From positions 1 to 64,000 of the forward strand of contig WSYJ01000009.1 in the NCBI GenBank assembly GCA_020186115.1: a stretch of 64,000 nt of DNA, in the 5' to 3' direction. The notes under the pieces were generated by a model. It searched no databases, was not told where the DNA came from, and worked only from the letters and a program-made list of their open reading frames with translations. Position 1 is the first letter of the stretch. Every line of letters begins with the position of its first letter. Position numbers and translations under genes: made by a program. Below, in pieces: positions 1-64,000 of the stretch. The stretch is from Histomonas meleagridis. Its lineage: Eukaryota > Parabasalia > Tritrichomonadida > Dientamoebidae.

Positions 1-61
1 TGATTTTTTTATGAATATTGATTTTTTGCATCCGAGAACCCGATTTTCGAAAATAACTCCA
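1..61 (+). repeat. Inverted repeat, left arm (start of a family copy)
   Basis: This stretch matches the reverse complement of 3131-3191 at roughly nine bases in ten. Both arms contain an ATG followed by codons for MNIDFL.PRTRF, so the repeat is the 5' end of two related genes that face each other across about 3.2 kb. The left arm may extend beyond the window. It could be an inverted gene duplication or the termini of a mobile unit; the sequence alone does not decide. Confidence 0.75.
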
Positions 62-686
62 TTCGATCAAATTTCGGAAGTATCAATTTGCGTATTTAGA
101 TTCTATGGATGTCAGAGTTCCTCGATCATTTGAATTGCTTTGTCCAACCCGAAATCGGTCGCTTCGTTACATTCGTTTCTCATTTCTTCTTACAGTCGGA
201 TATCATAACAGCGAAGAAGAACTTTCGAATGAAATAAAACGATCGCAAAACATAAAAACGGAAGAAACGCAACATGAAGATGATGACGAAAGTTGACTCA
301 ATGATTTCCAAAAGCCAGAGTTCAGTTTCGAAGACATTGGGACGCAAATGGCTGAACGCGTTGGTGAATTCATGAAAGAGATTTCGCAATTTGACTCTGT
401 TGAAGCAGACGGTCCGATAAACTTTGATTTCGACTCGTACAAATCGAAACTTGAACATTTCCTTGACAGTAGTAGTGATGAAGAAGAAGAAGAAGATGCC
501 TATGAAGAAGACGAACTTTTGAAGCATTTGAAAGACAAATATGAGAAAATACTCCGGAAAGTCGCCGAAGGGAAGATGAATGCGAACGAATATGTTTCGA
601 GTTTTCTTGAGCAGTCTTATGAAACGCAGCCAATCGATAGCGGGCCCACTAGTGATCTGATGCAATTATTTAATTTTCGAAAATAA
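11..686 (+). pseudogene. Broken gene related to the tRNA-linked family, acidic C-terminal part
   Basis: An ATG at 11 opens MNIDFLHPRTRF, matching the start of the broken gene at 3182 on the other strand. The reading then moves to another frame: from about 70 the frame with KFR, Y, DS and R residues resembles the same partner. That frame is stopped by TGA at 294-296, and immediately continues open in the same frame from 297 to a TAA at 684-686. The distal part is very acidic (a run of Glu/Asp near 478-500). I do not recognise a domain. At least one frameshift and one nonsense codon make this a probable pseudogene, although a shorter gene from the ATG at 348 (112 residues) could be expressed. 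Confidence 0.55.
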
Positions 687-780
687 CGATTTTGTGCGTG
701 GCTGAAATTCTTTTGTTGGGTTATGTATTGTAATTGTTGATAAATCTTTTTGCTGACGAGTTATAATGTTTGCTTTGTCT
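687..780. other. Short gap between convergent broken genes
   Basis: About 95 bases without coding sequence separate the two converging broken genes. Nothing recognisable is present. Confidence 0.5.
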
Positions 781-3182
781 TCATTTTATATGGAAAATAC
801 ATTTAATTCTATCATAAACTGAATGAATGCCTTCAATATTAATTAATTCATGTTGTTTTTTCGCATGATTTAAAATTCCTTTTGCATCTGAACTCCAACA
901 GACTTTACAATGATTACACATATAACCTTCTCTATGTGATAATATATCCAAGCAACTAGGAATTTTATTATTAAGCTTAGTATAAGCTATAATAGTAGAC
1001 CAAAACCAACCTATAGTATTTATATTTTCATCAAATTCTTGATGTTTATGTGAAATATGAGAAATTAACGATTTATGTGCATTAGTGAAATAATCACAAT
1101 TAGGGAAAGGACAAACTATAACATTGTTCCTATAAATGTCTTTTTCTAAATTATTCGAATTATTTAATATTAACCAAATTAAGTCTTTCTCTATTAAGTT
1201 TTTAATACAACCATATAAATGATTTTTATCAGGTTTTAAACCATGTATTTTGTTCATATGATTATTTAAAGCATTTCCTGTTTTAAATTCATTCTCACAT
1301 TGACATTGGCATGGGAATTGGCCTGGTACACACCATTTCCCTTCTCTAATCATTATATGGATTAATGGTTGTTTAGCTAATGGTAAGTTATCATATTTCC
1401 AATTGTTAAGTTCTTTCGTTGGTCTCCATTTATTAATTAAATTATAAATATCTTCTTTACTGACACATTTTTTAATATCTTCAATTAATTCATCATTCAT
1501 GTCTACAGTTTCTTGAACTAATTCATGTTCATCTTCTTCTTCATCATTATTAGTTAAAGTATTAATATTTCTATGAAGTGGAATATTAGTGTCTGAACTT
1601 GATTCTTCTTCACTAAGATTATCTTCCATATCTGATTTATCTGAAGTAGAAATTGTGAAATAGTTACTTAAGTTTAAGACTTTAGGAGTATGTTTATACA
1701 TAATTTCAAATTCAGGAATATCAATATTTATCGTTCTTTTAATTGGGTTAAAACAAATCTCATTTTCTTCAATATTAACAATTTGAGTCTTCAACGTTTT
1801 GTTTACATCTATTTTAAGTTGTTCAATTAACGCTGTTTCTGTTTTATTCCTAAATAAACTTTCTACAAAAAAGAGATTCAACAATAGGTTTTGTGGTTTT
1901 CTTAATAGCTTCTGGTATAATATGTAAAGATTCTACATCTGGGTTAATAGTTTTATTATTTAAATTCGGAATAATTTGTAATGAATCAACATTCGAATTA
2001 ATAATTTTATTGTTCATAACAGGTTTAACATTCAAAGAATCAATATTAGGATTAACTTCAACATTATTATACACAGGGTTTGCTTTTACTGAATCTATTC
2101 CTGTATTTACTTGTATGTCATTAAATTTGGGAATTGCATGTACAGAATCAATGTTAGTTGTAATTATTTTTCTCATTAAATTTTGGTTCTGCTGTTAAAG
2201 AATCAATATTAGTTGAGATTGTTCTTTCATTAATTATCGGATTAACTTCTAAAGAATCAACCTGAGTATCTACTGTTTTCTCATTTTGTATCTGATTCAC
2301 ATGTAACGATTCAATAACTGGATTTGTAGTAATTGATTTCTCGATTGGTGTAACTGAATTGATTGGAGATTCAATATAATTAAATTGATTTCTCGTCATA
2401 TCTGTGAATTGTAACTCATTATGTATCATGTTGTGGTTAATTTGATTAATTGATCTTAAATCGATCTGACCAATGTTATAGAAATGACATGTCGCCCATA
2501 TATTTTGTGTGTTGTTATTAACTATTTCAACATTTAAATTAATAGCTTTCTGGATAAGATACTTATTTGCAACATTAAATATATTTTTGAACTTTTGGAT
2601 TATCACTATTTAACCGAAATGGTAATTCTCTAGGTCTGGTTGGTCCTACGAAAGTTCTTAAATCAAACACACCTCTCTCAATTTCGTCGGACGATGTGAG
2701 TCTTGGTGGAAAATTAAGGTTGATTAACAGGTTTCCTTCTTGAATAATGCATTGATTTCGGCATAAAACTAACCCTCTTTCTTCGTTGATAAATATTGGT
2801 AGTAAAAACGAAATATGTGGATCTGATGAAATAATTACCCATTGAGGTGGGACTCCTTCTTCTCCATATAAATCGGGGTTTGGATTTGATTATAATGAAT
2901 ACCACTAACAAGAAGGAATTCTTGTTGAAGTGGTTCACCAAAAATTAAAATCAATTTCTGTTATCTTTTTTCTCGCAAATCTGAGGGGGTTTCAGCAGGT
3001 GAAGGACATCGTCGTAGGTGCTTCTGTATAATAGGAGATCGTTCAAGTCGTTTACGCATTTCCGAATCGTCGATATAATTTATTGATCGAAATTTCGATT
3101 CGCCAAAAAGGGTATCATTAGAGTGCCCTGGGGGAGATATTTCCGAAAATCGAGTTCTCGGACGCAAAAAATCAATATTCAT
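781..3182 (-). pseudogene. Broken multidomain gene: family N-domain, IDSL repeats, three C2H2 fingers
   Basis: Reading leftward from the ATG at 3182 (MNIDFLRPRTRF) I can follow one protein through one TAA stop at 2961-2963 and about four single-step frame changes (near 2885, 2590, 2165 and 1865). The last three lie in short T or A runs. Segment 2960-2600 (GEPLQQEFLL, then WVIISSDPHIS, CIIQEGN) is clearly homologous to the N-terminal part of the next gene (3525-5882). Next comes a region of about ten degenerate ~20-residue repeats with a core of (I/V)(D/E)SL..xP..N. The C-terminal part has an acidic stretch and three C2H2-like fingers (C-x-C-x12-H-x4-H, C-x4-C...H, C-x2-C...H), ending near 781. 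Three N-terminal fingers occur in some R2-like retroelements, but no reverse transcriptase is visible, so that origin is speculative. Confidence 0.65.
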
Positions 3183-3191
3183 AAAAAATCA
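3131..3191 (-). repeat. Inverted repeat, right arm
   Basis: This is the partner of 1-61 in inverted orientation. It contains the start codon (3180-3182) and first ~20 codons of the broken C2H2 gene plus its T-rich leader. It lies directly beside the 15-bp copy of the tRNA-Asn 3' end at 3198-3212. Confidence 0.75.
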
Positions 3192-3197
3192 AAAAAA

Positions 3198-3212
3198 TCT
3201 CCTCCCGTGTGG
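3198..3212 (-). repeat. 15-bp copy of the tRNA-Asn 3' end
   Basis: The plus-strand string TCTCCTCCCGTGTGG here is identical to 5883-5897, which covers the acceptor 3' strand, the discriminator and part of the T stem of the tRNA-Asn gene. The rest of a tRNA is absent. It lies 16 bp upstream of the start codon of the broken gene at 3182, as the full tRNA lies 1 bp upstream of the gene at 5882. The two copies are direct repeats 2,685 bp apart, like an attachment-site duplication or a remnant of a tandem duplication. Confidence 0.7.
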
Positions 3213-3268
3213 TTTATTCATTAAATATCATTATAATTAGGTGTTTTAAAGATCAAAAGGAATTAAAA

Positions 3269-3604
3269 TCAAAATGTGTGAACCTTGAGGATTTGTTGCC
3301 AACGGAAGGGGCCAACAATCCAATTGGAAACTGGCATCATGAACTTACTGAACCTAGTGAACCCACTGAACATATTGAACATATTGTACCAATTAAGGAC
3401 TGAACAAAATAAAGGGATTAACTTATGTCGCAAAACGAGACCTGTGTAGCCAACGGAACCAAATTCATCTTCAATCTTCTTTGTTTCCAAATTTCTCAAT
3501 ACTGAAATTAATAAAATATTTAAATTAAAGAAAATGTTTGACGAGCGGAGACGCGAAGGCTGATAAGGGTTTTTGTTCCTTCTGATCGTTCCGAGTACAA
3601 TCAA
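3269..3604 (-). pseudogene. Frame-shifted C-terminal tail of the 3525-5882 gene
   Basis: This open stretch reads IRRNKNPYQPS where the main frame reads an unrelated string, so the third repeat copy and the following ~85 codons belong to a different frame from the upstream gene. One missing T in the run near 3603 explains the shift. It has no independent promoter or good start and is best treated as the displaced end of the preceding gene. Confidence 0.5.
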
Positions 3605-5882
3605 AAATATTTCTTCGTTTTAAATATTTATTAATACTTTCTGTTGATAATTTATTCCTTGTTACACTTACATTTGAATACATCAAATAAATATACAATA
3701 TGTTCTTATCTAAAAATATATAAATTTCAATAAGCAATAATAATAAACTATTAAGATTGAGATTGAGATTAAGATTAAGAATTGTTAAAATCTTCAAATT
3801 AATGAGATCTAAAACAAAGAAGTTGTTTGATTTACAAATACGCGAAGGCTGATAGGGTTTTTTGTTCCTTCTGATCATATTTGATGAAACCAAAATGTTA
3901 CTATGTTTAAGAATGGTAAACAGCTTTGAAGATTGAATAAAATAAATGCTTATTAAAAAAACTAATAAATTGAACAATTTTATAAGTGAGTAAAATAGTA
4001 TAGATAAGAAATAAGGGATAATTGATGTTATAAAGTTAATTCCTAAGATAATTATATTTCCAATTCGAATTGTCTGAAGAATTGATATGTCGAGAAGTGA
4101 ATTATTTAATAAAGTATATAATAATAATTGAGGTAAAGCGATGAAATTGTCTAATATCAAATAGAATAATGATTTACTAAATCTACAATTACCTGAAGGC
4201 TTAAGGGGTTTTTTGTTCCTTCTATAAGTAATATGTAGAATTAATGATAACCAAATATTCCTTTTAATGTTAAACAATTTCATATATTTTGAATTAATTA
4301 TTATTAAATACTTCGAATTCAACATATGATTAAAAGCTTGAATCGAATAATCAATAAAATTATTAGTTAAAGGATCTGGATCAAGATCGAATATATTAAT
4401 AAAGGCATCCAGATCCTTAACTAATATTAACTTCTCTTTTAATTTAACTCTAGCCACGCCGTCATCAGTAAATAAGAAACAATAACTTTCCGGGTGTTGA
4501 TAATGATAAGTTAATGAATTAAGTAAGTTAAAAGTGAATAATATATTATGAGATTTGAAGTTTTGATAATTAATTATAATATTGAAACATTTTAACATAT
4601 CAGTCAAATTTTTAATATTTGTAATTTCATTGTCGTTATAATTATTATTGTCATTAATATTATTTATCATATGATTCTCATCAGAATTTTCATTAACTTT
4701 CATTTTTTGATTTTCTTTAAACTCTGCTTTATTAGACTCCAGATCTTTATGCTCATCATTGTCCTTAATATCTAAAGAACTATTGAACTGCGACCTTACT
4801 GTCAAGTAGCATTGTAGATATAAAGAAATTAAGAAAGATATTGATTCATTAGATGTAAAAGATCCAAGAACATCTCTTTCATATAAAAACGATGAATAAG
4901 TCTTTTCAGTTTGTCTTTCATTAATCATCTTGATTACAGCAAGATTCTTTTGTTTAAGGTTCACATGTTTGTTATTAAAAATATCTTTAATTTCCTCATC
5001 AATATTCTCAAATAAATTTGGTGTATTAGCAAATATTTCTCGGAAAGATTCAATATTCATGTTTGAACTAATTGTATATTTAATCGAATCATGTGTATCA
5101 AATAAATATCTTGAGTTATATTTCAAACCATGTAAATAATCAATCAAAAGTCTTGAAACATTAATGATTTTAGAAATAAAATCATAATCTTCACTTAAAT
5201 TAATAATAATATTTGAATAAGTAATATAAAATTTAGCAATACTTCTATAATATTTCGTTTTATGATTAAAAATGTTAACTGGTTGAAAATTCTTATAATA
5301 TAATAAATTTTGGTTAAAGAAAAGATTAAGATTTATAACATTATTATCAATTTCATATTGTGTAAGTTCAAATGGTTCTAAACTAACATCTAATCTAAGA
5401 CATTTATCTTGATCAATAATACAATGACCTCTCTGAATAATTAAGCAATCTAGATTTGAAATATAAACAGGTAAATGGACACTAATATTCGGGTCAGCAC
5501 TAATTATAATTGATGAAGGTAATGGTTTGTTGCCAACATTAAATGGGTACCATTTGTCAGGACGATAATGTAAACCTTTTAAAAGTAGGATTTCGTATTG
5601 AAAAGGACGGCCATGGTCGATGGACCGAAAAGGGTAAAATCTTTGTTCTTCTATCTCGACTCCTGAGGGTAATCCTGAGACATTAAGCATATGATTAATG
5701 AGTAATGGCTGAGTATAGTGTGGCAAAGGGGTAGACTTAATGAATTGTGGTAAATAATTAGGTATGCATTTCGAAGAATTTGCTATGTTTTGATCAAAAA
5801 GTATATTATCTTGTTGTGTAGATGGTCTTGAATCATATTTTCGATTTTCAGCGTGTAAAAATGACTGTGTAAAAAAATTCAT
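3525..5882 (-). CDS. Large protein of unrecognised family behind tRNA-Asn; C-terminal RRNKKP repeats
   Basis: I chose the ATG at 5882, which lies 1 bp past the tRNA 3' end; an ATG at 5906 would start inside the tRNA. The product is about 785 residues. Residues ~60-190 (GRPFQYEILLLKGLHY, SIIISADPNIS, CIIDQDK) form a domain shared with the broken gene at 781-3182. The middle is Asn-rich and hydrophilic, and the last ~250 residues are hydrophobic with several possible membrane segments. Two copies of a RRNKKP(L/Y)(K/Q)PS block lie in this part. A third copy at 3557-3585 is in another frame: shifting one base in a T run near 3600 would extend the protein through 3269. No known family is recognised. 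Codon use is very AT-rich. A membrane protein of an accessory element is possible, but that is inference. Confidence 0.6.
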   Translation of the reverse strand: MNFFTQSFLHAENRKYDSRPSTQQDNILFDQNIANSSKCIPNYLPQFIKSTPLPHYTQPLLINHMLNVSGLPSGVEIEEQRFYPFRSIDHGRPFQYEILLLKGLHYRPDKWYPFNVGNKPLPSSIIISADPNISVHLPVYISNLDCLIIQRGHCIIDQDKCLRLDVSLEPFELTQYEIDNNVINLNLFFNQNLLYYKNFQPVNIFNHKTKYYRSIAKFYITYSNIIINLSEDYDFISKIINVSRLLIDYLHGLKYNSRYLFDTHDSIKYTISSNMNIESFREIFANTPNLFENIDEEIKDIFNNKHVNLKQKNLAVIKMINERQTEKTYSSFLYERDVLGSFTSNESISFLISLYLQCYLTVRSQFNSSLDIKDNDEHKDLESNKAEFKENQKMKVNENSDENHMINNINDNNNYNDNEITNIKNLTDMLKCFNIIINYQNFKSHNILFTFNLLNSLTYHYQHPESYCFLFTDDGVARVKLKEKLILVKDLDAFINIFDLDPDPLTNNFIDYSIQAFNHMLNSKYLIIINSKYMKLFNIKRNIWLSLILHITYRRNKKPLKPSGNCRFSKSLFYLILDNFIALPQLLLYTLLNNSLLDISILQTIRIGNIIILGINFITSIIPYFLSILFYSLIKLFNLLVFLISIYFIQSSKLFTILKHSNILVSSNMIRRNKKPYQPSRICKSNNFFVLDLINLKILTILNLNLNLNLNSLLLLLIEIYIFLDKNILYIYLMYSNVSVTRNKLSTESINKYLKRRNIFDCTRNDQKEQKPLSAFASPLVKHFL
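3557..4220 (-). repeat. Three spaced copies of a ~30-bp RRNKKP-coding block
   Basis: Near-identical blocks lie at about 4192-4220, 3845-3875 and 3557-3585. Each reads on the minus strand as AGAAGGAACAAAAA followed by CCC and a GCCTTC end. Spacing is about 345 and 290 bp. Flanking protein sequence is also weakly repeated (a hydrophobic stretch before, and a Ser-x-x-Phe-Phe pattern after), so these mark degenerate ~100-residue repeats whose Arg/Lys/Pro core is best conserved at DNA level. Confidence 0.65.
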
Positions 5883-5883
5883 T

Positions 5884-5957
5884 CTCCTCCCGTGTGGCTC
5901 GAACACACGACTTCCAGATTAACAGTCTGACACTCTAACCAACTGAGTTAGGGAGGA
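5884..5957 (-). tRNA. tRNA-Asn (anticodon GTT)
   Basis: The minus strand folds as a 74-nt tRNA: a 7-bp acceptor stem TCCTCCC/GGGAGGA with discriminator G, a D arm containing AGTTGGTTAGA, an anticodon arm CAGAC-TGTTAAT-type with GTT anticodon, a 5-nt variable loop and a T arm with GTTCGAGCC. There is no intron and CCA is not encoded. The following protein gene starts one base past the discriminator, unusually close for a nuclear genome. Confidence 0.93.
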
Positions 5958-6141
5958 AGCCTGTAGATATTTAAATAATTATTATATAATAATTATTTTA
6001 ATTATCATTTTTTTAAAATCATTTTATTTATGAATTTTAACAATAATTTTTTTTGTTAATAACGCATTTTTATTCCAATGAATTTTTTGATATATTAAAA
6101 ATTATGATTAAAATTTTAATTATGTTGATTTTTAAATTTAT
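5958..6141. other. Intergenic, AT-rich
   Basis: This gap upstream of the tRNA and downstream of the CSN7-like gene is nearly all A and T with T runs. No box or gene is recognised. Confidence 0.4.
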
Positions 6142-6621
6142 TTATCTTAATGCACTTGCAATTTTTCCTCTAAAACTCTTTATTTCATTTAAAATTGTTT
6201 TAATGCTTTCTTCATCGTTCTTTATACAACGAGAAACAGCACGATCGCAAATAACACAATTTGTTTGTTCATCTATTTTAGCATCGATTAGGTTTGAAGC
6301 CATAAGATCTATAACCAATGATTCTATATCAATGATGTTATCGATCTTTAATTCTTCTTTGATTTTTCCAAATGAAATTTTTGATCCTTTCGCAAAAAGA
6401 GATAATAGTGTTAATTTCTTGAGTTTTTTGGCAGCTTCACTGTTTGGATACAAACGAAGTTGCTCAGGAAGTGATTTCTCAATAGATAGATAATCATTCC
6501 AAGAACCATATGCAAACAAGGAGATTAACTTATGTTCATTACTACCTTCTTCGAAGTCATTTAAGTAAACGTCTAAAAACATTTCATTTGGATTATTGAG
6601 AATATCTTTTATGTTGCTCAT
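6142..6621 (-). CDS. PCI-domain protein, COP9 signalosome subunit 7-like
   Basis: This 159-residue protein has the winged-helix half of a PCI domain: helical repeats over residues ~25-70, then LKKLTLLSLFAKGSKISFGKIKEEL, a pattern of the CSN7/eIF3m class, followed by IESLVIDLMASNLIDAKID and a helical tail. CSN7 is a scaffold subunit of the COP9 signalosome, which removes Nedd8 from cullins. The protein is shorter than animal CSN7 (~270), lacking much of the N-terminal repeat region. The ATG at 6621 gives MSNIK. It is divergent with the coiled-coil gene at 6692, sharing a 70-bp promoter. Another small PCI protein remains possible. Confidence 0.65.
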   Translation of the reverse strand: MSNIKDILNNPNEMFLDVYLNDFEEGSNEHKLISLFAYGSWNDYLSIEKSLPEQLRLYPNSEAAKKLKKLTLLSLFAKGSKISFGKIKEELKIDNIIDIESLVIDLMASNLIDAKIDEQTNCVICDRAVSRCIKNDEESIKTILNEIKSFRGKIASALR

Positions 6622-6691
6622 GTTTTATTGGCGAACGTTAACCAAAGTGTCGTTTATAAATGTAAACGATAGAATTTTTTTTGGGTTAGAA
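6622..6691. promoter_or_regulatory. Divergent promoter between CSN7-like and coiled-coil genes
   Basis: Only 70 bp separate the two start codons. The stretch contains GCGAACGTTAACC near 6630, a near-palindrome resembling the Myb-type CGTT boxes seen at other starts in this window. Transcription in both directions must start within this interval unless leaders overlap. Confidence 0.5.
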
Positions 6692-7801
6692 ATGAATGAA
6701 TCAGAAATATTTATTTCATCAGATCTAGATGACATGTCTTTTGAAATGAAGCAATTACAAAACAAAATAAATAGGGTCAAAATGGAAATTTATTCACCAA
6801 ATTCCAATTCATTTCCGAATTATAAATATATAATAAAGTCATTAACCAAACGTAATCAACGTCTCAAAGAAGAGGTTCACACACTCAAGAGGCAACAAAA
6901 GAAAATTTTTGATTTATTCCAAATAAATGATTTTCAAACTCTTTTTGAAAAATTAAAAAAGATTTGTTTGGATTACAATGGCGAATCTTCTTTTCAAACT
7001 GAGAATCAAAATCTGAAAAAGAAAAATTATCAATTACATCTTTTGCTTAAAGATCTTCAAACTAAAAACTACAATTTATCAATTGATAAGATGAACATTC
7101 TAGGTATAACTGATACTCTTAAATCACAAAATGAACAACTTTCTCAGGAATCCAATTCTCATATACAAAAAATTACTGAATTGCAAGACACAATCCACAG
7201 GTGCGACAAAAAACTTTCTCAACTCATCAAAGCCAATCAGTCTTATGAACAACAAAACAAATCCTTGACGACAACAATTTCATTACTTGAATCAGATATC
7301 AATTCCCTCAAATCACAAAACGCCGAATTAAACGTCGTTATCTTTGATTTAAAGAATGCCAACTCACAGCTGAATGAAGACAATCAAGTAATGAAGCAAA
7401 CAATTAATTCGTTAACTTTAAGTGCAAAACAAACAAATCAAAATAATACAAATTTTAATCACCAACAAAATATAATTAAATTTTCGCAATTAATTTATAA
7501 ATTAATTTATAAATTTAAAAATGAATTTAATTCAAGAACAAAAAAATTAATTCAACAAATGAATTTAATCAATATGAAAATGAACGAAATTAAAACTAAT
7601 GTAATATTTCAATATGTAAATGTGCTTAATAATTCACAAAAACTTATCGATGCAACATGGAAACTATTTGGTGAGCAAAGGCCCCCGAAACTGAGAAATT
7701 TTGCAAATGATCCACAGAAACTTCAGTTCATTGTAAATGGGCTAATACAACTGCAGAACGCAGGTGTGCAAGCAATGAGAATTAAGGCAAGAAAAGAGTA
7801 A
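6692..7801 (+). CDS. Coiled-coil protein, function unknown
   Basis: The frame is open from 6596, but the first 32 codons overlap the CSN7-like start, so I use the ATG at 6692 (MNESEIF), giving 369 residues. Residues ~25-290 are almost continuous heptads rich in Gln, Asn, Leu and Lys. A compact hydrophobic tail follows with WKLFGEQRPPKLRNFANDPQKL and a final helical segment. Such architecture fits a cytoskeletal or centrosomal scaffold, but no family is recognised. Confidence 0.75.
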   Translation: MNESEIFISSDLDDMSFEMKQLQNKINRVKMEIYSPNSNSFPNYKYIIKSLTKRNQRLKEEVHTLKRQQKKIFDLFQINDFQTLFEKLKKICLDYNGESSFQTENQNLKKKNYQLHLLLKDLQTKNYNLSIDKMNILGITDTLKSQNEQLSQESNSHIQKITELQDTIHRCDKKLSQLIKANQSYEQQNKSLTTTISLLESDINSLKSQNAELNVVIFDLKNANSQLNEDNQVMKQTINSLTLSAKQTNQNNTNFNHQQNIIKFSQLIYKLIYKFKNEFNSRTKKLIQQMNLINMKMNEIKTNVIFQYVNVLNNSQKLIDATWKLFGEQRPPKLRNFANDPQKLQFIVNGLIQLQNAGVQAMRIKARKE

Positions 7802-7969
7802 AATGTTATTTAAATAGTTTTTATTTTAATAATTTTATATTGTTGCTGTAGAATTACAAGATATTGCGTTTTATTCGAAAAAAAAAGTAATCACTTAAAT
7901 CTTTTGTGATTAATTAATTATTATAAATTTATATAGAAATAAGTTGTTTATGCAAAAGTGAAAAGTGTG

Positions 7970-7977
7970 TCACTTTT
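7970..7977 (+). promoter_or_regulatory. Initiator-like TCACTTTT before the phosphatase gene
   Basis: TCACTTTT lies 11 bp before the ATG at 7988 and matches the T. vaginalis initiator consensus TCA-Y-(T/A). A start on its A would give a leader of about 16 bases, normal for trichomonads. Confidence 0.55.
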
Positions 7978-7987
7978 CCGATAGAGA

Positions 7988-8917
7988 ATGAAGAGCGAAG
8001 AAATCGAATTCGACCAAATCTTTTCCACAATCGAAGAAGGTAATCACCTCTCTGAGCTAACTGTTGTAAAGCTCATGAAAGTGCTCCAAGAGATTCTTTA
8101 TCAAGAACCTAATTGCTTAGAACTTCAAACACCGATCACTATTTGCGGCGATATACATGGGCAACTTTTTGATTTACTTCAGCTATTCGAAACAGCAGGT
8201 CGAGCTACTGATGACAATAATAAGAAATTTCTCTTTCTCGGAGATTATGTTGATCGTGGCTATTTTTCACTTGAAACCTTTGTTTATCTTGCCACACTTA
8301 AGATCAAATATCCAAATCGAATTTTTCTTCTTCGAGGAAATCATGAATCACGCCAACTCAACACTAGCTATGGTTTCTACAATGATTGCCTTCAAATATA
8401 TGGACACATTGGTGTCTGGTCACTCTGCAATGAGATTTTTGATCTTTTACCGATATCTGCCATTATTGATAAACGCGTTTTTTGCGTTCATGGTGGTCTC
8501 AGCAGAGAACTCCCACTCATCGAGCATATAGATCTTCTCCAGCGTCGTATGGAGCTACCATTTGAGGGACCTCTTTCTGATTTATGTTGGTCAGATCCCG
8601 ATAACGTACGTGACTGGACGAAAAGTCAACGCGGTGCCGGGTATATCTTCGGCTATGCTCAAGTTGAGCAATTCCTTCGCGTTAACAGACTCCAATTAAT
8701 TGTGCGATCGCATCAGCTCGCACAAGAAGGATATAAATACTTCTTTGACCAGAAATTAATCACAGTTTGGTCAGCGCCGAACTATATGTACAGGTCTGGT
8801 AACAAGGCATGCGTAATGGAACTCGATGCGAACCTTTCGCCAAACTTAAAACAGTTCTCTACACACCCAAAAAGTGATACGAAGCCAAATGATGTTGTTT
8901 CGCCTTATTTCGCATAG
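7988..8917 (+). CDS. PP2A-family serine/threonine phosphatase catalytic subunit
   Basis: This 309-residue protein has the full PPP signature: GDIHG at 54-58, GDYVDRG at 85-91, GNHE at 117-120 and HGG at 168-170, supplying the metal ligands and catalytic His. Length and sequence place it in the PP2A/PP4/PP6 group rather than PP1. The C-terminus ends SPYFA where PP2A/PP4/PP6 end in YFL, so the methylated terminal Leu is missing and carboxyl methylation is doubtful. It removes phosphate from Ser/Thr in regulatory complexes. Confidence 0.93.
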   Translation: MKSEEIEFDQIFSTIEEGNHLSELTVVKLMKVLQEILYQEPNCLELQTPITICGDIHGQLFDLLQLFETAGRATDDNNKKFLFLGDYVDRGYFSLETFVYLATLKIKYPNRIFLLRGNHESRQLNTSYGFYNDCLQIYGHIGVWSLCNEIFDLLPISAIIDKRVFCVHGGLSRELPLIEHIDLLQRRMELPFEGPLSDLCWSDPDNVRDWTKSQRGAGYIFGYAQVEQFLRVNRLQLIVRSHQLAQEGYKYFFDQKLITVWSAPNYMYRSGNKACVMELDANLSPNLKQFSTHPKSDTKPNDVVSPYFA

Positions 8918-9413
8918 ATTTGATCGATGTATAAACACAATGTTTGAGGGAATGATTTGTTTGATATTTATGTATGAAACGTTGACTCAAAAGAAATTAA
9001 TTCCTTGAGTGACACTTAAGCATTGCAATTTTATTATTCGACTGTCACTTTAATAATTAATAAATTAACGATTTGTTTCATATGACAAAGAATCAATATT
9101 AAAACTCATGAAGCCCAATAAATTTAAACACTTTTCAAGTACAAATTTAACTAATAGAGATGTTTAAAAATTTAATTAGAATAAAAAAATAAATTTATTT
9201 TCAGATTATTTAGCTACAAAACAAATTAAGCATGGGCTACTTGGTAATTATAAATAAGTAATATTTAATTTTTAAAATTTTATATCTAATTGATTCAAAT
9301 AATTTCCATTTTCAAAATTAAACTCTATTTGGTTAACAAAAAATAAAAGGCTTGGAATAAGAATTAATTGAATTTAAGTAATTTTTATGATATTGATCAA
9401 TCTTCTGTAATAC
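8918..9413. other. Intergenic, ~500 bp
   Basis: Convergent 3' ends of the phosphatase and V-ATPase genes. The sequence is AT-rich with no open frame, repeat or RNA that I can recognise. Confidence 0.5.
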
Positions 9414-9893
9414 TTATTCGCATGTTGCGGTTTTTGTGCTTAAGATGATTGAAACAATGAATCCATAAAGACCCAAAACTTCACCGAAAATGAGAATAAG
9501 CATTGCTCCCATGATCAAACGTGGTTGTTCAGCCATAGCACGAGCGGCAGCGTCACCGGCAACACCAATACACATACCTGAAGCAAGACCTGTTAAAGCG
9601 ACGGAGAGACCACCTGCAAGATTTGCATATCCTCTGAAAAGTGGATATGGTGGTCTAACGCTTGGTGCAATAATAACTGCTGTAACTAACCCATAAATAC
9701 CAACGATACCAGCCATAATGATTGGCATTAAACCACGGTAAATGAATTCAGGATGCATGGAGCAAACAGCAAAAACACCAATAGCAGATTTGGCTGTGCC
9801 ATAACCAGAGCCAATAGCTGTGAAAGCGAGTGCGATGGCAACGCCCAAAAATGAGAAAAATGTAGCGACAACAGGGCAGTCTTCGTTTGACAT
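9414..9893 (-). CDS. V-type ATPase proteolipid subunit c
   Basis: The 159-residue protein is almost wholly four hydrophobic helices with glycine-rich packing motifs. The proton-carrying glutamate is E138 in helix 4 (LILIFGEVLGLYG). The duplicated helix-hairpin pattern and IGSGYGTAKS / GVAGDAAARA motifs are diagnostic of the c subunit of the V0 ring. It would acidify lysosome-like and Golgi compartments. It starts at the ATG at 9893, with an initiator-like TCACTTTT on the same strand at 9909-9916. Confidence 0.96.
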   Translation of the reverse strand: MSNEDCPVVATFFSFLGVAIALAFTAIGSGYGTAKSAIGVFAVCSMHPEFIYRGLMPIIMAGIVGIYGLVTAVIIAPSVRPPYPLFRGYANLAGGLSVALTGLASGMCIGVAGDAAARAMAEQPRLIMGAMLILIFGEVLGLYGFIVSIILSTKTATCE

Positions 9894-9908
9894 CGTGGAT
9901 AGTAAACT

Positions 9909-9916
9909 AAAAGTGA
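9909..9916 (-). promoter_or_regulatory. Initiator-like TCACTTTT before the V-ATPase gene
   Basis: This is the same octamer as in front of the phosphatase gene. It lies 15 bp upstream of the ATG at 9893 and fits the trichomonad initiator. Confidence 0.55.
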
Positions 9917-10445
9917 CAAAACTACTTTTTTGAATTGCACTTTTTATGATACAACAAAATTTATCATCCTTTGGTTTCTTTTTTGTAATAGTTTTGGTTT
10001 CTTGTATACCAAATAATTATGGACTAATTTAAAGAAATATGCTAAAAACTTGTTGGGAAACCTTTTTTTCATCAACATATTAATTATAATTGATTTTTGA
10101 TTGTTTTAATTAACAAATAATAGCTCTTGCCTTATGTGCCACCAAAAAGCATTTAATATTTGAGCATTGGTACGTCGAAAAAAATTTATTAATAAAAAAT
10201 TGAAAATTAAATTTATTTTAAATTCTAATATTAATAGAAAGCAAATCTAATGGTTTAAAGTTAAAATAACATATTTTAATCTCTTTGTCATGTTTTGAAT
10301 AAATCTAATTTTAATACTTAAATCTTTCCATAATACGATTTATAAATCAAAATTAATTTTAAATTTAATTAACTTATCATTTAACTAATATTTAACTAAA
10401 CATTTTCATGAAATATTTTGGAAACACAAATTTCTGCCGTTTAAA
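9917..10445. other. Intergenic, ~530 bp
   Basis: This lies between the divergent V-ATPase and NDC80 genes. It is long and AT-rich, with no recognisable gene. The promoter-proximal motifs are listed separately. Confidence 0.45.
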
Positions 10446-10459
10446 TTAATAAACGTACA
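10446..10459 (+). promoter_or_regulatory. 14-bp element shared with the WDHD1 promoter
   Basis: TTAATAAACGTACA is repeated exactly at 53984-53997 before the WDHD1-like gene. Here it ends 3 bp before the NDC80 ATG. Its ACGT core differs from the CGGTT boxes seen elsewhere. Confidence 0.5.
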
Positions 10460-10462
10460 TTG

Positions 10463-12028
10463 ATGAGGAGGGCGAGGGAAAGTGTTGGTGTTCCAAGGAC
10501 CCACATACCAACTCGAAGTACTACAGCTGCATCTCGCCGCCAATCTACATCAGGGCGTGACCGAGAACGTCCAATAGCACAATCAAGAACACAAAAACCA
10601 GAACCTCCATCAGGACAAGGGGATCCCTTTAGATGCATAAATAATTTTTTTAAAGAAAGGGAAGGTGAGCCAGCCTTTCCAAACCGAGTTCAGTCATTAA
10701 CTCAAAAAAAGTATCAATCAGTTGCATGCAAACTTCTCCACATTATCGACAAAGATTTCAATGACTTTGGAGTTACTTCCAAACTCGAACATGATTTTCG
10801 TGATCTAATGAGTGTATTTGGATATCCTTATCAAATTCGGCCAACTGATCTTCAATCTACAATTGGTGCTCTTAATCGTTTAGGCCCCACACTTTATCCT
10901 CTTAATTGGCTTTGTCGTCTTATCAAAAGCGATGAAACTCTTAAACCTCAACAACAAGCATATTTAACGAATAATCCAAGTTTCCGCAATCGACTGATAT
11001 TTTTCAACTGCATTAAGCGTACCTATGAAATTTGGCTTCAAGGTGATGATAGATCCATTTCCCGTTTCGAGAAAGATTTATCAACATTTTATCTTGACTT
11101 GAACGATATCCAACAAACACATGAAAAGCTTCAATCTGACCTTAAGGCTCTTCAAAAGGAACTAGATTCTTTACAAAGAAATGAAGATCCTCGACAATCA
11201 TATGCTGAAGCAAATCGTCAAATTGAGCGCGTTATCGAACAACGGCAACAAGAATTCGAAAACCTTCATAAGACGAATTCACAAAAAGCTGAAGAACTTG
11301 ATGAATTAAAGCGATTAGAAGAAGAAGAAAAGGAAAAACTTAAAATTGCCGAAGAAGAAATGTTACAATTAGAGCGACAAATGGAAACAATGAACGTAAG
11401 ACCAGATCAATTAATGGAGATGATTGATACGATTAACAAATATGACTTAGAGAAAGAGCAACAGAATAACATCAAAGAAGAACTTGAAAAAGAGATTAAA
11501 GAAATTAATGAAAATTGTAAGAACGAATTTGATGCGATTTTTTCATTAGCAAATGATATCAATGGAATAATTACACAATTAGGGTCAAGTCAAATGTTAA
11601 AAGTTAATACGAATGGAACAAATCAAAAAGAAATTTTAGGTGTTGATCTCGAAAATCTTTTAAATGAAATATCAAATAATCGAATGAAATCATTACAAAT
11701 AGAAGTCGAACAAGCACAGATCGAAGCAGAAAGAAATAGCATCGCATTGGAATTGGAAGAACTTGAAAAGGAAAAAGTTAATCTAGAAAAAGAAATTAAA
11801 GCAATGGCATCAACAAAGAAAAAGGATATCAACGTGCTAAGGAACGAAGCGGATAATTTACAAAATGAAGTTAAACAGAAAAAGGTAAAAATTAATGAAG
11901 AAGAAAAAGATGCAAAAATGCAACTTCAGTTTGCAAAGGAATCATTCGAAAACTTAAATCAATATATAGAAGAAAAATTACAAAATTTAATCGGTGAACT
12001 AAAAGCAGTGAAAGGAATAATGAATTAA
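10463..12028 (+). CDS. NDC80: NDC80/HEC1 kinetochore protein
   Basis: The ATG at 10463 gives 521 residues; the upstream in-frame TTG is not a credible start. A basic, Ser/Thr/Arg-rich tail of ~50 residues is followed by a calponin-homology domain at ~55-160, with KLEHDFRDLMSVFGYPYQI and TLYPLNWLCRLI matching the HEC1 pattern. Coiled coil then fills residues ~195-520. In the NDC80 complex this subunit links kinetochores to microtubules, the basic tail and CH domain contacting tubulin. The protein is somewhat shorter than human HEC1 (642). Confidence 0.88.
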   Translation: MRRARESVGVPRTHIPTRSTTAASRRQSTSGRDRERPIAQSRTQKPEPPSGQGDPFRCINNFFKEREGEPAFPNRVQSLTQKKYQSVACKLLHIIDKDFNDFGVTSKLEHDFRDLMSVFGYPYQIRPTDLQSTIGALNRLGPTLYPLNWLCRLIKSDETLKPQQQAYLTNNPSFRNRLIFFNCIKRTYEIWLQGDDRSISRFEKDLSTFYLDLNDIQQTHEKLQSDLKALQKELDSLQRNEDPRQSYAEANRQIERVIEQRQQEFENLHKTNSQKAEELDELKRLEEEEKEKLKIAEEEMLQLERQMETMNVRPDQLMEMIDTINKYDLEKEQQNNIKEELEKEIKEINENCKNEFDAIFSLANDINGIITQLGSSQMLKVNTNGTNQKEILGVDLENLLNEISNNRMKSLQIEVEQAQIEAERNSIALELEELEKEKVNLEKEIKAMASTKKKDINVLRNEADNLQNEVKQKKVKINEEEKDAKMQLQFAKESFENLNQYIEEKLQNLIGELKAVKGIMN

Positions 12029-12330
12029 TTGTATGAAAAATATTTGTTGTAACTTTAAATATGTTTCATTAATAATTTTTTTTTAGATATAATTCTTTAT
12101 TAATTATATGCGATAAAATTCTTTAGAGTTATTCAATCTCTATCAAAAATTATACAAATATTTTGGTGAGTTATTTAGAAAAAAGCACATTATTATAGAA
12201 GATTAATTGATTCATTTGATTTTTATCAATAGAAATTGAATAGTTTATGCATACAAATTAATTGATCCACCTCTCTTAAAATCAAGTACTTTATATTTAC
12301 GATACGTTGCCTTGTTCGATCCAGAACCAA
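12029..12330. other. Intergenic, ~300 bp
   Basis: AT-rich spacer between two same-strand genes. A GATACGTTG string near 12300 precedes the karyopherin ATG. No other feature is seen. Confidence 0.4.
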
Positions 12331-15300
12331 ATGCAAACCCTTGAACAACTATATGGCCTTCTCCAAAACCCAATTTGTCACAGTGTTACAGAAATTACAA
12401 ATGCAATTCTTTCAATATATTTAAATAGCGAGTCTATTTTAGAAATATTAAGAATATTATCTTCAAATTCTTCACCTTTTATTAAACAGCAAGCGGCAAT
12501 AGGGCTTTCTCAAGTTATTTCAAGGCATTGGCAAAATATAATGGGATCACAACAAGCTGCAGAAGAGATTAAGGCAGCAATTTTAAATCTTCTTCATGAA
12601 GAAGCAGACCCTCTTGTACAAAACTCAATTATTTATGCAATTGAAAAGCTGCTACAAAAAACATGTGAATTATTTGGAGAAGACTCTCCACATACCATTG
12701 CTGAATTATGGCCACAACTATTTGACTTTCTACAAGTACTATTTTCACAAGAAAACCAAAGAAGCCATCAAGTAGGGCTTGAACTTTTATCTGTAATGGT
12801 TCCTATGTTAGGAGAACAAGCATTCAATTCAAATCTCCCACAATTTATAAATCAAATTATGATTTCTTTAACATCCCCTGATGAAGATTACCTTCTTTCT
12901 GGTCTAGGTCTATTTGTTTCTTTAAATTTGTGGATTGATGATAATAATTTGCAATTAATTCAACCTAATTATTCATCAATTGTTGAAAAGTATTTTGTTA
13001 TTTTCCATCAGTCGTTACTTTCTGGTCGTAATTGTACCTATAAAATTGCAAATCATCTTTCATCGTTTATAAGTTCATATCAAAATTCGGCCATTCCAAT
13101 TTCACAACTTTTGTTGTATCTCATAAACATGTTAAATGATCCTAATATCCAACCAACTCTTCATTATTTCATTTATCTTCCATTAATAGAAATCATCCAA
13201 AACTTCACCGATGATGTAAAACCACATATTGAGCTTCTTATTGAAACCATTTTTAAGTCATTGGCCATTGGCTTTACTGATGAATGTTATCAAGAGAACT
13301 CCAGCGCATGTTTCATATCCACTTCAATCGAATACCTTTGCTATCGTTTTAACGGCGAAAAACTGTTTCCTATCGTTTCCCGTTTTTTGTCAGACGATAG
13401 CCCCAATTCAACATTTGCAAGTATATTAATATTAGACAAATTCATATATAATGCACCAAACACAACAATTTCCCAATCATCCACTTTTGCAAAATTTTTT
13501 ATTAATCATTTAACACCAAATAATCATCATTCAATACGAGAAGTTTCATTAATATCATTACAAAAATTTATTAGTTTTATGTCAATTGGATTAAATGATT
13601 TCTTTCAGCCTATAATTGAAGGATGTATTTGTGCTATAGATTCTAATGATGTTGAATTAATTTATCAAGGAATTAAAACATTAAATTTCGCTATACAATA
13701 TATCGAATATGACGATAAATTTAATGGACCAATATTCGAAAAACTTTTTTCGATGTTACAAGTTAACTCACCATATGTAAACGAAATATTTGAAGCCATT
13801 TCTATGTTAGTTGAAGTAGCTGAAGATGATATCTCAATATATGTTCCACAATTAATGCCATATTTACTTCAATCGATACAAATTGATGATAATATGAATC
13901 CTATATTAAAAGGAATATCATTTGAAATCATATCAAAAATTATCAAAATATTACCTAATGAAACACAACAAATATCCGAACAATATATTGCATTACTTAT
14001 ACAAAACACAAGTTCAAAAGATACATTTATAGTATCACATTTATTAAAATCATTTACAAATCTTGTTAATATTAAACATCCATTAATTCAAAACATATTA
14101 ATAAAAATTGCGGAATATGCAGTTAATGAACTTGATTGTAGTCATATACTATCGGATATACAAAACAATGAAAACTTCCAAAATGAAGATAATGTAAATG
14201 ATGAATCACAACAATCAATACTTTTAGATACAATAATTAATTCGACTAAATTAATTCGTTCAATAATTAATAATTTTCCAATTGTATTTCAATCGAACAT
14301 TGAACAAATAATAATTAAAATGAAATCATTTTCATATATTCCATTGATAAATATAATAAAACAATCATTGAAAACTTTGGCAGCAATATTTATAACATAT
14401 CAAATAGATCCTAATCCACATATGGAAGAAATTAAATCCATTTTCGAATTACATGAAGCCTCATTAAGCGAACAAGCATTTATATTTTATACGAAAATGA
14501 TTTATAAATATTCGAATACGTTATCACAAGACATATATAAAATTGCTTTTAGTTATTCAATTGCTGCAATTAATAATGAATTGCCTTGTTTACAAGAGGA
14601 TGAATTTGGTGGTGATGAAGATAATAGTGCAAAAGTTTCATTGATGATGCACGTGTTTGATTGTTTAACTGGAATCGCTTTAAATGTTCCTCAATATTTC
14701 GATAAGGGTAAATTTATACAATTATTACAAAAATTATTAAAAGAAAATAGAATTCAAGAAATTTTACTCGGAGTTTCTATTCTTGGAAAATTATTTAAAG
14801 TTGCTGCAAATGAAATTTCTGGTTTAATACTGAAGTTTATGATAAAAATTATTTTGGAAACATTAAAATATTGTGACGGAACAAACCAACCTTTCCCAAT
14901 AATAGCTTTAAGGGATATATTAGAAACTAATCCAAACGTTTTAGCAAATTATATTAATGGAATTTTCCAAAAAATTGATGAAATCCTTCAGTTAGAAAAT
15001 GTGGGGCAGCCCTATTACCACCAAACGGTCGCAGCGGTGGTTTCACTTTTGTTTTCGTTCTTGAAAATTCAAAAGGAGCAGTTCCCTCTTCAGAAATATT
15101 TGAATGTAATGGTATCGGTTCTCCCAGAAAAAATCGAGGCAGAAAACATTTATTCATCAATTATTATCGTGTATGAACAATTTCCGCAAGCACTCTCACA
15201 AGTAATACCACAGATAATTGTTGGGTTTGCAAAAACATTAGCATTGAAAGATTCAAAATTGAAAAGTTATGGATTTTCGGATGCTTTATTAATAAAAATC

Positions 15301-15414
15301 GTTGGAACACTCAGATCGATATTAAGTGCATTCCCTGATGGTATGGCACTGATTCAACAGTCAATCACCGACCAAAAATCTCTTTTAAGGTTGAATCAGC
15401 GTGTTTTTCAATAA
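12331..15414 (+). CDS. Importin-beta-like karyopherin (Kap123/importin-4 type)
   Basis: The first ATG is at 12331 (MQTLEQLYGLLQNP), giving about 1,027 residues; the preceding open codons lack ATG. The N-terminal ~100 residues resemble the importin-beta N-terminal domain (SSPFIKQQAAIGLSQVISRHW), and the whole protein is a chain of HEAT-like helix pairs. Length and layout fit Kap123/importin-4/importin-5, which carry ribosomal proteins and histones into the nucleus through Ran-GTP. The exact paralogue cannot be fixed by eye. Confidence 0.78.
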   Translation: MQTLEQLYGLLQNPICHSVTEITNAILSIYLNSESILEILRILSSNSSPFIKQQAAIGLSQVISRHWQNIMGSQQAAEEIKAAILNLLHEEADPLVQNSIIYAIEKLLQKTCELFGEDSPHTIAELWPQLFDFLQVLFSQENQRSHQVGLELLSVMVPMLGEQAFNSNLPQFINQIMISLTSPDEDYLLSGLGLFVSLNLWIDDNNLQLIQPNYSSIVEKYFVIFHQSLLSGRNCTYKIANHLSSFISSYQNSAIPISQLLLYLINMLNDPNIQPTLHYFIYLPLIEIIQNFTDDVKPHIELLIETIFKSLAIGFTDECYQENSSACFISTSIEYLCYRFNGEKLFPIVSRFLSDDSPNSTFASILILDKFIYNAPNTTISQSSTFAKFFINHLTPNNHHSIREVSLISLQKFISFMSIGLNDFFQPIIEGCICAIDSNDVELIYQGIKTLNFAIQYIEYDDKFNGPIFEKLFSMLQVNSPYVNEIFEAISMLVEVAEDDISIYVPQLMPYLLQSIQIDDNMNPILKGISFEIISKIIKILPNETQQISEQYIALLIQNTSSKDTFIVSHLLKSFTNLVNIKHPLIQNILIKIAEYAVNELDCSHILSDIQNNENFQNEDNVNDESQQSILLDTIINSTKLIRSIINNFPIVFQSNIEQIIIKMKSFSYIPLINIIKQSLKTLAAIFITYQIDPNPHMEEIKSIFELHEASLSEQAFIFYTKMIYKYSNTLSQDIYKIAFSYSIAAINNELPCLQEDEFGGDEDNSAKVSLMMHVFDCLTGIALNVPQYFDKGKFIQLLQKLLKENRIQEILLGVSILGKLFKVAANEISGLILKFMIKIILETLKYCDGTNQPFPIIALRDILETNPNVLANYINGIFQKIDEILQLENVGQPYYHQTVAAVVSLLFSFLKIQKEQFPLQKYLNVMVSVLPEKIEAENIYSSIIIVYEQFPQALSQVIPQIIVGFAKTLALKDSKLKSYGFSDALLIKIVGTLRSILSAFPDGMALIQQSITDQKSLLRLNQRVFQ

Positions 15415-15791
15415 ATATTAAATGTTATCAATTTTCAGAAGACCGTTTATCCTGTATTCAAATTTGGTGTAAAAAATGCTTTTTGAATGTGTCGTAAAAA
15501 TGCCACGTTTTTGAACAAACGATGATTTAGTTTACAATTTTGACGCTGTTTGCCAAATTTACATGCAGAAACTATTGAATTACCGGAGTTTTGACAGTCG
15601 GCTGTTTTGTAAACTTCATAATTATCAAGTTGTAAAAAATATATTTATATGAAATTTTTTGTCAAATATGACGGTTATTTGAGCGTAAAATTCTGTGACG
15701 TCACTTTTGGCCAAATAAAATTGATTCTAAAAACAACAAAATTTTGAAAACAGATAATTTCGACTAGGTAAAAAATTTACTAAAATGGAAA
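15415..15791. other. Intergenic, ~380 bp
   Basis: Convergent 3' ends. The sequence is slightly less AT-rich than other gaps but has no open frame or clear RNA structure that I can support. Confidence 0.45.
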
Positions 15792-17087
15792 TTAGAACCG
15801 GTAGTGACGTATAGGTTTAGGGGTGAATGTTCGAGGAATATGTGCACCCGCCTGTAATAAATTTTCAGGCATTGGTCCTTGAAGCGAGTTGAATCCTTTT
15901 GGAATAGGCTGAGGGATCCTTTTTCTGGCCATTCTTGGGTTGTATGAATGACCCATGAAGCTATCTGATGATCGGACCAACTTCAATGCACTTGCCTTTA
16001 ACTCTGCTGCTATTTGTGAAAACTTGAAGTTATTGTCACATTTAACAAAATCAATAAAATTGATTTCACGATTTTTCTCAAAGTCTGTTGGGATAAGAGT
16101 AGTTGTTCTAATGTTGAAGTCTGTGATAAAGTTATCTGCATCTTTGATAAATGGATGAGATAATATCTGGTCAAGATTAAGCCTCTTATGAGGATCTATC
16201 TCTAAAATTCCGCGTATAAGATCTTCTGGAACCGGGAATGAAGCTTTTGGTATAACGAGTTCATTTTCTTTTATGTTTTTAACTATATTGTATAGGTTTT
16301 CTCCAGTATAAGGAAGTTGATCGAAGAGCATCTGATAAAGAGTAATACCTAGAGCCCAAACATCTTCCTTTATTTGAGGGCATTGGCCATCAATGGGCGG
16401 TAATTCATCGTCATCATCTAAGGCTTCTGGAGCTTGGAATGCAGGTGAACCAACAACCATCGATGCACTATTAATACTGTGACTAATTCCGAAGTCTCCT
16501 AAGATTGCTTTTCCAGTGGAATCTACTAATATATTAGCAGGTTTAACATCTTGATGAACAAATCCTTTAGAGTGCATGTATGAGAGAGCTATTGCAACCT
16601 GCTTGATGATTGATCGGATCGAATCATAAGTTAATTTTCCTTTTTGAAGCAAATTTAAAACAGAACCTTTGTCAGCATACCCAAGAACTAAATAAGCATA
16701 CTCATGGTCACCTGAAAGGAACACATCGTAAAGCTTAAGGATGTTATCGTGGTTTAAAAACTTCATAAGTCTTATTTCTCTGTCAAGTTGATTTGCACCA
16801 TCAGGCATTTTTAGCATTGTTCTTAGCTTGATTTTCTTGACAGCATAAGTCTTATGCGTTTCTTTGTCTATTGAAAGAAATACTTTTGAAAATGTTCCTT
16901 GACCAATTTTACGTATTAAGAGGTACTTATCAATCTGATCTATTGGTCTCTGTTGAACTACAGTTGGTTCTGGTGTTGAAATATGCTTGATGAAGCCTAG
17001 TTCGTGGGTGTCTAACATTTGGCTGTCTAAAATGATCTCAATTTTGGTTAGAGAAAATCTGTAGAAATCAAATGCAAATATTTTCAT
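15792..17087 (-). CDS. Serine/threonine kinase, LKB1 (STK11)-like
   Basis: The 431-residue protein has a complete kinase domain: glycine loop IGQGTFSKVF at 61-70, ATP lysine K84 in YAVKKI, catalytic loop HQDVKPAN at 178-185 and DFG at 198-200. The activation segment GSPAFQAPE, then EDVWALGITLY, LPYTGENLY and ILEIDPHKR, strongly recall LKB1, which also lacks the usual HRD Arg. LKB1 activates AMPK-family kinases. The C-terminal ~120 residues are basic and unstructured. An alternative start is Met24 at 17018. The related CaMKK/SAK1 group is the main alternative. Confidence 0.78.
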   Translation of the reverse strand: MKIFAFDFYRFSLTKIEIILDSQMLDTHELGFIKHISTPEPTVVQQRPIDQIDKYLLIRKIGQGTFSKVFLSIDKETHKTYAVKKIKLRTMLKMPDGANQLDREIRLMKFLNHDNILKLYDVFLSGDHEYAYLVLGYADKGSVLNLLQKGKLTYDSIRSIIKQVAIALSYMHSKGFVHQDVKPANILVDSTGKAILGDFGISHSINSASMVVGSPAFQAPEALDDDDELPPIDGQCPQIKEDVWALGITLYQMLFDQLPYTGENLYNIVKNIKENELVIPKASFPVPEDLIRGILEIDPHKRLNLDQILSHPFIKDADNFITDFNIRTTTLIPTDFEKNREINFIDFVKCDNNFKFSQIAAELKASALKLVRSSDSFMGHSYNPRMARKRIPQPIPKGFNSLQGPMPENLLQAGAHIPRTFTPKPIRHYRF

Positions 17088-17473
17088 ATATCTTCAAGAT
17101 TTCATTATAAAATTTTAAATATAAATTGTTCCGATGATATTAAATATATATAACAATAAAATTAGAACGAATAAATTAGATTATAAAAAATATTCCCTTT
17201 TTGGTTTATGGGAACGTCCAGAAGACGCTGAGAATATTCAATGCTCTCAATTTTGAATAAACTTCATTCAAAATTTGTAATTTTTTCAATAATGGCAAAA
17301 ACACTACGTTCCCAAAAATCACATTACGGTTATTGTCAAAGTCTAAAACGGTTAAACTGTGTACGACCACATTAAAAAAAATTTTTTTGTCAATCGGTTG
17401 TAAACACGACCGATGAAAAAAAATCATTTCACATGTCGTCGATAAAAAATAAGATTTAACGTTCGCATAGCCG
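17088..17473. other. Intergenic, ~390 bp, divergent promoters
   Basis: This separates the divergent kinase and UBL/UBA genes. CGGTTA-type boxes occur near 17328 and 17395, and TTAACGTTCG lies 6 bp before the ATG at 17474. An open stretch on the minus strand here has no recognisable protein. Confidence 0.45.
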
Positions 17474-18115
17474 ATGCAGGAAACCCTTATAAAAACAGTT
17501 TCAGGGAAGACTTTTAGTATAAAGTGTAGTCCTGAAGAGCCTATCCACAGCCTAATCGAAAAGGTTCGTAACTTACTTCAAAGTAAAGGCGAAATTCAAT
17601 TAATATATCAACAAAAAATTTTAGATGAAAACTTAACAATAAAAGATATAGGCTATGAACCTCCAAATTTCTTTGTGGTTTGTCCTAAATCGAAACCAAG
17701 TCCACGTCCTAAAGAAATCACAATATCAAATAGAATTCAATCAATTGAAATACCTCAACCACAAAGCCTTAAGCCCCCGATTCATGTTGCTATTCTAACA
17801 CAATCATCGAGTGATAGTAGCTTTGATGAAGAAGATTATGATGATACTCAAACATCTTCTTCTTTTGTATCACAAGTTGACAGCTTTCAAAATGATTTTG
17901 AATCAAATCAATCAGATTTATACGAAGAAGATGAGGAAGAAGAATTTGAATCATCATTAAACTGCTATGACAATTTCACTGATGAACAAAAGCAAGATAT
18001 TAAAGAAATACAAAATGAAACCGGACTTGATTTCAAGAAAGCTGTTTTGATATATGTGTCGTGTCAATGCTCAAAAGAAAATGCCATTCTTAGTTTGCGA
18101 GAGATGAGCAAATGA
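17474..18115 (+). CDS. Rad23-like UBL-UBA protein
   Basis: In this 213-residue protein, residues 3-72 are a ubiquitin-like fold (VSGKTFSIKCSPEEPIHSLIEKV, LIYQQKILDENLTIKDIGY, FFVV), closest to the UBL of Rad23. A Ser/Asp/Glu-rich linker follows. Residues ~170-210 form one UBA-type three-helix domain. Rad23 family proteins shuttle ubiquitylated clients to the proteasome. It is about half the usual Rad23 length and lacks both the internal UBA1 and the XPC-binding domain, so a Dsk2-like or novel minimal shuttle is possible. Confidence 0.75.
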   Translation: MQETLIKTVSGKTFSIKCSPEEPIHSLIEKVRNLLQSKGEIQLIYQQKILDENLTIKDIGYEPPNFFVVCPKSKPSPRPKEITISNRIQSIEIPQPQSLKPPIHVAILTQSSSDSSFDEEDYDDTQTSSSFVSQVDSFQNDFESNQSDLYEEDEEEEFESSLNCYDNFTDEQKQDIKEIQNETGLDFKKAVLIYVSCQCSKENAILSLREMSK

Positions 18116-18313
18116 TGGAACAAATATTTTCTTTTTGTTTGTATTGAATTAAAAGTAAAAATAAAAAAAAATTAAAGTAAGGGAATATTTTTCAGATCCT
18201 TTTAAGAATGTTTATTATATTGTACTTTTTCATTGAAGCTTTATTTTAGTCTAAAATAGATTATACATTAAAAAATTGATCACGTGTGATGCATATGCAT
18301 TAAAAATATTTAT
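18116..18313. other. Intergenic between convergent genes
   Basis: Short AT-rich gap. Nothing recognisable besides A runs. Confidence 0.4.
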
Positions 18314-18892
18314 TTAGAAGACAGTACAAACTTCTTTTTTTGTGCTTTTTTGTTCTTTTGGTGGTGTTTGGTTAACTGTTGGATGATTTCTTTGATAAAT
18401 CTTTTCGACAAGTCCGTAAAATAGTTCGTGAACATTTATGTTGTTCTTAGCTGATATTTCCATGTAAAAAGCGCCTATTTGTTTGGCAAGTTCTTCTCCT
18501 TCTTCTTGGCTAACTACACGTTCTTCAACGAGATCACATTTGGAAGCACAAAGGTAAACCAAAGGGTTTCTGTAACAACGGGTAATGTCTTGATAGCATT
18601 CGTTGACATATTCAAACGAATCACGTTCAACCATCGAGTAAAGAATAATAAAACCTTTTCTTGGTGCATCTGGTCTTGGAACTCTCATTGGTGCAAAATC
18701 ATCTACAAAATTTACTGTGATATTGGTTGTAATACAAATTCCTTGATAGTTAATTATGGACTTACATTCAAAAAACAGATCAGTGCCATAATCAAGTCCG
18801 CCAATCTTAGAAATAAGCATAGATTTCCCAGTGTTGTATCGTCCATAAAGATCTATATAATATTCTTCTGAACTGGGTTTTTCTTGGTTCAT
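18314..18892 (-). CDS. Ras-like small GTPase with CAAX end, atypical switch II
   Basis: The ATG at 18892 gives 192 residues; an upstream TTG is rejected. Visible motifs are the P-loop GRYNTGKS, a G4-like CASKCDL in place of NKxD, and G5 ISAKNN. The C-terminus CTVF is a CAAX box that would be prenylated. The usual DTAGQ of switch II is replaced by a stretch with DDFAP and no Gly/Gln, so normal GTP hydrolysis is doubtful. It most resembles the Ras/Rap group. An AACGGTT box on the coding strand sits 5 bp before the ATG. Confidence 0.85.
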   Translation of the reverse strand: MNQEKPSSEEYYIDLYGRYNTGKSMLISKIGGLDYGTDLFFECKSIINYQGICITTNITVNFVDDFAPMRVPRPDAPRKGFIILYSMVERDSFEYVNECYQDITRCYRNPLVYLCASKCDLVEERVVSQEEGEELAKQIGAFYMEISAKNNINVHELFYGLVEKIYQRNHPTVNQTPPKEQKSTKKEVCTVF

Positions 18893-18897
18893 ATCAA

Positions 18898-18904
18898 AAC
18901 CGTT
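18898..18904 (-). promoter_or_regulatory. AACGGTT box at the GTPase start
   Basis: Reading on the minus strand, AACGGTT ends 5 bp before the ATG at 18892. It resembles the T. vaginalis M3 (Myb-like-bound) core promoter element. Confidence 0.45.
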
Positions 18905-19162
18905 GTTGATAGCGGTCAACCTGGAATGATCATTCCATTTTACGAAGCGAAAAAAGTATGAATATGAAAAAGGATTTGTGGAAGTTTATCCTTGGCTAAG
19001 AGTTCTTGTTTCTATTTTAGCTATGGAAATTGCACAGAGATCATATGAAGACGCATAAGTTAAATTGATCAAAAAAGTAATATCTTTCACTTTAAAATGA
19101 GTTGCTTTTATGTTTTTCTGTGTATTCTTTGGTTATATTGATGGAAAAAAGAGGATTTTGGA

Positions 19163-19192
19163 TTTGGCGGGGAATTAAAATTTTTGGCGGGA
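19163..19192 (+). promoter_or_regulatory. Two E2F-type sites before the DP gene
   Basis: TTTGGCGGGGAA starts at 19163 and TTTGGCGGGA at 19183, in the same orientation and 20 bp apart. Both match the classical E2F/DP site TTTSSCGS. The second ends 9 bp before the ATG of the DP-family gene. Autoregulation by the E2F/DP dimer is inferred. Confidence 0.65.
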
Positions 19193-19201
19193 TCAACGTT
19201 G

Positions 19202-19864
19202 ATGGAAGGTAATGCGCCTGAAGTCAGCCTGAAAAGTTTATCAAAAGTGGTAGCAGACAAAATAAAAGTAGCCCGAATTTCAACGCCAAGAGAAATTGCA
19301 AACTCAATTGTTACGAATTATTCATCAAGATCAGAAAATAAAACATTTGTAAAATCTCTCAACAGAAGGATCTACGATGTTATAAATGTTTTGAGTGCAC
19401 TTGGTTTTGTTGAAAAAGATGATAAATCAATAAAATGGATTGATAATCCATCGTTAATAAAAAAAGATCAAGAAATAGACCCTGCTATTACAAAGGCAGA
19501 AAACAGAATAATGGAAAAAGAAGAAAATCTTAGAAATAAAGTAAGGCAATTATTGTTATACAAGTGTTTGATTGAATTAAACAAAAATACTTCATATGAA
19601 GGCCCTCGGGTGTCACTACCAATGACAATCGTTTGTTTTCAAAACCTTGATTTTTCAATTAATGTTCAAGATAAACATCTAATTGATATTACATCAACTA
19701 CAGAACCTACATTTATTACACAGCTAGATATACTATCGCTGATGAAGTTCCCTGTAAAGTTGATTAGACATGTAATTTCATGTTCACCAGAAATAGTATC
19801 ATGTCAAAAATATCTTCCTTTTTCTGATGAAGGAGAAGATCCAGATACGTTGGTTTCGTTCTAG
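19202..19864 (+). CDS. DP-family transcription factor (E2F dimerisation partner)
   Basis: The first in-frame ATG is 19202 (MEGNAP), giving 220 residues. Residues ~15-85 form the winged-helix DNA-binding domain with the RRIYDVINVLSALGFVEKD signature. KSIKWID and the following leucine-zipper-like helix fit DP better than E2F, as does the region with VSLPMTIVCFQ. DP pairs with E2F to control G1/S genes. The protein is about half the length of animal DP1, lacking extended termini. Two E2F-type sites lie directly upstream. Confidence 0.82.
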   Translation: MEGNAPEVSLKSLSKVVADKIKVARISTPREIANSIVTNYSSRSENKTFVKSLNRRIYDVINVLSALGFVEKDDKSIKWIDNPSLIKKDQEIDPAITKAENRIMEKEENLRNKVRQLLLYKCLIELNKNTSYEGPRVSLPMTIVCFQNLDFSINVQDKHLIDITSTTEPTFITQLDILSLMKFPVKLIRHVISCSPEIVSCQKYLPFSDEGEDPDTLVSF

Positions 19865-19930
19865 AATTTGTTTAAAATTAAATAATTGTTATTCTTTAAT
19901 TAATAAATTTAAACTCTAAATTCTTGTGTG

Positions 19931-20167
19931 ATGCAATCAGATTCAGTCAGTTCTTGCATACTTTTGCCATGGTTTAAACAATTTTTTGAAAAAAAAAATA
20001 ATCCATCCTTTATAAAAAAAAATGTGGAAGTGCTGATACGAACAAATCTTGGGGAGCCAGTATGTATAAGTTTTGATGTAAATTATGAAATTTACACATA
20101 TTCATTAAATAAGAATGACTTCAAACATATTTTACAAAACCTGATGTTCATCATCTCTGAAGTTTAG
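19931..20167 (+). CDS. Small protein, unknown
   Basis: The ATG at 19931 gives 78 residues (MQSDSVSSCILLPWFK). It appears globular, with mixed hydrophobic strands and a C-terminal helix, and no signal peptide or known motif. It starts 67 bp after the DP gene on the same strand, and its last 17 bp overlap the 3' end of the convergent coiled-coil gene. It could be a subunit of a small complex, but nothing in the sequence says which. Confidence 0.5.
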   Translation: MQSDSVSSCILLPWFKQFFEKKNNPSFIKKNVEVLIRTNLGEPVCISFDVNYEIYTYSLNKNDFKHILQNLMFIISEV

Positions 20168-20456
20168 CTTCTATTGCTTTGAATCTTTTGTCCAATAAGT
20201 CAATTCGCTTTTGAACATTTGATATCCTATCTTTGATAATTTTTAATGTTTGGAAGCACTCTTTGTATTCAAAAGGATGATATAATTCATTTAGTTCTTT
20301 GAACGAATTTTCAAGCTCAATAATTTTTTTGGAAATCTGCTTTTGACTTTGGAATGCATTCTCTAGTGCATCTTTTGAAGCACATGCAAGATCACACAAT
20401 ATTTTACTGACTTCTTTTGCTTCTTTTTCGATATTTTCTTCTGTCAAAGGATCCAT
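20151..20456 (-). CDS. Small coiled-coil protein, BLOC-1/BORC-like in form
   Basis: The ATG at 20456 gives 101 residues (MDPLTEENIEKE). It is almost entirely helical, with heptads over ~45-100. Size and composition resemble small BLOC-1/BORC subunits such as snapin, but no diagnostic motif is seen, so the family is open. Its 3' end overlaps the end of the gene at 19931-20167. Confidence 0.55.
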   Translation of the reverse strand: MDPLTEENIEKEAKEVSKILCDLACASKDALENAFQSQKQISKKIIELENSFKELNELYHPFEYKECFQTLKIIKDRISNVQKRIDLLDKRFKAIEAKLQR

Positions 20457-20564
20457 ATGCACGAGAGTCTATCGTCCGCACTTTTTCGAACTCAGCGGTT
20501 ATTTAATACCCACAAATTAAAAAACGTTAAAAACAGTTTTATCGGTTTTAGCGGTTATGGCTGA

Positions 20565-20572
20565 CCTTTCGG
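20565..20572 (+). promoter_or_regulatory. CCTTTCGG motif abutting the RPS16 start
   Basis: CCTTTCGG touches the ATG at 20573. The same octamer occurs at 26838-26845 before another gene. CCTTT is the T. vaginalis M5 start-site motif, and CGGTT boxes lie at 20543 and 20552. Starting here would exclude the out-of-frame ATG at 20557. Confidence 0.55.
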
Positions 20573-20995
20573 ATGAAAAGTGTTCAAGTCTTTGGACGCA
20601 AGAAAACAGCTACAGCCGTCGCTTACTGCAAGGAAGGTTCTGGCCTTATCAAGTTAAATGGTGTTCCCCTTGGCCTTGTTGGAACTGAAACACTTAAAGC
20701 CAAACTTATGGAACCACTTCTCCTTATCGGTGAAGATAAGTACAAGAACCTCGATATCCGCCTCCGCTGCCATGGTGGTGGTAGCGTTGCCCAAATTTAT
20801 GCTATTCGTCAAGCTATCGCCAAAGCTGTAGTTGCATATTATCAAAAGTATGTTGACGAACAAGCCAAAGATGAAATCAAGAAGGTTCTTTTAGATTACG
20901 ATCGTACACTCCTTGTTGCAGATCCACGTCGTATGGAACCAAAGAAATTCGGTGGTCAAGGTGCACGTGTACGCAGACAAATGTCATACCGTTAA
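20573..20995 (+). CDS. RPS16: 40S ribosomal protein S16 (uS9)
   Basis: The 140-residue protein aligns along its full length with eukaryotic S16: [22 protein letters not shown] at the start, [47 protein letters not shown], and the invariant basic C-terminus ending SYR that reaches the decoding centre. It is a component of the small subunit head. GC content is higher than in neighbouring genes, typical of a highly expressed gene. Confidence 0.98.
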
Positions 20996-21158
20996 AGAAG
21001 TCTTCTTTATTACATTGTTTTTACTAATTTCTGTGTTTTTAATGTATTTTTCTTTGAGATCCCTTCATTCAGAAAAAACGTTTAAAATGTCTTTGGAAAC
21101 CGTTTAAAAACGTTTATTGTAACGTACGTTAAAAATTATATTTTCATAGTAAAGTTCC

Positions 21159-21566
21159 ATGGAACCAAAAGAGTCACCTGCACACAAGACACACCAGAAA
21201 AGGAAGAAGGAAAAGAAGGACCCAGCAACACCAGAAGAACTTCTTAAGGAAATCAATGAAATTCGTCAAAAATTAAAGTTGCCTCAAATCAAACAACAAG
21301 ATGCTTTTGTCAACTATGCAAGTGCACTTGCAAATGGTGACCTTGTAGATCTAAATAACGGTACATTTGTTGTCACATCTTTACTACACTTTTACGAAGC
21401 TTTTGATGGAAAAACTCCAACATCTAATCTCGTTAAAAAGTGGTTCAATAGCTCTCAAAAACGCAGTGTTCTTTTGGGCCCTGGCAACATGGGATGTGTT
21501 GCTTTCATTCAAGGATCAGACGATGGAATTTATATTTATGTTATCGTAGCATCTTTATTCCACTAA
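21159..21566 (+). CDS. CAP/SCP-like domain protein without signal peptide
   Basis: The ATG at 21159 gives 135 residues. A Lys-rich head (~25 residues) is followed by EINEIRQKLKLPQIKQQDAF, a helical start as in CAP (SCP/PR-1) domains. VKKWFNSSQKRSVLLGPG and GCVAFIQGSDDGIYIYVIVA recall the CAP core strands. The classical His/Glu pocket is not evident and no secretion signal is visible, so a cytosolic or nuclear variant is suggested. The CAP assignment is moderate. Confidence 0.5.
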   Translation: MEPKESPAHKTHQKRKKEKKDPATPEELLKEINEIRQKLKLPQIKQQDAFVNYASALANGDLVDLNNGTFVVTSLLHFYEAFDGKTPTSNLVKKWFNSSQKRSVLLGPGNMGCVAFIQGSDDGIYIYVIVASLFH

Positions 21567-21683
21567 AATATTTTTGATCGTTTTCATTTTCCCTGTGACC
21601 GTTAACGTGTGTATTCAAAAATTTATATCGTTTATTCAATAAGTTCCATCGTTCATTAATACCCAAAAATTAAATCCAAGTTT

Positions 21684-22391
21684 TTAGTTTTCATCAATGT
21701 AACAGCGAAGTTGTTCACCTTCAAGAATTTCGAAGGGTTCATCAATGCCAACAACTCCAACGGCGAGTGATTCAAGATTGATCTCTTCTTTGGAACTACA
21801 ATCGTTGATTGCCTTCAATGCATGTCTGATCAATCCTTCGCGATCACAATCTTTGAATTCGGCTAAGTGTTGCTCTAAATATGTTTTTCCTGCTTGTGCC
21901 CTTCTTCCTATTGCTTGAGCATTAAACTCCCAATTCTGGCCACTTGGACAGGTTTCGAATAAACGAACACCGTCTGACCCAGAGCCAATCATTAGCAAGC
22001 CAACACCATATGGTCTTTTATCATATTTTTGTGTTTTCTTTTGTGACCTTTCTGCAACAATATCTGCAAGCTCTACAACTCTTATTTCGCTCCCGTAAGC
22101 AAATTTATGTTGAATACATTCGTTTCTTAATAATTTGCAAAGACCTCTTCCATCTGCTGTTAATCCAGAAATGGAAACACCAATGTGATCATCTATTTTA
22201 AATATTTTTGGTTGGTATGATGAAAATTCGGATGGATTATGCATAATGCAAGCAAGAACTGCATGAGTTTTGGAACGGATTGCAACTGTTGGCATTCCTT
22301 GTTGAACAGCTTTCATAGCATTTTCTACTTGGAGAATACGTCCTTCTGGTGAAAAGGTTGTAGCATCACCATCATATCTTGACCTAAACAT
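21684..22391 (-). CDS. 20S proteasome alpha-6 subunit (PSMA1-like)
   Basis: The ATG at 22391 starts MFRSRYDGD, the expected N-terminus, although the frame is open to 22505. The 235 residues contain the alpha signature TFSPEGRILQVENAMKAVQQG, SKTHAVLA, HIGVSISGLTADGR, RPYGVGLL and the QAIGRRAQAGKTYLE helix. These match alpha-6/PSMA1. It forms part of the outer ring gating the proteasome. The last residues are acidic. Confidence 0.95.
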   Translation of the reverse strand: MFRSRYDGDATTFSPEGRILQVENAMKAVQQGMPTVAIRSKTHAVLACIMHNPSEFSSYQPKIFKIDDHIGVSISGLTADGRGLCKLLRNECIQHKFAYGSEIRVVELADIVAERSQKKTQKYDKRPYGVGLLMIGSGSDGVRLFETCPSGQNWEFNAQAIGRRAQAGKTYLEQHLAEFKDCDREGLIRHALKAINDCSSKEEINLESLAVGVVGIDEPFEILEGEQLRCYIDEN

Positions 22392-23838
22392 TTTTTTATA
22401 TTTTAATAATTGAATACCTTTGTTCGAACAATCTAATAAAGACCGTTTACTCAATGAAATATTTCCCGTCACATCACATGTCACAGAGAACTTGGCTTTA
22501 AGCACTTTTTACTATTTTACCCTTTTTGTCATGTAACTCCTAATGTGAAAAGTACAGAAAACTAATTCAATAGTCGAACGATAAAAGTTTTGAGTAATAA
22601 TGTAAATCATGGTGAATTTCATCAAAAGAAAACAACAACATCACAATGCACAACTTGAGTACCAATACTTACTTTACATAGTAACCAATGAAAAAATGAA
22701 TCATACACACATAAAAATATCAAAACCGTATCAGAAAGAAGGAAGTTACATACGTCTTATGTACATACTCAAAATGTAGAATTTTTCAACACATTCTGGC
22801 GAAAGATAAATTCACCATAAATATTAAATCATATCATTTTGAAAACACCTCAAGGCTTTGATTTCAGTAATGACGATAGAAAAATTTGTGTCGTCCATCT
22901 GTTTCTGCGTATGAATTAATGCTTACTCATAAAAATTGAGTGTGCGAATTACTTTACTTTCATTTCTATCGTCATTTCTAAGATCAAAGATATATTTCTC
23001 AAATATGTAAAAATGTGTGGAGAGTGCAAAAAGATTATTGAAACATTAAACAAACCAAAACCATAAATCCGTAGGTAGTGCTACACAGCGCTTCGACATG
23101 TCGATGGCAGTAGAACTTTTTCTAAACGTTTTCATCGTTTATTTGCATCAACTTTTTAAACGTATTCCTACAAGCACAAAAATAAATTCTAATTTTACAA
23201 AAAAGTGAACATTTCCGATACAAATTTCTATTATTTGTATTTGTATTGGAAATCTATTTTGAGATAAATAATTTTGATTACATTTTTAATAATATTTAAA
23301 TATTCGCATAAAGCAATAGAAATACCGAATCAGTATTCAAATAAGTTTATTGTTTCATCTTCTGTTTGTTTAAATCTGATTTTAGGATGTAAAAAGACAA
23401 TTTCTACATGCATAAATCAAAGTCAAAGCAAAAGCAAGGTGAACATAATTCATTGGGCATCTGATCAAATTGTAATTGGCTTTTAATTTTTGATATGAAT
23501 CTTAATTAAAAGTGGATCATCACATAAGTATTCAAGTTATTTTGAATTCAATTAATTCCCATTAATAATTCTTTTTTTTTCTTCAATTACTTTTTTTGAA
23601 TATTCTTCCATCAATGTATTCATTTCCTATTTTCATTAATCAATAGTTGATTATGTAGGTGGTATTAATGTAAAGAAGTTTAATAAATGGTCGCTATGAT
23701 ATGTCAATATGTTTTTTGGTCAAAAATGACATGTCATAATTAAATAAACGGTTGCTGAAATTTCTTGTCTTTAAAACCGTTTGCAAAGTTCAGAAAATTT
23801 GTGAATGGATTCGGGTCCTATTGCGATTAATAACAACC
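22392..23838. other. Long intergenic region, ~1.4 kb
   Basis: This lies between divergent... minus-strand alpha-6 and the minus-strand UBL gene. It has no credible protein gene. It holds two inverted repeats (11 bp at 22609-22619/22808-22818, and 27 bp at 22856-22882/22963-22989), a perfect palindrome CGACATGTCG near 23093, and a short GTAG..CTAC hairpin nearby, so non-coding RNA genes are possible. Confidence 0.45.
22856..22989. repeat. 27-bp inverted repeat with 80-base loop
   Basis: The arm at 22856-22882 matches the reverse complement of 22963-22989 at 24 of 27 positions, including 14 consecutive bases (AATGACGATAGAAA). As RNA it would form a long stem capping an 80-nt loop. No known snRNA or snoRNA consensus is recognised. 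Confidence 0.6.
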
Positions 23839-24468
23839 TTACACAGATCCACCAATTTGTGGCGTTTGAAGTTGCTTTAAGGAGCCACCATCTGCATCAC
23901 TTGGACTGTATGGAGGTGCTTCTGTGCTTTCGATGCAGTTATTTTGTGGTGTTGTATTTGGAATGTCCCAAAATGAGGGTAATGCTTCTGTACTTGGCAT
24001 GGTTGGCCTTTCATATGAGATATTTGTGGTGGATTGTTGAGATTTTGCTGATTCACCAATTCTTGACATTTTAGCTGAACATAATTTTCTGAATGCCCTT
24101 GGTTTTCTTTCCATTCTGATCAGCTGAAAGTCACGGATTCTGGCAGCCTCACGAGATGTTTTCTGGTTAATAATTGAAGATATTCTGTCTGAAAAAGTGT
24201 CTGTATCACGAGTTAAATTCAGCCATTTTGAAAAATCTCCTGACTGATTCGATTGAACGATTACCAGCACATCTCTTGGCTTAATACCGTAGAATTCAAA
24301 TGAAAAAGTTTCAATGAGGTATTGTCCATTATAAAGAAAAGCCACTGAATCATATGGAGCTAATCTCTTTAAATTTGCTATTGCAGATGTTGGGTAAATA
24401 CTTACCTTGATAACGCAACGGCCTGGGAAATAAACAAGGAGGGGAAACTTCTTCGGGATGGAATTCAT
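23839..24468 (-). CDS. Protein with N-terminal ubiquitin-like fold
   Basis: The ATG at 24468 gives 209 residues. Residues ~10-75 look ubiquitin-like (LVYFPGRCVIKVSIYPTSAI, YDSVAFLYNGQYLIETFSF, DVLVIVQ). A helical, basic region follows (ARIRDFQLIRMERKPRAFRKL), then a Ser/Pro/Thr-rich low-complexity tail of ~75 residues. No UBA or catalytic site is seen. It may be an adaptor, but the partner is unknown. Confidence 0.6.
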   Translation of the reverse strand: MNSIPKKFPLLVYFPGRCVIKVSIYPTSAIANLKRLAPYDSVAFLYNGQYLIETFSFEFYGIKPRDVLVIVQSNQSGDFSKWLNLTRDTDTFSDRISSIINQKTSREAARIRDFQLIRMERKPRAFRKLCSAKMSRIGESAKSQQSTTNISYERPTMPSTEALPSFWDIPNTTPQNNCIESTEAPPYSPSDADGGSLKQLQTPQIGGSV

Positions 24469-24803
24469 GAATGTAGAAAATTTTCTGTCAAAACCAGCGG
24501 CTTATCACAAATTTGATTTCACAACCGTCGATTTATTTAATTTCAGATTGCCAATAAAAATTCCAGCGTTTTTCCCCATAAATTGATTTATTAAACTTAT
24601 TTTATTACCTTTAAGAGCTCTCATTTTAGAATATAAAACTATAAATATAAGTAGGATAACATAAAAATTTATAGAAAAAGAAAAGGAAAAAAAATTTTTT
24701 GTCAATCTTTCTGTAACGGTTAGATTTTCGTTTTTGGACGGTTTGTCAAGCCAAATAATTATGACCGTCATTCAAAAGGTCATTTGCCTCATGTCGGGCG
24801 GTT

Positions 24804-26453
24804 TTGACAGGTCGTAGAATCTTGTTTTTTCTTTTTGGATTCTTCTTTTGTCTATCCCAAACAATATACTTAGCAATTGATTTAGGGTCACAATATTACA
24901 GAGTTAGTACTAGCACTTTCTCTGGTCATCCAAAAATGATTGAAAATCATCAAAATAAAATTTTGACGCCATCCGCAATCGCAATTAAAACTAATAACTA
25001 TGATGGAGAGCATTTGATTGTGAAAGGATTATCTCAAGTTGAGATAAAAATTGGGAATGATGCTTTGAAGTATCTGAAAATTCACCCCGATTCGGGTGCC
25101 CCATTTTTGCCTCGAATAATTGGACGATCATTTTCAACTGAATTTGAGATCCCAAAAATTTTGAACGCAACTGAATTCCTTTCAATTTTGCTTCACAAAA
25201 TCTATGAACGATGCAAAACAACTAATATTGAAGGAGTTGCAATAACTGTACATGATTATTTCACAATATCTCAAAGGAAATCAATCATTCAAGCAGTGTC
25301 TATTTCCAAAATTCCATTGATTAATATTCTTGATGAAACATCTGCAATTATTCAATTTTACGCAATCCGTTTCTCCAAAAAATTTATTTATGATACGCAC
25401 CGTGTTCTTTTTGTTGATGTTGGTGCTTCAGGAATTAGATCATATCGAGTTGAATTTAAGTTAGATGGAAATAATCCGATTGGAACGCAGACAACATATG
25501 AATGGAGTGAGAAAACTGGAGGTATTAGTTTTATTCGCAAAGTTGCTGAAAAAGAAAATTGTTCAATTTCCAAAGCACAAAAACTACTTATAAATAATGG
25601 AGATTCCTATGAAGAACTACTTTGTGATGATTTAGATGAGATTTATCGTGTTGTAGAATCGTCACTTGATGATGAAATCGACGAAGTTCAACTCATTGGA
25701 GGTGTGACACTTTTCCCTTTTATCAAACGATACATTCAAAAAGTGGTCGGTTATATTGATGTTTATTGGGATCTCCCACAAATGGAATCCGTAGCACTTG
25801 GGTCAATATATCTTTTACAATCCTCACTTAATGAAAGTCAATATCCAATGATACCACTTACCAAGCCACCCATTTATACATCTTCATGTAAATGTGGGAA
25901 AAGTGAATTTGAATATTGTAATCATCGGAAAGGTTGTCAAGAATATATTGTCTTTCAAGACTTTAATTGTACCAAAATCTTCATCACAGCGAATAAAAAA
26001 GAGATTCCAGAAGGCGCCGGAAATATTATTGGTTCATATACACTCAAAAATATAACGAAACGTCGTAATGATGATAACAAAGTTCGGAATTTACTTCTCA
26101 TTATGCAAAGTCCTTCACCTGTAATACGAAGTGCATTAATGTGTAAAGGGAATTCAAGAAATTGTCTGCAAGTCGAATATGAAATGCAATCATTATATGA
26201 TCGAATGTATGAAACGAAGAAATTAAATGTAAATAAAATAATACAAATAGAAGAAGAAAGAAATCGGAAAAATGAACTTAAATCAAAGCTGAGTTTAATT
26301 GTAGAAAATATGAACAAAGTCGAAATTTATAATGATGAAGTTATGGAAAAAGCTAAAAAAATAATTTCGGGAGAAAGTGACGCAAACATAAACGAGATAA
26401 GAAGAGTCATTAAGGATTTGGAAGATATGAAAAAACATTGGGATGAGATATAG
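24804..26453 (+). CDS. ER Hsp70-superfamily chaperone, GRP170/Lhs1-like; start codon displaced
   Basis: The product is ~549 residues. A hydrophobic leader (RRILFFLFGFFFCLS) precedes the Hsp70 first phosphate loop YLAIDLGSQYYRVS. Later motifs are the LDETSAIIQFYA and VLFVDVGASG nucleotide-site strands and QLIGGVTLFPFIK. The C-terminal ~200 residues are Cys-containing then helical, unlike Hsp70 but like large ER GRP170/Lhs1 proteins, though much shorter. No ATG lies in frame before the leader; the ATG at 24791 is out of frame by one base and would join if the T run at 24802-24805 were one shorter. A sequence error or frameshift is likely. Confidence 0.72.
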   Translation: MTGRRILFFLFGFFFCLSQTIYLAIDLGSQYYRVSTSTFSGHPKMIENHQNKILTPSAIAIKTNNYDGEHLIVKGLSQVEIKIGNDALKYLKIHPDSGAPFLPRIIGRSFSTEFEIPKILNATEFLSILLHKIYERCKTTNIEGVAITVHDYFTISQRKSIIQAVSISKIPLINILDETSAIIQFYAIRFSKKFIYDTHRVLFVDVGASGIRSYRVEFKLDGNNPIGTQTTYEWSEKTGGISFIRKVAEKENCSISKAQKLLINNGDSYEELLCDDLDEIYRVVESSLDDEIDEVQLIGGVTLFPFIKRYIQKVVGYIDVYWDLPQMESVALGSIYLLQSSLNESQYPMIPLTKPPIYTSSCKCGKSEFEYCNHRKGCQEYIVFQDFNCTKIFITANKKEIPEGAGNIIGSYTLKNITKRRNDDNKVRNLLLIMQSPSPVIRSALMCKGNSRNCLQVEYEMQSLYDRMYETKKLNVNKIIQIEEERNRKNELKSKLSLIVENMNKVEIYNDEVMEKAKKIISGESDANINEIRRVIKDLEDMKKHWDEI

Positions 26454-26869
26454 TAAAATGTTTGAATTGTGTTATCTTAAATAATTTTTTTTTTTTGTTA
26501 AACAGAATGAAAACATAAATTTGTTTATAGATTTATAATATTGGGAACTTAATGTACAATGTAAAATTTTTATTTTTTAACTTACATACGTATTAAATGA
26601 AGTTATATGAATGATATATATCATTTTATAGGAATGAAATAAAGCATATTCGATGTTTTATGTGCTTGAAAATTTTAGTATCCATATGGTATGTGGTAGT
26701 TGTCATATGTATAATGATTTATGTAAATGTTTGATTCTCAAAATGATTTTTTATGTAATTTTCAAATCATTTATCAAAGAACTAATGAATTTAGACATTT
26801 ATGGATTAATAACCAAAATTTGAATGCAATATGATCACCTTTCGGACTTTTTTAAGTAAAAAGTGATAA
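26454..26869. other. Intergenic, ~415 bp, with promoter motif
   Basis: AT-rich spacer. CCTTTCGG at 26838-26845, the octamer also found at the RPS16 start, lies 24 bp before the next ATG. Nothing else is recognised. Confidence 0.45.
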
Positions 26870-28165
26870 ATGTTCAAAACCAAGGATTCCACAACATATA
26901 ATTTATCAAAAATCAATCCTATAGCATTATTTTCCTTTATTTTTATAGTATGCTTTTTTGGGTGTTATAATACATGGAACAGCAAATTTTATCAAGTCAG
27001 TCGAATGAGTGTAAATCGTACCGAAAATTCATTAATTCGTTCAATGAATTTTAGTATCAGCTCTAACACAATTAGATTTGCATACGAAAGTAGGTGTGTC
27101 TTTGAAATTACTTGTCGAAGCGTTCAATCGTCAATAACCATTGCAGTTACAGAAGGTATATTCACAACCAAATACAGAGGATCTGGAAATAGTTTCAATT
27201 TCGACAAGAACTCAACCAAAAATCATATATCATTTTTTGTTCTATCTAGTTTCTATGGTAGACCAACAGTTTCATTTTATTTTGCAAACACAATGATATT
27301 CAACAACACTGTTGAAATAAATCATATTAGTCTTTTCTACCCTGGTAACAGTCTTTATACAATTCGTGAAGAAGAAGATCATCAATTTTCATCTGTTATC
27401 CTTGACCACAAAAATCTCCAGACGTTTTTCATTTCAGAAAATGTTATTAGCTCTTCAAAACTTGAGTTTTCACATGGAAGATATTTCAATGTTTTGGAGA
27501 ATATTGACAACAAAGCTGATAATTACCTTAAAGAATCTAAGCCTAAGTGTGTTAATGATGATTCATATATTCATATGTTCATTGCTCCTCCTGATGGAAA
27601 TCCATATCTATTTTTTACAGATGTTATAAACCCACTTGCTAATCTCCTTCGTGATGAAGGCAATGCCTTAACAATGGTTTATTATGATAAGAGTAATCAA
27701 TATTTCGATTTTCTTTCCAAGTTCCAAAACGTACGTTTATTTGATGCGAACAAAAACTGCCAAAAATTCAGTGAGCTCAGAATTAGGGCAAAACCGTCAA
27801 ATGACTTCACAAATACAAGAAATGCTTTTGGCGAGTTCAATATTGAGAATAAAGTTATTTTTCTTGTGGAATCTAAAAACATAAGTTATACAAAAGAAAT
27901 TTCTCAATCAGTTTGTGTTGAATGTGTTGATGAAGTGTTAACATATCCACAAGATTTTAACGTAATATCAACTGCGATACATGGTTCACGTGCATTGTTT
28001 GTCGACAATGTAAATAACGCGGGATATATGGCTCTCTTAAATGAAAATTCTGTTTTCGGATTATTAACAAAAGACGAACCACAAAATGATAAATGGGTAA
28101 AGGAAATGGCGAACGACCTAAAACTGAAATATGTTTGGAAAAACTATACACAAGAAATAATATAA
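26870..28165 (+). CDS. Type II membrane protein with large N-glycosylated lumenal domain
   Basis: The 431-residue protein has a short cytosolic head, one membrane segment at ~18-36 (IALFSFIFIVCFFGCY) and a long ectodomain with several N-x-S/T sites and paired cysteines. The last third, with FLVESKNIS, VISTAIHGSRALFVD and a conserved-looking helical end, is reminiscent of GT61-type glycosyltransferases, but no metal motif is obvious. A Golgi or surface enzyme is inferred. The family is not certain. Confidence 0.65.
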   Translation: MFKTKDSTTYNLSKINPIALFSFIFIVCFFGCYNTWNSKFYQVSRMSVNRTENSLIRSMNFSISSNTIRFAYESRCVFEITCRSVQSSITIAVTEGIFTTKYRGSGNSFNFDKNSTKNHISFFVLSSFYGRPTVSFYFANTMIFNNTVEINHISLFYPGNSLYTIREEEDHQFSSVILDHKNLQTFFISENVISSSKLEFSHGRYFNVLENIDNKADNYLKESKPKCVNDDSYIHMFIAPPDGNPYLFFTDVINPLANLLRDEGNALTMVYYDKSNQYFDFLSKFQNVRLFDANKNCQKFSELRIRAKPSNDFTNTRNAFGEFNIENKVIFLVESKNISYTKEISQSVCVECVDEVLTYPQDFNVISTAIHGSRALFVDNVNNAGYMALLNENSVFGLLTKDEPQNDKWVKEMANDLKLKYVWKNYTQEII

Positions 28166-28599
28166 GATATAGGCGGTATAAAGTCTAAACTGTCTGATGA
28201 TGTTTGATATGATTTAAACAATAAACTTTATATATAATTTAAAATATAATTTTTGTTTGTTTGATAATGTTTCAAGAAAAACAAGTCGATTATGCAACTA
28301 TGTTGTTATATCAACGTTAATAGCCCATATTCATGCTACATTCCACCAAGTGTTTTACCACATACAAATTCAGATGCTGCATTTGGTGAAATTTGGGCGG
28401 TATTAGGTGAACTTGCAGATTTAAATATTTATATTACTCATGTCTTTAAACCTTACTCTATATATCCTCATTTGATTTGATTTTTTTAATGATTCACATA
28501 TAATATCAATAACGTCCAATTATATATTATAAAAAAAAATAATAACAATTCATAATTACAAGAAAAAATATATTTTCTTGTTGACATATTAAAATTAGG
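28166..28599. other. Intergenic, AT-rich
   Basis: A 62-codon open stretch at 28292-28480 on the plus strand starts with ATG but shows no domain and no promoter motif. Poly-A rich sequence follows. Confidence 0.35.
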
Positions 28600-29060
28600 A
28601 ACTCGGAGAAATTTGTTTCCATAAATATAATCAAAAATATTATTTCGATGAAGTTCTATTACAATTTCAAGTGATTCTGTAAAAGATGAATGATGTCATT
28701 CACACAAATGAATAATTTCAAGATTCCCACCAGCAATTGCATATTTCCCAGTATTCCTTAAGTGAGAATTATTTTAATAATATATGTTTAAAACATTTAA
28801 TTGAACCAAAAAATGCTCCATAATCAATAAGTTTAACACTATTTTTATTAACAAATGACCATCTTTCATAATGTGATGACTGAATTAGTTGACTAAAATT
28901 TTCTTGTGACAATATTTCTTGAAGTTTTTAGATTTCATCATTTTGCGTTATTTGTGTGATTGGGTTTGGATTAACTCCTTCTTTAACATATTTCTAATGA
29001 TTTATATCATCATTTCTTGAAAGATCATTAAAAAAAATCTTTTTTATATATTTCGATATA
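28600..29060 (-). pseudogene. DUF3447 gene relic
   Basis: This stretch is recognisably similar on the minus strand to the DUF3447 core of the gene at 40683-41888 (matching the blocks for GGN.EIIHLCEQ, DYAAF and NPNEI), but it has many indels and stops and no open frame above 60 codons. It is an old, decayed copy oriented like its relative at 40.7 kb. Confidence 0.7.
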
Positions 29061-29087
29061 TCTAGATTAAGTATTTATATAATTCAA

Positions 29088-29675
29088 TGATTATTCATAA
29101 ACAAAATTTCATTCATATCAAACATATGATATAACTTTCAATGATTATTCATAAACAAAATTCCATTTATATCAAACATATGATATATCATTCAAAGATT
29201 ATTCATAAACAAAATTCCATTTATATCAAACATATGATATATCATTCAAAGATTATTCATAAACAAAATTCCATTTATATCAAACATATGATATATCATT
29301 CAAAGATTATTCATAAACAAAATTCCATTTATATCAAACATATGATATATCATTCAAAGATTATTCATAAACAAAATTCCATTTATATCAAACATATGAT
29401 ATATCATTCAAAGATTATTCATAAACAAAATTCCATTTATATCAAACATATGATATATCATTCAAAGATTATTCATAAACAAAATTCCATTTATATCAAA
29501 CATATGATATATCATTCAAAGATTATTCATAAACAAAATTCCATTTATATCAAACATATGATATATCATTCAAAGATTATTCAGAAATAAATTTACATTT
29601 ATATCAAACATATGATATATCATTCAAAGATTATTCATAAACAAAATTCCATTTATATCAAACATATGATATAAT
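29088..29675 (+). repeat. 54-bp tandem repeat (minisatellite), about 11 copies
   Basis: The unit starts GATTATTCATAAACAAAATT and is repeated about every 54 bp from 29088. Eight central copies are practically identical, while the first and tenth carry substitutions. Because 54 is a multiple of three, a plus-strand frame stays open for 149 codons (29141-29590) coding repeated SKIIHKQNSIYIKHMIYH. Each unit also holds ATATCA..TGATAT inverted arms. No promoter supports expression. Confidence 0.95.
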
Positions 29676-29734
29676 ATTTCGTATACAAATTCAAATTAAT
29701 TTTTTTTATTTATTTACTTTTCTTTTCATCGCAT

Positions 29735-32700
29735 TTATTGGATTGACATTTTCCTTTTTTTCTTTTTTCCTTTTTTATCATTACTTTCGTCATCGATATG
29801 CAAAATATTTTGTTCCTTATTAATTTCCATATATCTATACGCGTCTGTTATAATATTACTTGGGAACGACTGCGTTGTTCTTCCATATTCTATCGATTTA
29901 ATATATTGTGGTATCATATCTACGAATATTATGAAACTATTAATAGTTTTTGCGCTAATTGTAGTATCCGTTCTATATTTTGCGATAATATGTTGTAACA
30001 CGTCGAAGAAGACTTGCATTCCTTCATTAATTATTTGGATACCTGAAGACACAGAGAAAGTGTTTAATAATTCGATGAAATAATTTAATGCGATTGGGAA
30101 CAAATGTAAATTCTTTGTAATTATTTCATGTTCAGAAGAATATATACATTCTTTAAACAATGGTACACCTAATAACATACCGAAATAAAAGAAGAACATT
30201 ATTGCGTCTGAAGTTTTTGTAATTTTATAATTATTAATTAATGAAATTTCGATAAAATGATAATTATTCAAATTAGTAAATAATTCTGCTATAAGGAATT
30301 CTTTTTCATTAGAATTATCTACTTTTCGTTTGTTATAAGATGATGATATTATCGATGTAAAACCTGGTAAACATTTCTCAGTAATATTCATTATAGAAGT
30401 ACGTAACATATCTCTAATAACTAATATATTACCTAATTTGATCATTTCATTTGCTGCTTTTTGGATTTCAACTTTATTAAATGATTCAATCCATTTAACA
30501 CCATCAATATGAAAGTCTTGTAACCATAATGCGATTTCACTTGATAACTTTGTATAGATATCAAAGATTTGATACATAGTTTTACTTGCATAAGATATTA
30601 AGATAATATCTAATTGATAACCTGAATGAATACCAAAACTTGAAATTAAATGTTCAAATGAATCTAATGAAAATAATTGTGACGCAGGTTCTGTACTAAA
30701 TGATTTAGAATGTGGTAAATATAATGAATTCTTATAGCCTTGTTGTAAGAATCGATGTAATTGTTCTTCTAAATTCTCAATAACTGAATGTCCAACATTA
30801 ACTTCTTCTGTTAATTTAAAATCACTATGATCTAATTTTAATTTAGAGATTAAATCTAAATAATTCACATTCTCTGTCGAACAACTATTTTCAAATATTG
30901 CTAAATATAATTTTTGAGAATATGATATACTTAAGAAGTTATAAATAGGCCAAACTAATTGTGTAGCTGCAGATATACTTGAATCAATACTATAACTATT
31001 AGGTTTACTCTTCTTAAATAAGATTTGATTTGTATTATTCGTAATATTTTCTGCAATATAACTCCTAAATTTAATATTACTATCTCCAATATCAATTGTA
31101 TCTGGTATATGACCTAAACATATTTGGATTTGTCGAATTTCATTATTAAGATTTGTAAATGTTTCCATTTGTTTATCATTAAACGTTTCAATCGAATGAA
31201 TAAATGGTAATGGATTAAATAACGTTTGAAATCGATTTTGTTCAATAATTTTTGTAAATGGTGAATCTGTTAAATATGTATTTAATACTTTATTCAAATG
31301 TGTCATGATATCTGCTCGAATTGTAGTTATATTATCACGCATACCTTTTAATACTCCTTGATGTATAGACATTGATATAATATCTAAATTAAAGATCGAA
31401 AATAATTCAATAATTACTATGTATAAATCTTTTTCACATTTCCCTTCTTTTATAAATTTGACAAAATTAGATGTAAATCGCCAAAATGTATGAATAGGAC
31501 AAAAACGTAATAATGATTGTATTGGTGATTGTGCTATTTCCATATGGAAACGAATCGTTTCTAAATGTTCAAACACTGGTTGTAAATAAGCAATTCGTTT
31601 TGTACGCTTTAATAAGTTAAAATAATGAACTAATCGTCCATGCGTATATAAAAATGGAGTAAAATCATATCGTGTACCTTTATCAAATTCTTCTAAATCT
31701 ACTGTAGTTTGTAAGTCATATAATAAATCTCCTAAATATGCTGTGAATGATTGTTGCCAAGGTAATGAACCTGATGAAAATTGTTGATTAAGTTGCGCTA
31801 AATATGAACAATCAATTGATCCTAAATTAAAGATTAAAAATCGTGAGAAATCAGTCGAATACATTATATATACTTTGACAAGTGTAACTAACATATTTAA
31901 GAGTTCAATGGATTCATTAGTAATAGTATTAATGTTTTCAAATACAATGGATAATTCATATGATGAAAATGATGTTAACGCTGTGATTTCATGCGTTAAT
32001 TTGGGAGCATACATTGGATTAAACTCAACTATACGAACAACACCTTTAAGTAAAACTAATAAATGTGTTATACGTTGTGGATGTGAAATTTGTTCTTTGA
32101 TTTCTAATTGATATTTGATTTGTTCTAAGTTAACTAATGGCGCATTTTGCCATTTCTGATAAGCTTCATGTAATTCAATAAATGGGATAATGACAGTTCG
32201 TGATAATGAGATTCCATAACTTTCAGAAAATAGTTCATTCATTAGGGCTTTGAATTGTAAATGCTTCTTAACAAAGTCTGGATATGATAATAAGAAGAAA
32301 TATGACATTTCTGTAAGACATGTAAGATTTGATAATATGATATGTTCAAGATTTGGTAAGGTGGAATCTGGTTGGGTTTGAGTCTGCGTGAAAATATCAA
32401 AGTCTTGCCAATCTATTAATGGCCATTGTCCTAATACTTGAATTAAGAATGGACCAACTTGTGATATAAGTTGACCTAAATGTGATGCAAAAATTCCTTC
32501 TTTGGTCTCAAGCATTTGGAATGGAGAAGTGGCACATGATGAACCAAATCGATAAACTTCTAAAATATTATTAGTAAGTTGTGGCTTGGGATCAGTAATA
32601 GCTCCTAGAACAGCAATAGCTCGAAGGTGTGAAAAGTGGAAGAAGAAAAAGATAATCTTTGAAAGCATATTAAATAGTTGACAAAAACGAATTGAAAAAA

Positions 32701-33055
32701 GATAGTTCCAACGGATATCTAATTCAACCGAATTTTCACATAATTTAAGAAGAATTTCTCTTGTACTACGTGCCCAACTAACAATATAATCAGAATTTTG
32801 TGCAACGACTGATAATTTAGCCTTGTATTCAGCTAAAAACTTTTTTACATTACTAGGGTATTTTTGAGTGCCTTTTCCTGTAAGGATTTTGATGTTATCT
32901 CTCACATAATTAACAATTTCTTGGCCACGTTTTGATTTAAATTCTTCTTTTATTGCAACCTGGTTAAGAAACATACCAATCTGATCCAAGCGAGCTGTCA
33001 CTAAATCGATATGATTAAAAAGAACTTCAGCTGTGTCGAAGGCTTTCGATGTCAT
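29735..33055 (-). CDS. NAP1/HEM (NCKAP1-like) subunit of the WAVE/SCAR complex
   Basis: The 1,106-residue, all-helical protein matches NCKAP1 in length (~1,128) and in order of motifs: an N-terminal helical region, SSFGIHSGYQLDIILISYASK where NCKAP1 has LLGPYGMKFLSESLMWHIS, then KLGNILVIRDMLRTSIMN like its SFRSLAQEALRD, and MFFFYFGMLLGVPLF near the end. NAP1 pairs with Sra1 to hold WAVE inactive until Rac-GTP binds, driving Arp2/3 actin branching. The C-terminus ends in a Lys-rich tract. The ATG is at 33055; an ACCGGTT box lies 48 bp upstream. Confidence 0.82.
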   Translation of the reverse strand: MTSKAFDTAEVLFNHIDLVTARLDQIGMFLNQVAIKEEFKSKRGQEIVNYVRDNIKILTGKGTQKYPSNVKKFLAEYKAKLSVVAQNSDYIVSWARSTREILLKLCENSVELDIRWNYLFSIRFCQLFNMLSKIIFFFFHFSHLRAIAVLGAITDPKPQLTNNILEVYRFGSSCATSPFQMLETKEGIFASHLGQLISQVGPFLIQVLGQWPLIDWQDFDIFTQTQTQPDSTLPNLEHIILSNLTCLTEMSYFFLLSYPDFVKKHLQFKALMNELFSESYGISLSRTVIIPFIELHEAYQKWQNAPLVNLEQIKYQLEIKEQISHPQRITHLLVLLKGVVRIVEFNPMYAPKLTHEITALTSFSSYELSIVFENINTITNESIELLNMLVTLVKVYIMYSTDFSRFLIFNLGSIDCSYLAQLNQQFSSGSLPWQQSFTAYLGDLLYDLQTTVDLEEFDKGTRYDFTPFLYTHGRLVHYFNLLKRTKRIAYLQPVFEHLETIRFHMEIAQSPIQSLLRFCPIHTFWRFTSNFVKFIKEGKCEKDLYIVIIELFSIFNLDIISMSIHQGVLKGMRDNITTIRADIMTHLNKVLNTYLTDSPFTKIIEQNRFQTLFNPLPFIHSIETFNDKQMETFTNLNNEIRQIQICLGHIPDTIDIGDSNIKFRSYIAENITNNTNQILFKKSKPNSYSIDSSISAATQLVWPIYNFLSISYSQKLYLAIFENSCSTENVNYLDLISKLKLDHSDFKLTEEVNVGHSVIENLEEQLHRFLQQGYKNSLYLPHSKSFSTEPASQLFSLDSFEHLISSFGIHSGYQLDIILISYASKTMYQIFDIYTKLSSEIALWLQDFHIDGVKWIESFNKVEIQKAANEMIKLGNILVIRDMLRTSIMNITEKCLPGFTSIISSSYNKRKVDNSNEKEFLIAELFTNLNNYHFIEISLINNYKITKTSDAIMFFFYFGMLLGVPLFKECIYSSEHEIITKNLHLFPIALNYFIELLNTFSVSSGIQIINEGMQVFFDVLQHIIAKYRTDTTISAKTINSFIIFVDMIPQYIKSIEYGRTTQSFPSNIITDAYRYMEINKEQNILHIDDESNDKKGKKKKRKMSIQ

Positions 33056-33383
33056 TTGATATAAAAAATTTTTTATTCAAAAATTTGCGCACTTTTATTT
33101 ATAACCGGTTATTTTCGGTGAATATCAAAACCGAAAATTCAGCCGAAAAATTACATTAATTGATCGCTATTTTATCCAATAAAAACTATTATTTTATTTA
33201 ATCAAGGTAAAACATAACAATTATCGAATAAAAGAATAAATGATTAAACAAATAAATTTTTTTATACATAAAAAATGCGATTTTATTAAAAACAAAACAA
33301 TGTCAAAAAATTACAATTTTTTGAATGCTTTTTGATCGAAAATACTCAGAAATATATGTATCGTTGCAATGATACTAAAATTT
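33056..33383. other. Intergenic, ~330 bp
   Basis: Contains AACCGGTT at 33103-33110, probably part of the NAP1 promoter. The rest is A/T-rich 3' flank of the tomosyn-like gene. Confidence 0.45.
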
Positions 33384-35549
33384 TTATTCATGAAATTCCT
33401 TACTAATTTTATAATATTTATGTGAGATATTTGCCAAATTATTAGCTTTTGCCTCCAAATCATTTAGTTGCTCGCCTCTTTTCTGAGCGTTTACCAACAA
33501 TTGTTGCATATTTTCTTCTAATTCACTTAATTTACTATCGACTTTTTTCATTCTTTGATATTGAAATGCACTGTCCATATCTTTCATAGTAATTTCTTTT
33601 GATCCGAAGAATTTCATGAAAGAATTTATTTTCGGCTTTTCAATTTGAGGCTTATTTTCGAAAATTGTTCTTTTTTGTATATCTTTTTCAGGGAGATATA
33701 AATAAATTTGTTCTTTTTCGAACATTAAAAATCCTTTGAAAGGGATAAAAACGATTTTAACTTCATTTTCAAGTGATAAACAAGCAATTCTTTTCTGGGA
33801 TATATCAGGCAAAGGAATTATTTGTATTGTGTCATGTAACTGAAGAATTAAAGAACCCCATTCAGTAACCATTGCATTAACGATTCCATTCATTTGAATA
33901 CATTTTAGTTTCTTAAATTTGGTATCATTCGGAACAAATATAAATATATTTTCATTAGTTACAATTAATATATAATTTCCTTGATTAGTAACTTTACCTT
34001 GTTCATTAATGACTTCAAATAATATAATGTTTTCATTCATTCCACAAATTTCTTTATCTGCATTCCCTAAAATTAAATGATTCTTAACAGAAATCGTGAT
34101 TTTTTGATCAGTGCCATAGTCACGCCACATTATAGTACCTTCTGGTGGATAATAACTTTGTGAACTTTCATAAAAAAATGAATCTTGACTTAAGTCTATG
34201 AAAATTAAAATATTCCCTTTGCAACAAAATGTTAAAATTGGACGTGAATAATTAATTAATTCGAAATCTAATTTAATCATTGGTTGTTTTGCTTGGTTTG
34301 TTATATTAACAACATTTAAATACATCGGATCATTTTGAGTGATTAACATTTGTCCATTTTTAACATGTAATGGAATTCCTGCTTTATTATCATAACATCG
34401 ATAAAATTTATAATCTTTAAAATCTAAAATCTTTTTATCACTAAATATATACAAATGATTTCCATCAAGAAATGCTTTTTTAGGATCAAATAATTCCGTA
34501 TAAAAATGTATATCTGGATTTAATGTTGTATCTAAGTACATTATTTTTCCTGTATGTGTAACAATTGCTACGAATTTCGGTTCCGTTCTTTGGAAGAAAT
34601 TCTTATAACATATTAATACTCCGGGAACAATTAATTCATCTTTACCTAATGAAAGTTTTTCCATGTTATTAATATATACTTTATCTCCCATTTTAGTATG
34701 AACAATTGTAATCCAATCATTCTCAGTAATCATTCCTGTATAAATAACAGTGGAATCATTTTGTACATCTAATTTTTGTAGAATTTTATTTCCATATATT
34801 TTACATGGAAGTCCTTCATCTGTTGTTACTGATGCAGTATAATTTATAATATCAAATGATTTGGATGAAATGGAACAGTAATCTTTGTTTACCATTGTTT
34901 GGAGATTAACTTCTTCGATTTTATCATTCAAAGTGATATAAAATTTGGTGTCGCCGGATGAAAAGATTGACCGTGGATTTAAGCCTTCAAATGAATCAAC
35001 ATATAATTTGGTGAATGAAAGTTCTTCAATGGAAAAACCATAAATTGATCCTTTGTCTGTGAGAATCAAGGCAAAATTGGGATAATCTGGTGGAATTGCA
35101 ATGTCAACAATGTTGAATGATATGGTGGTAGCACGTAATTCTATGGAATCTTGATGAACAACCCAATGAGAAATTATTGAAGGAACTTTTCGAAATTCTG
35201 AGTTTTGTAAAAGATCAAATGATTCACTTCCTTTGTATTCATATTTACGGAATGGATGATTATCAACAAGATATCGACTACAAGCTGATAAAAAAGTTGA
35301 TGTATTGGGAAGTGAAAATAGTTTACAGATTGGCGAATATGTCGACTGATCGGAAACAAAACAATCTCCGCTTGAATTAATTACGTGGAGTTCTCCAGAA
35401 GCTGTTCCTAAAGCAATTAATTGAAAACGTGGTTCATAAGCAATTGATACAACCTGAGTTTTAATTGATAAAGTAAGCGATTTAAGGGAAGTAGTTAATT
35501 GTTCTTCTGTTGGTGGTGGTAGATTGGCTGCAAAAAATCGCGAAATCAT
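33384..35549 (-). CDS. Tomosyn/Lgl-like WD protein with C-terminal R-SNARE motif
   Basis: The 721-residue protein begins with a region typical of tomosyn/Lgl (TQVVSIAYEPRFQLIALGTASGELHV), and WD-like blades run to ~620. Residues ~660-715 form a SNARE motif with a central Arg (LLVNAQKRGEQLNDLEAKANNL) at the zero layer, like VAMP and tomosyn. There is no membrane anchor. Tomosyn inhibits vesicle fusion by occupying syntaxin/SNAP25. It is shorter than animal tomosyn (~1,100), perhaps with fewer blades. The ATG is at 35549. Confidence 0.82.
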   Translation of the reverse strand: MISRFFAANLPPPTEEQLTTSLKSLTLSIKTQVVSIAYEPRFQLIALGTASGELHVINSSGDCFVSDQSTYSPICKLFSLPNTSTFLSACSRYLVDNHPFRKYEYKGSESFDLLQNSEFRKVPSIISHWVVHQDSIELRATTISFNIVDIAIPPDYPNFALILTDKGSIYGFSIEELSFTKLYVDSFEGLNPRSIFSSGDTKFYITLNDKIEEVNLQTMVNKDYCSISSKSFDIINYTASVTTDEGLPCKIYGNKILQKLDVQNDSTVIYTGMITENDWITIVHTKMGDKVYINNMEKLSLGKDELIVPGVLICYKNFFQRTEPKFVAIVTHTGKIMYLDTTLNPDIHFYTELFDPKKAFLDGNHLYIFSDKKILDFKDYKFYRCYDNKAGIPLHVKNGQMLITQNDPMYLNVVNITNQAKQPMIKLDFELINYSRPILTFCCKGNILIFIDLSQDSFFYESSQSYYPPEGTIMWRDYGTDQKITISVKNHLILGNADKEICGMNENIILFEVINEQGKVTNQGNYILIVTNENIFIFVPNDTKFKKLKCIQMNGIVNAMVTEWGSLILQLHDTIQIIPLPDISQKRIACLSLENEVKIVFIPFKGFLMFEKEQIYLYLPEKDIQKRTIFENKPQIEKPKINSFMKFFGSKEITMKDMDSAFQYQRMKKVDSKLSELEENMQQLLVNAQKRGEQLNDLEAKANNLANISHKYYKISKEFHE

Positions 35550-35657
35550 ACGATACTTAAGTTGTATGCTTTACAAATAAACATGTCAGTGTGACAACTG
35601 TATTTGAATGATTTATTTTTTTATGGCGGCACGACCGTTAGATTTCAGGTACAAAGA
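35550..35657. promoter_or_regulatory. Divergent promoter, tomosyn-like / RPGRIP1-like genes
   Basis: The 108 bp between the start codons contain GGCACGACCGTTAG near 35625, an ACCGTTA box resembling those at other starts. It probably serves both genes. Confidence 0.45.
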
Positions 35658-37556
35658 ATGAAAAGTATACACAGAAATAAACTTCTTATGGAATACCCAA
35701 GGGAAGAATTAGAAGGGGAATTCCTTAAGAATTGTGAAATTTTAGATAAGAAGACAGCAAATGTTCATAAACTCGAACAAAAAATTCAATATTTATCTTT
35801 AAGACTTTCAAGACTCAAACAAAATATGCAATTTGCAATTACAAATCAAGGTGTTTTTGTTCAAAGTCAAACACCATTTGCATTTCGAAAATCACAAATG
35901 AATGTAAAAGAACTTCAAGAAAAAAAACTCGAATTAGAAAGTGAAATATCACATAAAAAAACGCAACTTGAAACATTAAATCGTCAAATTATTTATTTTA
36001 AATCTCTTCAAAATTTTTCATCAACAAGAAAACAAAACAAAATTTCTAGAGCACCCCAAAGTAAAGTTATCAATCTCACTTCACAAGATATTCAATATGC
36101 AATCGAAGAATTAATAGAGAAAAACTCACTTAAACAAATGAGAAATCGCTTAATTGCTGCTAGTGCAATTTTACAAGAAGATTATAAATCTGCAGAAGAA
36201 CCTTTAAAATCATTAATGGATTCAATTGGAGAAGATATGAGTCTTTTCGATGTTCTAGAAAAATGGAAACAAATTCATGATAAAGAATCAAAAATTAATC
36301 TTTTAACAACACGTCTTAATGCGTTAGAAGAAAGATATGAAGAATTAAAGGATATTCATGAAAAGCAAGAACAACAATATGAAGAAGAACATAAAATTAT
36401 TGAAAGATACCATCAAGAAGCAGCTGAGCTTGAAAGGCAGAAAGAAATCAAAGCAGCAGAAATTCAAAAAATTAAGGAATTAAAATCATATTCTGAAAAA
36501 TTACAAAAAGAAGTTAATGAATTGACAAAAACAAAAGAAAAACTCCAAGATGATCAAAAAGAAAGAAATGAACAGATCAGAAAACAATTTGAAGAAGGAT
36601 TTTCCAATATGAAAGGAGAAGTTAAATCACTTGAGGATGAATTATCTGATACAAATAAACAAAATGAAGCACTTGAAGAAGAGTTAAACAACATTAAACC
36701 TCAATATGAAGAGACAAAATCTGATAGAGAAAAGGTTGAAAATACATTAAATGAACTTCAAGAAGATTATAAAAAAATATTAGAAACATTCTCAGCTATG
36801 GCTGATAGTCTTGATTATGATCCTTTTGAAGATCAAAGGTTTTTAGTGTTCTTGTCACAGATGTCAGAAAAAAGTTGGACACCGGAGACCGTTAAAAAGT
36901 ATTCAAATTCAATTGAGAAGTTAACCGCCATGCTCGATGAGCAAAAAGAAAAATTAGCAAAATATGAATCAACAGAGGATATTTTAAACAAACGCATCAC
37001 TACCAAACGTCAGAAAATTTCGACGTTAGAAGAACAACTTAAAAATCTTTCACAAAATCTTGATCAAAATGATAATGATAAAAGAAAGAATTCGGATTAT
37101 ACAAGATCTGCCATTCACATTAAATCCTTCGAAAGTCCAAATAAGGTTGGTCAAGGTCTTGTTGAAATTGTAATATATTTTGGAAATTTCAAACCATCTC
37201 CTTCTATTGCGAAAAAAGACTCAAAGTTTTTCATTTCGTTAAGTCTTTTTGATCAAGATCCCAAAGAAACACAGTACATAGATCCTACTTTAGGTTTTTT
37301 TGATAGCAAATTATCATTTATTTGCAAAAATGATTTCGTTCTTAAGGTTTACATAGAAAAAGGTTCCATCTTTGCCCAATTTTGCAGAGTTGCGGATGGC
37401 CGAACCTCCAAAATTGGTCAAGTCGAACTAATCTTATCGCCATTCATCGAAGGGACACGAAAGTTCACATCAACTGCAAAAATAATGAGCAACAGCGAAA
37501 GGGAAATTGGTGAAGTAACATTCGAAGCAGGAATCTCAGCTGCTCTTGCCCGGTAA
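35658..37556 (+). CDS. Coiled-coil protein with C-terminal RPGRIP1-like C2 domain
   Basis: The ATG at 35658 (MKSIHRNK) gives 632 residues; earlier open codons lack ATG. Residues ~20-460 are long coiled coil. The last ~130 residues (VEIVIYFGNF, SLFDQDPKETQYIDPTLGFFDSKLSF, KNDFVLKVYIEKG, IGQVELILSPFIEG) have the layout of the RPGRIP1/RPGRIP1L C2 domain. Those proteins organise the ciliary transition zone, fitting a flagellated cell. The assignment is by pattern and moderate. Confidence 0.6.
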   Translation: MKSIHRNKLLMEYPREELEGEFLKNCEILDKKTANVHKLEQKIQYLSLRLSRLKQNMQFAITNQGVFVQSQTPFAFRKSQMNVKELQEKKLELESEISHKKTQLETLNRQIIYFKSLQNFSSTRKQNKISRAPQSKVINLTSQDIQYAIEELIEKNSLKQMRNRLIAASAILQEDYKSAEEPLKSLMDSIGEDMSLFDVLEKWKQIHDKESKINLLTTRLNALEERYEELKDIHEKQEQQYEEEHKIIERYHQEAAELERQKEIKAAEIQKIKELKSYSEKLQKEVNELTKTKEKLQDDQKERNEQIRKQFEEGFSNMKGEVKSLEDELSDTNKQNEALEEELNNIKPQYEETKSDREKVENTLNELQEDYKKILETFSAMADSLDYDPFEDQRFLVFLSQMSEKSWTPETVKKYSNSIEKLTAMLDEQKEKLAKYESTEDILNKRITTKRQKISTLEEQLKNLSQNLDQNDNDKRKNSDYTRSAIHIKSFESPNKVGQGLVEIVIYFGNFKPSPSIAKKDSKFFISLSLFDQDPKETQYIDPTLGFFDSKLSFICKNDFVLKVYIEKGSIFAQFCRVADGRTSKIGQVELILSPFIEGTRKFTSTAKIMSNSEREIGEVTFEAGISAALAR

Positions 37557-39085
37557 TCACCTTAACAACTATTTGTATTTGTAAATTTGTTTGTAATATT
37601 AATTTGTTTTAATTGAAGTATTACTTGTATTGATTGTTAACCAAGAAAATCAATGGTCGAATCTAATTAGAAGCTATTTAATAATTTTAATGATTGGTTA
37701 AATGTAATAATTGTCTTTTCATGTTTAATGGATGTGGCAATTGCAAAGGAAAATCAGATTTTCATTTTGGAGATTCTGCAATATTTAGAATTTGTTGGAA
37801 ATAACTTTATTTTTCAACAATACGCATTTTCCCCAAAGCTTTATATATAGAAGATAATATATTATTTATTTCATTTTCCAAAAAAAGCATTTCATTTGCT
37901 TTATCAAAACGATTATTATCATCATTGCTAACATATGTTAGTATCTGGATTTTACTTTTACTTTTTTACTTGTGCTTGTCTTTTGTACTTTGTGTGGAGC
38001 TATGAATGATAAAAAATGCATTAAAAAATGGCCAGCGTGAAGCCTTGGTGAAATTTTTTCCCTATATCATGTCAACCGGCGAGTTCCTACATATACTAAT
38101 TTGTTTACCTATTTTTTTAATTTTTTTTATAAATCATTTTTTTTTTTCTTTTTTTCATTCTTTTATTATGATAAAATTCTCTTTTATTTATTAATTTTTA
38201 TCCTTATTATTTAATAGTAACTCATTTTTTATATATTCGATATTTTGAATATTCCCTAAAAATCATTCCCCTTTAAATTTATAAATCAAAAGTGTTCTAA
38301 TTATTTTGATTTAATTAGTCTATATATATATATATATATATATATTCTTAAGAATATATATTTTTTCATACATTATTTATTATATCTTTCACAAAAATTA
38401 GACATATTGTAAATAGTTATAATATTTATGTTTTAAAAGTTAATAATATTATTTCATTAATTAATGTTTTTTTTCAAGTTAATGAAGATCAACATGTAAA
38501 TTACATCATTAATTAATGTATAATGTTCGAAAAAAAAATATATTTCAGCTAATTTATGTAATATATTTAATACATGTTAAATTATATTAGAGAACCGATG
38601 AATTGCATATTCAAGAAACAAGACACAATAAGGTATCGTCTTTATCAAAAAGTCGTCATTTTATGAGAATTTGTATCGTTTCATTAAGAGTCAACCCTTA
38701 TAAAAAAATTAAAATTAAAATAATTTAGTATTTAACAAATAGCATTAATAATTATAAATATTTTTTTGGTTTACAGATTAAAATTATTATAAATGTGTAT
38801 CGATTTATTAACAAAACAATATTTTTTTCGACGGTCACTGCATCTATTTATGTCCAATTAAAGGTTTATAATTTAATCATATGAATGCGTCTTTATCTTG
38901 ACGGTAAATCCACATATTTCACTTAATAATTTAATAATTTTCTTTGTTTTGTTTGTTTGATGATTTTTTCATTTTTATGTACAACTTTAATAATAAAAAT
39001 ACTTGAAAAAAATGTAACAAATTTCTCAAAGAGATTTTTTTCAAAATATGGGAAAATAATGAATATGCAATGAATTAGAGTATAT
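37557..39085. other. Long intergenic region, ~1.5 kb
   Basis: Between convergent genes. It contains homopolymer T tracts (38100-38160), a (TA)n run near 38321-38345 followed by the palindrome TATTCTTAAGAATA, and no supported gene. An open stretch at 38006-38194 is low-complexity and is rejected. Confidence 0.5.
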
Positions 39086-39559
39086 TCAGTTATTGTGATT
39101 TTGGGACGCTTGATTCATAATATTTTTCATAAGGTTTGATGGAGGCTGTGACATAAATGTTCCTTTTTGAAGGTTTTCGATTAATTCGGGTGGGAGGCAT
39201 CCATGGGTTGAATAATATTGACTAACAATTTGAGCGCCTAACCAATTTACATATGATGCCATATCCGTTGGTTGTGGGAGTGTTGATATGTCATTTGCAG
39301 CGTTGATAACTGCTTCACATAATGGGTTATAATCATTTTGTTTTTGCTTGTAAGGTTCCTCAAATGAGTAACTAGATTCTTCGTTATACAAAGCTCGTTG
39401 TTCAGGAGTGTATGAAGCCCATTCTGCTGCTAATTTTTGTGATATCATTATTGGTGTTAAGTTTGGGTTTTCAATCGCAGTACGTTCTCTATTTCTGGAA
39501 ATAAAAATCGTAAATGGAGTATCTCTTGGTGGAAATCCACCTGCATCTTCTGGGATCAT
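39086..39559 (-). CDS. HMG-box protein
   Basis: The 157-residue protein has residues ~13-65 (TPFTIFISRNRERTAIENPN then SQKLAAEWASYTPEQRALYNEES) forming a single HMG box of the L-shaped DNA-binding type. The remaining ~90 residues are helical and Gln/Asn-rich with no second box. It probably bends DNA in chromatin. A TCACAT initiator-like motif overlaps the start. The basic residues are fewer than in HMGB1. Confidence 0.82.
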   Translation of the reverse strand: MIPEDAGGFPPRDTPFTIFISRNRERTAIENPNLTPIMISQKLAAEWASYTPEQRALYNEESSYSFEEPYKQKQNDYNPLCEAVINAANDISTLPQPTDMASYVNWLGAQIVSQYYSTHGCLPPELIENLQKGTFMSQPPSNLMKNIMNQASQNHNN

Positions 39560-39727
39560 GTGAAAGAAACAAAATTTCTGAAATTTTAACGTGCGAAAAA
39601 ATCATTAATTCATAAACGGGCTCCTGCCTTAAGGGTACCCTAAAAGTTGTACGTGAAATAGGAAAAGTTTATCTTATTTTATTTAAGGATAAGGTTTATT
39701 TTGGTGAGCATTTTTCGCTTACAAGAC

Positions 39728-40650
39728 TTTGTGTGCTTTATTATGTTCAAGAAGTAATTGAACTATTTCTGTATTACCTTTTTCAGATGTTAATGTAAGT
39801 GCTGTTCTAAATATTTTTAATAATTTCCAAATGCTATATTTAAATATTAAAACACCAAAAAAAATATTAAATAAAATGAATAAATATCTTTAGCGTTAAT
39901 ATCAATTCCTTTTTGTTCAAGAAGTAATTGAACTATTTCTGTATGACAATTTAAAGATGCTTCCATAAGTGCTGTTTTGAATATTTTAAATTATTTCCAA
40001 ATATTATTTTGAAATCCAAAATTATTAAAATAAATATTAAATAAAATGAATAAATATCTTTAGCGTTAATATCAATTCCTTCTTGTTCAAGAAGTAATTT
40101 AACTATTTCTGTTCTACCATAATAAGATGCTTTGATAAGTTCTGTATAAAATAATTTAAATAATTTCCAAATATTATTTTGAAATATCAAATTATTATAA
40201 TAAATATTAAATAAAATGAATAAATATCTTTAGCATTAATATCAATTCCTTCTTGTTCAAGAAGTAATTGAACTATTTCTGTATAACCATTTGAAGATGC
40301 TTCCATAAGTGCTGTTTTGAATATTTTAAATTATTTCCAAATATTATTTTGAAATATCAAATTATTAAAATAAATTATAAATAAAACAAATAAATATTTT
40401 TAGCATTAATATCAATTCTTTTATTTTCAAGAAGTAATTTAACTATTTCTGTATGTCCATTTTCAGATGCATACATAAGTGCTGTCCAAAATAATTTAAA
40501 TAATTTCCAAATATTTTTTTGAAATATAAAATTATTAAAATAAATATTAAATAAAACAAATAAACATCTTTATCATTCACATCAATTTCTTCAAGAAGCA
40601 ATTTTACAATTTCTATGCATCCATTAATAACAGCCCATAAAAATGCTGTC
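39728..40650 (-). repeat. Six ankyrin-coding islands separated by ~80-bp spacers
   Basis: On the minus strand, six ~90-bp islands at about 40570-40650, 40401-40487, 40228-40314, 40053-40146, 39891-39975 and 39728-39813 each code a TALMEASSNGYTEIVQLLLEQ-type ankyrin repeat ending GIDINAKD. They recur every ~170-175 bp. The spacers between them are similar to one another, rich in A/T and contain stops, and each ends in an ACAGCA that begins the next island. No canonical GT...AG trichomonad splice signals are seen. Confidence 0.75.
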
Positions 40651-40682
40651 ATAAATAATACATAAAAATTCCAAATATTTTA

Positions 40683-41888
40683 TTAATACATCAAAATATT
40701 GAAAAGAGTTTGATCTTTGACATTAACATCAATTCCTTTTTGATCTAAAAAATAATAAATAAGTTCAAGATTATTTGATTTAGCTGCATATACCAAAATA
40801 TCTTTAGGACGCTGATTGGTTTCAAGGAAATATTTTACAAGAAATATATTACCGATTTCAGCTGCTTGATTAATAATGAAATTATTAATTTTCATTCCGT
40901 TTTCTTGCAAAAATTTAAATGTTTCATAATTATGATATTTAATACATTCCATCCCTAATTCTTCTAAATTGTCAATTTCAATAATTTTATTATCATAAAG
41001 ATATTTAAAGATAGAATTATGATGGAATTCAATTGCTATTTCATATGCTGCATTAAATGATGAATTATTTTGTTCGCATAAATGAATGATTTCAATATTT
41101 CCACCTGCAATTGCATACATACCTGTATTATCTATTTCAGAACCATTCATAAGTAAATATTTAAAACATTTTCCTGATCCAAAAAATGCTGCATAATCAA
41201 TTAATGTAACATCAACTTCATTAATGAATGAACATCTTTCATAAAGTGATGGTATAACATATTGATTAAAATCAAAATCACTTTGTGATGATATTTCTTG
41301 AAGTTTTTCTACTTCATCATTTTGAATTGTTTTTGCTATTTCATTTGGATTATGTCCTTCTTTAATTAGTTTTTTATGAAGTTCCCAATCATTCTTGGAA
41401 AGTTTTTCAATATTTTCTTTGATTTTTCGTTCAAAAAGAATACAATCATTTAAGTTTTTAAATGCTTTTTCTGACATATGATGTACGAAATATGGATTAT
41501 CGTGTTGAGATTGAATAATTTTTGGTTCTAACAGTTCATTTTCTATTAGCATTTCAAGAAGATAATCTGATTCTTGTGTTCCACGAATGAGTAGAAAACG
41601 AGTGAATATATTTAAAAAATTTGATTTAATTTTATTACTTTCTAATACCAATTCCTTAATAAAATTAATATAGATTTGTGAGTCTTGGATTTTTATGGCA
41701 AAGGAATTGTATAAAATTTGACTAACAACTGTGTTATAAGATATATTATTGATATATTCAAATTTGTTAATTATTGATTTTACTGATTGAGAAATATTTT
41801 CTTTGTTCAAATTAAAAATTATCTTTTCAATCGATGTAAGGAAATTCCATTCATTTTTGGTTTGATTTGTCATTTTCTTGCTTGACAT
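40683..41888 (-). CDS. DUF3447/ankyrin-repeat protein
   Basis: The 401-residue protein has N-terminal ~190 helical residues followed by a DUF3447 core (LIDYAAFFGSGKCFKYLLMNGS, AGGNIEIIHLCEQN, FHHNSIFKYLYDN) and degenerate ankyrin repeats to GIDVNVKD. This is one of the largest trichomonad families; ankyrin repeats bind proteins, but the cellular role is unknown. The frame stops at the first spacer, so the six further ankyrin islands downstream are unread unless spliced or frameshifted. AACGGTC lies 45 bp upstream. Confidence 0.82.
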   Translation of the reverse strand: MSSKKMTNQTKNEWNFLTSIEKIIFNLNKENISQSVKSIINKFEYINNISYNTVVSQILYNSFAIKIQDSQIYINFIKELVLESNKIKSNFLNIFTRFLLIRGTQESDYLLEMLIENELLEPKIIQSQHDNPYFVHHMSEKAFKNLNDCILFERKIKENIEKLSKNDWELHKKLIKEGHNPNEIAKTIQNDEVEKLQEISSQSDFDFNQYVIPSLYERCSFINEVDVTLIDYAAFFGSGKCFKYLLMNGSEIDNTGMYAIAGGNIEIIHLCEQNNSSFNAAYEIAIEFHHNSIFKYLYDNKIIEIDNLEELGMECIKYHNYETFKFLQENGMKINNFIINQAAEIGNIFLVKYFLETNQRPKDILVYAAKSNNLELIYYFLDQKGIDVNVKDQTLFNILMY

Positions 41889-43052
41889 TTCTTTGCAAAA
41901 ATCTCATAAACAAGATGCTGTCAACCAAATAAACGGTCGTTTCAAATCAGAAAATCAATTTTTTTCATTTTCCACTTAACTAAATTTAAAAAATATAAAT
42001 AAATATACACGTTCTATTCAATAAAATTATCTTAGCCAAATTTTGTTATCATACTTTTTTATGAGCAATCTCCAAAATTTCAAAATACTTTTTTGGGCTT
42101 TAGGATTAAATACAGAAGTTCAAATTCAATAAATATATAGAACTAATAATAGTCAATATTAATTGATATAATTTTTATATAGTTTTCATTCTGCTTTTAA
42201 GTTATACAAGATTTTCAATATATATAGATCAGAGCAAAAATTCAAAAATCTGTCTTTGCAATTTTATATAATTTATGTGTTCTATATATAGGATAATTCT
42301 TGAAACAATTTATTCATTATTGGAGGCTCTGGACAAAGAAGAAAAAATAACTTTTTGAATTAATTTTGCGGTTACAAATCCATCAAGATCCGTTCCTTAA
42401 CGAGTGAGAGATACTCACAATAAGAAATCACAAAATTAAACAGAAAATAAAAATATTCTAAACATTTTTTGAGCAATACTTGTATATACTGGTTTAGATG
42501 TGGTAATTGGTACATTCAGTCTTTACTTAAATGACCGTTTGTGTATTGTATCGTACACGAATTCAAATGGAAAGTGACTAAATTCAAAGGAAATTTTAAA
42601 AAAATTATTATATATTCATAAAAATTTGTCAACTGTTCTTATATGTAAAAATCTGATATGTATTAAATTCATCACAAATAATTTCAAAATTAAAAAGAAA
42701 TCTATAAGAGGGAAAGTTTGTTGACAGCGTCTTTTATAAATTTATAACGGTCATTCATACGGGAAAATGAATCATATGATAAAAAAGAAAATAATTTTTA
42801 CAAAATGTTTATAAATATTTATAGTACAGTACCGAACACGAAAATCTGTCCATCGGCCGGAAATTTCCGGTTCCAAATCATGGATTTGATCGTTTTATAT
42901 TCAATTTAGTGTTGTGCAACCCTAACATATTGGTATTACTTGTTGAAACAAATGCCTGATGGTGAACCGCCAAATTATAAAAAAAAATTCCAAACACTCA
43001 ATCCTAGCTGTCCCAAAATTGATTGAACTTGAAAGGCTTATATTCGCTTAAC
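41889..43052. other. Intergenic, ~1.2 kb
   Basis: No gene is supported. A perfect 14-bp palindrome CCGGAAATTTCCGG at 42857-42870 stands out in AT-rich sequence. It precedes the inverted-repeat element at 43053. Confidence 0.5.
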
Positions 43053-44085
43053 CCAAGAAAATTTTGGGGAATCGTTTTTTGCTACAGACAAACCTTGTCA
43101 ATTTTAGTAGCAAAAAAATTGTTAGAATATTATCATCAAGATTAATAGGCGGGGAATTCCCCGGGGTTTTTGGAAATATGATATAAAAAATTGTTCTGAC
43201 CATTCACCAACAAACATCGAATAAACAACACCTGTTCTCTTTACCTTTTTTATATACTTTTTCGACATTTTTGTTTTTAATTTCAACTTCCAGTGCAGCT
43301 CATTAAATCATTTAGTCTCTCTCATTTGTGATTTAGTACACCTAATTTATTAATATAGAAATTTAATCATTTTATCCATCACATTTAGGCTTTCAATATC
43401 CACATATAGTTTCGTTTCTTATTTAATCATTACTAACTCATTTATCTCTCTCTTTCAAACATCTGTGATTCACTTAATCATTTTTTTGCATTTTTGTCTA
43501 TTTTGTTTAATTTTTTAGTATGTATTTAAAATAGTTTTTGTGTTTTTAAATCTTTAGTTATATGTTTGTATTTGCTGTTTAACTTCCCCAGTTTATTGCT
43601 TCAGTTTTTGAATATAAATCCGATGATTTTTCATTCATTTGATTCTATTGTTGGAAATCTGCATTGAGTTTATTAAAAATATCCTTATTCTAAAATGTAC
43701 ACCCTTTTTCCCCTCCAATATTATTTTATTATTATTCCCCCAATAGATATGTGGGTTTAAATATATTATAATGTTTTATTAATAATGATTCATCATAAAT
43801 CTTTGATTCTCTTTCTTTTTCAGCATATGTTATTTATAAGATTTTTCATTAAAGGCATTCACCAGAATATGAAACTCAAAAAATGTGAAGAAATTCTAAA
43901 AATCAATAATTTATATGTTTTTGTTAGCTTCTCAATAATTTTTTCATCAAAATCTGACGTTTTGCTCCATCTATTTTTTATCTAACAAATTTAATTACAG
44001 CAAAATGACATCTAAATTATTTTTTAGCTACTAAAATTGACAAGGTTTGTCTGTAGCAAAAAACGATTGCCCTAAAATTTTCTGG
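43053..44085. mobile_element. ~1.03-kb element with ~65-bp terminal inverted repeats
   Basis: The end at 43053-43117 is the inverted complement of 44021-44085. A 42-bp core is perfect (it contains CTACAGACAAACCTTGTCAA), and the outer 20 bp match with small gaps. Between the ends are ~900 bp of T-rich sequence with only short frames (longest 66 codons at 43785-43985), so no transposase is encoded. This fits a non-autonomous DNA transposon. I cannot see a clear target duplication, and the superfamily is not assigned. Confidence 0.78.
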
Positions 44086-44229
44086 CAACGGTTCAAGACA
44101 CAGTGAAAATATTCAATTCAAATCTTCCCAACACATTTAATATTATTACATGCAAATTAGTATTTAATGCATTTTCATCACAAAGAAATACATTTGATAT
44201 TTACTTAATTTTTTTATAAACACTTAAAA

Positions 44230-45490
44230 AAAAAAAAAGAAGAAATTAATCAAAATACCGGTAATCTAATTTCAATTTTTATTAAGTATATATCTGGAAT
44301 CATTACACAAGAATCTTATTATGTGATAGCACAAATGATTAAACAAAATTTAATTGATTTAAATATCACTAAAAATTCAATCATTATATTTTGCTCATTA
44401 TAAAACAGAAGAAGAAAACAAAAAAAAAACTAATAGAAATCAATATGGCTTTGAAGATGCTTTTTTCAAAAATTATGAAGAATTATCAAAGAATGATTGG
44501 GAGCTTCATAAGAAGTTAATTATAGAAGGAGTTAATCCAAATGAAATTGCGAAAATAATTCGAAAAGATGAAGTAGAAAAACTTCAAGAAATAGCAACAC
44601 AAACAAATTTTAATTTTAATCAAAAAATTGAACCATTGCTTTATGAAAGAATTCATTTGTTAACAAAGAAGATGTTAGATTAATTGATTATGCAGCATTT
44701 TTTTCATCAGTTAAATGTTTTAAATTTTTACTAATGAATGGTTCAAATGTATTAAACACAGGTAAATATGCAGTTGCAGGTGGAAATGAAGAAATCATTC
44801 ATTTATGTGAACAAAATCATTCATCATTTAAAGGTGCATATGAAGCAGCAATTATGTTTCATCGAGATGATATCTTTAAATATATTTTTGAGAATAAAAT
44901 AGAAAAAATACAATCAATAGCGAAAACGTCTGAAGATAAAACGAATGATTTGGTAAGTTTTTGTATTAAAAAAGATAATTATGAAATTTTAGCATTTTTG
45001 GAAGAAAATGGAATTAATGTTAATGCTGGTAATATAAATGAAACAGCAATGAATGGAAATTTATATCTCGTTAAATATTTCCTTCAAAATAATCAAATAC
45101 CAAAAAATATTTTGTTATTTGCTTCAAAATCAGGAAATATTGAACTTGTGAAATATGTTTGGAACAAAAAGGAATTGATGTTAATGCAAAAAAATTTCAT
45201 TTGAATAATTTAGAATATGTTTTAATCATTTGAAACAGCACTTCATATAGCAGTTAGAAATAATAATATAGAAATAGTAAAATTACTTTTAGATAAAGAA
45301 GGAATTGATGTTAATCCAAAAACTATTCATTTGAATAATTTAGAATATGTTTTAATAATTTGGAAATTATTTAATTAATTTTATACAGCAATTCAAATCG
45401 CACAACAAAATGGTTATACCATAATAGAAAATTTACTTCTTGCTAAAGGTGCAAAAGAAAATTCTAATTCAGAATCTTCTTATATGAATG
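44230..45490 (+). pseudogene. Broken DUF3447/ankyrin gene
   Basis: This matches the protein at 40683-41888 across TQES, LSKNDWELHKKL, NPNEIAKII, EVEKLQEI, then MNGSNVLNTGKYAVAGGNEEIIHLCEQN and the ankyrin part. It is interrupted by stops before 44440, a one-base frame change near 44660 and another near 45160. The longest surviving frame is 44734-45204 (156 codons). Two further ankyrin islands follow (about 45230-45320 and 45385-45470), each set off by a spacer like those at 39.7-40.7 kb. Confidence 0.82.
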
Positions 45491-46071
45491 TCACTTCTTG
45501 GCTTTCGATAATGTATAAATATATATTGATTCTGTCTTGTTGATCAGTATAAATAAATACAATTTGGGTAATGAAAAATTGTTTTATTTACAAAAATAGT
45601 AAATATAATGAATACTGTATTGATCAATATATCTCTCGAAAATTATTGATTTTGTATAAATTTTTCCTAACGATCGTTTGTGTGACCAAAATTTATTCAT
45701 TTTCTTAAAAAAATTTTTTCGAAATATTTCGAATTGTTTAAAAAACATTAAAAAGTGGACAATTTGATCAACAAAGTTTTATCTTCTTAAAAACATTTCA
45801 TTTTTCACTTGTTTTAGATGACATTAAATACTTTTTTTTGTAAATTTATATGATGTTAAATGATTTGATTTTAAGTATTTTCCATACTAAAATGAACCAA
45901 TGTATGCTTCTCAGATTTTGTAGTTTTTATGTTTAATTTATAAATTTACAGAGGTTTTGACCCTATTTCGGACAACCCGATGACCGATTCATACCTTTTT
46001 AGGGCCCCCCACGATCATGGTAATGGAGCACCCCAAGTGATACTACGACGGTTATTGACGACAAATTGCAA
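45491..46071. other. Intergenic, ~580 bp
   Basis: No gene is seen. A locally GC-rich stretch (GGGCCCCCC near 46003) lies ~60 bp before the FKBP15-like start and may be part of its promoter. Confidence 0.4.
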
Positions 46072-47766
46072 ATGAAAGCACTTGAAGATGCTGATTTTTT
46101 CAAGTATAAATCCAAAAAACAAACTGAAGAAAAAACTCCTTATGTGAATATGTATGCAACTGTGTATCAATATGATCCTACAACACGTGAGAATAAGCAA
46201 CAAGGACAATTTCTTTTTACGATATTACAACAAAATGGAGTTGCCACCGTAACAATTTGTAGGCCTGGTGCTACGCCACTTCTTAGTTTCAATTTAACAA
46301 AAAAAATTAATTGGAATTACCAAAATCAAGTTTTTTGTTATTTTACAGATACCAAAAATGTACAATGGCTTCTTCAATTCAACGATGCTGCTTCTGCAGC
46401 ACAAGCTACAGCAGCTGTTGCTGCACTTCTATCCGTTACTTCACTTAAAGATGTAGGTTGCTACGAATATCCACAAAGGCGACCTGACAAATTCCTTCAA
46501 ATTGGTGATAGAATGCTTCTCTCTTACTACGCTTTTCAAATTACCAAATTCCCATACATTGGTAAATTAGTTTCAAGCAATACCAAGCTCAAGACCGATC
46601 TCGACCGTAGTAAAATCCCTACTGGTTGGGTTTCAGGTATTCTTGGCATGTCAATTGGTAGTACCCGATCAATATTTGTTCCAGCCCAATACACATGTTT
46701 AGAAAATGGTTCACGTGATCCACAGTTTCCGAATTCGCATTTAATGATTGTCACCACATTGCTTAAAGCTCGATTCAAGAATGATCAGCCACCACCAAAA
46801 GCTCCATCAACAGCTCCGATCAACAACAACGCGAATTTGCGAAACTTTTCCGACATTTCCGACGCAGATATCCAAACTAAAGCGCCGATTGTCCAAAACT
46901 TAGCGCCGCCGCCAGCAGAACCCGAAGAAACAAAATCCACAAACAATGAACCAGTTCAACAACAGCAACAAGAGCAAACGCACGATGAAGAACCCGAACT
47001 ATCACATGAAGAACTCGAGCGACAACAAAAGTTAAACAAAATCAAACGAATTGGTGTTGCGTCAGCATTTGCAGTTCCAATGTTTCCGCTTAAACCAGTT
47101 GAAAGTACTAATAAGCAATCGAACAACGAAGTAACAACGCAGCCAAAGCAAAATGCGCGTCGTAGTTCCGAAATTCCTTTCACGCGTAACAATAACATTG
47201 TACCTCAACAACAGCAACAACAACAAAAGCCAATTAACACAAATGCAAAAGTTAATAATCTCGAAACAAAACTCGAAAACATCGAAAAAGAGTTAAAAGA
47301 GAAACTCGAAATATTGAACAATAACATAATATGCGATTTAATATCAATGATAACACGTGTTGAAGCGCAAGAAAAAGAAATTAATGAATTACGAAAGCAA
47401 ATTAATAACACAAAAATTTCCTCTTACACAACGAATTCGATGGATTCGATCATGCAAATCGAAAAGATGAAAAAAGACGCGGAAGAAATTAATATAATGA
47501 ATGAGCAAAACGAAAAGCGATTAATGGAAAACAAAACGCGAATTTCAAAGTTGAAATCGAGTTTGAGTCAAAATGAAGAAAAGGCGAAAAACAAAATGAA
47601 ACAAATAATTAAGGAATTAATGAACAACGTTTTCAACGAAGTGAACGAATGTTTGGACGACAATAAAAAATATTCGGGAAAAGAGGTCGAAAAAATATTG
47701 TACGAAATGCTAAGGAAGAATTCGTTTGGCGTGTTCGATGAAATAGATGAGAACGGACTGTTTTAA
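46072..47766 (+). CDS. FKBP15/WAFL-like protein: WH1-like domain, FKBP domain, coiled coil
   Basis: The ATG at 46072 gives 564 residues; an upstream TTG is rejected. Residues 1-130 (FFKYKSKKQTEE, VYQYDPTTRENKQQGQFLFTIL) match the N-terminal WH1-like part of FKBP15. Residues ~145-235 form an FKBP fold (LQIGDRMLLSYYAFQI, IPTGWVSGILGMSIGSTRSIFVPAQ). A Pro/Gln-rich linker follows, then coiled coil from ~395. FKBP15 links endosomes to actin and microtubules. Several aromatic residues of the isomerase pocket appear missing, so catalysis is doubtful. Confidence 0.8.
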   Translation: MKALEDADFFKYKSKKQTEEKTPYVNMYATVYQYDPTTRENKQQGQFLFTILQQNGVATVTICRPGATPLLSFNLTKKINWNYQNQVFCYFTDTKNVQWLLQFNDAASAAQATAAVAALLSVTSLKDVGCYEYPQRRPDKFLQIGDRMLLSYYAFQITKFPYIGKLVSSNTKLKTDLDRSKIPTGWVSGILGMSIGSTRSIFVPAQYTCLENGSRDPQFPNSHLMIVTTLLKARFKNDQPPPKAPSTAPINNNANLRNFSDISDADIQTKAPIVQNLAPPPAEPEETKSTNNEPVQQQQQEQTHDEEPELSHEELERQQKLNKIKRIGVASAFAVPMFPLKPVESTNKQSNNEVTTQPKQNARRSSEIPFTRNNNIVPQQQQQQQKPINTNAKVNNLETKLENIEKELKEKLEILNNNIICDLISMITRVEAQEKEINELRKQINNTKISSYTTNSMDSIMQIEKMKKDAEEINIMNEQNEKRLMENKTRISKLKSSLSQNEEKAKNKMKQIIKELMNNVFNEVNECLDDNKKYSGKEVEKILYEMLRKNSFGVFDEIDENGLF

Positions 47767-49564
47767 ATTGACGCGTTTTATGTGTCAATGATTAAATGAA
47801 ACTATTTCAAATAAATTTTATTTTATTGTGAATTTGGTAATTTATTAATTTTTTTGTAATTTACAAAATCTTCGAATGTTATATTTGATTTCAACTTTGA
47901 AATCCAAATGTTGAATATCTTTCGGTTTTAATATGTTAGAGTAAGAATAAGTAAAATGAAATAAAAAAAAAAACGGATGAAATTGTCAAAAGAAAGTTAT
48001 TTTAAAGTATTATTTTAAGACACAACTACTTTATAACATTGTTAAGACAATGATTTCAATCAAATTTTCAATTTTTTCTCAACTAATCATTTCAAATGAA
48101 AAATTTGAAATAATTTAAGGATTAAAACAAAAATTAATAACGACAAGATTAAATAACTAACACATAGATAAAATTTAACGACAATATTAATGCAAAAATC
48201 AACATTTAAAATGAATGATTTTTACATAGTAAAATAATAATAATTTCCACAAAAGGAATTAACATACACATAAACAATCAAGTAATAAATAATAATATCA
48301 TTATTACGAAAAAAATCAATGTTTATTGAGTTCAAAATCTTCTAATTTTCATCCAAATAAAAATTTGAAAATTTACTAATAAAGTGAAAAATGAAATCTA
48401 CAGAGTCAATTAAACAAAGTTTATAAGTATCAAAACTAATAATTTCCAATTTTTTTCTGACATTTCTATATTTGACAAAATTAGTTAAAATATAGTTTTA
48501 TTTAAGAATAAAATTCGAAGTAAACAAAATATTCTTGCAAAATCCTAGTTTTTTATCTTCCATTAAATCCAAAATTTGTCATGGATTTACAATCTTTGAC
48601 ATATAAATATGAACACCATTACAGATGTTGTGTTGCAAATTATATTCGTTAATGACAATCTTATGAAACCAATGTAAAAACAACACGTTTAAACCAGATG
48701 TTGATTGGGTTAACAACTAAAAGGTTGGAAAGAAAAATAATGACATCTGGTGATGATCTTTGATTGCTAAAGAAAGAAAATCGAAAGAGTAAGAACAGGC
48801 ACTAGAAAATTAAAATTTAAATTTTTTATTTTTCAAAAATATCTCCAGTGATTCGAACTGAAGTATCGCATTCAATTCCTATTTCTTTTAAAGATATTAT
48901 CTATTATACTATCACCATATTTATATATATTAGATATATTAAAATAAATTCGTTCAACTATCTTTGTCGAGTTATAATCAAAAATAGACTATGAAAAAAA
49001 GATTTTAAAAATTACAATATTATATATTTTACATGTATCGTCATTGAAATAATGTTTTTTATTTTATTTATAACTGGCCCTATAAATTCTTTAGATATTA
49101 TGTGTTTAGATTTGCAAAATATCAAAATTAATATAAATGTTTCGTAACAAGATATTTTTAACACAAGATTTCACTAAATTATTATTTATAATTTAATTTT
49201 TTAACAAATTGTGTTTGAATTAATAGAACGACGATACCACATAAACTTTCTCTGATGGTTAAAAGCAAATCAAATTTCATTACTAATAATATTAGCTGGA
49301 CGTGTTAATCTTGCAACAAGAATATTAAATGAATATTCATATGATTCATCAACTAATAATTATTTTAAAAATTGAACATGATTCTCACTCCTGTTTCAAA
49401 TATTCATAAACCCCACAAATAATTAGGTCTTTTTGATTAACGTCTTGTCATTTAAACCAAAACTCAAAAAATCGTTTTGCTTTACCATTTATTTTTAAAA
49501 TGTGGCTTTTATTGATTTCACCTGAAGCCTCATATCGATAAGTTAATCCTGGGTCATCCCTAAT
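47767..49564. other. Long intergenic region, ~1.8 kb
   Basis: No protein gene is supported. An 8-bp perfect inverted repeat CCAGATGT/ACATCTGG (48694-48701, 48743-48750) followed by TGATGA may mark a structured RNA. A short relic frame near 49295-49370 is not assignable. Confidence 0.45.
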
Positions 49565-51972
49565 TTATATGTTTATCTCTTGGTTTGTTGTTGATCTTTC
49601 ATCTGAAACTTTCTTTTTCTTCATGTAAAAGATTATTCCAACAACAATCAGTACTACAACTATAATGACCACAATCACCACCACAACAATGAGCCAAGGC
49701 TCCATTCCTTCGTTTCCCTCATTACTTCCCACGATGATTTCATCCTGCATCTTGTACATATCGTCTTTAAGTCGAGTTCGAATTTTTCAGGTGCTTTCGA
49801 TGTTGTTAATGCACTGAATGGTGCAATGAATGATGAGCATGGATCTGTTCGCGATTCCAATACAGGTGTAACAGTAAGAACGCATCTTACACATTCTCTA
49901 TCAAGTCTAATAGTTGCAGCTCCAATGTCGGGTCCAGTCAACATTTCTTGTGATGCAATCGTTTCCATATTATCAATATCAATTACATCCATTACAAATT
50001 TCTCATTGTATAAACCATATTTTAGTTGTGTATCATTACGAGTCCATTGTACTTGTAATCCATCATTTAGATTAATGACATCATAAGGCTTTGGTTTGAT
50101 AAGTTGATTTGGTTCAAATTTATTTTGGAATGTAACTTTAGTTTGTAAATAATCAATAATACCTGAAGAGGGATTATGAAGATGTGCAATTAATGTATAA
50201 CTTGAATTATCAGCAAATGCACATGGCGCTAACATTCGATATGGATTTGATGTCATTGTCGCTATATTAAATGTTTTGCTTCCATCCCATAATACTAATG
50301 GAACAGGATTTAATGCATTAATTGCACCACGTGAATTATTAAGTGTTAATGTTACAGTCATTGTTTCACCACATATTGGGTTTTCGACTTTTACAGATTC
50401 ACCCTCACTTGTTGAAGTTTCGGAATAATGAATCATTGTATCTTCTGCTGCATTTCGACGTGTAATTGTTGGTAATGTTGGTTTAGATGCTGTACCCCAA
50501 ACTTCTATTGATGGATGTAATAATTTCTCATTTGGATAATATGATTCCATTTTATATTTAAGTTTCCATTTTCCTGTTGGATTTTCACCAAAGAACGCAC
50601 GACAACCAAATTGCAAATGTTCTGATGACATAAATGATTTAGTTAATGTTGTAAGTATTGATGCAGGATATTTTAATATGAATTCAGTGCCTTGTGGAGA
50701 TGTTAATATAAAATGTAAATGTGATGCTGCTAATCGTGTAACACCAAATTTAAAGACAAGAAATTCAATAAATTGTATTCCAGATGGAATTTCAATTTCG
50801 ATTTCAGCAAAGTCTTCAAGAATTTTCGGCATATTATATTCCGAATTAAGTTCAAGCGACTTCAAATGTACTTCTTCTGCTATATTTGTCCAATTTTTAG
50901 CTACACTTGTCGCAAGTCCTGCATCAAGTCGTCCAAATCCTTGTGTATAATGATAATTATAACCTGCAGCATTTTTGATCCACATTGGATGTTTAGGATC
51001 ATTAATTGTTGCAGTTAATGCAAGAATATATTGAACATCTCTCCATGTTAAATTTGGATTAGCTTCAAGGACTAATGGTCCTACACCTGCTGCGATTGAT
51101 GTTGCTGCAGATGTAGCTGTGAAAGATCCGTATGAACTGTTTGAATCACTGGTTGCAGTATAAATATATGGATCAAAATGATATGGATGCATTGGTACTT
51201 CACTGCCGCCTGATGGAGTGTTAGCAAAGATACATCCAAGTTCTGAATAACCAGCTGGTTGTCCACGTCGTGTAGATGCACCAATATATATAACTTGGCG
51301 ATTACCACCCATTAAATCTACACCAGAATCTTCACCTAAATGACCAAAATTACCCGCAGCATGGAAGAAAATTTGGCCAAGGCCATTACGCTTTTTCATT
51401 GATTCATTAAAGTATGACTCAATTTCCGGAATTTCACGAAATGAATTTAAACATTTTTTCCCATCTTGATGAATACCAAGTAATGCAAGTGACATAGCTC
51501 GAATATCAAAGTCAGTCTTTCCATATAAATCTAATGTGATATTGAGATCTTTAACTGCTGTAGCAATGTAATCATTGTCAATAACAATTCCCCATGATGA
51601 ATTATAAGCGACTCCAACACCACCTTTGTTATTCCATGCTCCTGCTGCAAGGCCAACAACAGATGTTCCATGAAAATCAAATGGTGTGAGTGGTTCGTTC
51701 GTTTGGTTGATGATATTCCACGAATTTTCACGATCAAAATTATCAATAAGATCTTCATGTGTATAAAGTACACCCGTATCAAATATTGAAATTTTTATTC
51801 CTTTGCCTGTGTAACCATTTTCCCATGCAGGCTTAACATTAATATCTTCATTGTCAATACCTCCATTATGCCCTTTGTTAAAAAGGTGGAATGTCCCATA
51901 GTATGTGGTTTCGCTATCGTCAGGAATGGCTTTGGTCAATAAGAGAAGATGTGAGGGAAACAAGAACATCAT
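49565..51972 (-). CDS. Kexin/furin-like subtilase with P domain; membrane anchor in shifted frame
   Basis: The ATG at 51972 opens a short hydrophobic leader. The S8 catalytic triad is D65 (ISIFDTGV), H101 (FHGTSVVG) and S288 (FTATSAAT), with oxyanion N208 in HAAGN. A P-like beta domain spans ~375-500, typical of proprotein convertases, and a further beta-rich part runs to ~755. There is no obvious prodomain. The main frame stops at 49675, but a run of ~22 hydrophobic residues plus a MKKKK cytosolic tail is open in the next frame (49759-49565). One missing A near 49765 would join them into a type I membrane protease of ~800 residues. Confidence 0.85.
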
Positions 51973-52763
51973 GTAAAATTAATGGCATTCAATTTTGAAT
52001 ATATTTAAAAACAAAAATGAATGCACATAAATGGAGGCTCAATTTCTACAGTTGGAGGTTTAGTTTTTATTAATTGAAAAAATCAACGATTTGAATTGGA
52101 AATTCCGATCAAAACTCAGAATAGTGCTTTTTCTGAACTTCGGGAACATGTTTCCTCAGGAAAATTCAAAGCTCAACTTGCTTCTGTGAACGGAAAACAA
52201 TTTCGAAAATGACATATCATGCCGACTGAAGTGACCGAAACATAACAAGATTTCTCTGACAAGTTATTTCGAGACATGTAAGGGAAAAATTTCACAATGA
52301 AATTTTTATGTCACTCAAGGGTATTAATTAACGTATAGTTGAAGCCACATGTTGCACCTTTTCACTTGAATTCATTCAACTGTTTTCTCAATATTTTTAT
52401 TTTTAAATTCAAATGAAAAGTTGTGACTTTTTGTTACTAATTACAAAAAGTCAACTCAGAAACCTCATTATTTACACAAAAACATATTGGAACAATAATT
52501 TGTTTATTTTTATTTCTTTAATTTAATTGTTTTATTTAAAAAATAATCAACATGTAGCTATTTACATAAATTCGAGCATACCCACTGACAGCTCGCATTC
52601 ATATTGCTTCCTTTTTGACCAAATTATTGTACTATTAGTGAATAAAACAAAATGTATTTGAATTAATATCAATTCATTTTTCTAAAAGTAATTTTTTTTT
52701 CTGCATTATTATTTTGATATGCTATATGAAATGCTGTTTCAAATTATTATAATAATTACTAAA
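51973..52763. other. Intergenic with fragment of a BspA-type coding end
   Basis: No intact gene. At 52103-52130 a short plus-strand stretch coding EIPIKTQNSAF duplicates the end of the BspA relic in inverse orientation. TCAACTTG strings are present but no start codon follows. Confidence 0.4.
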
Positions 52764-52857
52764 TTATTCAAATAAATCCAAAATTGTGAAAATAAATTTC
52801 ATTTTTTTTATATAAATTATCAATATAAAAGCGCTATTCTGAGTTTTGATCGGAATT
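52103..52857. repeat. 28-bp inverted repeat flanking 700 bp
   Basis: 52103-52130 and 52830-52857 are inverted copies differing at about one base (AATTCCGATCAAAACTCAGA is shared). Both code the same EIPIKTQNSAF string. This indicates a local inverted duplication or rearrangement in a BspA family gene. Confidence 0.65.
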
Positions 52858-53442
52858 TCATACACTCCTTCTTTATAATCATTCACTGTAAATGGACCAA
52901 ATCTTGTATCTTCAAATGTTGGATATGTAAGAACTGTTGTATTAACTGATGAAAATGAACTTTCTCCAAACGATGGTTGTGAAATACCATAATAATAAAT
53001 GCATTGAAGGTTATAAAATTGCGAAAATGCACCATTTGCAATCATTGATAATCTTGTGCCAAGTGTTAATATCTTTAACCCATAACAACCTGAAAATGCT
53101 GAGGATCCAATGTTTGTTACTGAGTTTGGAATTGTAATATTTATTAGTGATGTACAATTTGCAAATGCCTTTTCTCCAAAACTTGTTAATCCTGTGCCAA
53201 GTGTCAAAATTGTCAAATTATAACAATTTGAAATTGCTGAGGATCCAATGCTTGTTGCTGAATTTTTAAATTTAACACAAACAACTAATGATCATTCAAT
53301 AAATGCGCTACTCGGAATTAGAGTAATGTTTTCATTAATAATAATATTTTCAGTTATATTTATATAATATAAATTTCACCAAAATCATTAAAATTTTCGA
53401 TTAAAAGCGTTGAGTTATTATCATTGAAAATTATTTGATATG
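52764..53442 (-). pseudogene. BspA-like leucine-rich-repeat gene relic
   Basis: The minus strand reads an N-terminal part with ENITLIPSSAFIE, an in-frame TGA, then repeats (NSATSIGSSAISNCYNLT, LTLGTGLTSFGEKAFANCTS, NITIPNSVTNIGSSAFSGCY) of the TpLRR/BspA type, ending with a short non-repeat tail. BspA-like proteins are abundant trichomonad surface proteins. There is no ATG in the main open part, a nonsense codon interrupts it and only ~4 repeats remain, so I call it a pseudogene. Confidence 0.8.
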
Positions 53443-53983
53443 AATTCATGAAAAATAGAACAAAAACAAAACATTTTCATTTTTGTTTTCTTTTGTTTTC
53501 AATTCGTCATCTTTTTGATTCTCTTTTTTATGAATCAGCATTGAATTTGATTTGGTACATTTCATTCTAAATGTTCATCAAACGATAAACAAATATTTGT
53601 GGCTAGAAAAAAAGAATTGAATAATTTGAACCGTCATAAAAGGATGTTTTGAGGAGTGTAATTTTCAAACAACAATGACTCCTGTTTTTCTGCCTCATAC
53701 CGCCATTATTTCTGAAAAATTTGAACGGATTTGTTTCGAAAAAAGTGCTAGTTTTTTGACTTATGGTCTCAAATTTGAGTTTGCGAAACCTCATAGAAAA
53801 TTTTGAATTAAATTCACATGGTGACAACCTAATTTTTGATTGTTTTCTTCAAATATTATGCTTAAATGATATGGAAATTTGCAAAGCATATTTTCTTAAC
53901 ACATGGTATGATTTATTTTAGCTTAAAGGTTGTTCCATTACTTTTCCGCGCATACAATTTTGAACAGACTTTGTCAAATTTAC
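53443..53983. other. Intergenic, ~540 bp
   Basis: No gene is supported; a minus-strand open stretch at 53603-53827 lacks features. CTTTTCCGCGC at 53941 is only a partial match to an E2F site in the WDHD1-like promoter. Confidence 0.4.
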
Positions 53984-53997
53984 ATTAATAAACGTAC
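53984..53997 (+). promoter_or_regulatory. 14-bp element shared with the NDC80 promoter
   Basis: TTAATAAACGTACA is identical to 10446-10459 and ends 14 bp before the ATG at 54012. The two genes act in replication and chromosome segregation, so shared cell-cycle control is possible. Confidence 0.5.
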
Positions 53998-54011
53998 AAA
54001 TCAACAACTAA

Positions 54012-56882
54012 ATGGAAGTTAACTTCCAAACACCAGCACACTTTGGTCTAGTTCGAGAAATAATTTTTGATCCAAGTCATTTGTATTTGATTTCGCTTGG
54101 TGAAGACGATGGGTGCATTTATGTTTGGAATTCATCTGATCTTACACGATCTACAAATACTGATTTAGAAACAAATACTAAAGATAGTTCAGTGAGAGCG
54201 ATTTGGTTTCGTGATAAAAATAAATTCATTTTTGGTGGAGAAAATCAAAAAATCACCCAAATAGATTGGCCAAAATGCAGCAATTACAACACTGTTTTTG
54301 AATCCACAAAAAATATTGATTTTGCTGCAGATAATTTAAATTTACAGAATATAGTTATTGTTTGTGGAAAACAAATATTTATTATAGATTCCAATTTTTC
54401 AGTAACGCAAGATTTCGAAATCGAAAATGAAATTATATGGATACAGTACTCTCCAGATGGGAATTATCTTGCAGCTGCAGATAATATGAATAATATTATA
54501 ATTTGGAATGTAAATGATTATTCAGTAACATACAAAAACAGTTATAAGTTTTCTTCAGCCAAACCATTTTGGGACCAAAAGTCAACTCTCTTCGTTCCTG
54601 ATACAACAACACCAGGAAGATTTGATGTTTTAAATCCAGAAATACAATCTAATTCTGTCCTACAAATTAATGATCAAAAGGATTCCACTACATGCGCTCT
54701 CCTTTCTAATGACTCTCGATTAATAATAGCAGATAAAAGCCATCAAATCACAATATATCAATTAAATTCAGATCTTACAACTGAGCCAATTCAATCATTT
54801 TCATTCGATGGCGAAGATATATCAGCGCTTGGTGTTACTGGAAATCTAATTGGTGGTGGTGATTCCGATGGAAATGTATATTTATGGGGTATATCTGAAA
54901 CTGAAGAACCTGAAATCATTCTCGAAGAACCAGAAACGCCACAAGTAGTACCAGATCCCGTAAAAGAGGATCCACAGTCGGTATTCACAATTTTGAAGGA
55001 TAATCCATATCATGTAAAATCAGCTCGTAAAACGATCAAAAGCACGAAAAACAAAGGCAAACAGCAAACACTCAAATTGCCAACCATAAAATCGACGCCA
55101 AAAACAACAAAACGACAATTTTTACCTGAAGAAGATTCTGAATCATCATTTTCAGAAGACGTTATTGCGGACACGCCGATTGAATCCAATTTAATTGACA
55201 CCAACGATCAATCATTTCTTGATGAAGATGATGACGAAGATAATGGTGAACAAATTGTCAAAAATAATGAACAATCATTTCTTGATGAAGATGATGACGA
55301 TGATAATGATGAAGCTTCTGATCATTCCGCTATTCATATTCCATCAAATGATGACATTGATATTCCATCTGATGAATCACTTAATGAAACACACGAAGAA
55401 TTATCAGATAACAGTAACGATAAATTTGATGATGAAACTATCATAGAAGTATCAAAACAATTTATGCCCGGAAGTAGTACAGAATACTATGGTACATCAC
55501 GTATATTATGTTGGAATGGGTATGGCTCAGTAATAATTAAACAAGATGAACAAGGCACAGAACATATAGATATAACGCCATCAGAAACTTCCGATTTTTA
55601 TGCAAAACGTATTGATAACATTATTGGACCAATAGCTGCGACTATTGATGACTATGGTTATTGTATAGCTACACGTAATCATGTTTTATATCATCGTCAT
55701 GGAACATATGGACCAAACTCAGATGTAACTTTAAATTTTCCATTTCTTGAACCAGTTGAACTTGTAGCTATAGGTTCTACATGGTTTGCAGTTACTACAT
55801 CATTTAATCGATTACATATATTTACTAATACTGGATTACCTATTATTATAATAGCACTTGAAGGGAAATGTATTACAATGATAGGTAATGAAACACAATT
55901 ATTTATAGTATATTGTAATAATCATAAGTTCCAATTATTCGATGTTGAACAACAAAAACTTCTCGCAAAAGGTTTTTTACCTTTAAAGTCGTTAATATGG
56001 GCTGGATTTGATTTAGAGAAACATTCCATACTTATCGAAAGTGGTAATTACATAATGATGAGTCTATGTTATGAGAATGGTGTTCGATGGATATCAGTTT
56101 TAGATATAAAGAAATATTTCGAACGAAAAACAAGTTCATTCTTTACAGTCGAAGTTGATAATAATAATGTTTATGGAGTTATGTTAGAAAATAATATAAA
56201 ATCTCCTTCGGTAAATCCTTTGCCTAAACTTAATGAATATAAATTACAGCCGTTAACATTCCAACATCATCAAAGTAAATGTATGTTATCTTTATTAAAT
56301 TATGAACAAGCTGAAAATAAAGATAAGGCTGCAAGAGCTTTGGATAGAGAATTAGTTATATTGTTTTCAAATGCATTGGCTGATAATAAGCTTTTGTTGG
56401 CAACTCAAATATTTAAAAGATTAAAAACTCAAAAAGGTAAAGAAATCGCTTTGAGATATGCTGATCAAAAAGGTCATAGAATAGTATCAGAAAGAATTCT
56501 AAAAATAATGGAAGAAAATGTTTCAGATGAAGAAACAGATGTTTTAAGTGATGAAGAAAGTTCTGAACCTCCGCCTTTTATTAGAATACAAAAAATTAGT
56601 GAGGAAGAAGAATATGAAGAAGAAGAAATTAATGAACCTATTAAAGAAAGAAGTTATTCTGAACAAAGTAATTCAGTTCAATCAAATAGTAATGAAGAAC
56701 AAAACAAAATAGTTGAAGAAAATGATGAAAACGATGAATATGATTCGGGGCACCCCAAGAACGTTAAAAAGAAGGGTGCCCCAACAACGGGAAAAAAGAA
56801 AAATGTAAAACGAAGACCTGCGATGGAAAGAATAAAGAAGCCATCAGATGTTGCGGCATTAGACAGATTTGGTTTTTCTTAA
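54012..56882 (+). CDS. WDHD1/Ctf4/AND-1-like replisome protein
   Basis: In this 956-residue protein, residues ~1-300 are WD40 blades. A long acidic linker contains a duplicated QSFLDEDDD block. Residues ~490-720 match the SepB domain of WDHD1/Ctf4 (FMPGSSTEYYGTSRILCWNGYGSVII, LEPVELVAIGSTWFAVTTS, QLFIVY, LIWAGFDLEKHSILIES), followed by the helical bundle. Ctf4 trimerises and ties CMG helicase to polymerase alpha. The C-terminal ~130 residues are acidic then basic, with no HMG box as in human WDHD1. Confidence 0.85.
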   Translation: MEVNFQTPAHFGLVREIIFDPSHLYLISLGEDDGCIYVWNSSDLTRSTNTDLETNTKDSSVRAIWFRDKNKFIFGGENQKITQIDWPKCSNYNTVFESTKNIDFAADNLNLQNIVIVCGKQIFIIDSNFSVTQDFEIENEIIWIQYSPDGNYLAAADNMNNIIIWNVNDYSVTYKNSYKFSSAKPFWDQKSTLFVPDTTTPGRFDVLNPEIQSNSVLQINDQKDSTTCALLSNDSRLIIADKSHQITIYQLNSDLTTEPIQSFSFDGEDISALGVTGNLIGGGDSDGNVYLWGISETEEPEIILEEPETPQVVPDPVKEDPQSVFTILKDNPYHVKSARKTIKSTKNKGKQQTLKLPTIKSTPKTTKRQFLPEEDSESSFSEDVIADTPIESNLIDTNDQSFLDEDDDEDNGEQIVKNNEQSFLDEDDDDDNDEASDHSAIHIPSNDDIDIPSDESLNETHEELSDNSNDKFDDETIIEVSKQFMPGSSTEYYGTSRILCWNGYGSVIIKQDEQGTEHIDITPSETSDFYAKRIDNIIGPIAATIDDYGYCIATRNHVLYHRHGTYGPNSDVTLNFPFLEPVELVAIGSTWFAVTTSFNRLHIFTNTGLPIIIIALEGKCITMIGNETQLFIVYCNNHKFQLFDVEQQKLLAKGFLPLKSLIWAGFDLEKHSILIESGNYIMMSLCYENGVRWISVLDIKKYFERKTSSFFTVEVDNNNVYGVMLENNIKSPSVNPLPKLNEYKLQPLTFQHHQSKCMLSLLNYEQAENKDKAARALDRELVILFSNALADNKLLLATQIFKRLKTQKGKEIALRYADQKGHRIVSERILKIMEENVSDEETDVLSDEESSEPPPFIRIQKISEEEEYEEEEINEPIKERSYSEQSNSVQSNSNEEQNKIVEENDENDEYDSGHPKNVKKKGAPTTGKKKNVKRRPAMERIKKPSDVAALDRFGFS
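56747..56782 (+). other. GC-rich 9-bp hairpin inside the WDHD1-like gene
   Basis: GGGGCACCC at 56747-56755 pairs perfectly with GGGTGCCCC at 56774-56782 across an 18-base loop. It is exceptional in this AT-rich gene and codes part of the basic tail. Confidence 0.5.
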
Positions 56883-56913
56883 ATAAATATAAATATTTAT
56901 TTTTAACATAATA

Positions 56914-57942
56914 TTAATCTGTTGCAAGTCGATCAAGCCAATTTGCCCAAGCAGAGCCAATACTATTATCTGGCTTAGCTTTAACAAGCGAAAGGAAATC
57001 ATTTGTTTGTTCTTCACTCCAATTAAGTTCTTCTCCAAGATTTTTGATTATTGTATTACTTGGTCCTTCAGTTAATAAAAGCATTATCAAGCGTCCAATT
57101 CTAGCTTTGTTTATCGGAGGAGGTGCTGGTTTAGTTGGTTCGGGATCAAGCTCAAGTTCAGTATGTCTTTCTTGTCTTGAAATTAAATTATTATATCTTT
57201 TGATATTTTCTTGAAGTTGCTCAACACGATCACGACGAGTGAGGATATCACGTTTGGATGCTTCTATATCGGCAATTTGCTTTGATAGAAGTTCTTTCTT
57301 TTCTTGGATATATATCTGACGGGCTTCATTTCGTTTTTCATTTTCAGCTTTAAGTGAGTCAAGAGCACTTTGAACATTGAGACGCTTCGTTCGCTCTTCT
57401 TGGAGTTCTGCTGATAAATTTTCTGATGAATTATTAGATAAGCTATCTTTTAAGTTTTGTTCTTTTTCTTTAAGTGAATCAGATATTTTAGAAAGTTCTT
57501 CCAGCTTGGCTTTGAGTTGATCTGTGTTTGAAAGAATTGTAGCTATCTCAGCTTTGTCTTTTTGTGTTTTTTGAAGATTTTCGATTTCTGTTAATAAATT
57601 TTGCTCTTCAAGTTGCAGCTCTTTTAGTTCGTTATTTCTTTTTTCTAGTTCTCCTTTTCTTTCAGCTATTTTGGATTTGATAGATTCTGAAGAAATTGAA
57701 GGATCATATTTGAATTTAGCTAAATCATCCTTAGCAGATTTAACTCTTGCCTTTTTTGTCATTTGTTCTGTAAGTTTTTTTCTGACGATTTCAACAATTT
57801 TTTCCGGATTAGAGGAAACATCAGGAATATTTAAAGAATCAGCTAATGTTTCTATTTCTGCTTTATACCTTTCAAGAAGGTCTTGAGGAATATTTTGTTC
57901 TTCATCATCTGAGTCATTGAAAAATTCTTTTGCTTTTTTCAT
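56914..57942 (-). CDS. Golgin-like coiled-coil protein
   Basis: The 342-residue protein has an acidic N-terminal stretch, then coiled coil over ~60-265, a Pro-rich break, and a compact C-terminal domain (IGRLIMLLLTEGPSNTIIK, LGEELNWSEEQTNDFLSLV). This tail layout resembles GRIP/GRAB domains that attach golgins to the Golgi through Arl or Arf GTPases, but it lacks the key GRIP Tyr. Function is inferred. AACGGTT at 57958-57964 lies 15 bp before the ATG. Its 3' end is 31 bp from that of the WDHD1-like gene. Confidence 0.6.
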   Translation of the reverse strand: MKKAKEFFNDSDDEEQNIPQDLLERYKAEIETLADSLNIPDVSSNPEKIVEIVRKKLTEQMTKKARVKSAKDDLAKFKYDPSISSESIKSKIAERKGELEKRNNELKELQLEEQNLLTEIENLQKTQKDKAEIATILSNTDQLKAKLEELSKISDSLKEKEQNLKDSLSNNSSENLSAELQEERTKRLNVQSALDSLKAENEKRNEARQIYIQEKKELLSKQIADIEASKRDILTRRDRVEQLQENIKRYNNLISRQERHTELELDPEPTKPAPPPINKARIGRLIMLLLTEGPSNTIIKNLGEELNWSEEQTNDFLSLVKAKPDNSIGSAWANWLDRLATD

Positions 57943-58167
57943 TCCAAGCTTTCACTTAACGGTTGCAACATAAAAATTTGGACAGGAAAAAAGTGACACA
58001 TGATTCTATTATTAATACATATATATAATATTGACTTTCGATTTCTACAATTAGTATATAGCGATCATCTTACGATCTTGATATCATGAATATATAATAT
58101 ATATATACATAGTTGCAGATATGATTAATATAAATCTAAGAATTATATTATGATTAGCACGAAATAA

Positions 58168-58683
58168 ATTTATTTTTTCATTAATGAAAATGTTAAAAAT
58201 AAATATAACTATATCATTGGACTTATAAAACAAATAATAAATAACAAAGTTTTAGACACTTTAGTAAACTCATCACAGTTTACTAATTTACCAGATTTGA
58301 TAAGTAATCAACAAACAACAGCTCGAAAACTAGAAATTCAAAATGCTAAAATTAGTATTAATTCTATATTAACAATTGAGAAAATGAGCGCTAAAATTAA
58401 GATGCAAAATAGTAAATCATGTGAATTCAGTGGCGTCTTCCCAAGTAATATCCAATCGACTTTAAATAATAAATGTAATGGAATTCTTTCCCAAATTAAT
58501 GAAGAAAATATAAAATCTGAAATCGAAGCGTATATCAAAAATGAAATATCTAATTGTGTTACTGAATTATCTGATGAAGCGAAAATAATATCGAGAAAAA
58601 ATAAGAAAGAGAAGGAAAAGTTCGAAAAAGAAATGTTAAGTTTTCTTAAAGATTCTGCTAAGGCCATCTCAAAAATTAAATAA
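58168..58683 (+). CDS. Helical open frame without early ATG, possible relic
   Basis: The frame is open for ~171 codons after a TAA at 58165, but its first ATG is at 58384 (MSAKIKMQ), leaving 99 residues. The protein is helical and Lys/Ile/Ser-rich with no recognised domain. The open region upstream of the ATG suggests a lost start. It could also be a real short gene. Confidence 0.35.
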   Translation: MYFFINENVKNKYNYIIGLIKQIINNKVLDTLVNSSQFTNLPDLISNQQTTARKLEIQNAKISINSILTIEKMSAKIKMQNSKSCEFSGVFPSNIQSTLNNKCNGILSQINEENIKSEIEAYIKNEISNCVTELSDEAKIISRKNKKEKEKFEKEMLSFLKDSAKAISKIK

Positions 58684-58999
58684 TGAAATTATTTAATTAT
58701 TTTTTTTTTATTTTATTTTAAGTGAATTAAATGAAAATTAAATCATTTACTGTTTGCGATTCTTTTGACATAAGAAAGAGTTTTATGTGTGATAAATATA
58801 ATGAAAATTCAGGTTCTATTTAGATATGAATATTGTGAGTAAATAGTACATAAGAAATTGTTATTTAAATAAGAACTTATTCATGAAAAAATAAGTAACG
58901 TGGTATTTCAGAAAGCAGACACTAACCTTTCATTAAATGTTACAATGCAAATTTTAAAATTGTTGTATAAAAAACAAATAATTCTAAAACATTCATATT
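58684..58999. other. Intergenic, ~315 bp
   Basis: Between convergent frames; T-rich then mixed sequence. Nothing supported. Confidence 0.4.
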
Positions 59000-59227
59000 T
59001 TATGACGTGGGTAACTTATGCCTACAGCTTGGACATTCTGAGTGCAACTGAAGCCAAGGGTCAAGACAGTTTTTATGGAATGGATGGCCACATTCGAGTA
59101 AAAGAATTTCTTCTCCTTCATTAAGTTGTTCTAAACAAATTAAACATGAATCTTCACTACATTTATCTTTTGAAAAAGGAACTGTGTGCAGTGATTGAAT
59201 ATATTTCTTGTTTGATATATTAAACAT
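59000..59227 (-). CDS. Small RING-H2 protein, likely E3 ubiquitin ligase
   Basis: The ATG at 59227 gives 75 residues (MFNISNKKYI). Residues ~32-72 hold a complete RING-H2: CLICLEQLN, then ECGHPFHKNCLDPWLQLHSECPSC, with all eight zinc ligands in C3H2C3 order and the E2-contacting W after DP. It contains essentially only the RING, so it may be a minimal ligase or the end of a larger broken gene, with the acidic frame at 59310-59519 just upstream. Confidence 0.7.
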   Translation of the reverse strand: MFNISNKKYIQSLHTVPFSKDKCSEDSCLICLEQLNEGEEILLLECGHPFHKNCLDPWLQLHSECPSCRHKLPTS

Positions 59228-59309
59228 ATTTGCGCTTAAATTCCACAAAAAATTATATTATGATTTTGCATATATGCAATTCATTGTATTCTTTTATTAA
59301 TTTTTATAT

Positions 59310-59519
59310 CTAATTAGCTTTTCTTTTTCTCATATGTATTATTTCTCGCTCGCATTCCTCCTTCTCGTCAATGATTCGATGCAATTCATCACAGCGCTCT
59401 TCATCTGTTATATTTTCCTTTTCAATTTGTTCACCTTCAGCAATATTTTCATTTCCATTTTCTTCTGTTTCTTTATTAATGTTTTCATTTTCGTTAATAC
59501 CATTCATTTTTGCCAACAT
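59310..59519 (-). CDS. Small acidic helical protein, uncertain
   Basis: The ATG at 59519 gives 69 residues (MLAKMNGINENENINKETEE). It is Glu/Asn-rich and ends in a basic helical stretch MRKRKAN. It lies 80 bp upstream of the RING-H2 frame on the same strand and may be its separated N-terminal part. No motif supports a function. Confidence 0.35.
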   Translation of the reverse strand: MLAKMNGINENENINKETEENGNENIAEGEQIEKENITDEERCDELHRIIDEKEECEREIIHMRKRKAN

Positions 59520-60076
59520 TTTCACTTTCTTATGTTTTATTCTAAATTTATAACATAAATACCATTATAATAAAAATTTTTTGTAAGTTTTACTTCATGA
59601 ATTTCATTTTGGTGTATGACAAACCATCCAAAATCTTGAAAATGATTATTAGACTCAGAAGTTTTTAATATATCTGCTTTATCCAATGATTCTTCATATG
59701 ATAAACAGAAAACTTTTTTGTTTATATATTTATTAGAATAAATTATAAAATTTGAAGATTTATTTAATTAAAAATCTGCATTTGATAATTATAATATAAC
59801 TTTTTACAAAAAATATTATTATTATTTTTAAATTGTGTGTAATTGTTCTATAATATATTTTTATTTTATAATATATTTTTGGAAAAATTGGGAATTATAC
59901 ATAAAATTTTTAAAAAAGTTTATAAGAGAATGAAATTATCTATTTTTGTATTAAAGAAAAATTCGAAATAATATCTTTAAAAGTCCATTTGAAATAGAAA
60001 GAAGCAATTAAAGTGTTGAATCTAATAGATGTTACCATAGGGGAATAATATCCATGTGGACATAATTTCCTTTAAA

Positions 60077-60119
<43 letters not shown>

Positions 60120-60219
60120 TTAAATTAATTATAAATTATTAACAAAATTAAAGAGATTTTTACTTGCATTTTATTAATATTTAATATTAAATTCTCTTCA
60201 TAAATTCTCGGTTTATTCT
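59520..60219. other. Intergenic with (TA)n microsatellite
   Basis: About 700 bp of very AT-rich sequence. A (TA)n run of ~18 units lies at 60079-60114. No gene is supported. Confidence 0.55.
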
Positions 60220-61251
60220 TTAGAAGAAAGAGAATATTTTTCCCAACACAAAAATAATAACACTGTACCATAACGGCCATGTTAAATAAATATAGATTAC
60301 TGAGGTTACCAATAAGTTAATTCCAAGGAATAAGAATTTCTTCTTTAAATTTTCACATACCTCAAAATCATTAGATTCACAAACATTAGATTTTATTGAA
60401 ATTAAAATAAGCGAAGAACCTACTCCAATTTGAGCAATTGCAAGTAAAACATAAAAACAAGCTCCTACAAGAAAAATACTCAATTTTATATTGAAATCGA
60501 TTGGAATAAAAATCACAAATAGATTAAATATAATCACAGATATTGATACATATTTTATATAAGTGGAAAGGTTGAATAAAATATTATCATTAAAATATGT
60601 TTTTATCCCATCATTTGAAAGAACAAATAATGAGTGGACATATTGAGGAATACAGAAAATAAAATACAAAAAGGGAATGTAAAAAAAACGAAAATAATTG
60701 AGTCCACAGGACCGTTTCTTATGAAGCGACTTATTGTTAAAGCATTTAATAATAGAAGGAAAAATTGAATCAATGTTTTCTCCTGTTTTTGAAGAACATG
60801 GGATGTAACAATAAAATTTTTGATTAAAAACCAGTTGTTTGGCTTCTTCATCAGAAACATGATCAGGATTTCCAGGTTCTCTTAAATCTGATTTTGTTCC
60901 AATAAGAATGATCTTTGAGTGCTTACAGTAGTGTTTAACATCTTTGGTCCACCTTCGAGTGATACTTTCAAATGATTTTTTCGAATTAAGAGAAAAACAA
61001 AGAAGGAAAACATCATTTTTGCGTGCGGGTGAATAAGTTAATTGACGAAGTTCAGAGTCTACTCTATCACTTGTATCCACAATACTAAGTATATACTTTT
61101 CTTGTTTGCAAAATATATCTTCATAAATTTCGAAAGTTATTGGAGGATTAAATTCTTTAAATGGTTTTTTATTTAGGGCAATTAAGAGGGATGTCTTACC
61201 AACTGATTCATCACCAACTGCAACAGAATGGATCATCTTTGAGATTGCCAT
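60220..61251 (-). CDS. Rho-type GTPase fused to a multi-pass membrane domain
   Basis: The 343-residue protein begins with a GTPase domain at ~1-175: P-loop GDESVGKTS, switch II DTSDRVDSELRQLTY in place of DTAGQ, Rho-like YSPARKNDVFLLCFSL, G4 GTKSDL and G5 SSKTG. Residues ~185-343 contain four to five hydrophobic segments (FFYIPFLYFIFCI, ISVIIFNLFVIFIPI, IFLVGACFYVLLAI, FLFLGINLLVTSVIYIY) and there is no CAAX box. A membrane-anchored GTPase with its own transmembrane domain is unusual. A DT.D variant at the catalytic Gln suggests slow hydrolysis. Confidence 0.85.
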   Translation of the reverse strand: MAISKMIHSVAVGDESVGKTSLLIALNKKPFKEFNPPITFEIYEDIFCKQEKYILSIVDTSDRVDSELRQLTYSPARKNDVFLLCFSLNSKKSFESITRRWTKDVKHYCKHSKIILIGTKSDLREPGNPDHVSDEEAKQLVFNQKFYCYIPCSSKTGENIDSIFPSIIKCFNNKSLHKKRSCGLNYFRFFYIPFLYFIFCIPQYVHSLFVLSNDGIKTYFNDNILFNLSTYIKYVSISVIIFNLFVIFIPIDFNIKLSIFLVGACFYVLLAIAQIGVGSSLILISIKSNVCESNDFEVCENLKKKFLFLGINLLVTSVIYIYLTWPLWYSVIIFVLGKIFSFF

Positions 61252-62260
61252 AACCTATAAATTGTAGTACACCAAATTTGACACACCTCACATAAATCGT
61301 ACCAAAAAGCAAAAAGTGCTGTAAAAAAACGATAAAAACGACTTCTGAATTGCTCTCAAAATTGGTTTATAATCGAGTTTCCAGCTACCGATCTACCAGA
61401 TCTATGGGGAATTTATCAATAAAAGATTAATATTTAAATGAATTATTTTCAATAAATGAGGAAAATGTGATTTCATGTCTTAGACGTCTTGTAAAATAAT
61501 ATGAGACTACTTGACAAATGAAATCCTCATCCAAACCTTCTAAATAAATTAGTGAACCTTGTAGAAGATGGTGTTGTTAAGTATATAATTTAAAAAAATT
61601 CCCTTTATGAACTTGCTGAAGCAGTTGAAAACGATATACTAGCTGATGTGAAAGTTGAAATACTGCTCTACAAAATCTCTGGATTAATATATAATGGCAT
61701 TCAATTTAAATATAAGATAAAAATTAGATTCACCATTGAGAGAAACTTCTGTATTAGGTAACATTCATGTTAAGGATGCATCCCTTTTGGTGAACTTGTT
61801 AAAGCAGTAAAAAAACAAAAAAATTCACATCCTCGCCAAAGGGAGAAAAAGGCCGATAAAAAGGAAAAGAAAGAATTCAAATTTGATTTAAAATAGTACT
61901 ATCGATAGTACCCTTTAAGAAAATTTGAAATAATTACACTTATCAGTAAATTATTGAAAGGAGTTAGTAATATAAATTAAAGCAAAATATCTCGTTCTTG
62001 ATATCAAGATTATGATTTGATAATGAAAAATAAATTATTTGATTTTTGGATTTTAATATTGCACACACAACATTTAGTAGTGGCAGCGCCTTAAGGTAAT
62101 GATTTGCAAATCCATTTAAATTTTGAAAGACATCTGAGATATATACGTCGTTTCTGCCGCACAAAAGCCCGCGAAAACCGTAGAATGGTATTGAATTAAC
62201 TTTTCGAGATACATACAAAATTCAATACCTCATATAATTTTTTCACTTGGCTGGAAGAAG
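61252..62260. other. Intergenic with decayed coding fragments
   Basis: No intact gene. Plus-strand fragments around 61600-61745 (YELAEAVENDILADVK) and 61788-61896 (PFGELVKAVKKQ then a Lys-rich tail ending at TAG) look like remnants of one frame-shifted gene. A minus-strand open stretch at 61964-62218 lacks an ATG. A TCACTTG initiator-like motif at 62243-62249 belongs to the next gene. Confidence 0.4.
62243..62249 (+). promoter_or_regulatory. Initiator-like TCACTTG before the PIAS-like gene
   Basis: Lies 12 bp before the ATG at 62261 and fits the trichomonad initiator, predicting a leader shorter than 20 bases. Confidence 0.5.
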
Positions 62261-63214
62261 ATGAACCCAAACGAAAACTTTGTCGCACCAAATTTACAAA
62301 CATCTCCAACTACTGGAAATGTTTCACAAACAAGTGGAACGAAGCAACAAGAAAAAAATGTTTTAAATGACCAGGATTTTGATACATTGATAAAATCCGT
62401 TCAGCTTCTCAGAATATCACAAATTCGCTATATCGTCCAAAAATATTCTCTTCCTGCAAACGGAAATAAAACTAAGCTATTACAAATTGTTGTTAAGCTT
62501 CTTGAGTCAATTCGTCATCAACCATTAATCAAACAAATTTACCAAGAAGTAATGCTTCTTCTTGCAAAGCAAGATCAACCATTTTTTAATCCACTTCAAA
62601 CTGTTAAAAGATTACAAATTTGCCAGCAAGTTGTCGTTTCTCCACCTCCGCATCCATTCATTAAACTTCTTCCGTTACCACCTATACTCGGACCGATTGT
62701 TGCACAATCTGGTACGTCTAATGGATTTTTTGAATTTATGATATCCAGTATATCTTCACGGGTTTGCATAAATTTCACATGGCAAAACAATACACCAACC
62801 AACTTTTCCATGTTTGCTGATGTTAATGGGTTTCTTTTTGCTGTTAATCCAGATGATTTCGAACCACTTCCTCTTGACATCACCGAAAAAATTTTTCTTA
62901 ATCGACCTAATTTATTCACAATTCGATCAATCACCACAGAAACCCCAATTGCGGTCACTATTTCTCGTTATGAGCCACAAACAATTCAATCAATAATCAA
63001 AAAATTTTCAGCTGAAGGTTGCAATGATTACCAAACACTTGTTTGTGGAAGGAGTTGTAACCATGAACCGTTCTCTCTTGTAGATTTCTTATCAAAAGGA
63101 ACTGCAACAAATATTTGGAAATGTCCTATTTGTGGTTCATCATTATCAATTGATGACCTTGTTGGCATTCATACAGATGGCCAAGTGCAGGAGAGCGATA
63201 CTTCGAATCAATAA
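62261..63214 (+). CDS. PIAS/Siz-type SUMO E3 ligase
   Basis: In this 317-residue protein, residues ~43-80 form a SAP-like helix pair (LLRISQIRYIVQKYSLPANGNKTKLLQIV). Residues ~125-235 fit a PINIT-like beta domain. Residues ~265-310 are the SP-RING: CGRSCNHEPFSLVDFL then WKCPICGSSLSIDDL, with the C-x-H and C-x2-C zinc ligands of the Miz class. PIAS/Siz ligases promote SUMO transfer from Ubc9 in the nucleus. The protein lacks the usual long C-terminal tail. Confidence 0.87.
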   Translation: MNPNENFVAPNLQTSPTTGNVSQTSGTKQQEKNVLNDQDFDTLIKSVQLLRISQIRYIVQKYSLPANGNKTKLLQIVVKLLESIRHQPLIKQIYQEVMLLLAKQDQPFFNPLQTVKRLQICQQVVVSPPPHPFIKLLPLPPILGPIVAQSGTSNGFFEFMISSISSRVCINFTWQNNTPTNFSMFADVNGFLFAVNPDDFEPLPLDITEKIFLNRPNLFTIRSITTETPIAVTISRYEPQTIQSIIKKFSAEGCNDYQTLVCGRSCNHEPFSLVDFLSKGTATNIWKCPICGSSLSIDDLVGIHTDGQVQESDTSNQ

Positions 63215-63457
63215 GGAAACTTTTATCCTGTTATGTAAATTTCTAAATAAATATAGATCACATTTAATGTATCCATTTTGAACTTAAAGGTTAAAAAAAC
63301 CTTTTTATTCGAAGTTTGTTATTAAGCTTTATTTATGTCTTTCATGATATAGCAAAACAAACACAACAAAAAGTTAACTAACAAAGTTCCATTGGATTTA
63401 ATTAATTAGAAAATTAAAAGCGAAACAGTTTACAATTTTATTAATAATTAAAAGAAA
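63215..63457. other. Intergenic, ~240 bp
   Basis: AT-rich spacer with GAACTTAAAGGTT strings. No feature supported. Confidence 0.4.
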
Positions 63458-63956
63458 ATGTTGATTTTAAAGTTATATACTTCGGAACTAATCTATTATA
63501 TATTATCTTTAAAAGATGAACAGAACAATTGTTCATTATCCGATGATAATAAATTTAAAGTATTAAATGAAATTGCGGAATATAAATCAAATCATTATGT
63601 TATAATCGATAGATTATTTAACACTAAATTCAATTTGTCTTCAAACATAAGAACTATGAACCATTCGATATAAAAGTAAATATAAAAGTACCGAAATGGT
63701 TAAACTTAACAGTGTTTGATAAGATATATAAATTTCGAAAACTTGGAAACGAAAAATGAACATAAAATTTGATTCCGAAATTTCCTTTAAATGTCTAATA
63801 AAATCAAAAGAGAAACGGAAAATGTCTTCTAGTTACACTGAAAAAAATGAAGATGTTATCTTGGGACAGTTTATAGACATAGTTAATATCACAAACAGAA
63901 ACAACAGCGAGGAAAATGCACTTAACATTTCTGTTGGAAACGCCGAAAACGAATGA
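63458..63956 (+). pseudogene. Small gene split by two single-base frame changes
   Basis: The ATG at 63458 (MLILKLYTSELIYYIL) opens 71 codons. The next frame continues with NYEPFDIKVNIKVPKW...LGNEK, and a third with MNIKFDSEISFKC...ending TGA at 63956. Adding one A in runs near 63655 and 63756 would yield a single protein of ~166 residues. The central VPKWLNLTVFDKI stretch looks like conserved sequence, but I do not recognise the family. It may be a real gene hidden by sequence errors. Confidence 0.45.
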
Positions 63957-64000
63957 AAAAACATTACTTAAGATAAAAACTTAAGTTATAGCTTTGTATT

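Follow-up and report, generated by a model that had tools for sequence, protein, structure and literature searches.

R2 retrotransposons combine a reverse transcriptase (RT), a restriction-like endonuclease (RLE) and zinc fingers, and their insertion interrupts the 28S gene. The Dictyostelium elements TRE5, TRE3 and Skipper-2 use other endonucleases or integrases and pay no regard to tRNA species, and the Dada elements are DNA transposons without RT. Among RLE non-LTR retrotransposons, NeSL-1_TV of Trichomonas vaginalis is described as specific for tRNA-Pro, and two planarian elements of the R5/LIN lineage of the NeSL clade as specific for the tRNA-Arg (LIN15_SM) and tRNA-Glu (LIN25_SM) genes (excerpts of PMC4640811). 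TRE5, TRE3 and Skipper-2 are described as inserting 8–150 bp away from tRNA genes or their start, either upstream or downstream (excerpts of PMC5911963), and tRNA genes are among the small RNA genes that Dada transposons target (excerpts of PMC8869645 and PMC3706591).

The window analysed here is a stretch of 64,000 nucleotides from the turkey parasite Histomonas meleagridis (contig WSYJ01000009.1, positions 1 to 64,000). A 15-bp string, CCACACGGGAGGAGA on the minus strand, forms the 3' end of a tRNA-Asn gene and is found again in the same orientation at a second site without the rest of the tRNA, as an earlier note on this DNA had reported. The features around it are:

5883..5958, minus strand: tRNA-Asn(GTT) gene, the intact target (ARAGORN; Rfam RF00005 match on the same DNA, L009)
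5883..5897, minus strand: putative target-site duplication, copy 1 (tRNA nucleotides ~60–73 plus one base)
3213..5882, minus strand: non-autonomous element of 2670 bp, whose 5' end adjoins the tRNA 3' end; further copies on other contigs
5871..5877, minus strand: run of seven T (minus-strand letters) in the first codons, which may serve as a substitute Pol III terminator
3525..5882, minus strand: ORF of 785 codons, beginning directly at the tRNA end
5316..5612, minus strand: conserved N-terminal domain (GRPFQ/GEPLQ), common to the RT-bearing full-length proteins (iterated profile search)
3213..3219, minus strand: 3' terminus (...GAATAAA) of the non-autonomous element
3198..3212, minus strand: putative target-site duplication, copy 2 (3' junction), without other parts of the tRNA
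795..3197, minus strand: 5' part of a second, full-type tRNA-Asn element; frame broken, without RT

The ORFs start at 5882, directly adjoining the tRNA, and at 3182, 16 nt from the repeat; these positions agree with the earlier description of related genes beginning 1–16 bp from the repeats, the second ORF being broken. The second element comprises the ATG at 3182, the N-terminal domain and a zinc-finger region reaching to about 795, and its 5' end matches the 5' ends of full elements. The segment 3198–5897 is one element plus its duplication, and the repeat copy at 3198 serves two elements, as the 3' junction of the 2.67-kb one and the 5' junction of the one that follows. The repeats do bracket a 2.7-kb gene unit, as had been proposed; this unit is not a local module and belongs to a genome-wide retrotransposon family.

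From the sequence comparisons we interpret the repeat, with a probability of roughly 0.93, as the target-site duplication made by a site-specific RLE non-LTR retrotransposon. The 15-mer is present in the genome in 36 exact copies and 2 with one mismatch, against 2 genome matches for a reversed-pattern control with one mismatch allowed, and its repetition is therefore not due to chance. Thirty of the 36 exact copies are at or downstream of a same-strand tRNA-Asn gene, and 11 of the 12 tRNA-Asn genes are occupied; an empty site is present in this genome at C114:88339. Family-protein matches (40 in total) were found on contigs with an exact 15-mer in 35 cases and on C32, which holds a 90% match to the 58-nt junction, in the other 5, so that the members do not for the most part lie away from tRNA genes, a possibility raised in the earlier note. 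Full Asn units are mostly 5.9–6.6 kb long and contain zinc fingers, RT and a PD-(D/E)XK-like endonuclease. Thirty junction loci were read, with a full tRNA in 10 and only its last 15 nt in 19; the remaining one (L059) lies at a contig edge, where the class cannot be told.

Two origins had been suggested in the earlier note, and these junctions, together with the encoded RT and endonuclease, bear out the tRNA-targeting element and not the tandem duplication of a tRNA-gene unit. The latter, in which a tRNA-plus-gene unit would have been duplicated by recombination and the tRNA lost later, fits the tandem arrays that occur, for example, on C65 and C120. It is nevertheless highly improbable, and was rejected: the internal junctions examined hold only the 3' 14–15 nt, cut at the same place; the pattern is repeated at seven tRNA species; the units carry RT and endonuclease; and single insertions with one flanking duplication are also found, for instance at tRNA-Met loci. 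Bacteria and archaea have DNA elements that a tyrosine or serine recombinase integrates at tRNA attachment sites, and such an element would produce a geometry alike in outline (regeneration of the tRNA 3' end and tandem accretion). We give this origin hardly any credence and rejected it as well, since Pfam finds RT and an endonuclease-like domain, and no recombinase turned up in a scan of four window ORFs, eight pieces of the C54 copy and one Ile-family protein. The analogy to bacterial integrases drawn earlier thus falls away, the machinery being an RT plus a restriction-like endonuclease.

Retrotransposition next to tRNA genes was also assessed for the RT matches of the whole genome. Using distance limits of 8 kb and 4.5 kb, which like the seven tRNA strings were picked after viewing the tRNAs and spacings near the RTs, a same-strand tRNA 3'-end string was in reach of 71 of the 73 matches, and on both sides in 46 (at least one of which, a Cys case on C57, ends at a full tRNA-Cys gene and not at a duplication); 2 matches had no assigned string. 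The control, consisting of the opposite strand only and without strings of unsuspected tRNA species, gave 3 of 73. The targets are tRNA-Asn, -Ile, elongator -Met, -Lys, -Tyr, -Cys and -Arg. None of the 73 matches was flanked by strings of two tRNA species: the elements are each specific for one tRNA gene. At least seven families across the genome follow one insertion rule on seven tRNA species. The assigned element groups number 58 and by inference total a few hundred kilobases. Many copies have broken frames, some of which may be assembly errors in repeats; indels between near-identical copies fell in homopolymers in 12 of 18 cases, a count that skipped gap runs overlapping other gaps, such as the loss of ~200 nt from one of the C68 copies of the 2.67-kb element.

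The elements point in the direction of the tRNA: each begins where the tRNA ends, and its own 3' end is followed by tRNA nucleotides ~60–73(+1) once more. In the junctions examined, which cover all seven species, the duplicated stretch runs from the end of the T loop (nt ~59/60) to the discriminator base or just beyond it; therefore the tRNA stays whole. The 3' junctions examined (Ile, Met, Lys, two Cys, five Tyr, one Arg, and Asn) all start at the T loop end, the nick position being ambiguous by 1–3 nt where element and target letters coincide. Element 3' ends are mostly ...AATAAA or ...AAACAN. A run of at least six T was present in 32 of 32 5' junctions, compared to 3.4% of random 22-mers; it is likely a Pol III terminator, and in several families it lies inside the first codons. 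The ATG is 0–19 nt from the tRNA end; in the Ile copies and some of the Tyr copies its first letter is supplied by the last A of the tRNA.

Insertion might proceed as follows. The element protein would recognise one tRNA gene and nick the bottom strand at about the nt 59/60 step of the T loop/B box; the freed 3'-OH would prime reverse transcription of the element RNA (target-primed reverse transcription), and the cut in the top strand would follow, at the discriminator base or just beyond it. With the two cuts ~14–15 bp apart, the stretch between them would be duplicated, leaving the upstream tRNA gene complete and again a target, which would explain the arrays, and the T run in the first ~22 nt of the element would replace the displaced Pol III terminator.

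In the 785-codon ORF of the 2.67-kb element neither RT nor endonuclease was found, and no Pfam family passed the cut-off. The end of this frame hinges on one homopolymer T that is absent from three close copies. Three relatives (two on C68, one on C98) are identical in 98.8–99.4% of the aligned ORF bases, and 93% relatives are present on C102 and C32. The four copies in the window, on C68 (two) and on C98 begin and end alike, and the 15-mer follows every one of them; this, with the difference of only ~1%, indicates that the 2.67-kb form itself was copied recently; array duplication could have made some of the four. Lacking RT, the 2.67-kb form would most likely be copied in trans by a tRNA-Asn-specific full element. 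Alternatively, the unit arose from a full element by deletion and has decayed, and is not a still-moving satellite. This would agree with the C102 and C32 copies, whose differences are spread evenly over the codon positions (39/36/46 and 31/25/21), so that the purifying selection considered for the ORF is not seen, and with the 3' tail, which weakly resembles those of full elements (9 of 12 comparisons beat the best of 50 shuffles, narrowly, the top score being 27 versus 22, and 3 did not). The common ends and near-identity of the four copies, and a frame open over 785 codons in the window, make it unlikely.

Domain searches place the full elements among the RLE retrotransposons. The RT is of the non-LTR type: Pfam identified RVT_1 in L112 (E=2.4e-38), 71 of the 73 genome matches were above the cut-off, and R2 proteins are the best PDB matches of the RT region, with LINE-1 lower down. 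Visual inspection or pattern matching showed CX2CX(n)HX4C and PD...E motifs in the L049 ORF, P0002, the A1 majority line, L113 and L114, and PF15518 was above cut-off on L049:772-1440; in L112 the endonuclease part comes after a frame break. No APE family was detected by Pfam in the eight pieces of the C54 copy or in one Ile-family protein. The elements have N-terminal zinc fingers, a C-terminal CCHC motif and a PD-(D/E)XK-like endonuclease, without an APE domain, and insert target-specifically with alteration of the target site.

In an RT tree (quick method, no bootstrap; for the first tree 102 of 114 + 11 returned proteins plus 10 Histomonas rows, short and weak ones omitted) all seven families fall among 53 database proteins in a clade with an SH-aLRT of 100. 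This clade is separate from Ulp1-protease-bearing proteins, which were taken as NeSL-like in a tree without named NeSL-1, R2 or NeSL-1_TV. Three Asn rows and two Cys rows cluster by target, the other families having one row each. A foreign contig (L113), whose RT also belongs to this clade, has CCACACGGGAGGAGA-T8 at its end; it is one of three loci used (L113–L115, one MAG) out of 12 from the genome collection, the other nine, at 24–27% identity, being set aside. Relatives in viral contigs were not confirmed among 186 stretches. R2 carries a ribozyme at its 5' end; a search for a known one here, with Rfam at gathering scores, returned only tRNAs on L112, L030, L069, L049 and L009. As a candidate for a common promoter motif, a TCA-type initiator was rejected, not being consistent upstream of 22 window ORFs. 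The N-terminal domain gave a fold model with a pLDDT of 67 and a pTM of 0.62, and PDB searches with it gave nothing at E≤0.001 and five meaningless matches at E 5.9–10.

The Histomonas elements share with NeSL-1_TV, compared here by its description, the RLE type, a trichomonad host and specificity for one tRNA gene; the earlier note knew of no such case in trichomonads. NeSL-1_TV is reported for one tRNA species, compared to seven here (excerpts of PMC4640811). As far as those excerpts go, LIN15_SM and LIN25_SM are likewise RLE elements specific for a tRNA gene, but their host is an animal and their lineage has mixed 28S and tRNA targets, in place of seven tRNA targets under one cut rule. R2, the best relative of solved structure, interrupts its 28S rDNA target; the Histomonas elements keep the tRNA whole. 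TRE5/TRE3, Skipper-2 and yeast Ty1/Ty3 also use tRNA genes as safe sites. In the excerpted descriptions, however, the TREs insert outside the tRNA gene, whereas the first cut of the Histomonas elements would be inside it and species-specific; the 3' junction within the tRNA gene and the lack of an APE family in the proteins named above also set them apart from the TREs, which have an APE endonuclease. Dada, as excerpted, shares the tRNA-gene targets but not the RT.

Overall, we lean towards the view that almost all RTs detected in the genome belong to one lineage, which has diversified onto at least seven tRNA species under one and the same cut geometry, the bottom strand being nicked within the T loop/B box and the top strand cut at the discriminator base. 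Its elements would be obligate tRNA appendages that keep the tRNA whole, bring their own Pol III terminator, place the ATG near the tRNA end and have satellites retaining only the N-terminal domain. If so, the cut rule would be fixed, and target choice a module that can be exchanged on top of it. As far as the excerpted sources show, tRNA-specific relatives were already known (NeSL-1_TV), and the seven-target radiation with a common cut rule seems to be new. The annotation of Histomonas gains 58 assigned element groups over the 32 retroelements (5,358 bp) listed for the virulent strain (Table 1 of PMC8529796, in the part available). Seven related families at the same place in seven tRNA genes make the choice and change of RLE targets directly testable by comparison. 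They also offer a way to place kilobases beside a tRNA gene without losing the gene, which is of interest for safe-site insertion tools.

The window and the whole assembly (121 contigs, 43,276,120 bases) were searched for the 3' end of tRNA-Asn. The earlier note had claimed that this string recurs in the same orientation with the rest of the tRNA missing, and both copies were indeed found, on either side of a 2,670-bp element.

tRNA-Asn region and contig end, by window position
5883-5958, minus strand: tRNA-Asn(GTT) gene
5883-5897, minus strand: tRNA-Asn 3' end CCACACGGGAGGAGA, first copy
3213-5882, minus strand: window element, 2,670 bp
3198-3212, minus strand: CCACACGGGAGGAGA, second copy, without any other part of the tRNA
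60-794: 98% identity to C84:1359909-1360643
5-60: inverted copy of the first 56 bp of a full element

Genome-wide, the 15-mer occurred in 36 exact and 2 one-mismatch copies, versus 2 for a reversed control. Thirty of the 36 exact copies were at or downstream of a same-strand tRNA-Asn gene on the same contig, and six had no such gene in view (C16:3724, C65:1371, two on C76 and two on C102). The copies form series that start from the tRNA, with steps of mostly 5.9–6.6 kb (for instance 3112087, 3105527, 3099057 and 3092551 on contig C120, and 7083, 13489, 19962 and 26441 on C65); short units of 2.5–2.7 kb are also present, in the window and on C68 and C98. At the 30 junction loci read, a full tRNA was found in 10, the 15-mer alone in 19 and a contig edge in 1. 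An element lies downstream of 11 of the 12 full tRNA-Asn matches; the sole one without, at C114:88339 (stretch L006), is an empty site with a host gene downstream. At this empty tRNA a T run follows the gene, and the host gene, judged by eye and presumably a phosphoglycerate dehydrogenase, starts ~40 bp further on.

The association extends to other tRNA genes. At least 73 matches to the reverse transcriptase (RT) family RVT_1 were obtained, all first-look candidates having been scored (79/79), and the positions of 73 were compared with the 3'-end strings of seven tRNA species (Asn, Ile, elongator Met, Lys, Tyr, Cys and Arg). A same-strand string was present within 8 kb upstream in 64/73 and within 4.5 kb downstream in 53/73; the species and distances were picked after tRNAs near RTs had been seen, with the opposite strand as the only control. 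A string was found on at least one side in 71 of the 73, against 3/73 in the opposite-strand control, and on both sides, from one species, in 46; strings of differing species around one match occurred in none (0/73). The upstream string can be a tRNA or a duplication and the downstream one is usually a duplication, but for a Cys element on C57 it was a full tRNA-Cys gene. The matches make up 60 groups, which by our count of the list comprise Asn 23, Tyr 11, Ile 7, Lys 5, Met 5, Arg 4, Cys 3 and unassigned 2. The tRNAs were identified by ARAGORN, which recognised tRNA-Tyr only with introns allowed. Only two RVT_1 matches had none of the seven strings in reach, C16:24408 (−) and C16:64623 (+); the latter is 11.6 kb downstream of the start of a same-strand Asn array and may be the second element of that array. 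Behind the 3' string of a tRNA-Cys element at C40:109780-109990 (L139) comes sequence resembling the 5' end of another, which suggests a tandem Cys copy without a recorded RT match.

In junctions examined from all seven species, the repeated string, in the tRNA direction, begins right after the T-loop GGTTCRA(N), with an ambiguity of 1–3 nt wherever tRNA and element share letters, and ends at the discriminator base or just past it.

Duplicated strings
Asn: CCACACGG
Ile: TCCCTGCG
Lys: TCCCGTCG
Met: CCCCATCC
Cys: TCCGGCTT (two junctions)
Tyr: TTCCAGCA (five junctions)
Arg: TCCTGGGT (one junction)

Under target-primed reverse transcription, which is established for R2, these starts and ends would place the bottom nick at about nt 59/60, which we take to be within the B box, and the top cut about 14–15 bp further on. 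The upstream tRNA is complete and could therefore be hit again.

All 32 junctions between a tRNA and an element that were tested (Asn 10, Ile 6, Met 5, Lys 5, Cys 3, Tyr 2, Arg 1) have a run of at least six T's in the first 22 nt beyond the tRNA; they are not independent because of the kinship of copies within a family. The count is limited to these 32 junctions and includes a diverged Ile junction on C109 (L083); in random 22-mers of the window the frequency was 3.4% (622/18,280). For the window element, and for the Ile, Met and Tyr families, the run falls inside the first codons; in Lys, Cys and the usual form of Asn it is part of a leader. We infer that the element's T run terminates transcription of the tRNA. 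Six families have a candidate start ATG 0–19 nt behind the tRNA, as do two of the three Arg junctions; the third (L111) has none in this interval. The N-terminus of P0047, an unnamed RT protein (residues 1–10, MQVRVLPSA...), resembles a tRNA T arm in translation, a hint that this ORF, too, is directly behind a tRNA.

The coding capacity of full elements was read from several copies. A copy on C54 (L030, L069, L049), with broken frames, contains an N-terminal domain, C2H2-like zinc fingers, RT motifs and a C-terminal RPDIW...IIEVTIPYG...K block; its C-terminal piece matched PF15518, presumably a PD-(D/E)XK-type nuclease family, above cut-off. L112, a copy with RT located behind tRNA-Ile, contains an open frame of 1834 codons, with the last A of the tRNA used in the ATG, RVT_1 at E=2.4e-38 and a CTIC...H...C knuckle shortly before a stop; the endonuclease lies beyond, in a broken frame. 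The entire domain arrangement is present in a single frame of P0002, an unnamed database protein of 2003 aa with 61% identity in the RT region. The best relatives with a solved structure are R2 proteins.

No Pfam family scored above cut-off in the ORF of the window element. An iterated profile showed that its domain at 5316-5612 is common to full Asn-type elements, the Cys family and ten RT-bearing database proteins (P0003, P0006, P0008, P0010, P0011, P0023, P0024, P0030, P0033 and P0037). Because of this sharing, the window element is read as a putative satellite that has kept the N-terminal domain and is missing RT and endonuclease; Drosophila HeT-A is similar in outline. Its 3' tail weakly resembles full-element tails beyond the last TAATGAATAAA: 9/12 tails slightly outscored the highest of 50 shuffles, and 3/12 did not. 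The satellite would presumably be copied in trans. Three near copies (two on C68, one on C98) have the same ends and 98.8–99.4% identity over aligned ORF bases, and relatives at 93% on C102 and C32 differ evenly over codon positions. Of the indels counted between near copies, 12/18 were in homopolymers, so part of the frame breaks could stem from sequencing errors. The second element of the window is truncated at about 795, and the contig end (1-794) is a composite, either a real rearrangement or an assembly artefact.

RT trees, made by a quick method with SH-aLRT only (Arg represented by C83, assigned via its 3' junction), placed the seven Histomonas families in a single clade (SH-aLRT 100) with 53 database proteins, almost all of them without a name, separate from proteins with an Ulp1 protease domain. 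An RT of this clade is encoded by L113, a contig with 46% GC from a Lachnospiraceae-named MAG. Its 3' end reads ...AATAAACGAATTTA-CCACACGGGAGGAGA-TTTTTTTT, and it clusters with the Asn elements of Histomonas in a clade of 30 rows (95), with targets known for 6 rows. The Asn target and its cut are therefore present in another species. The GTDB MAG, CAMWTP01, includes contigs with eukaryotic retrotransposons at about 45% GC; in our view these, including L113, are contamination, probably from a parabasalid.

tRNA-gene-specific elements with a restriction-like endonuclease (RLE) have already been published: NeSL-1_TV (tRNA-Pro, T. vaginalis), LIN15_SM and LIN25_SM (PMC4640811). The Histomonas elements have the same kind of machinery. 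Titles and abstract starts in the literature on Histomonas, trichomonad and parabasalid retrotransposons, outside subscription papers and Repbase, gave no tRNA-targeting Histomonas element; a Repbase entry may exist. What seems new in the Histomonas elements is the radiation over seven tRNA species, the one cut rule in common, a terminator that the element would supply, and a satellite with an ORF.
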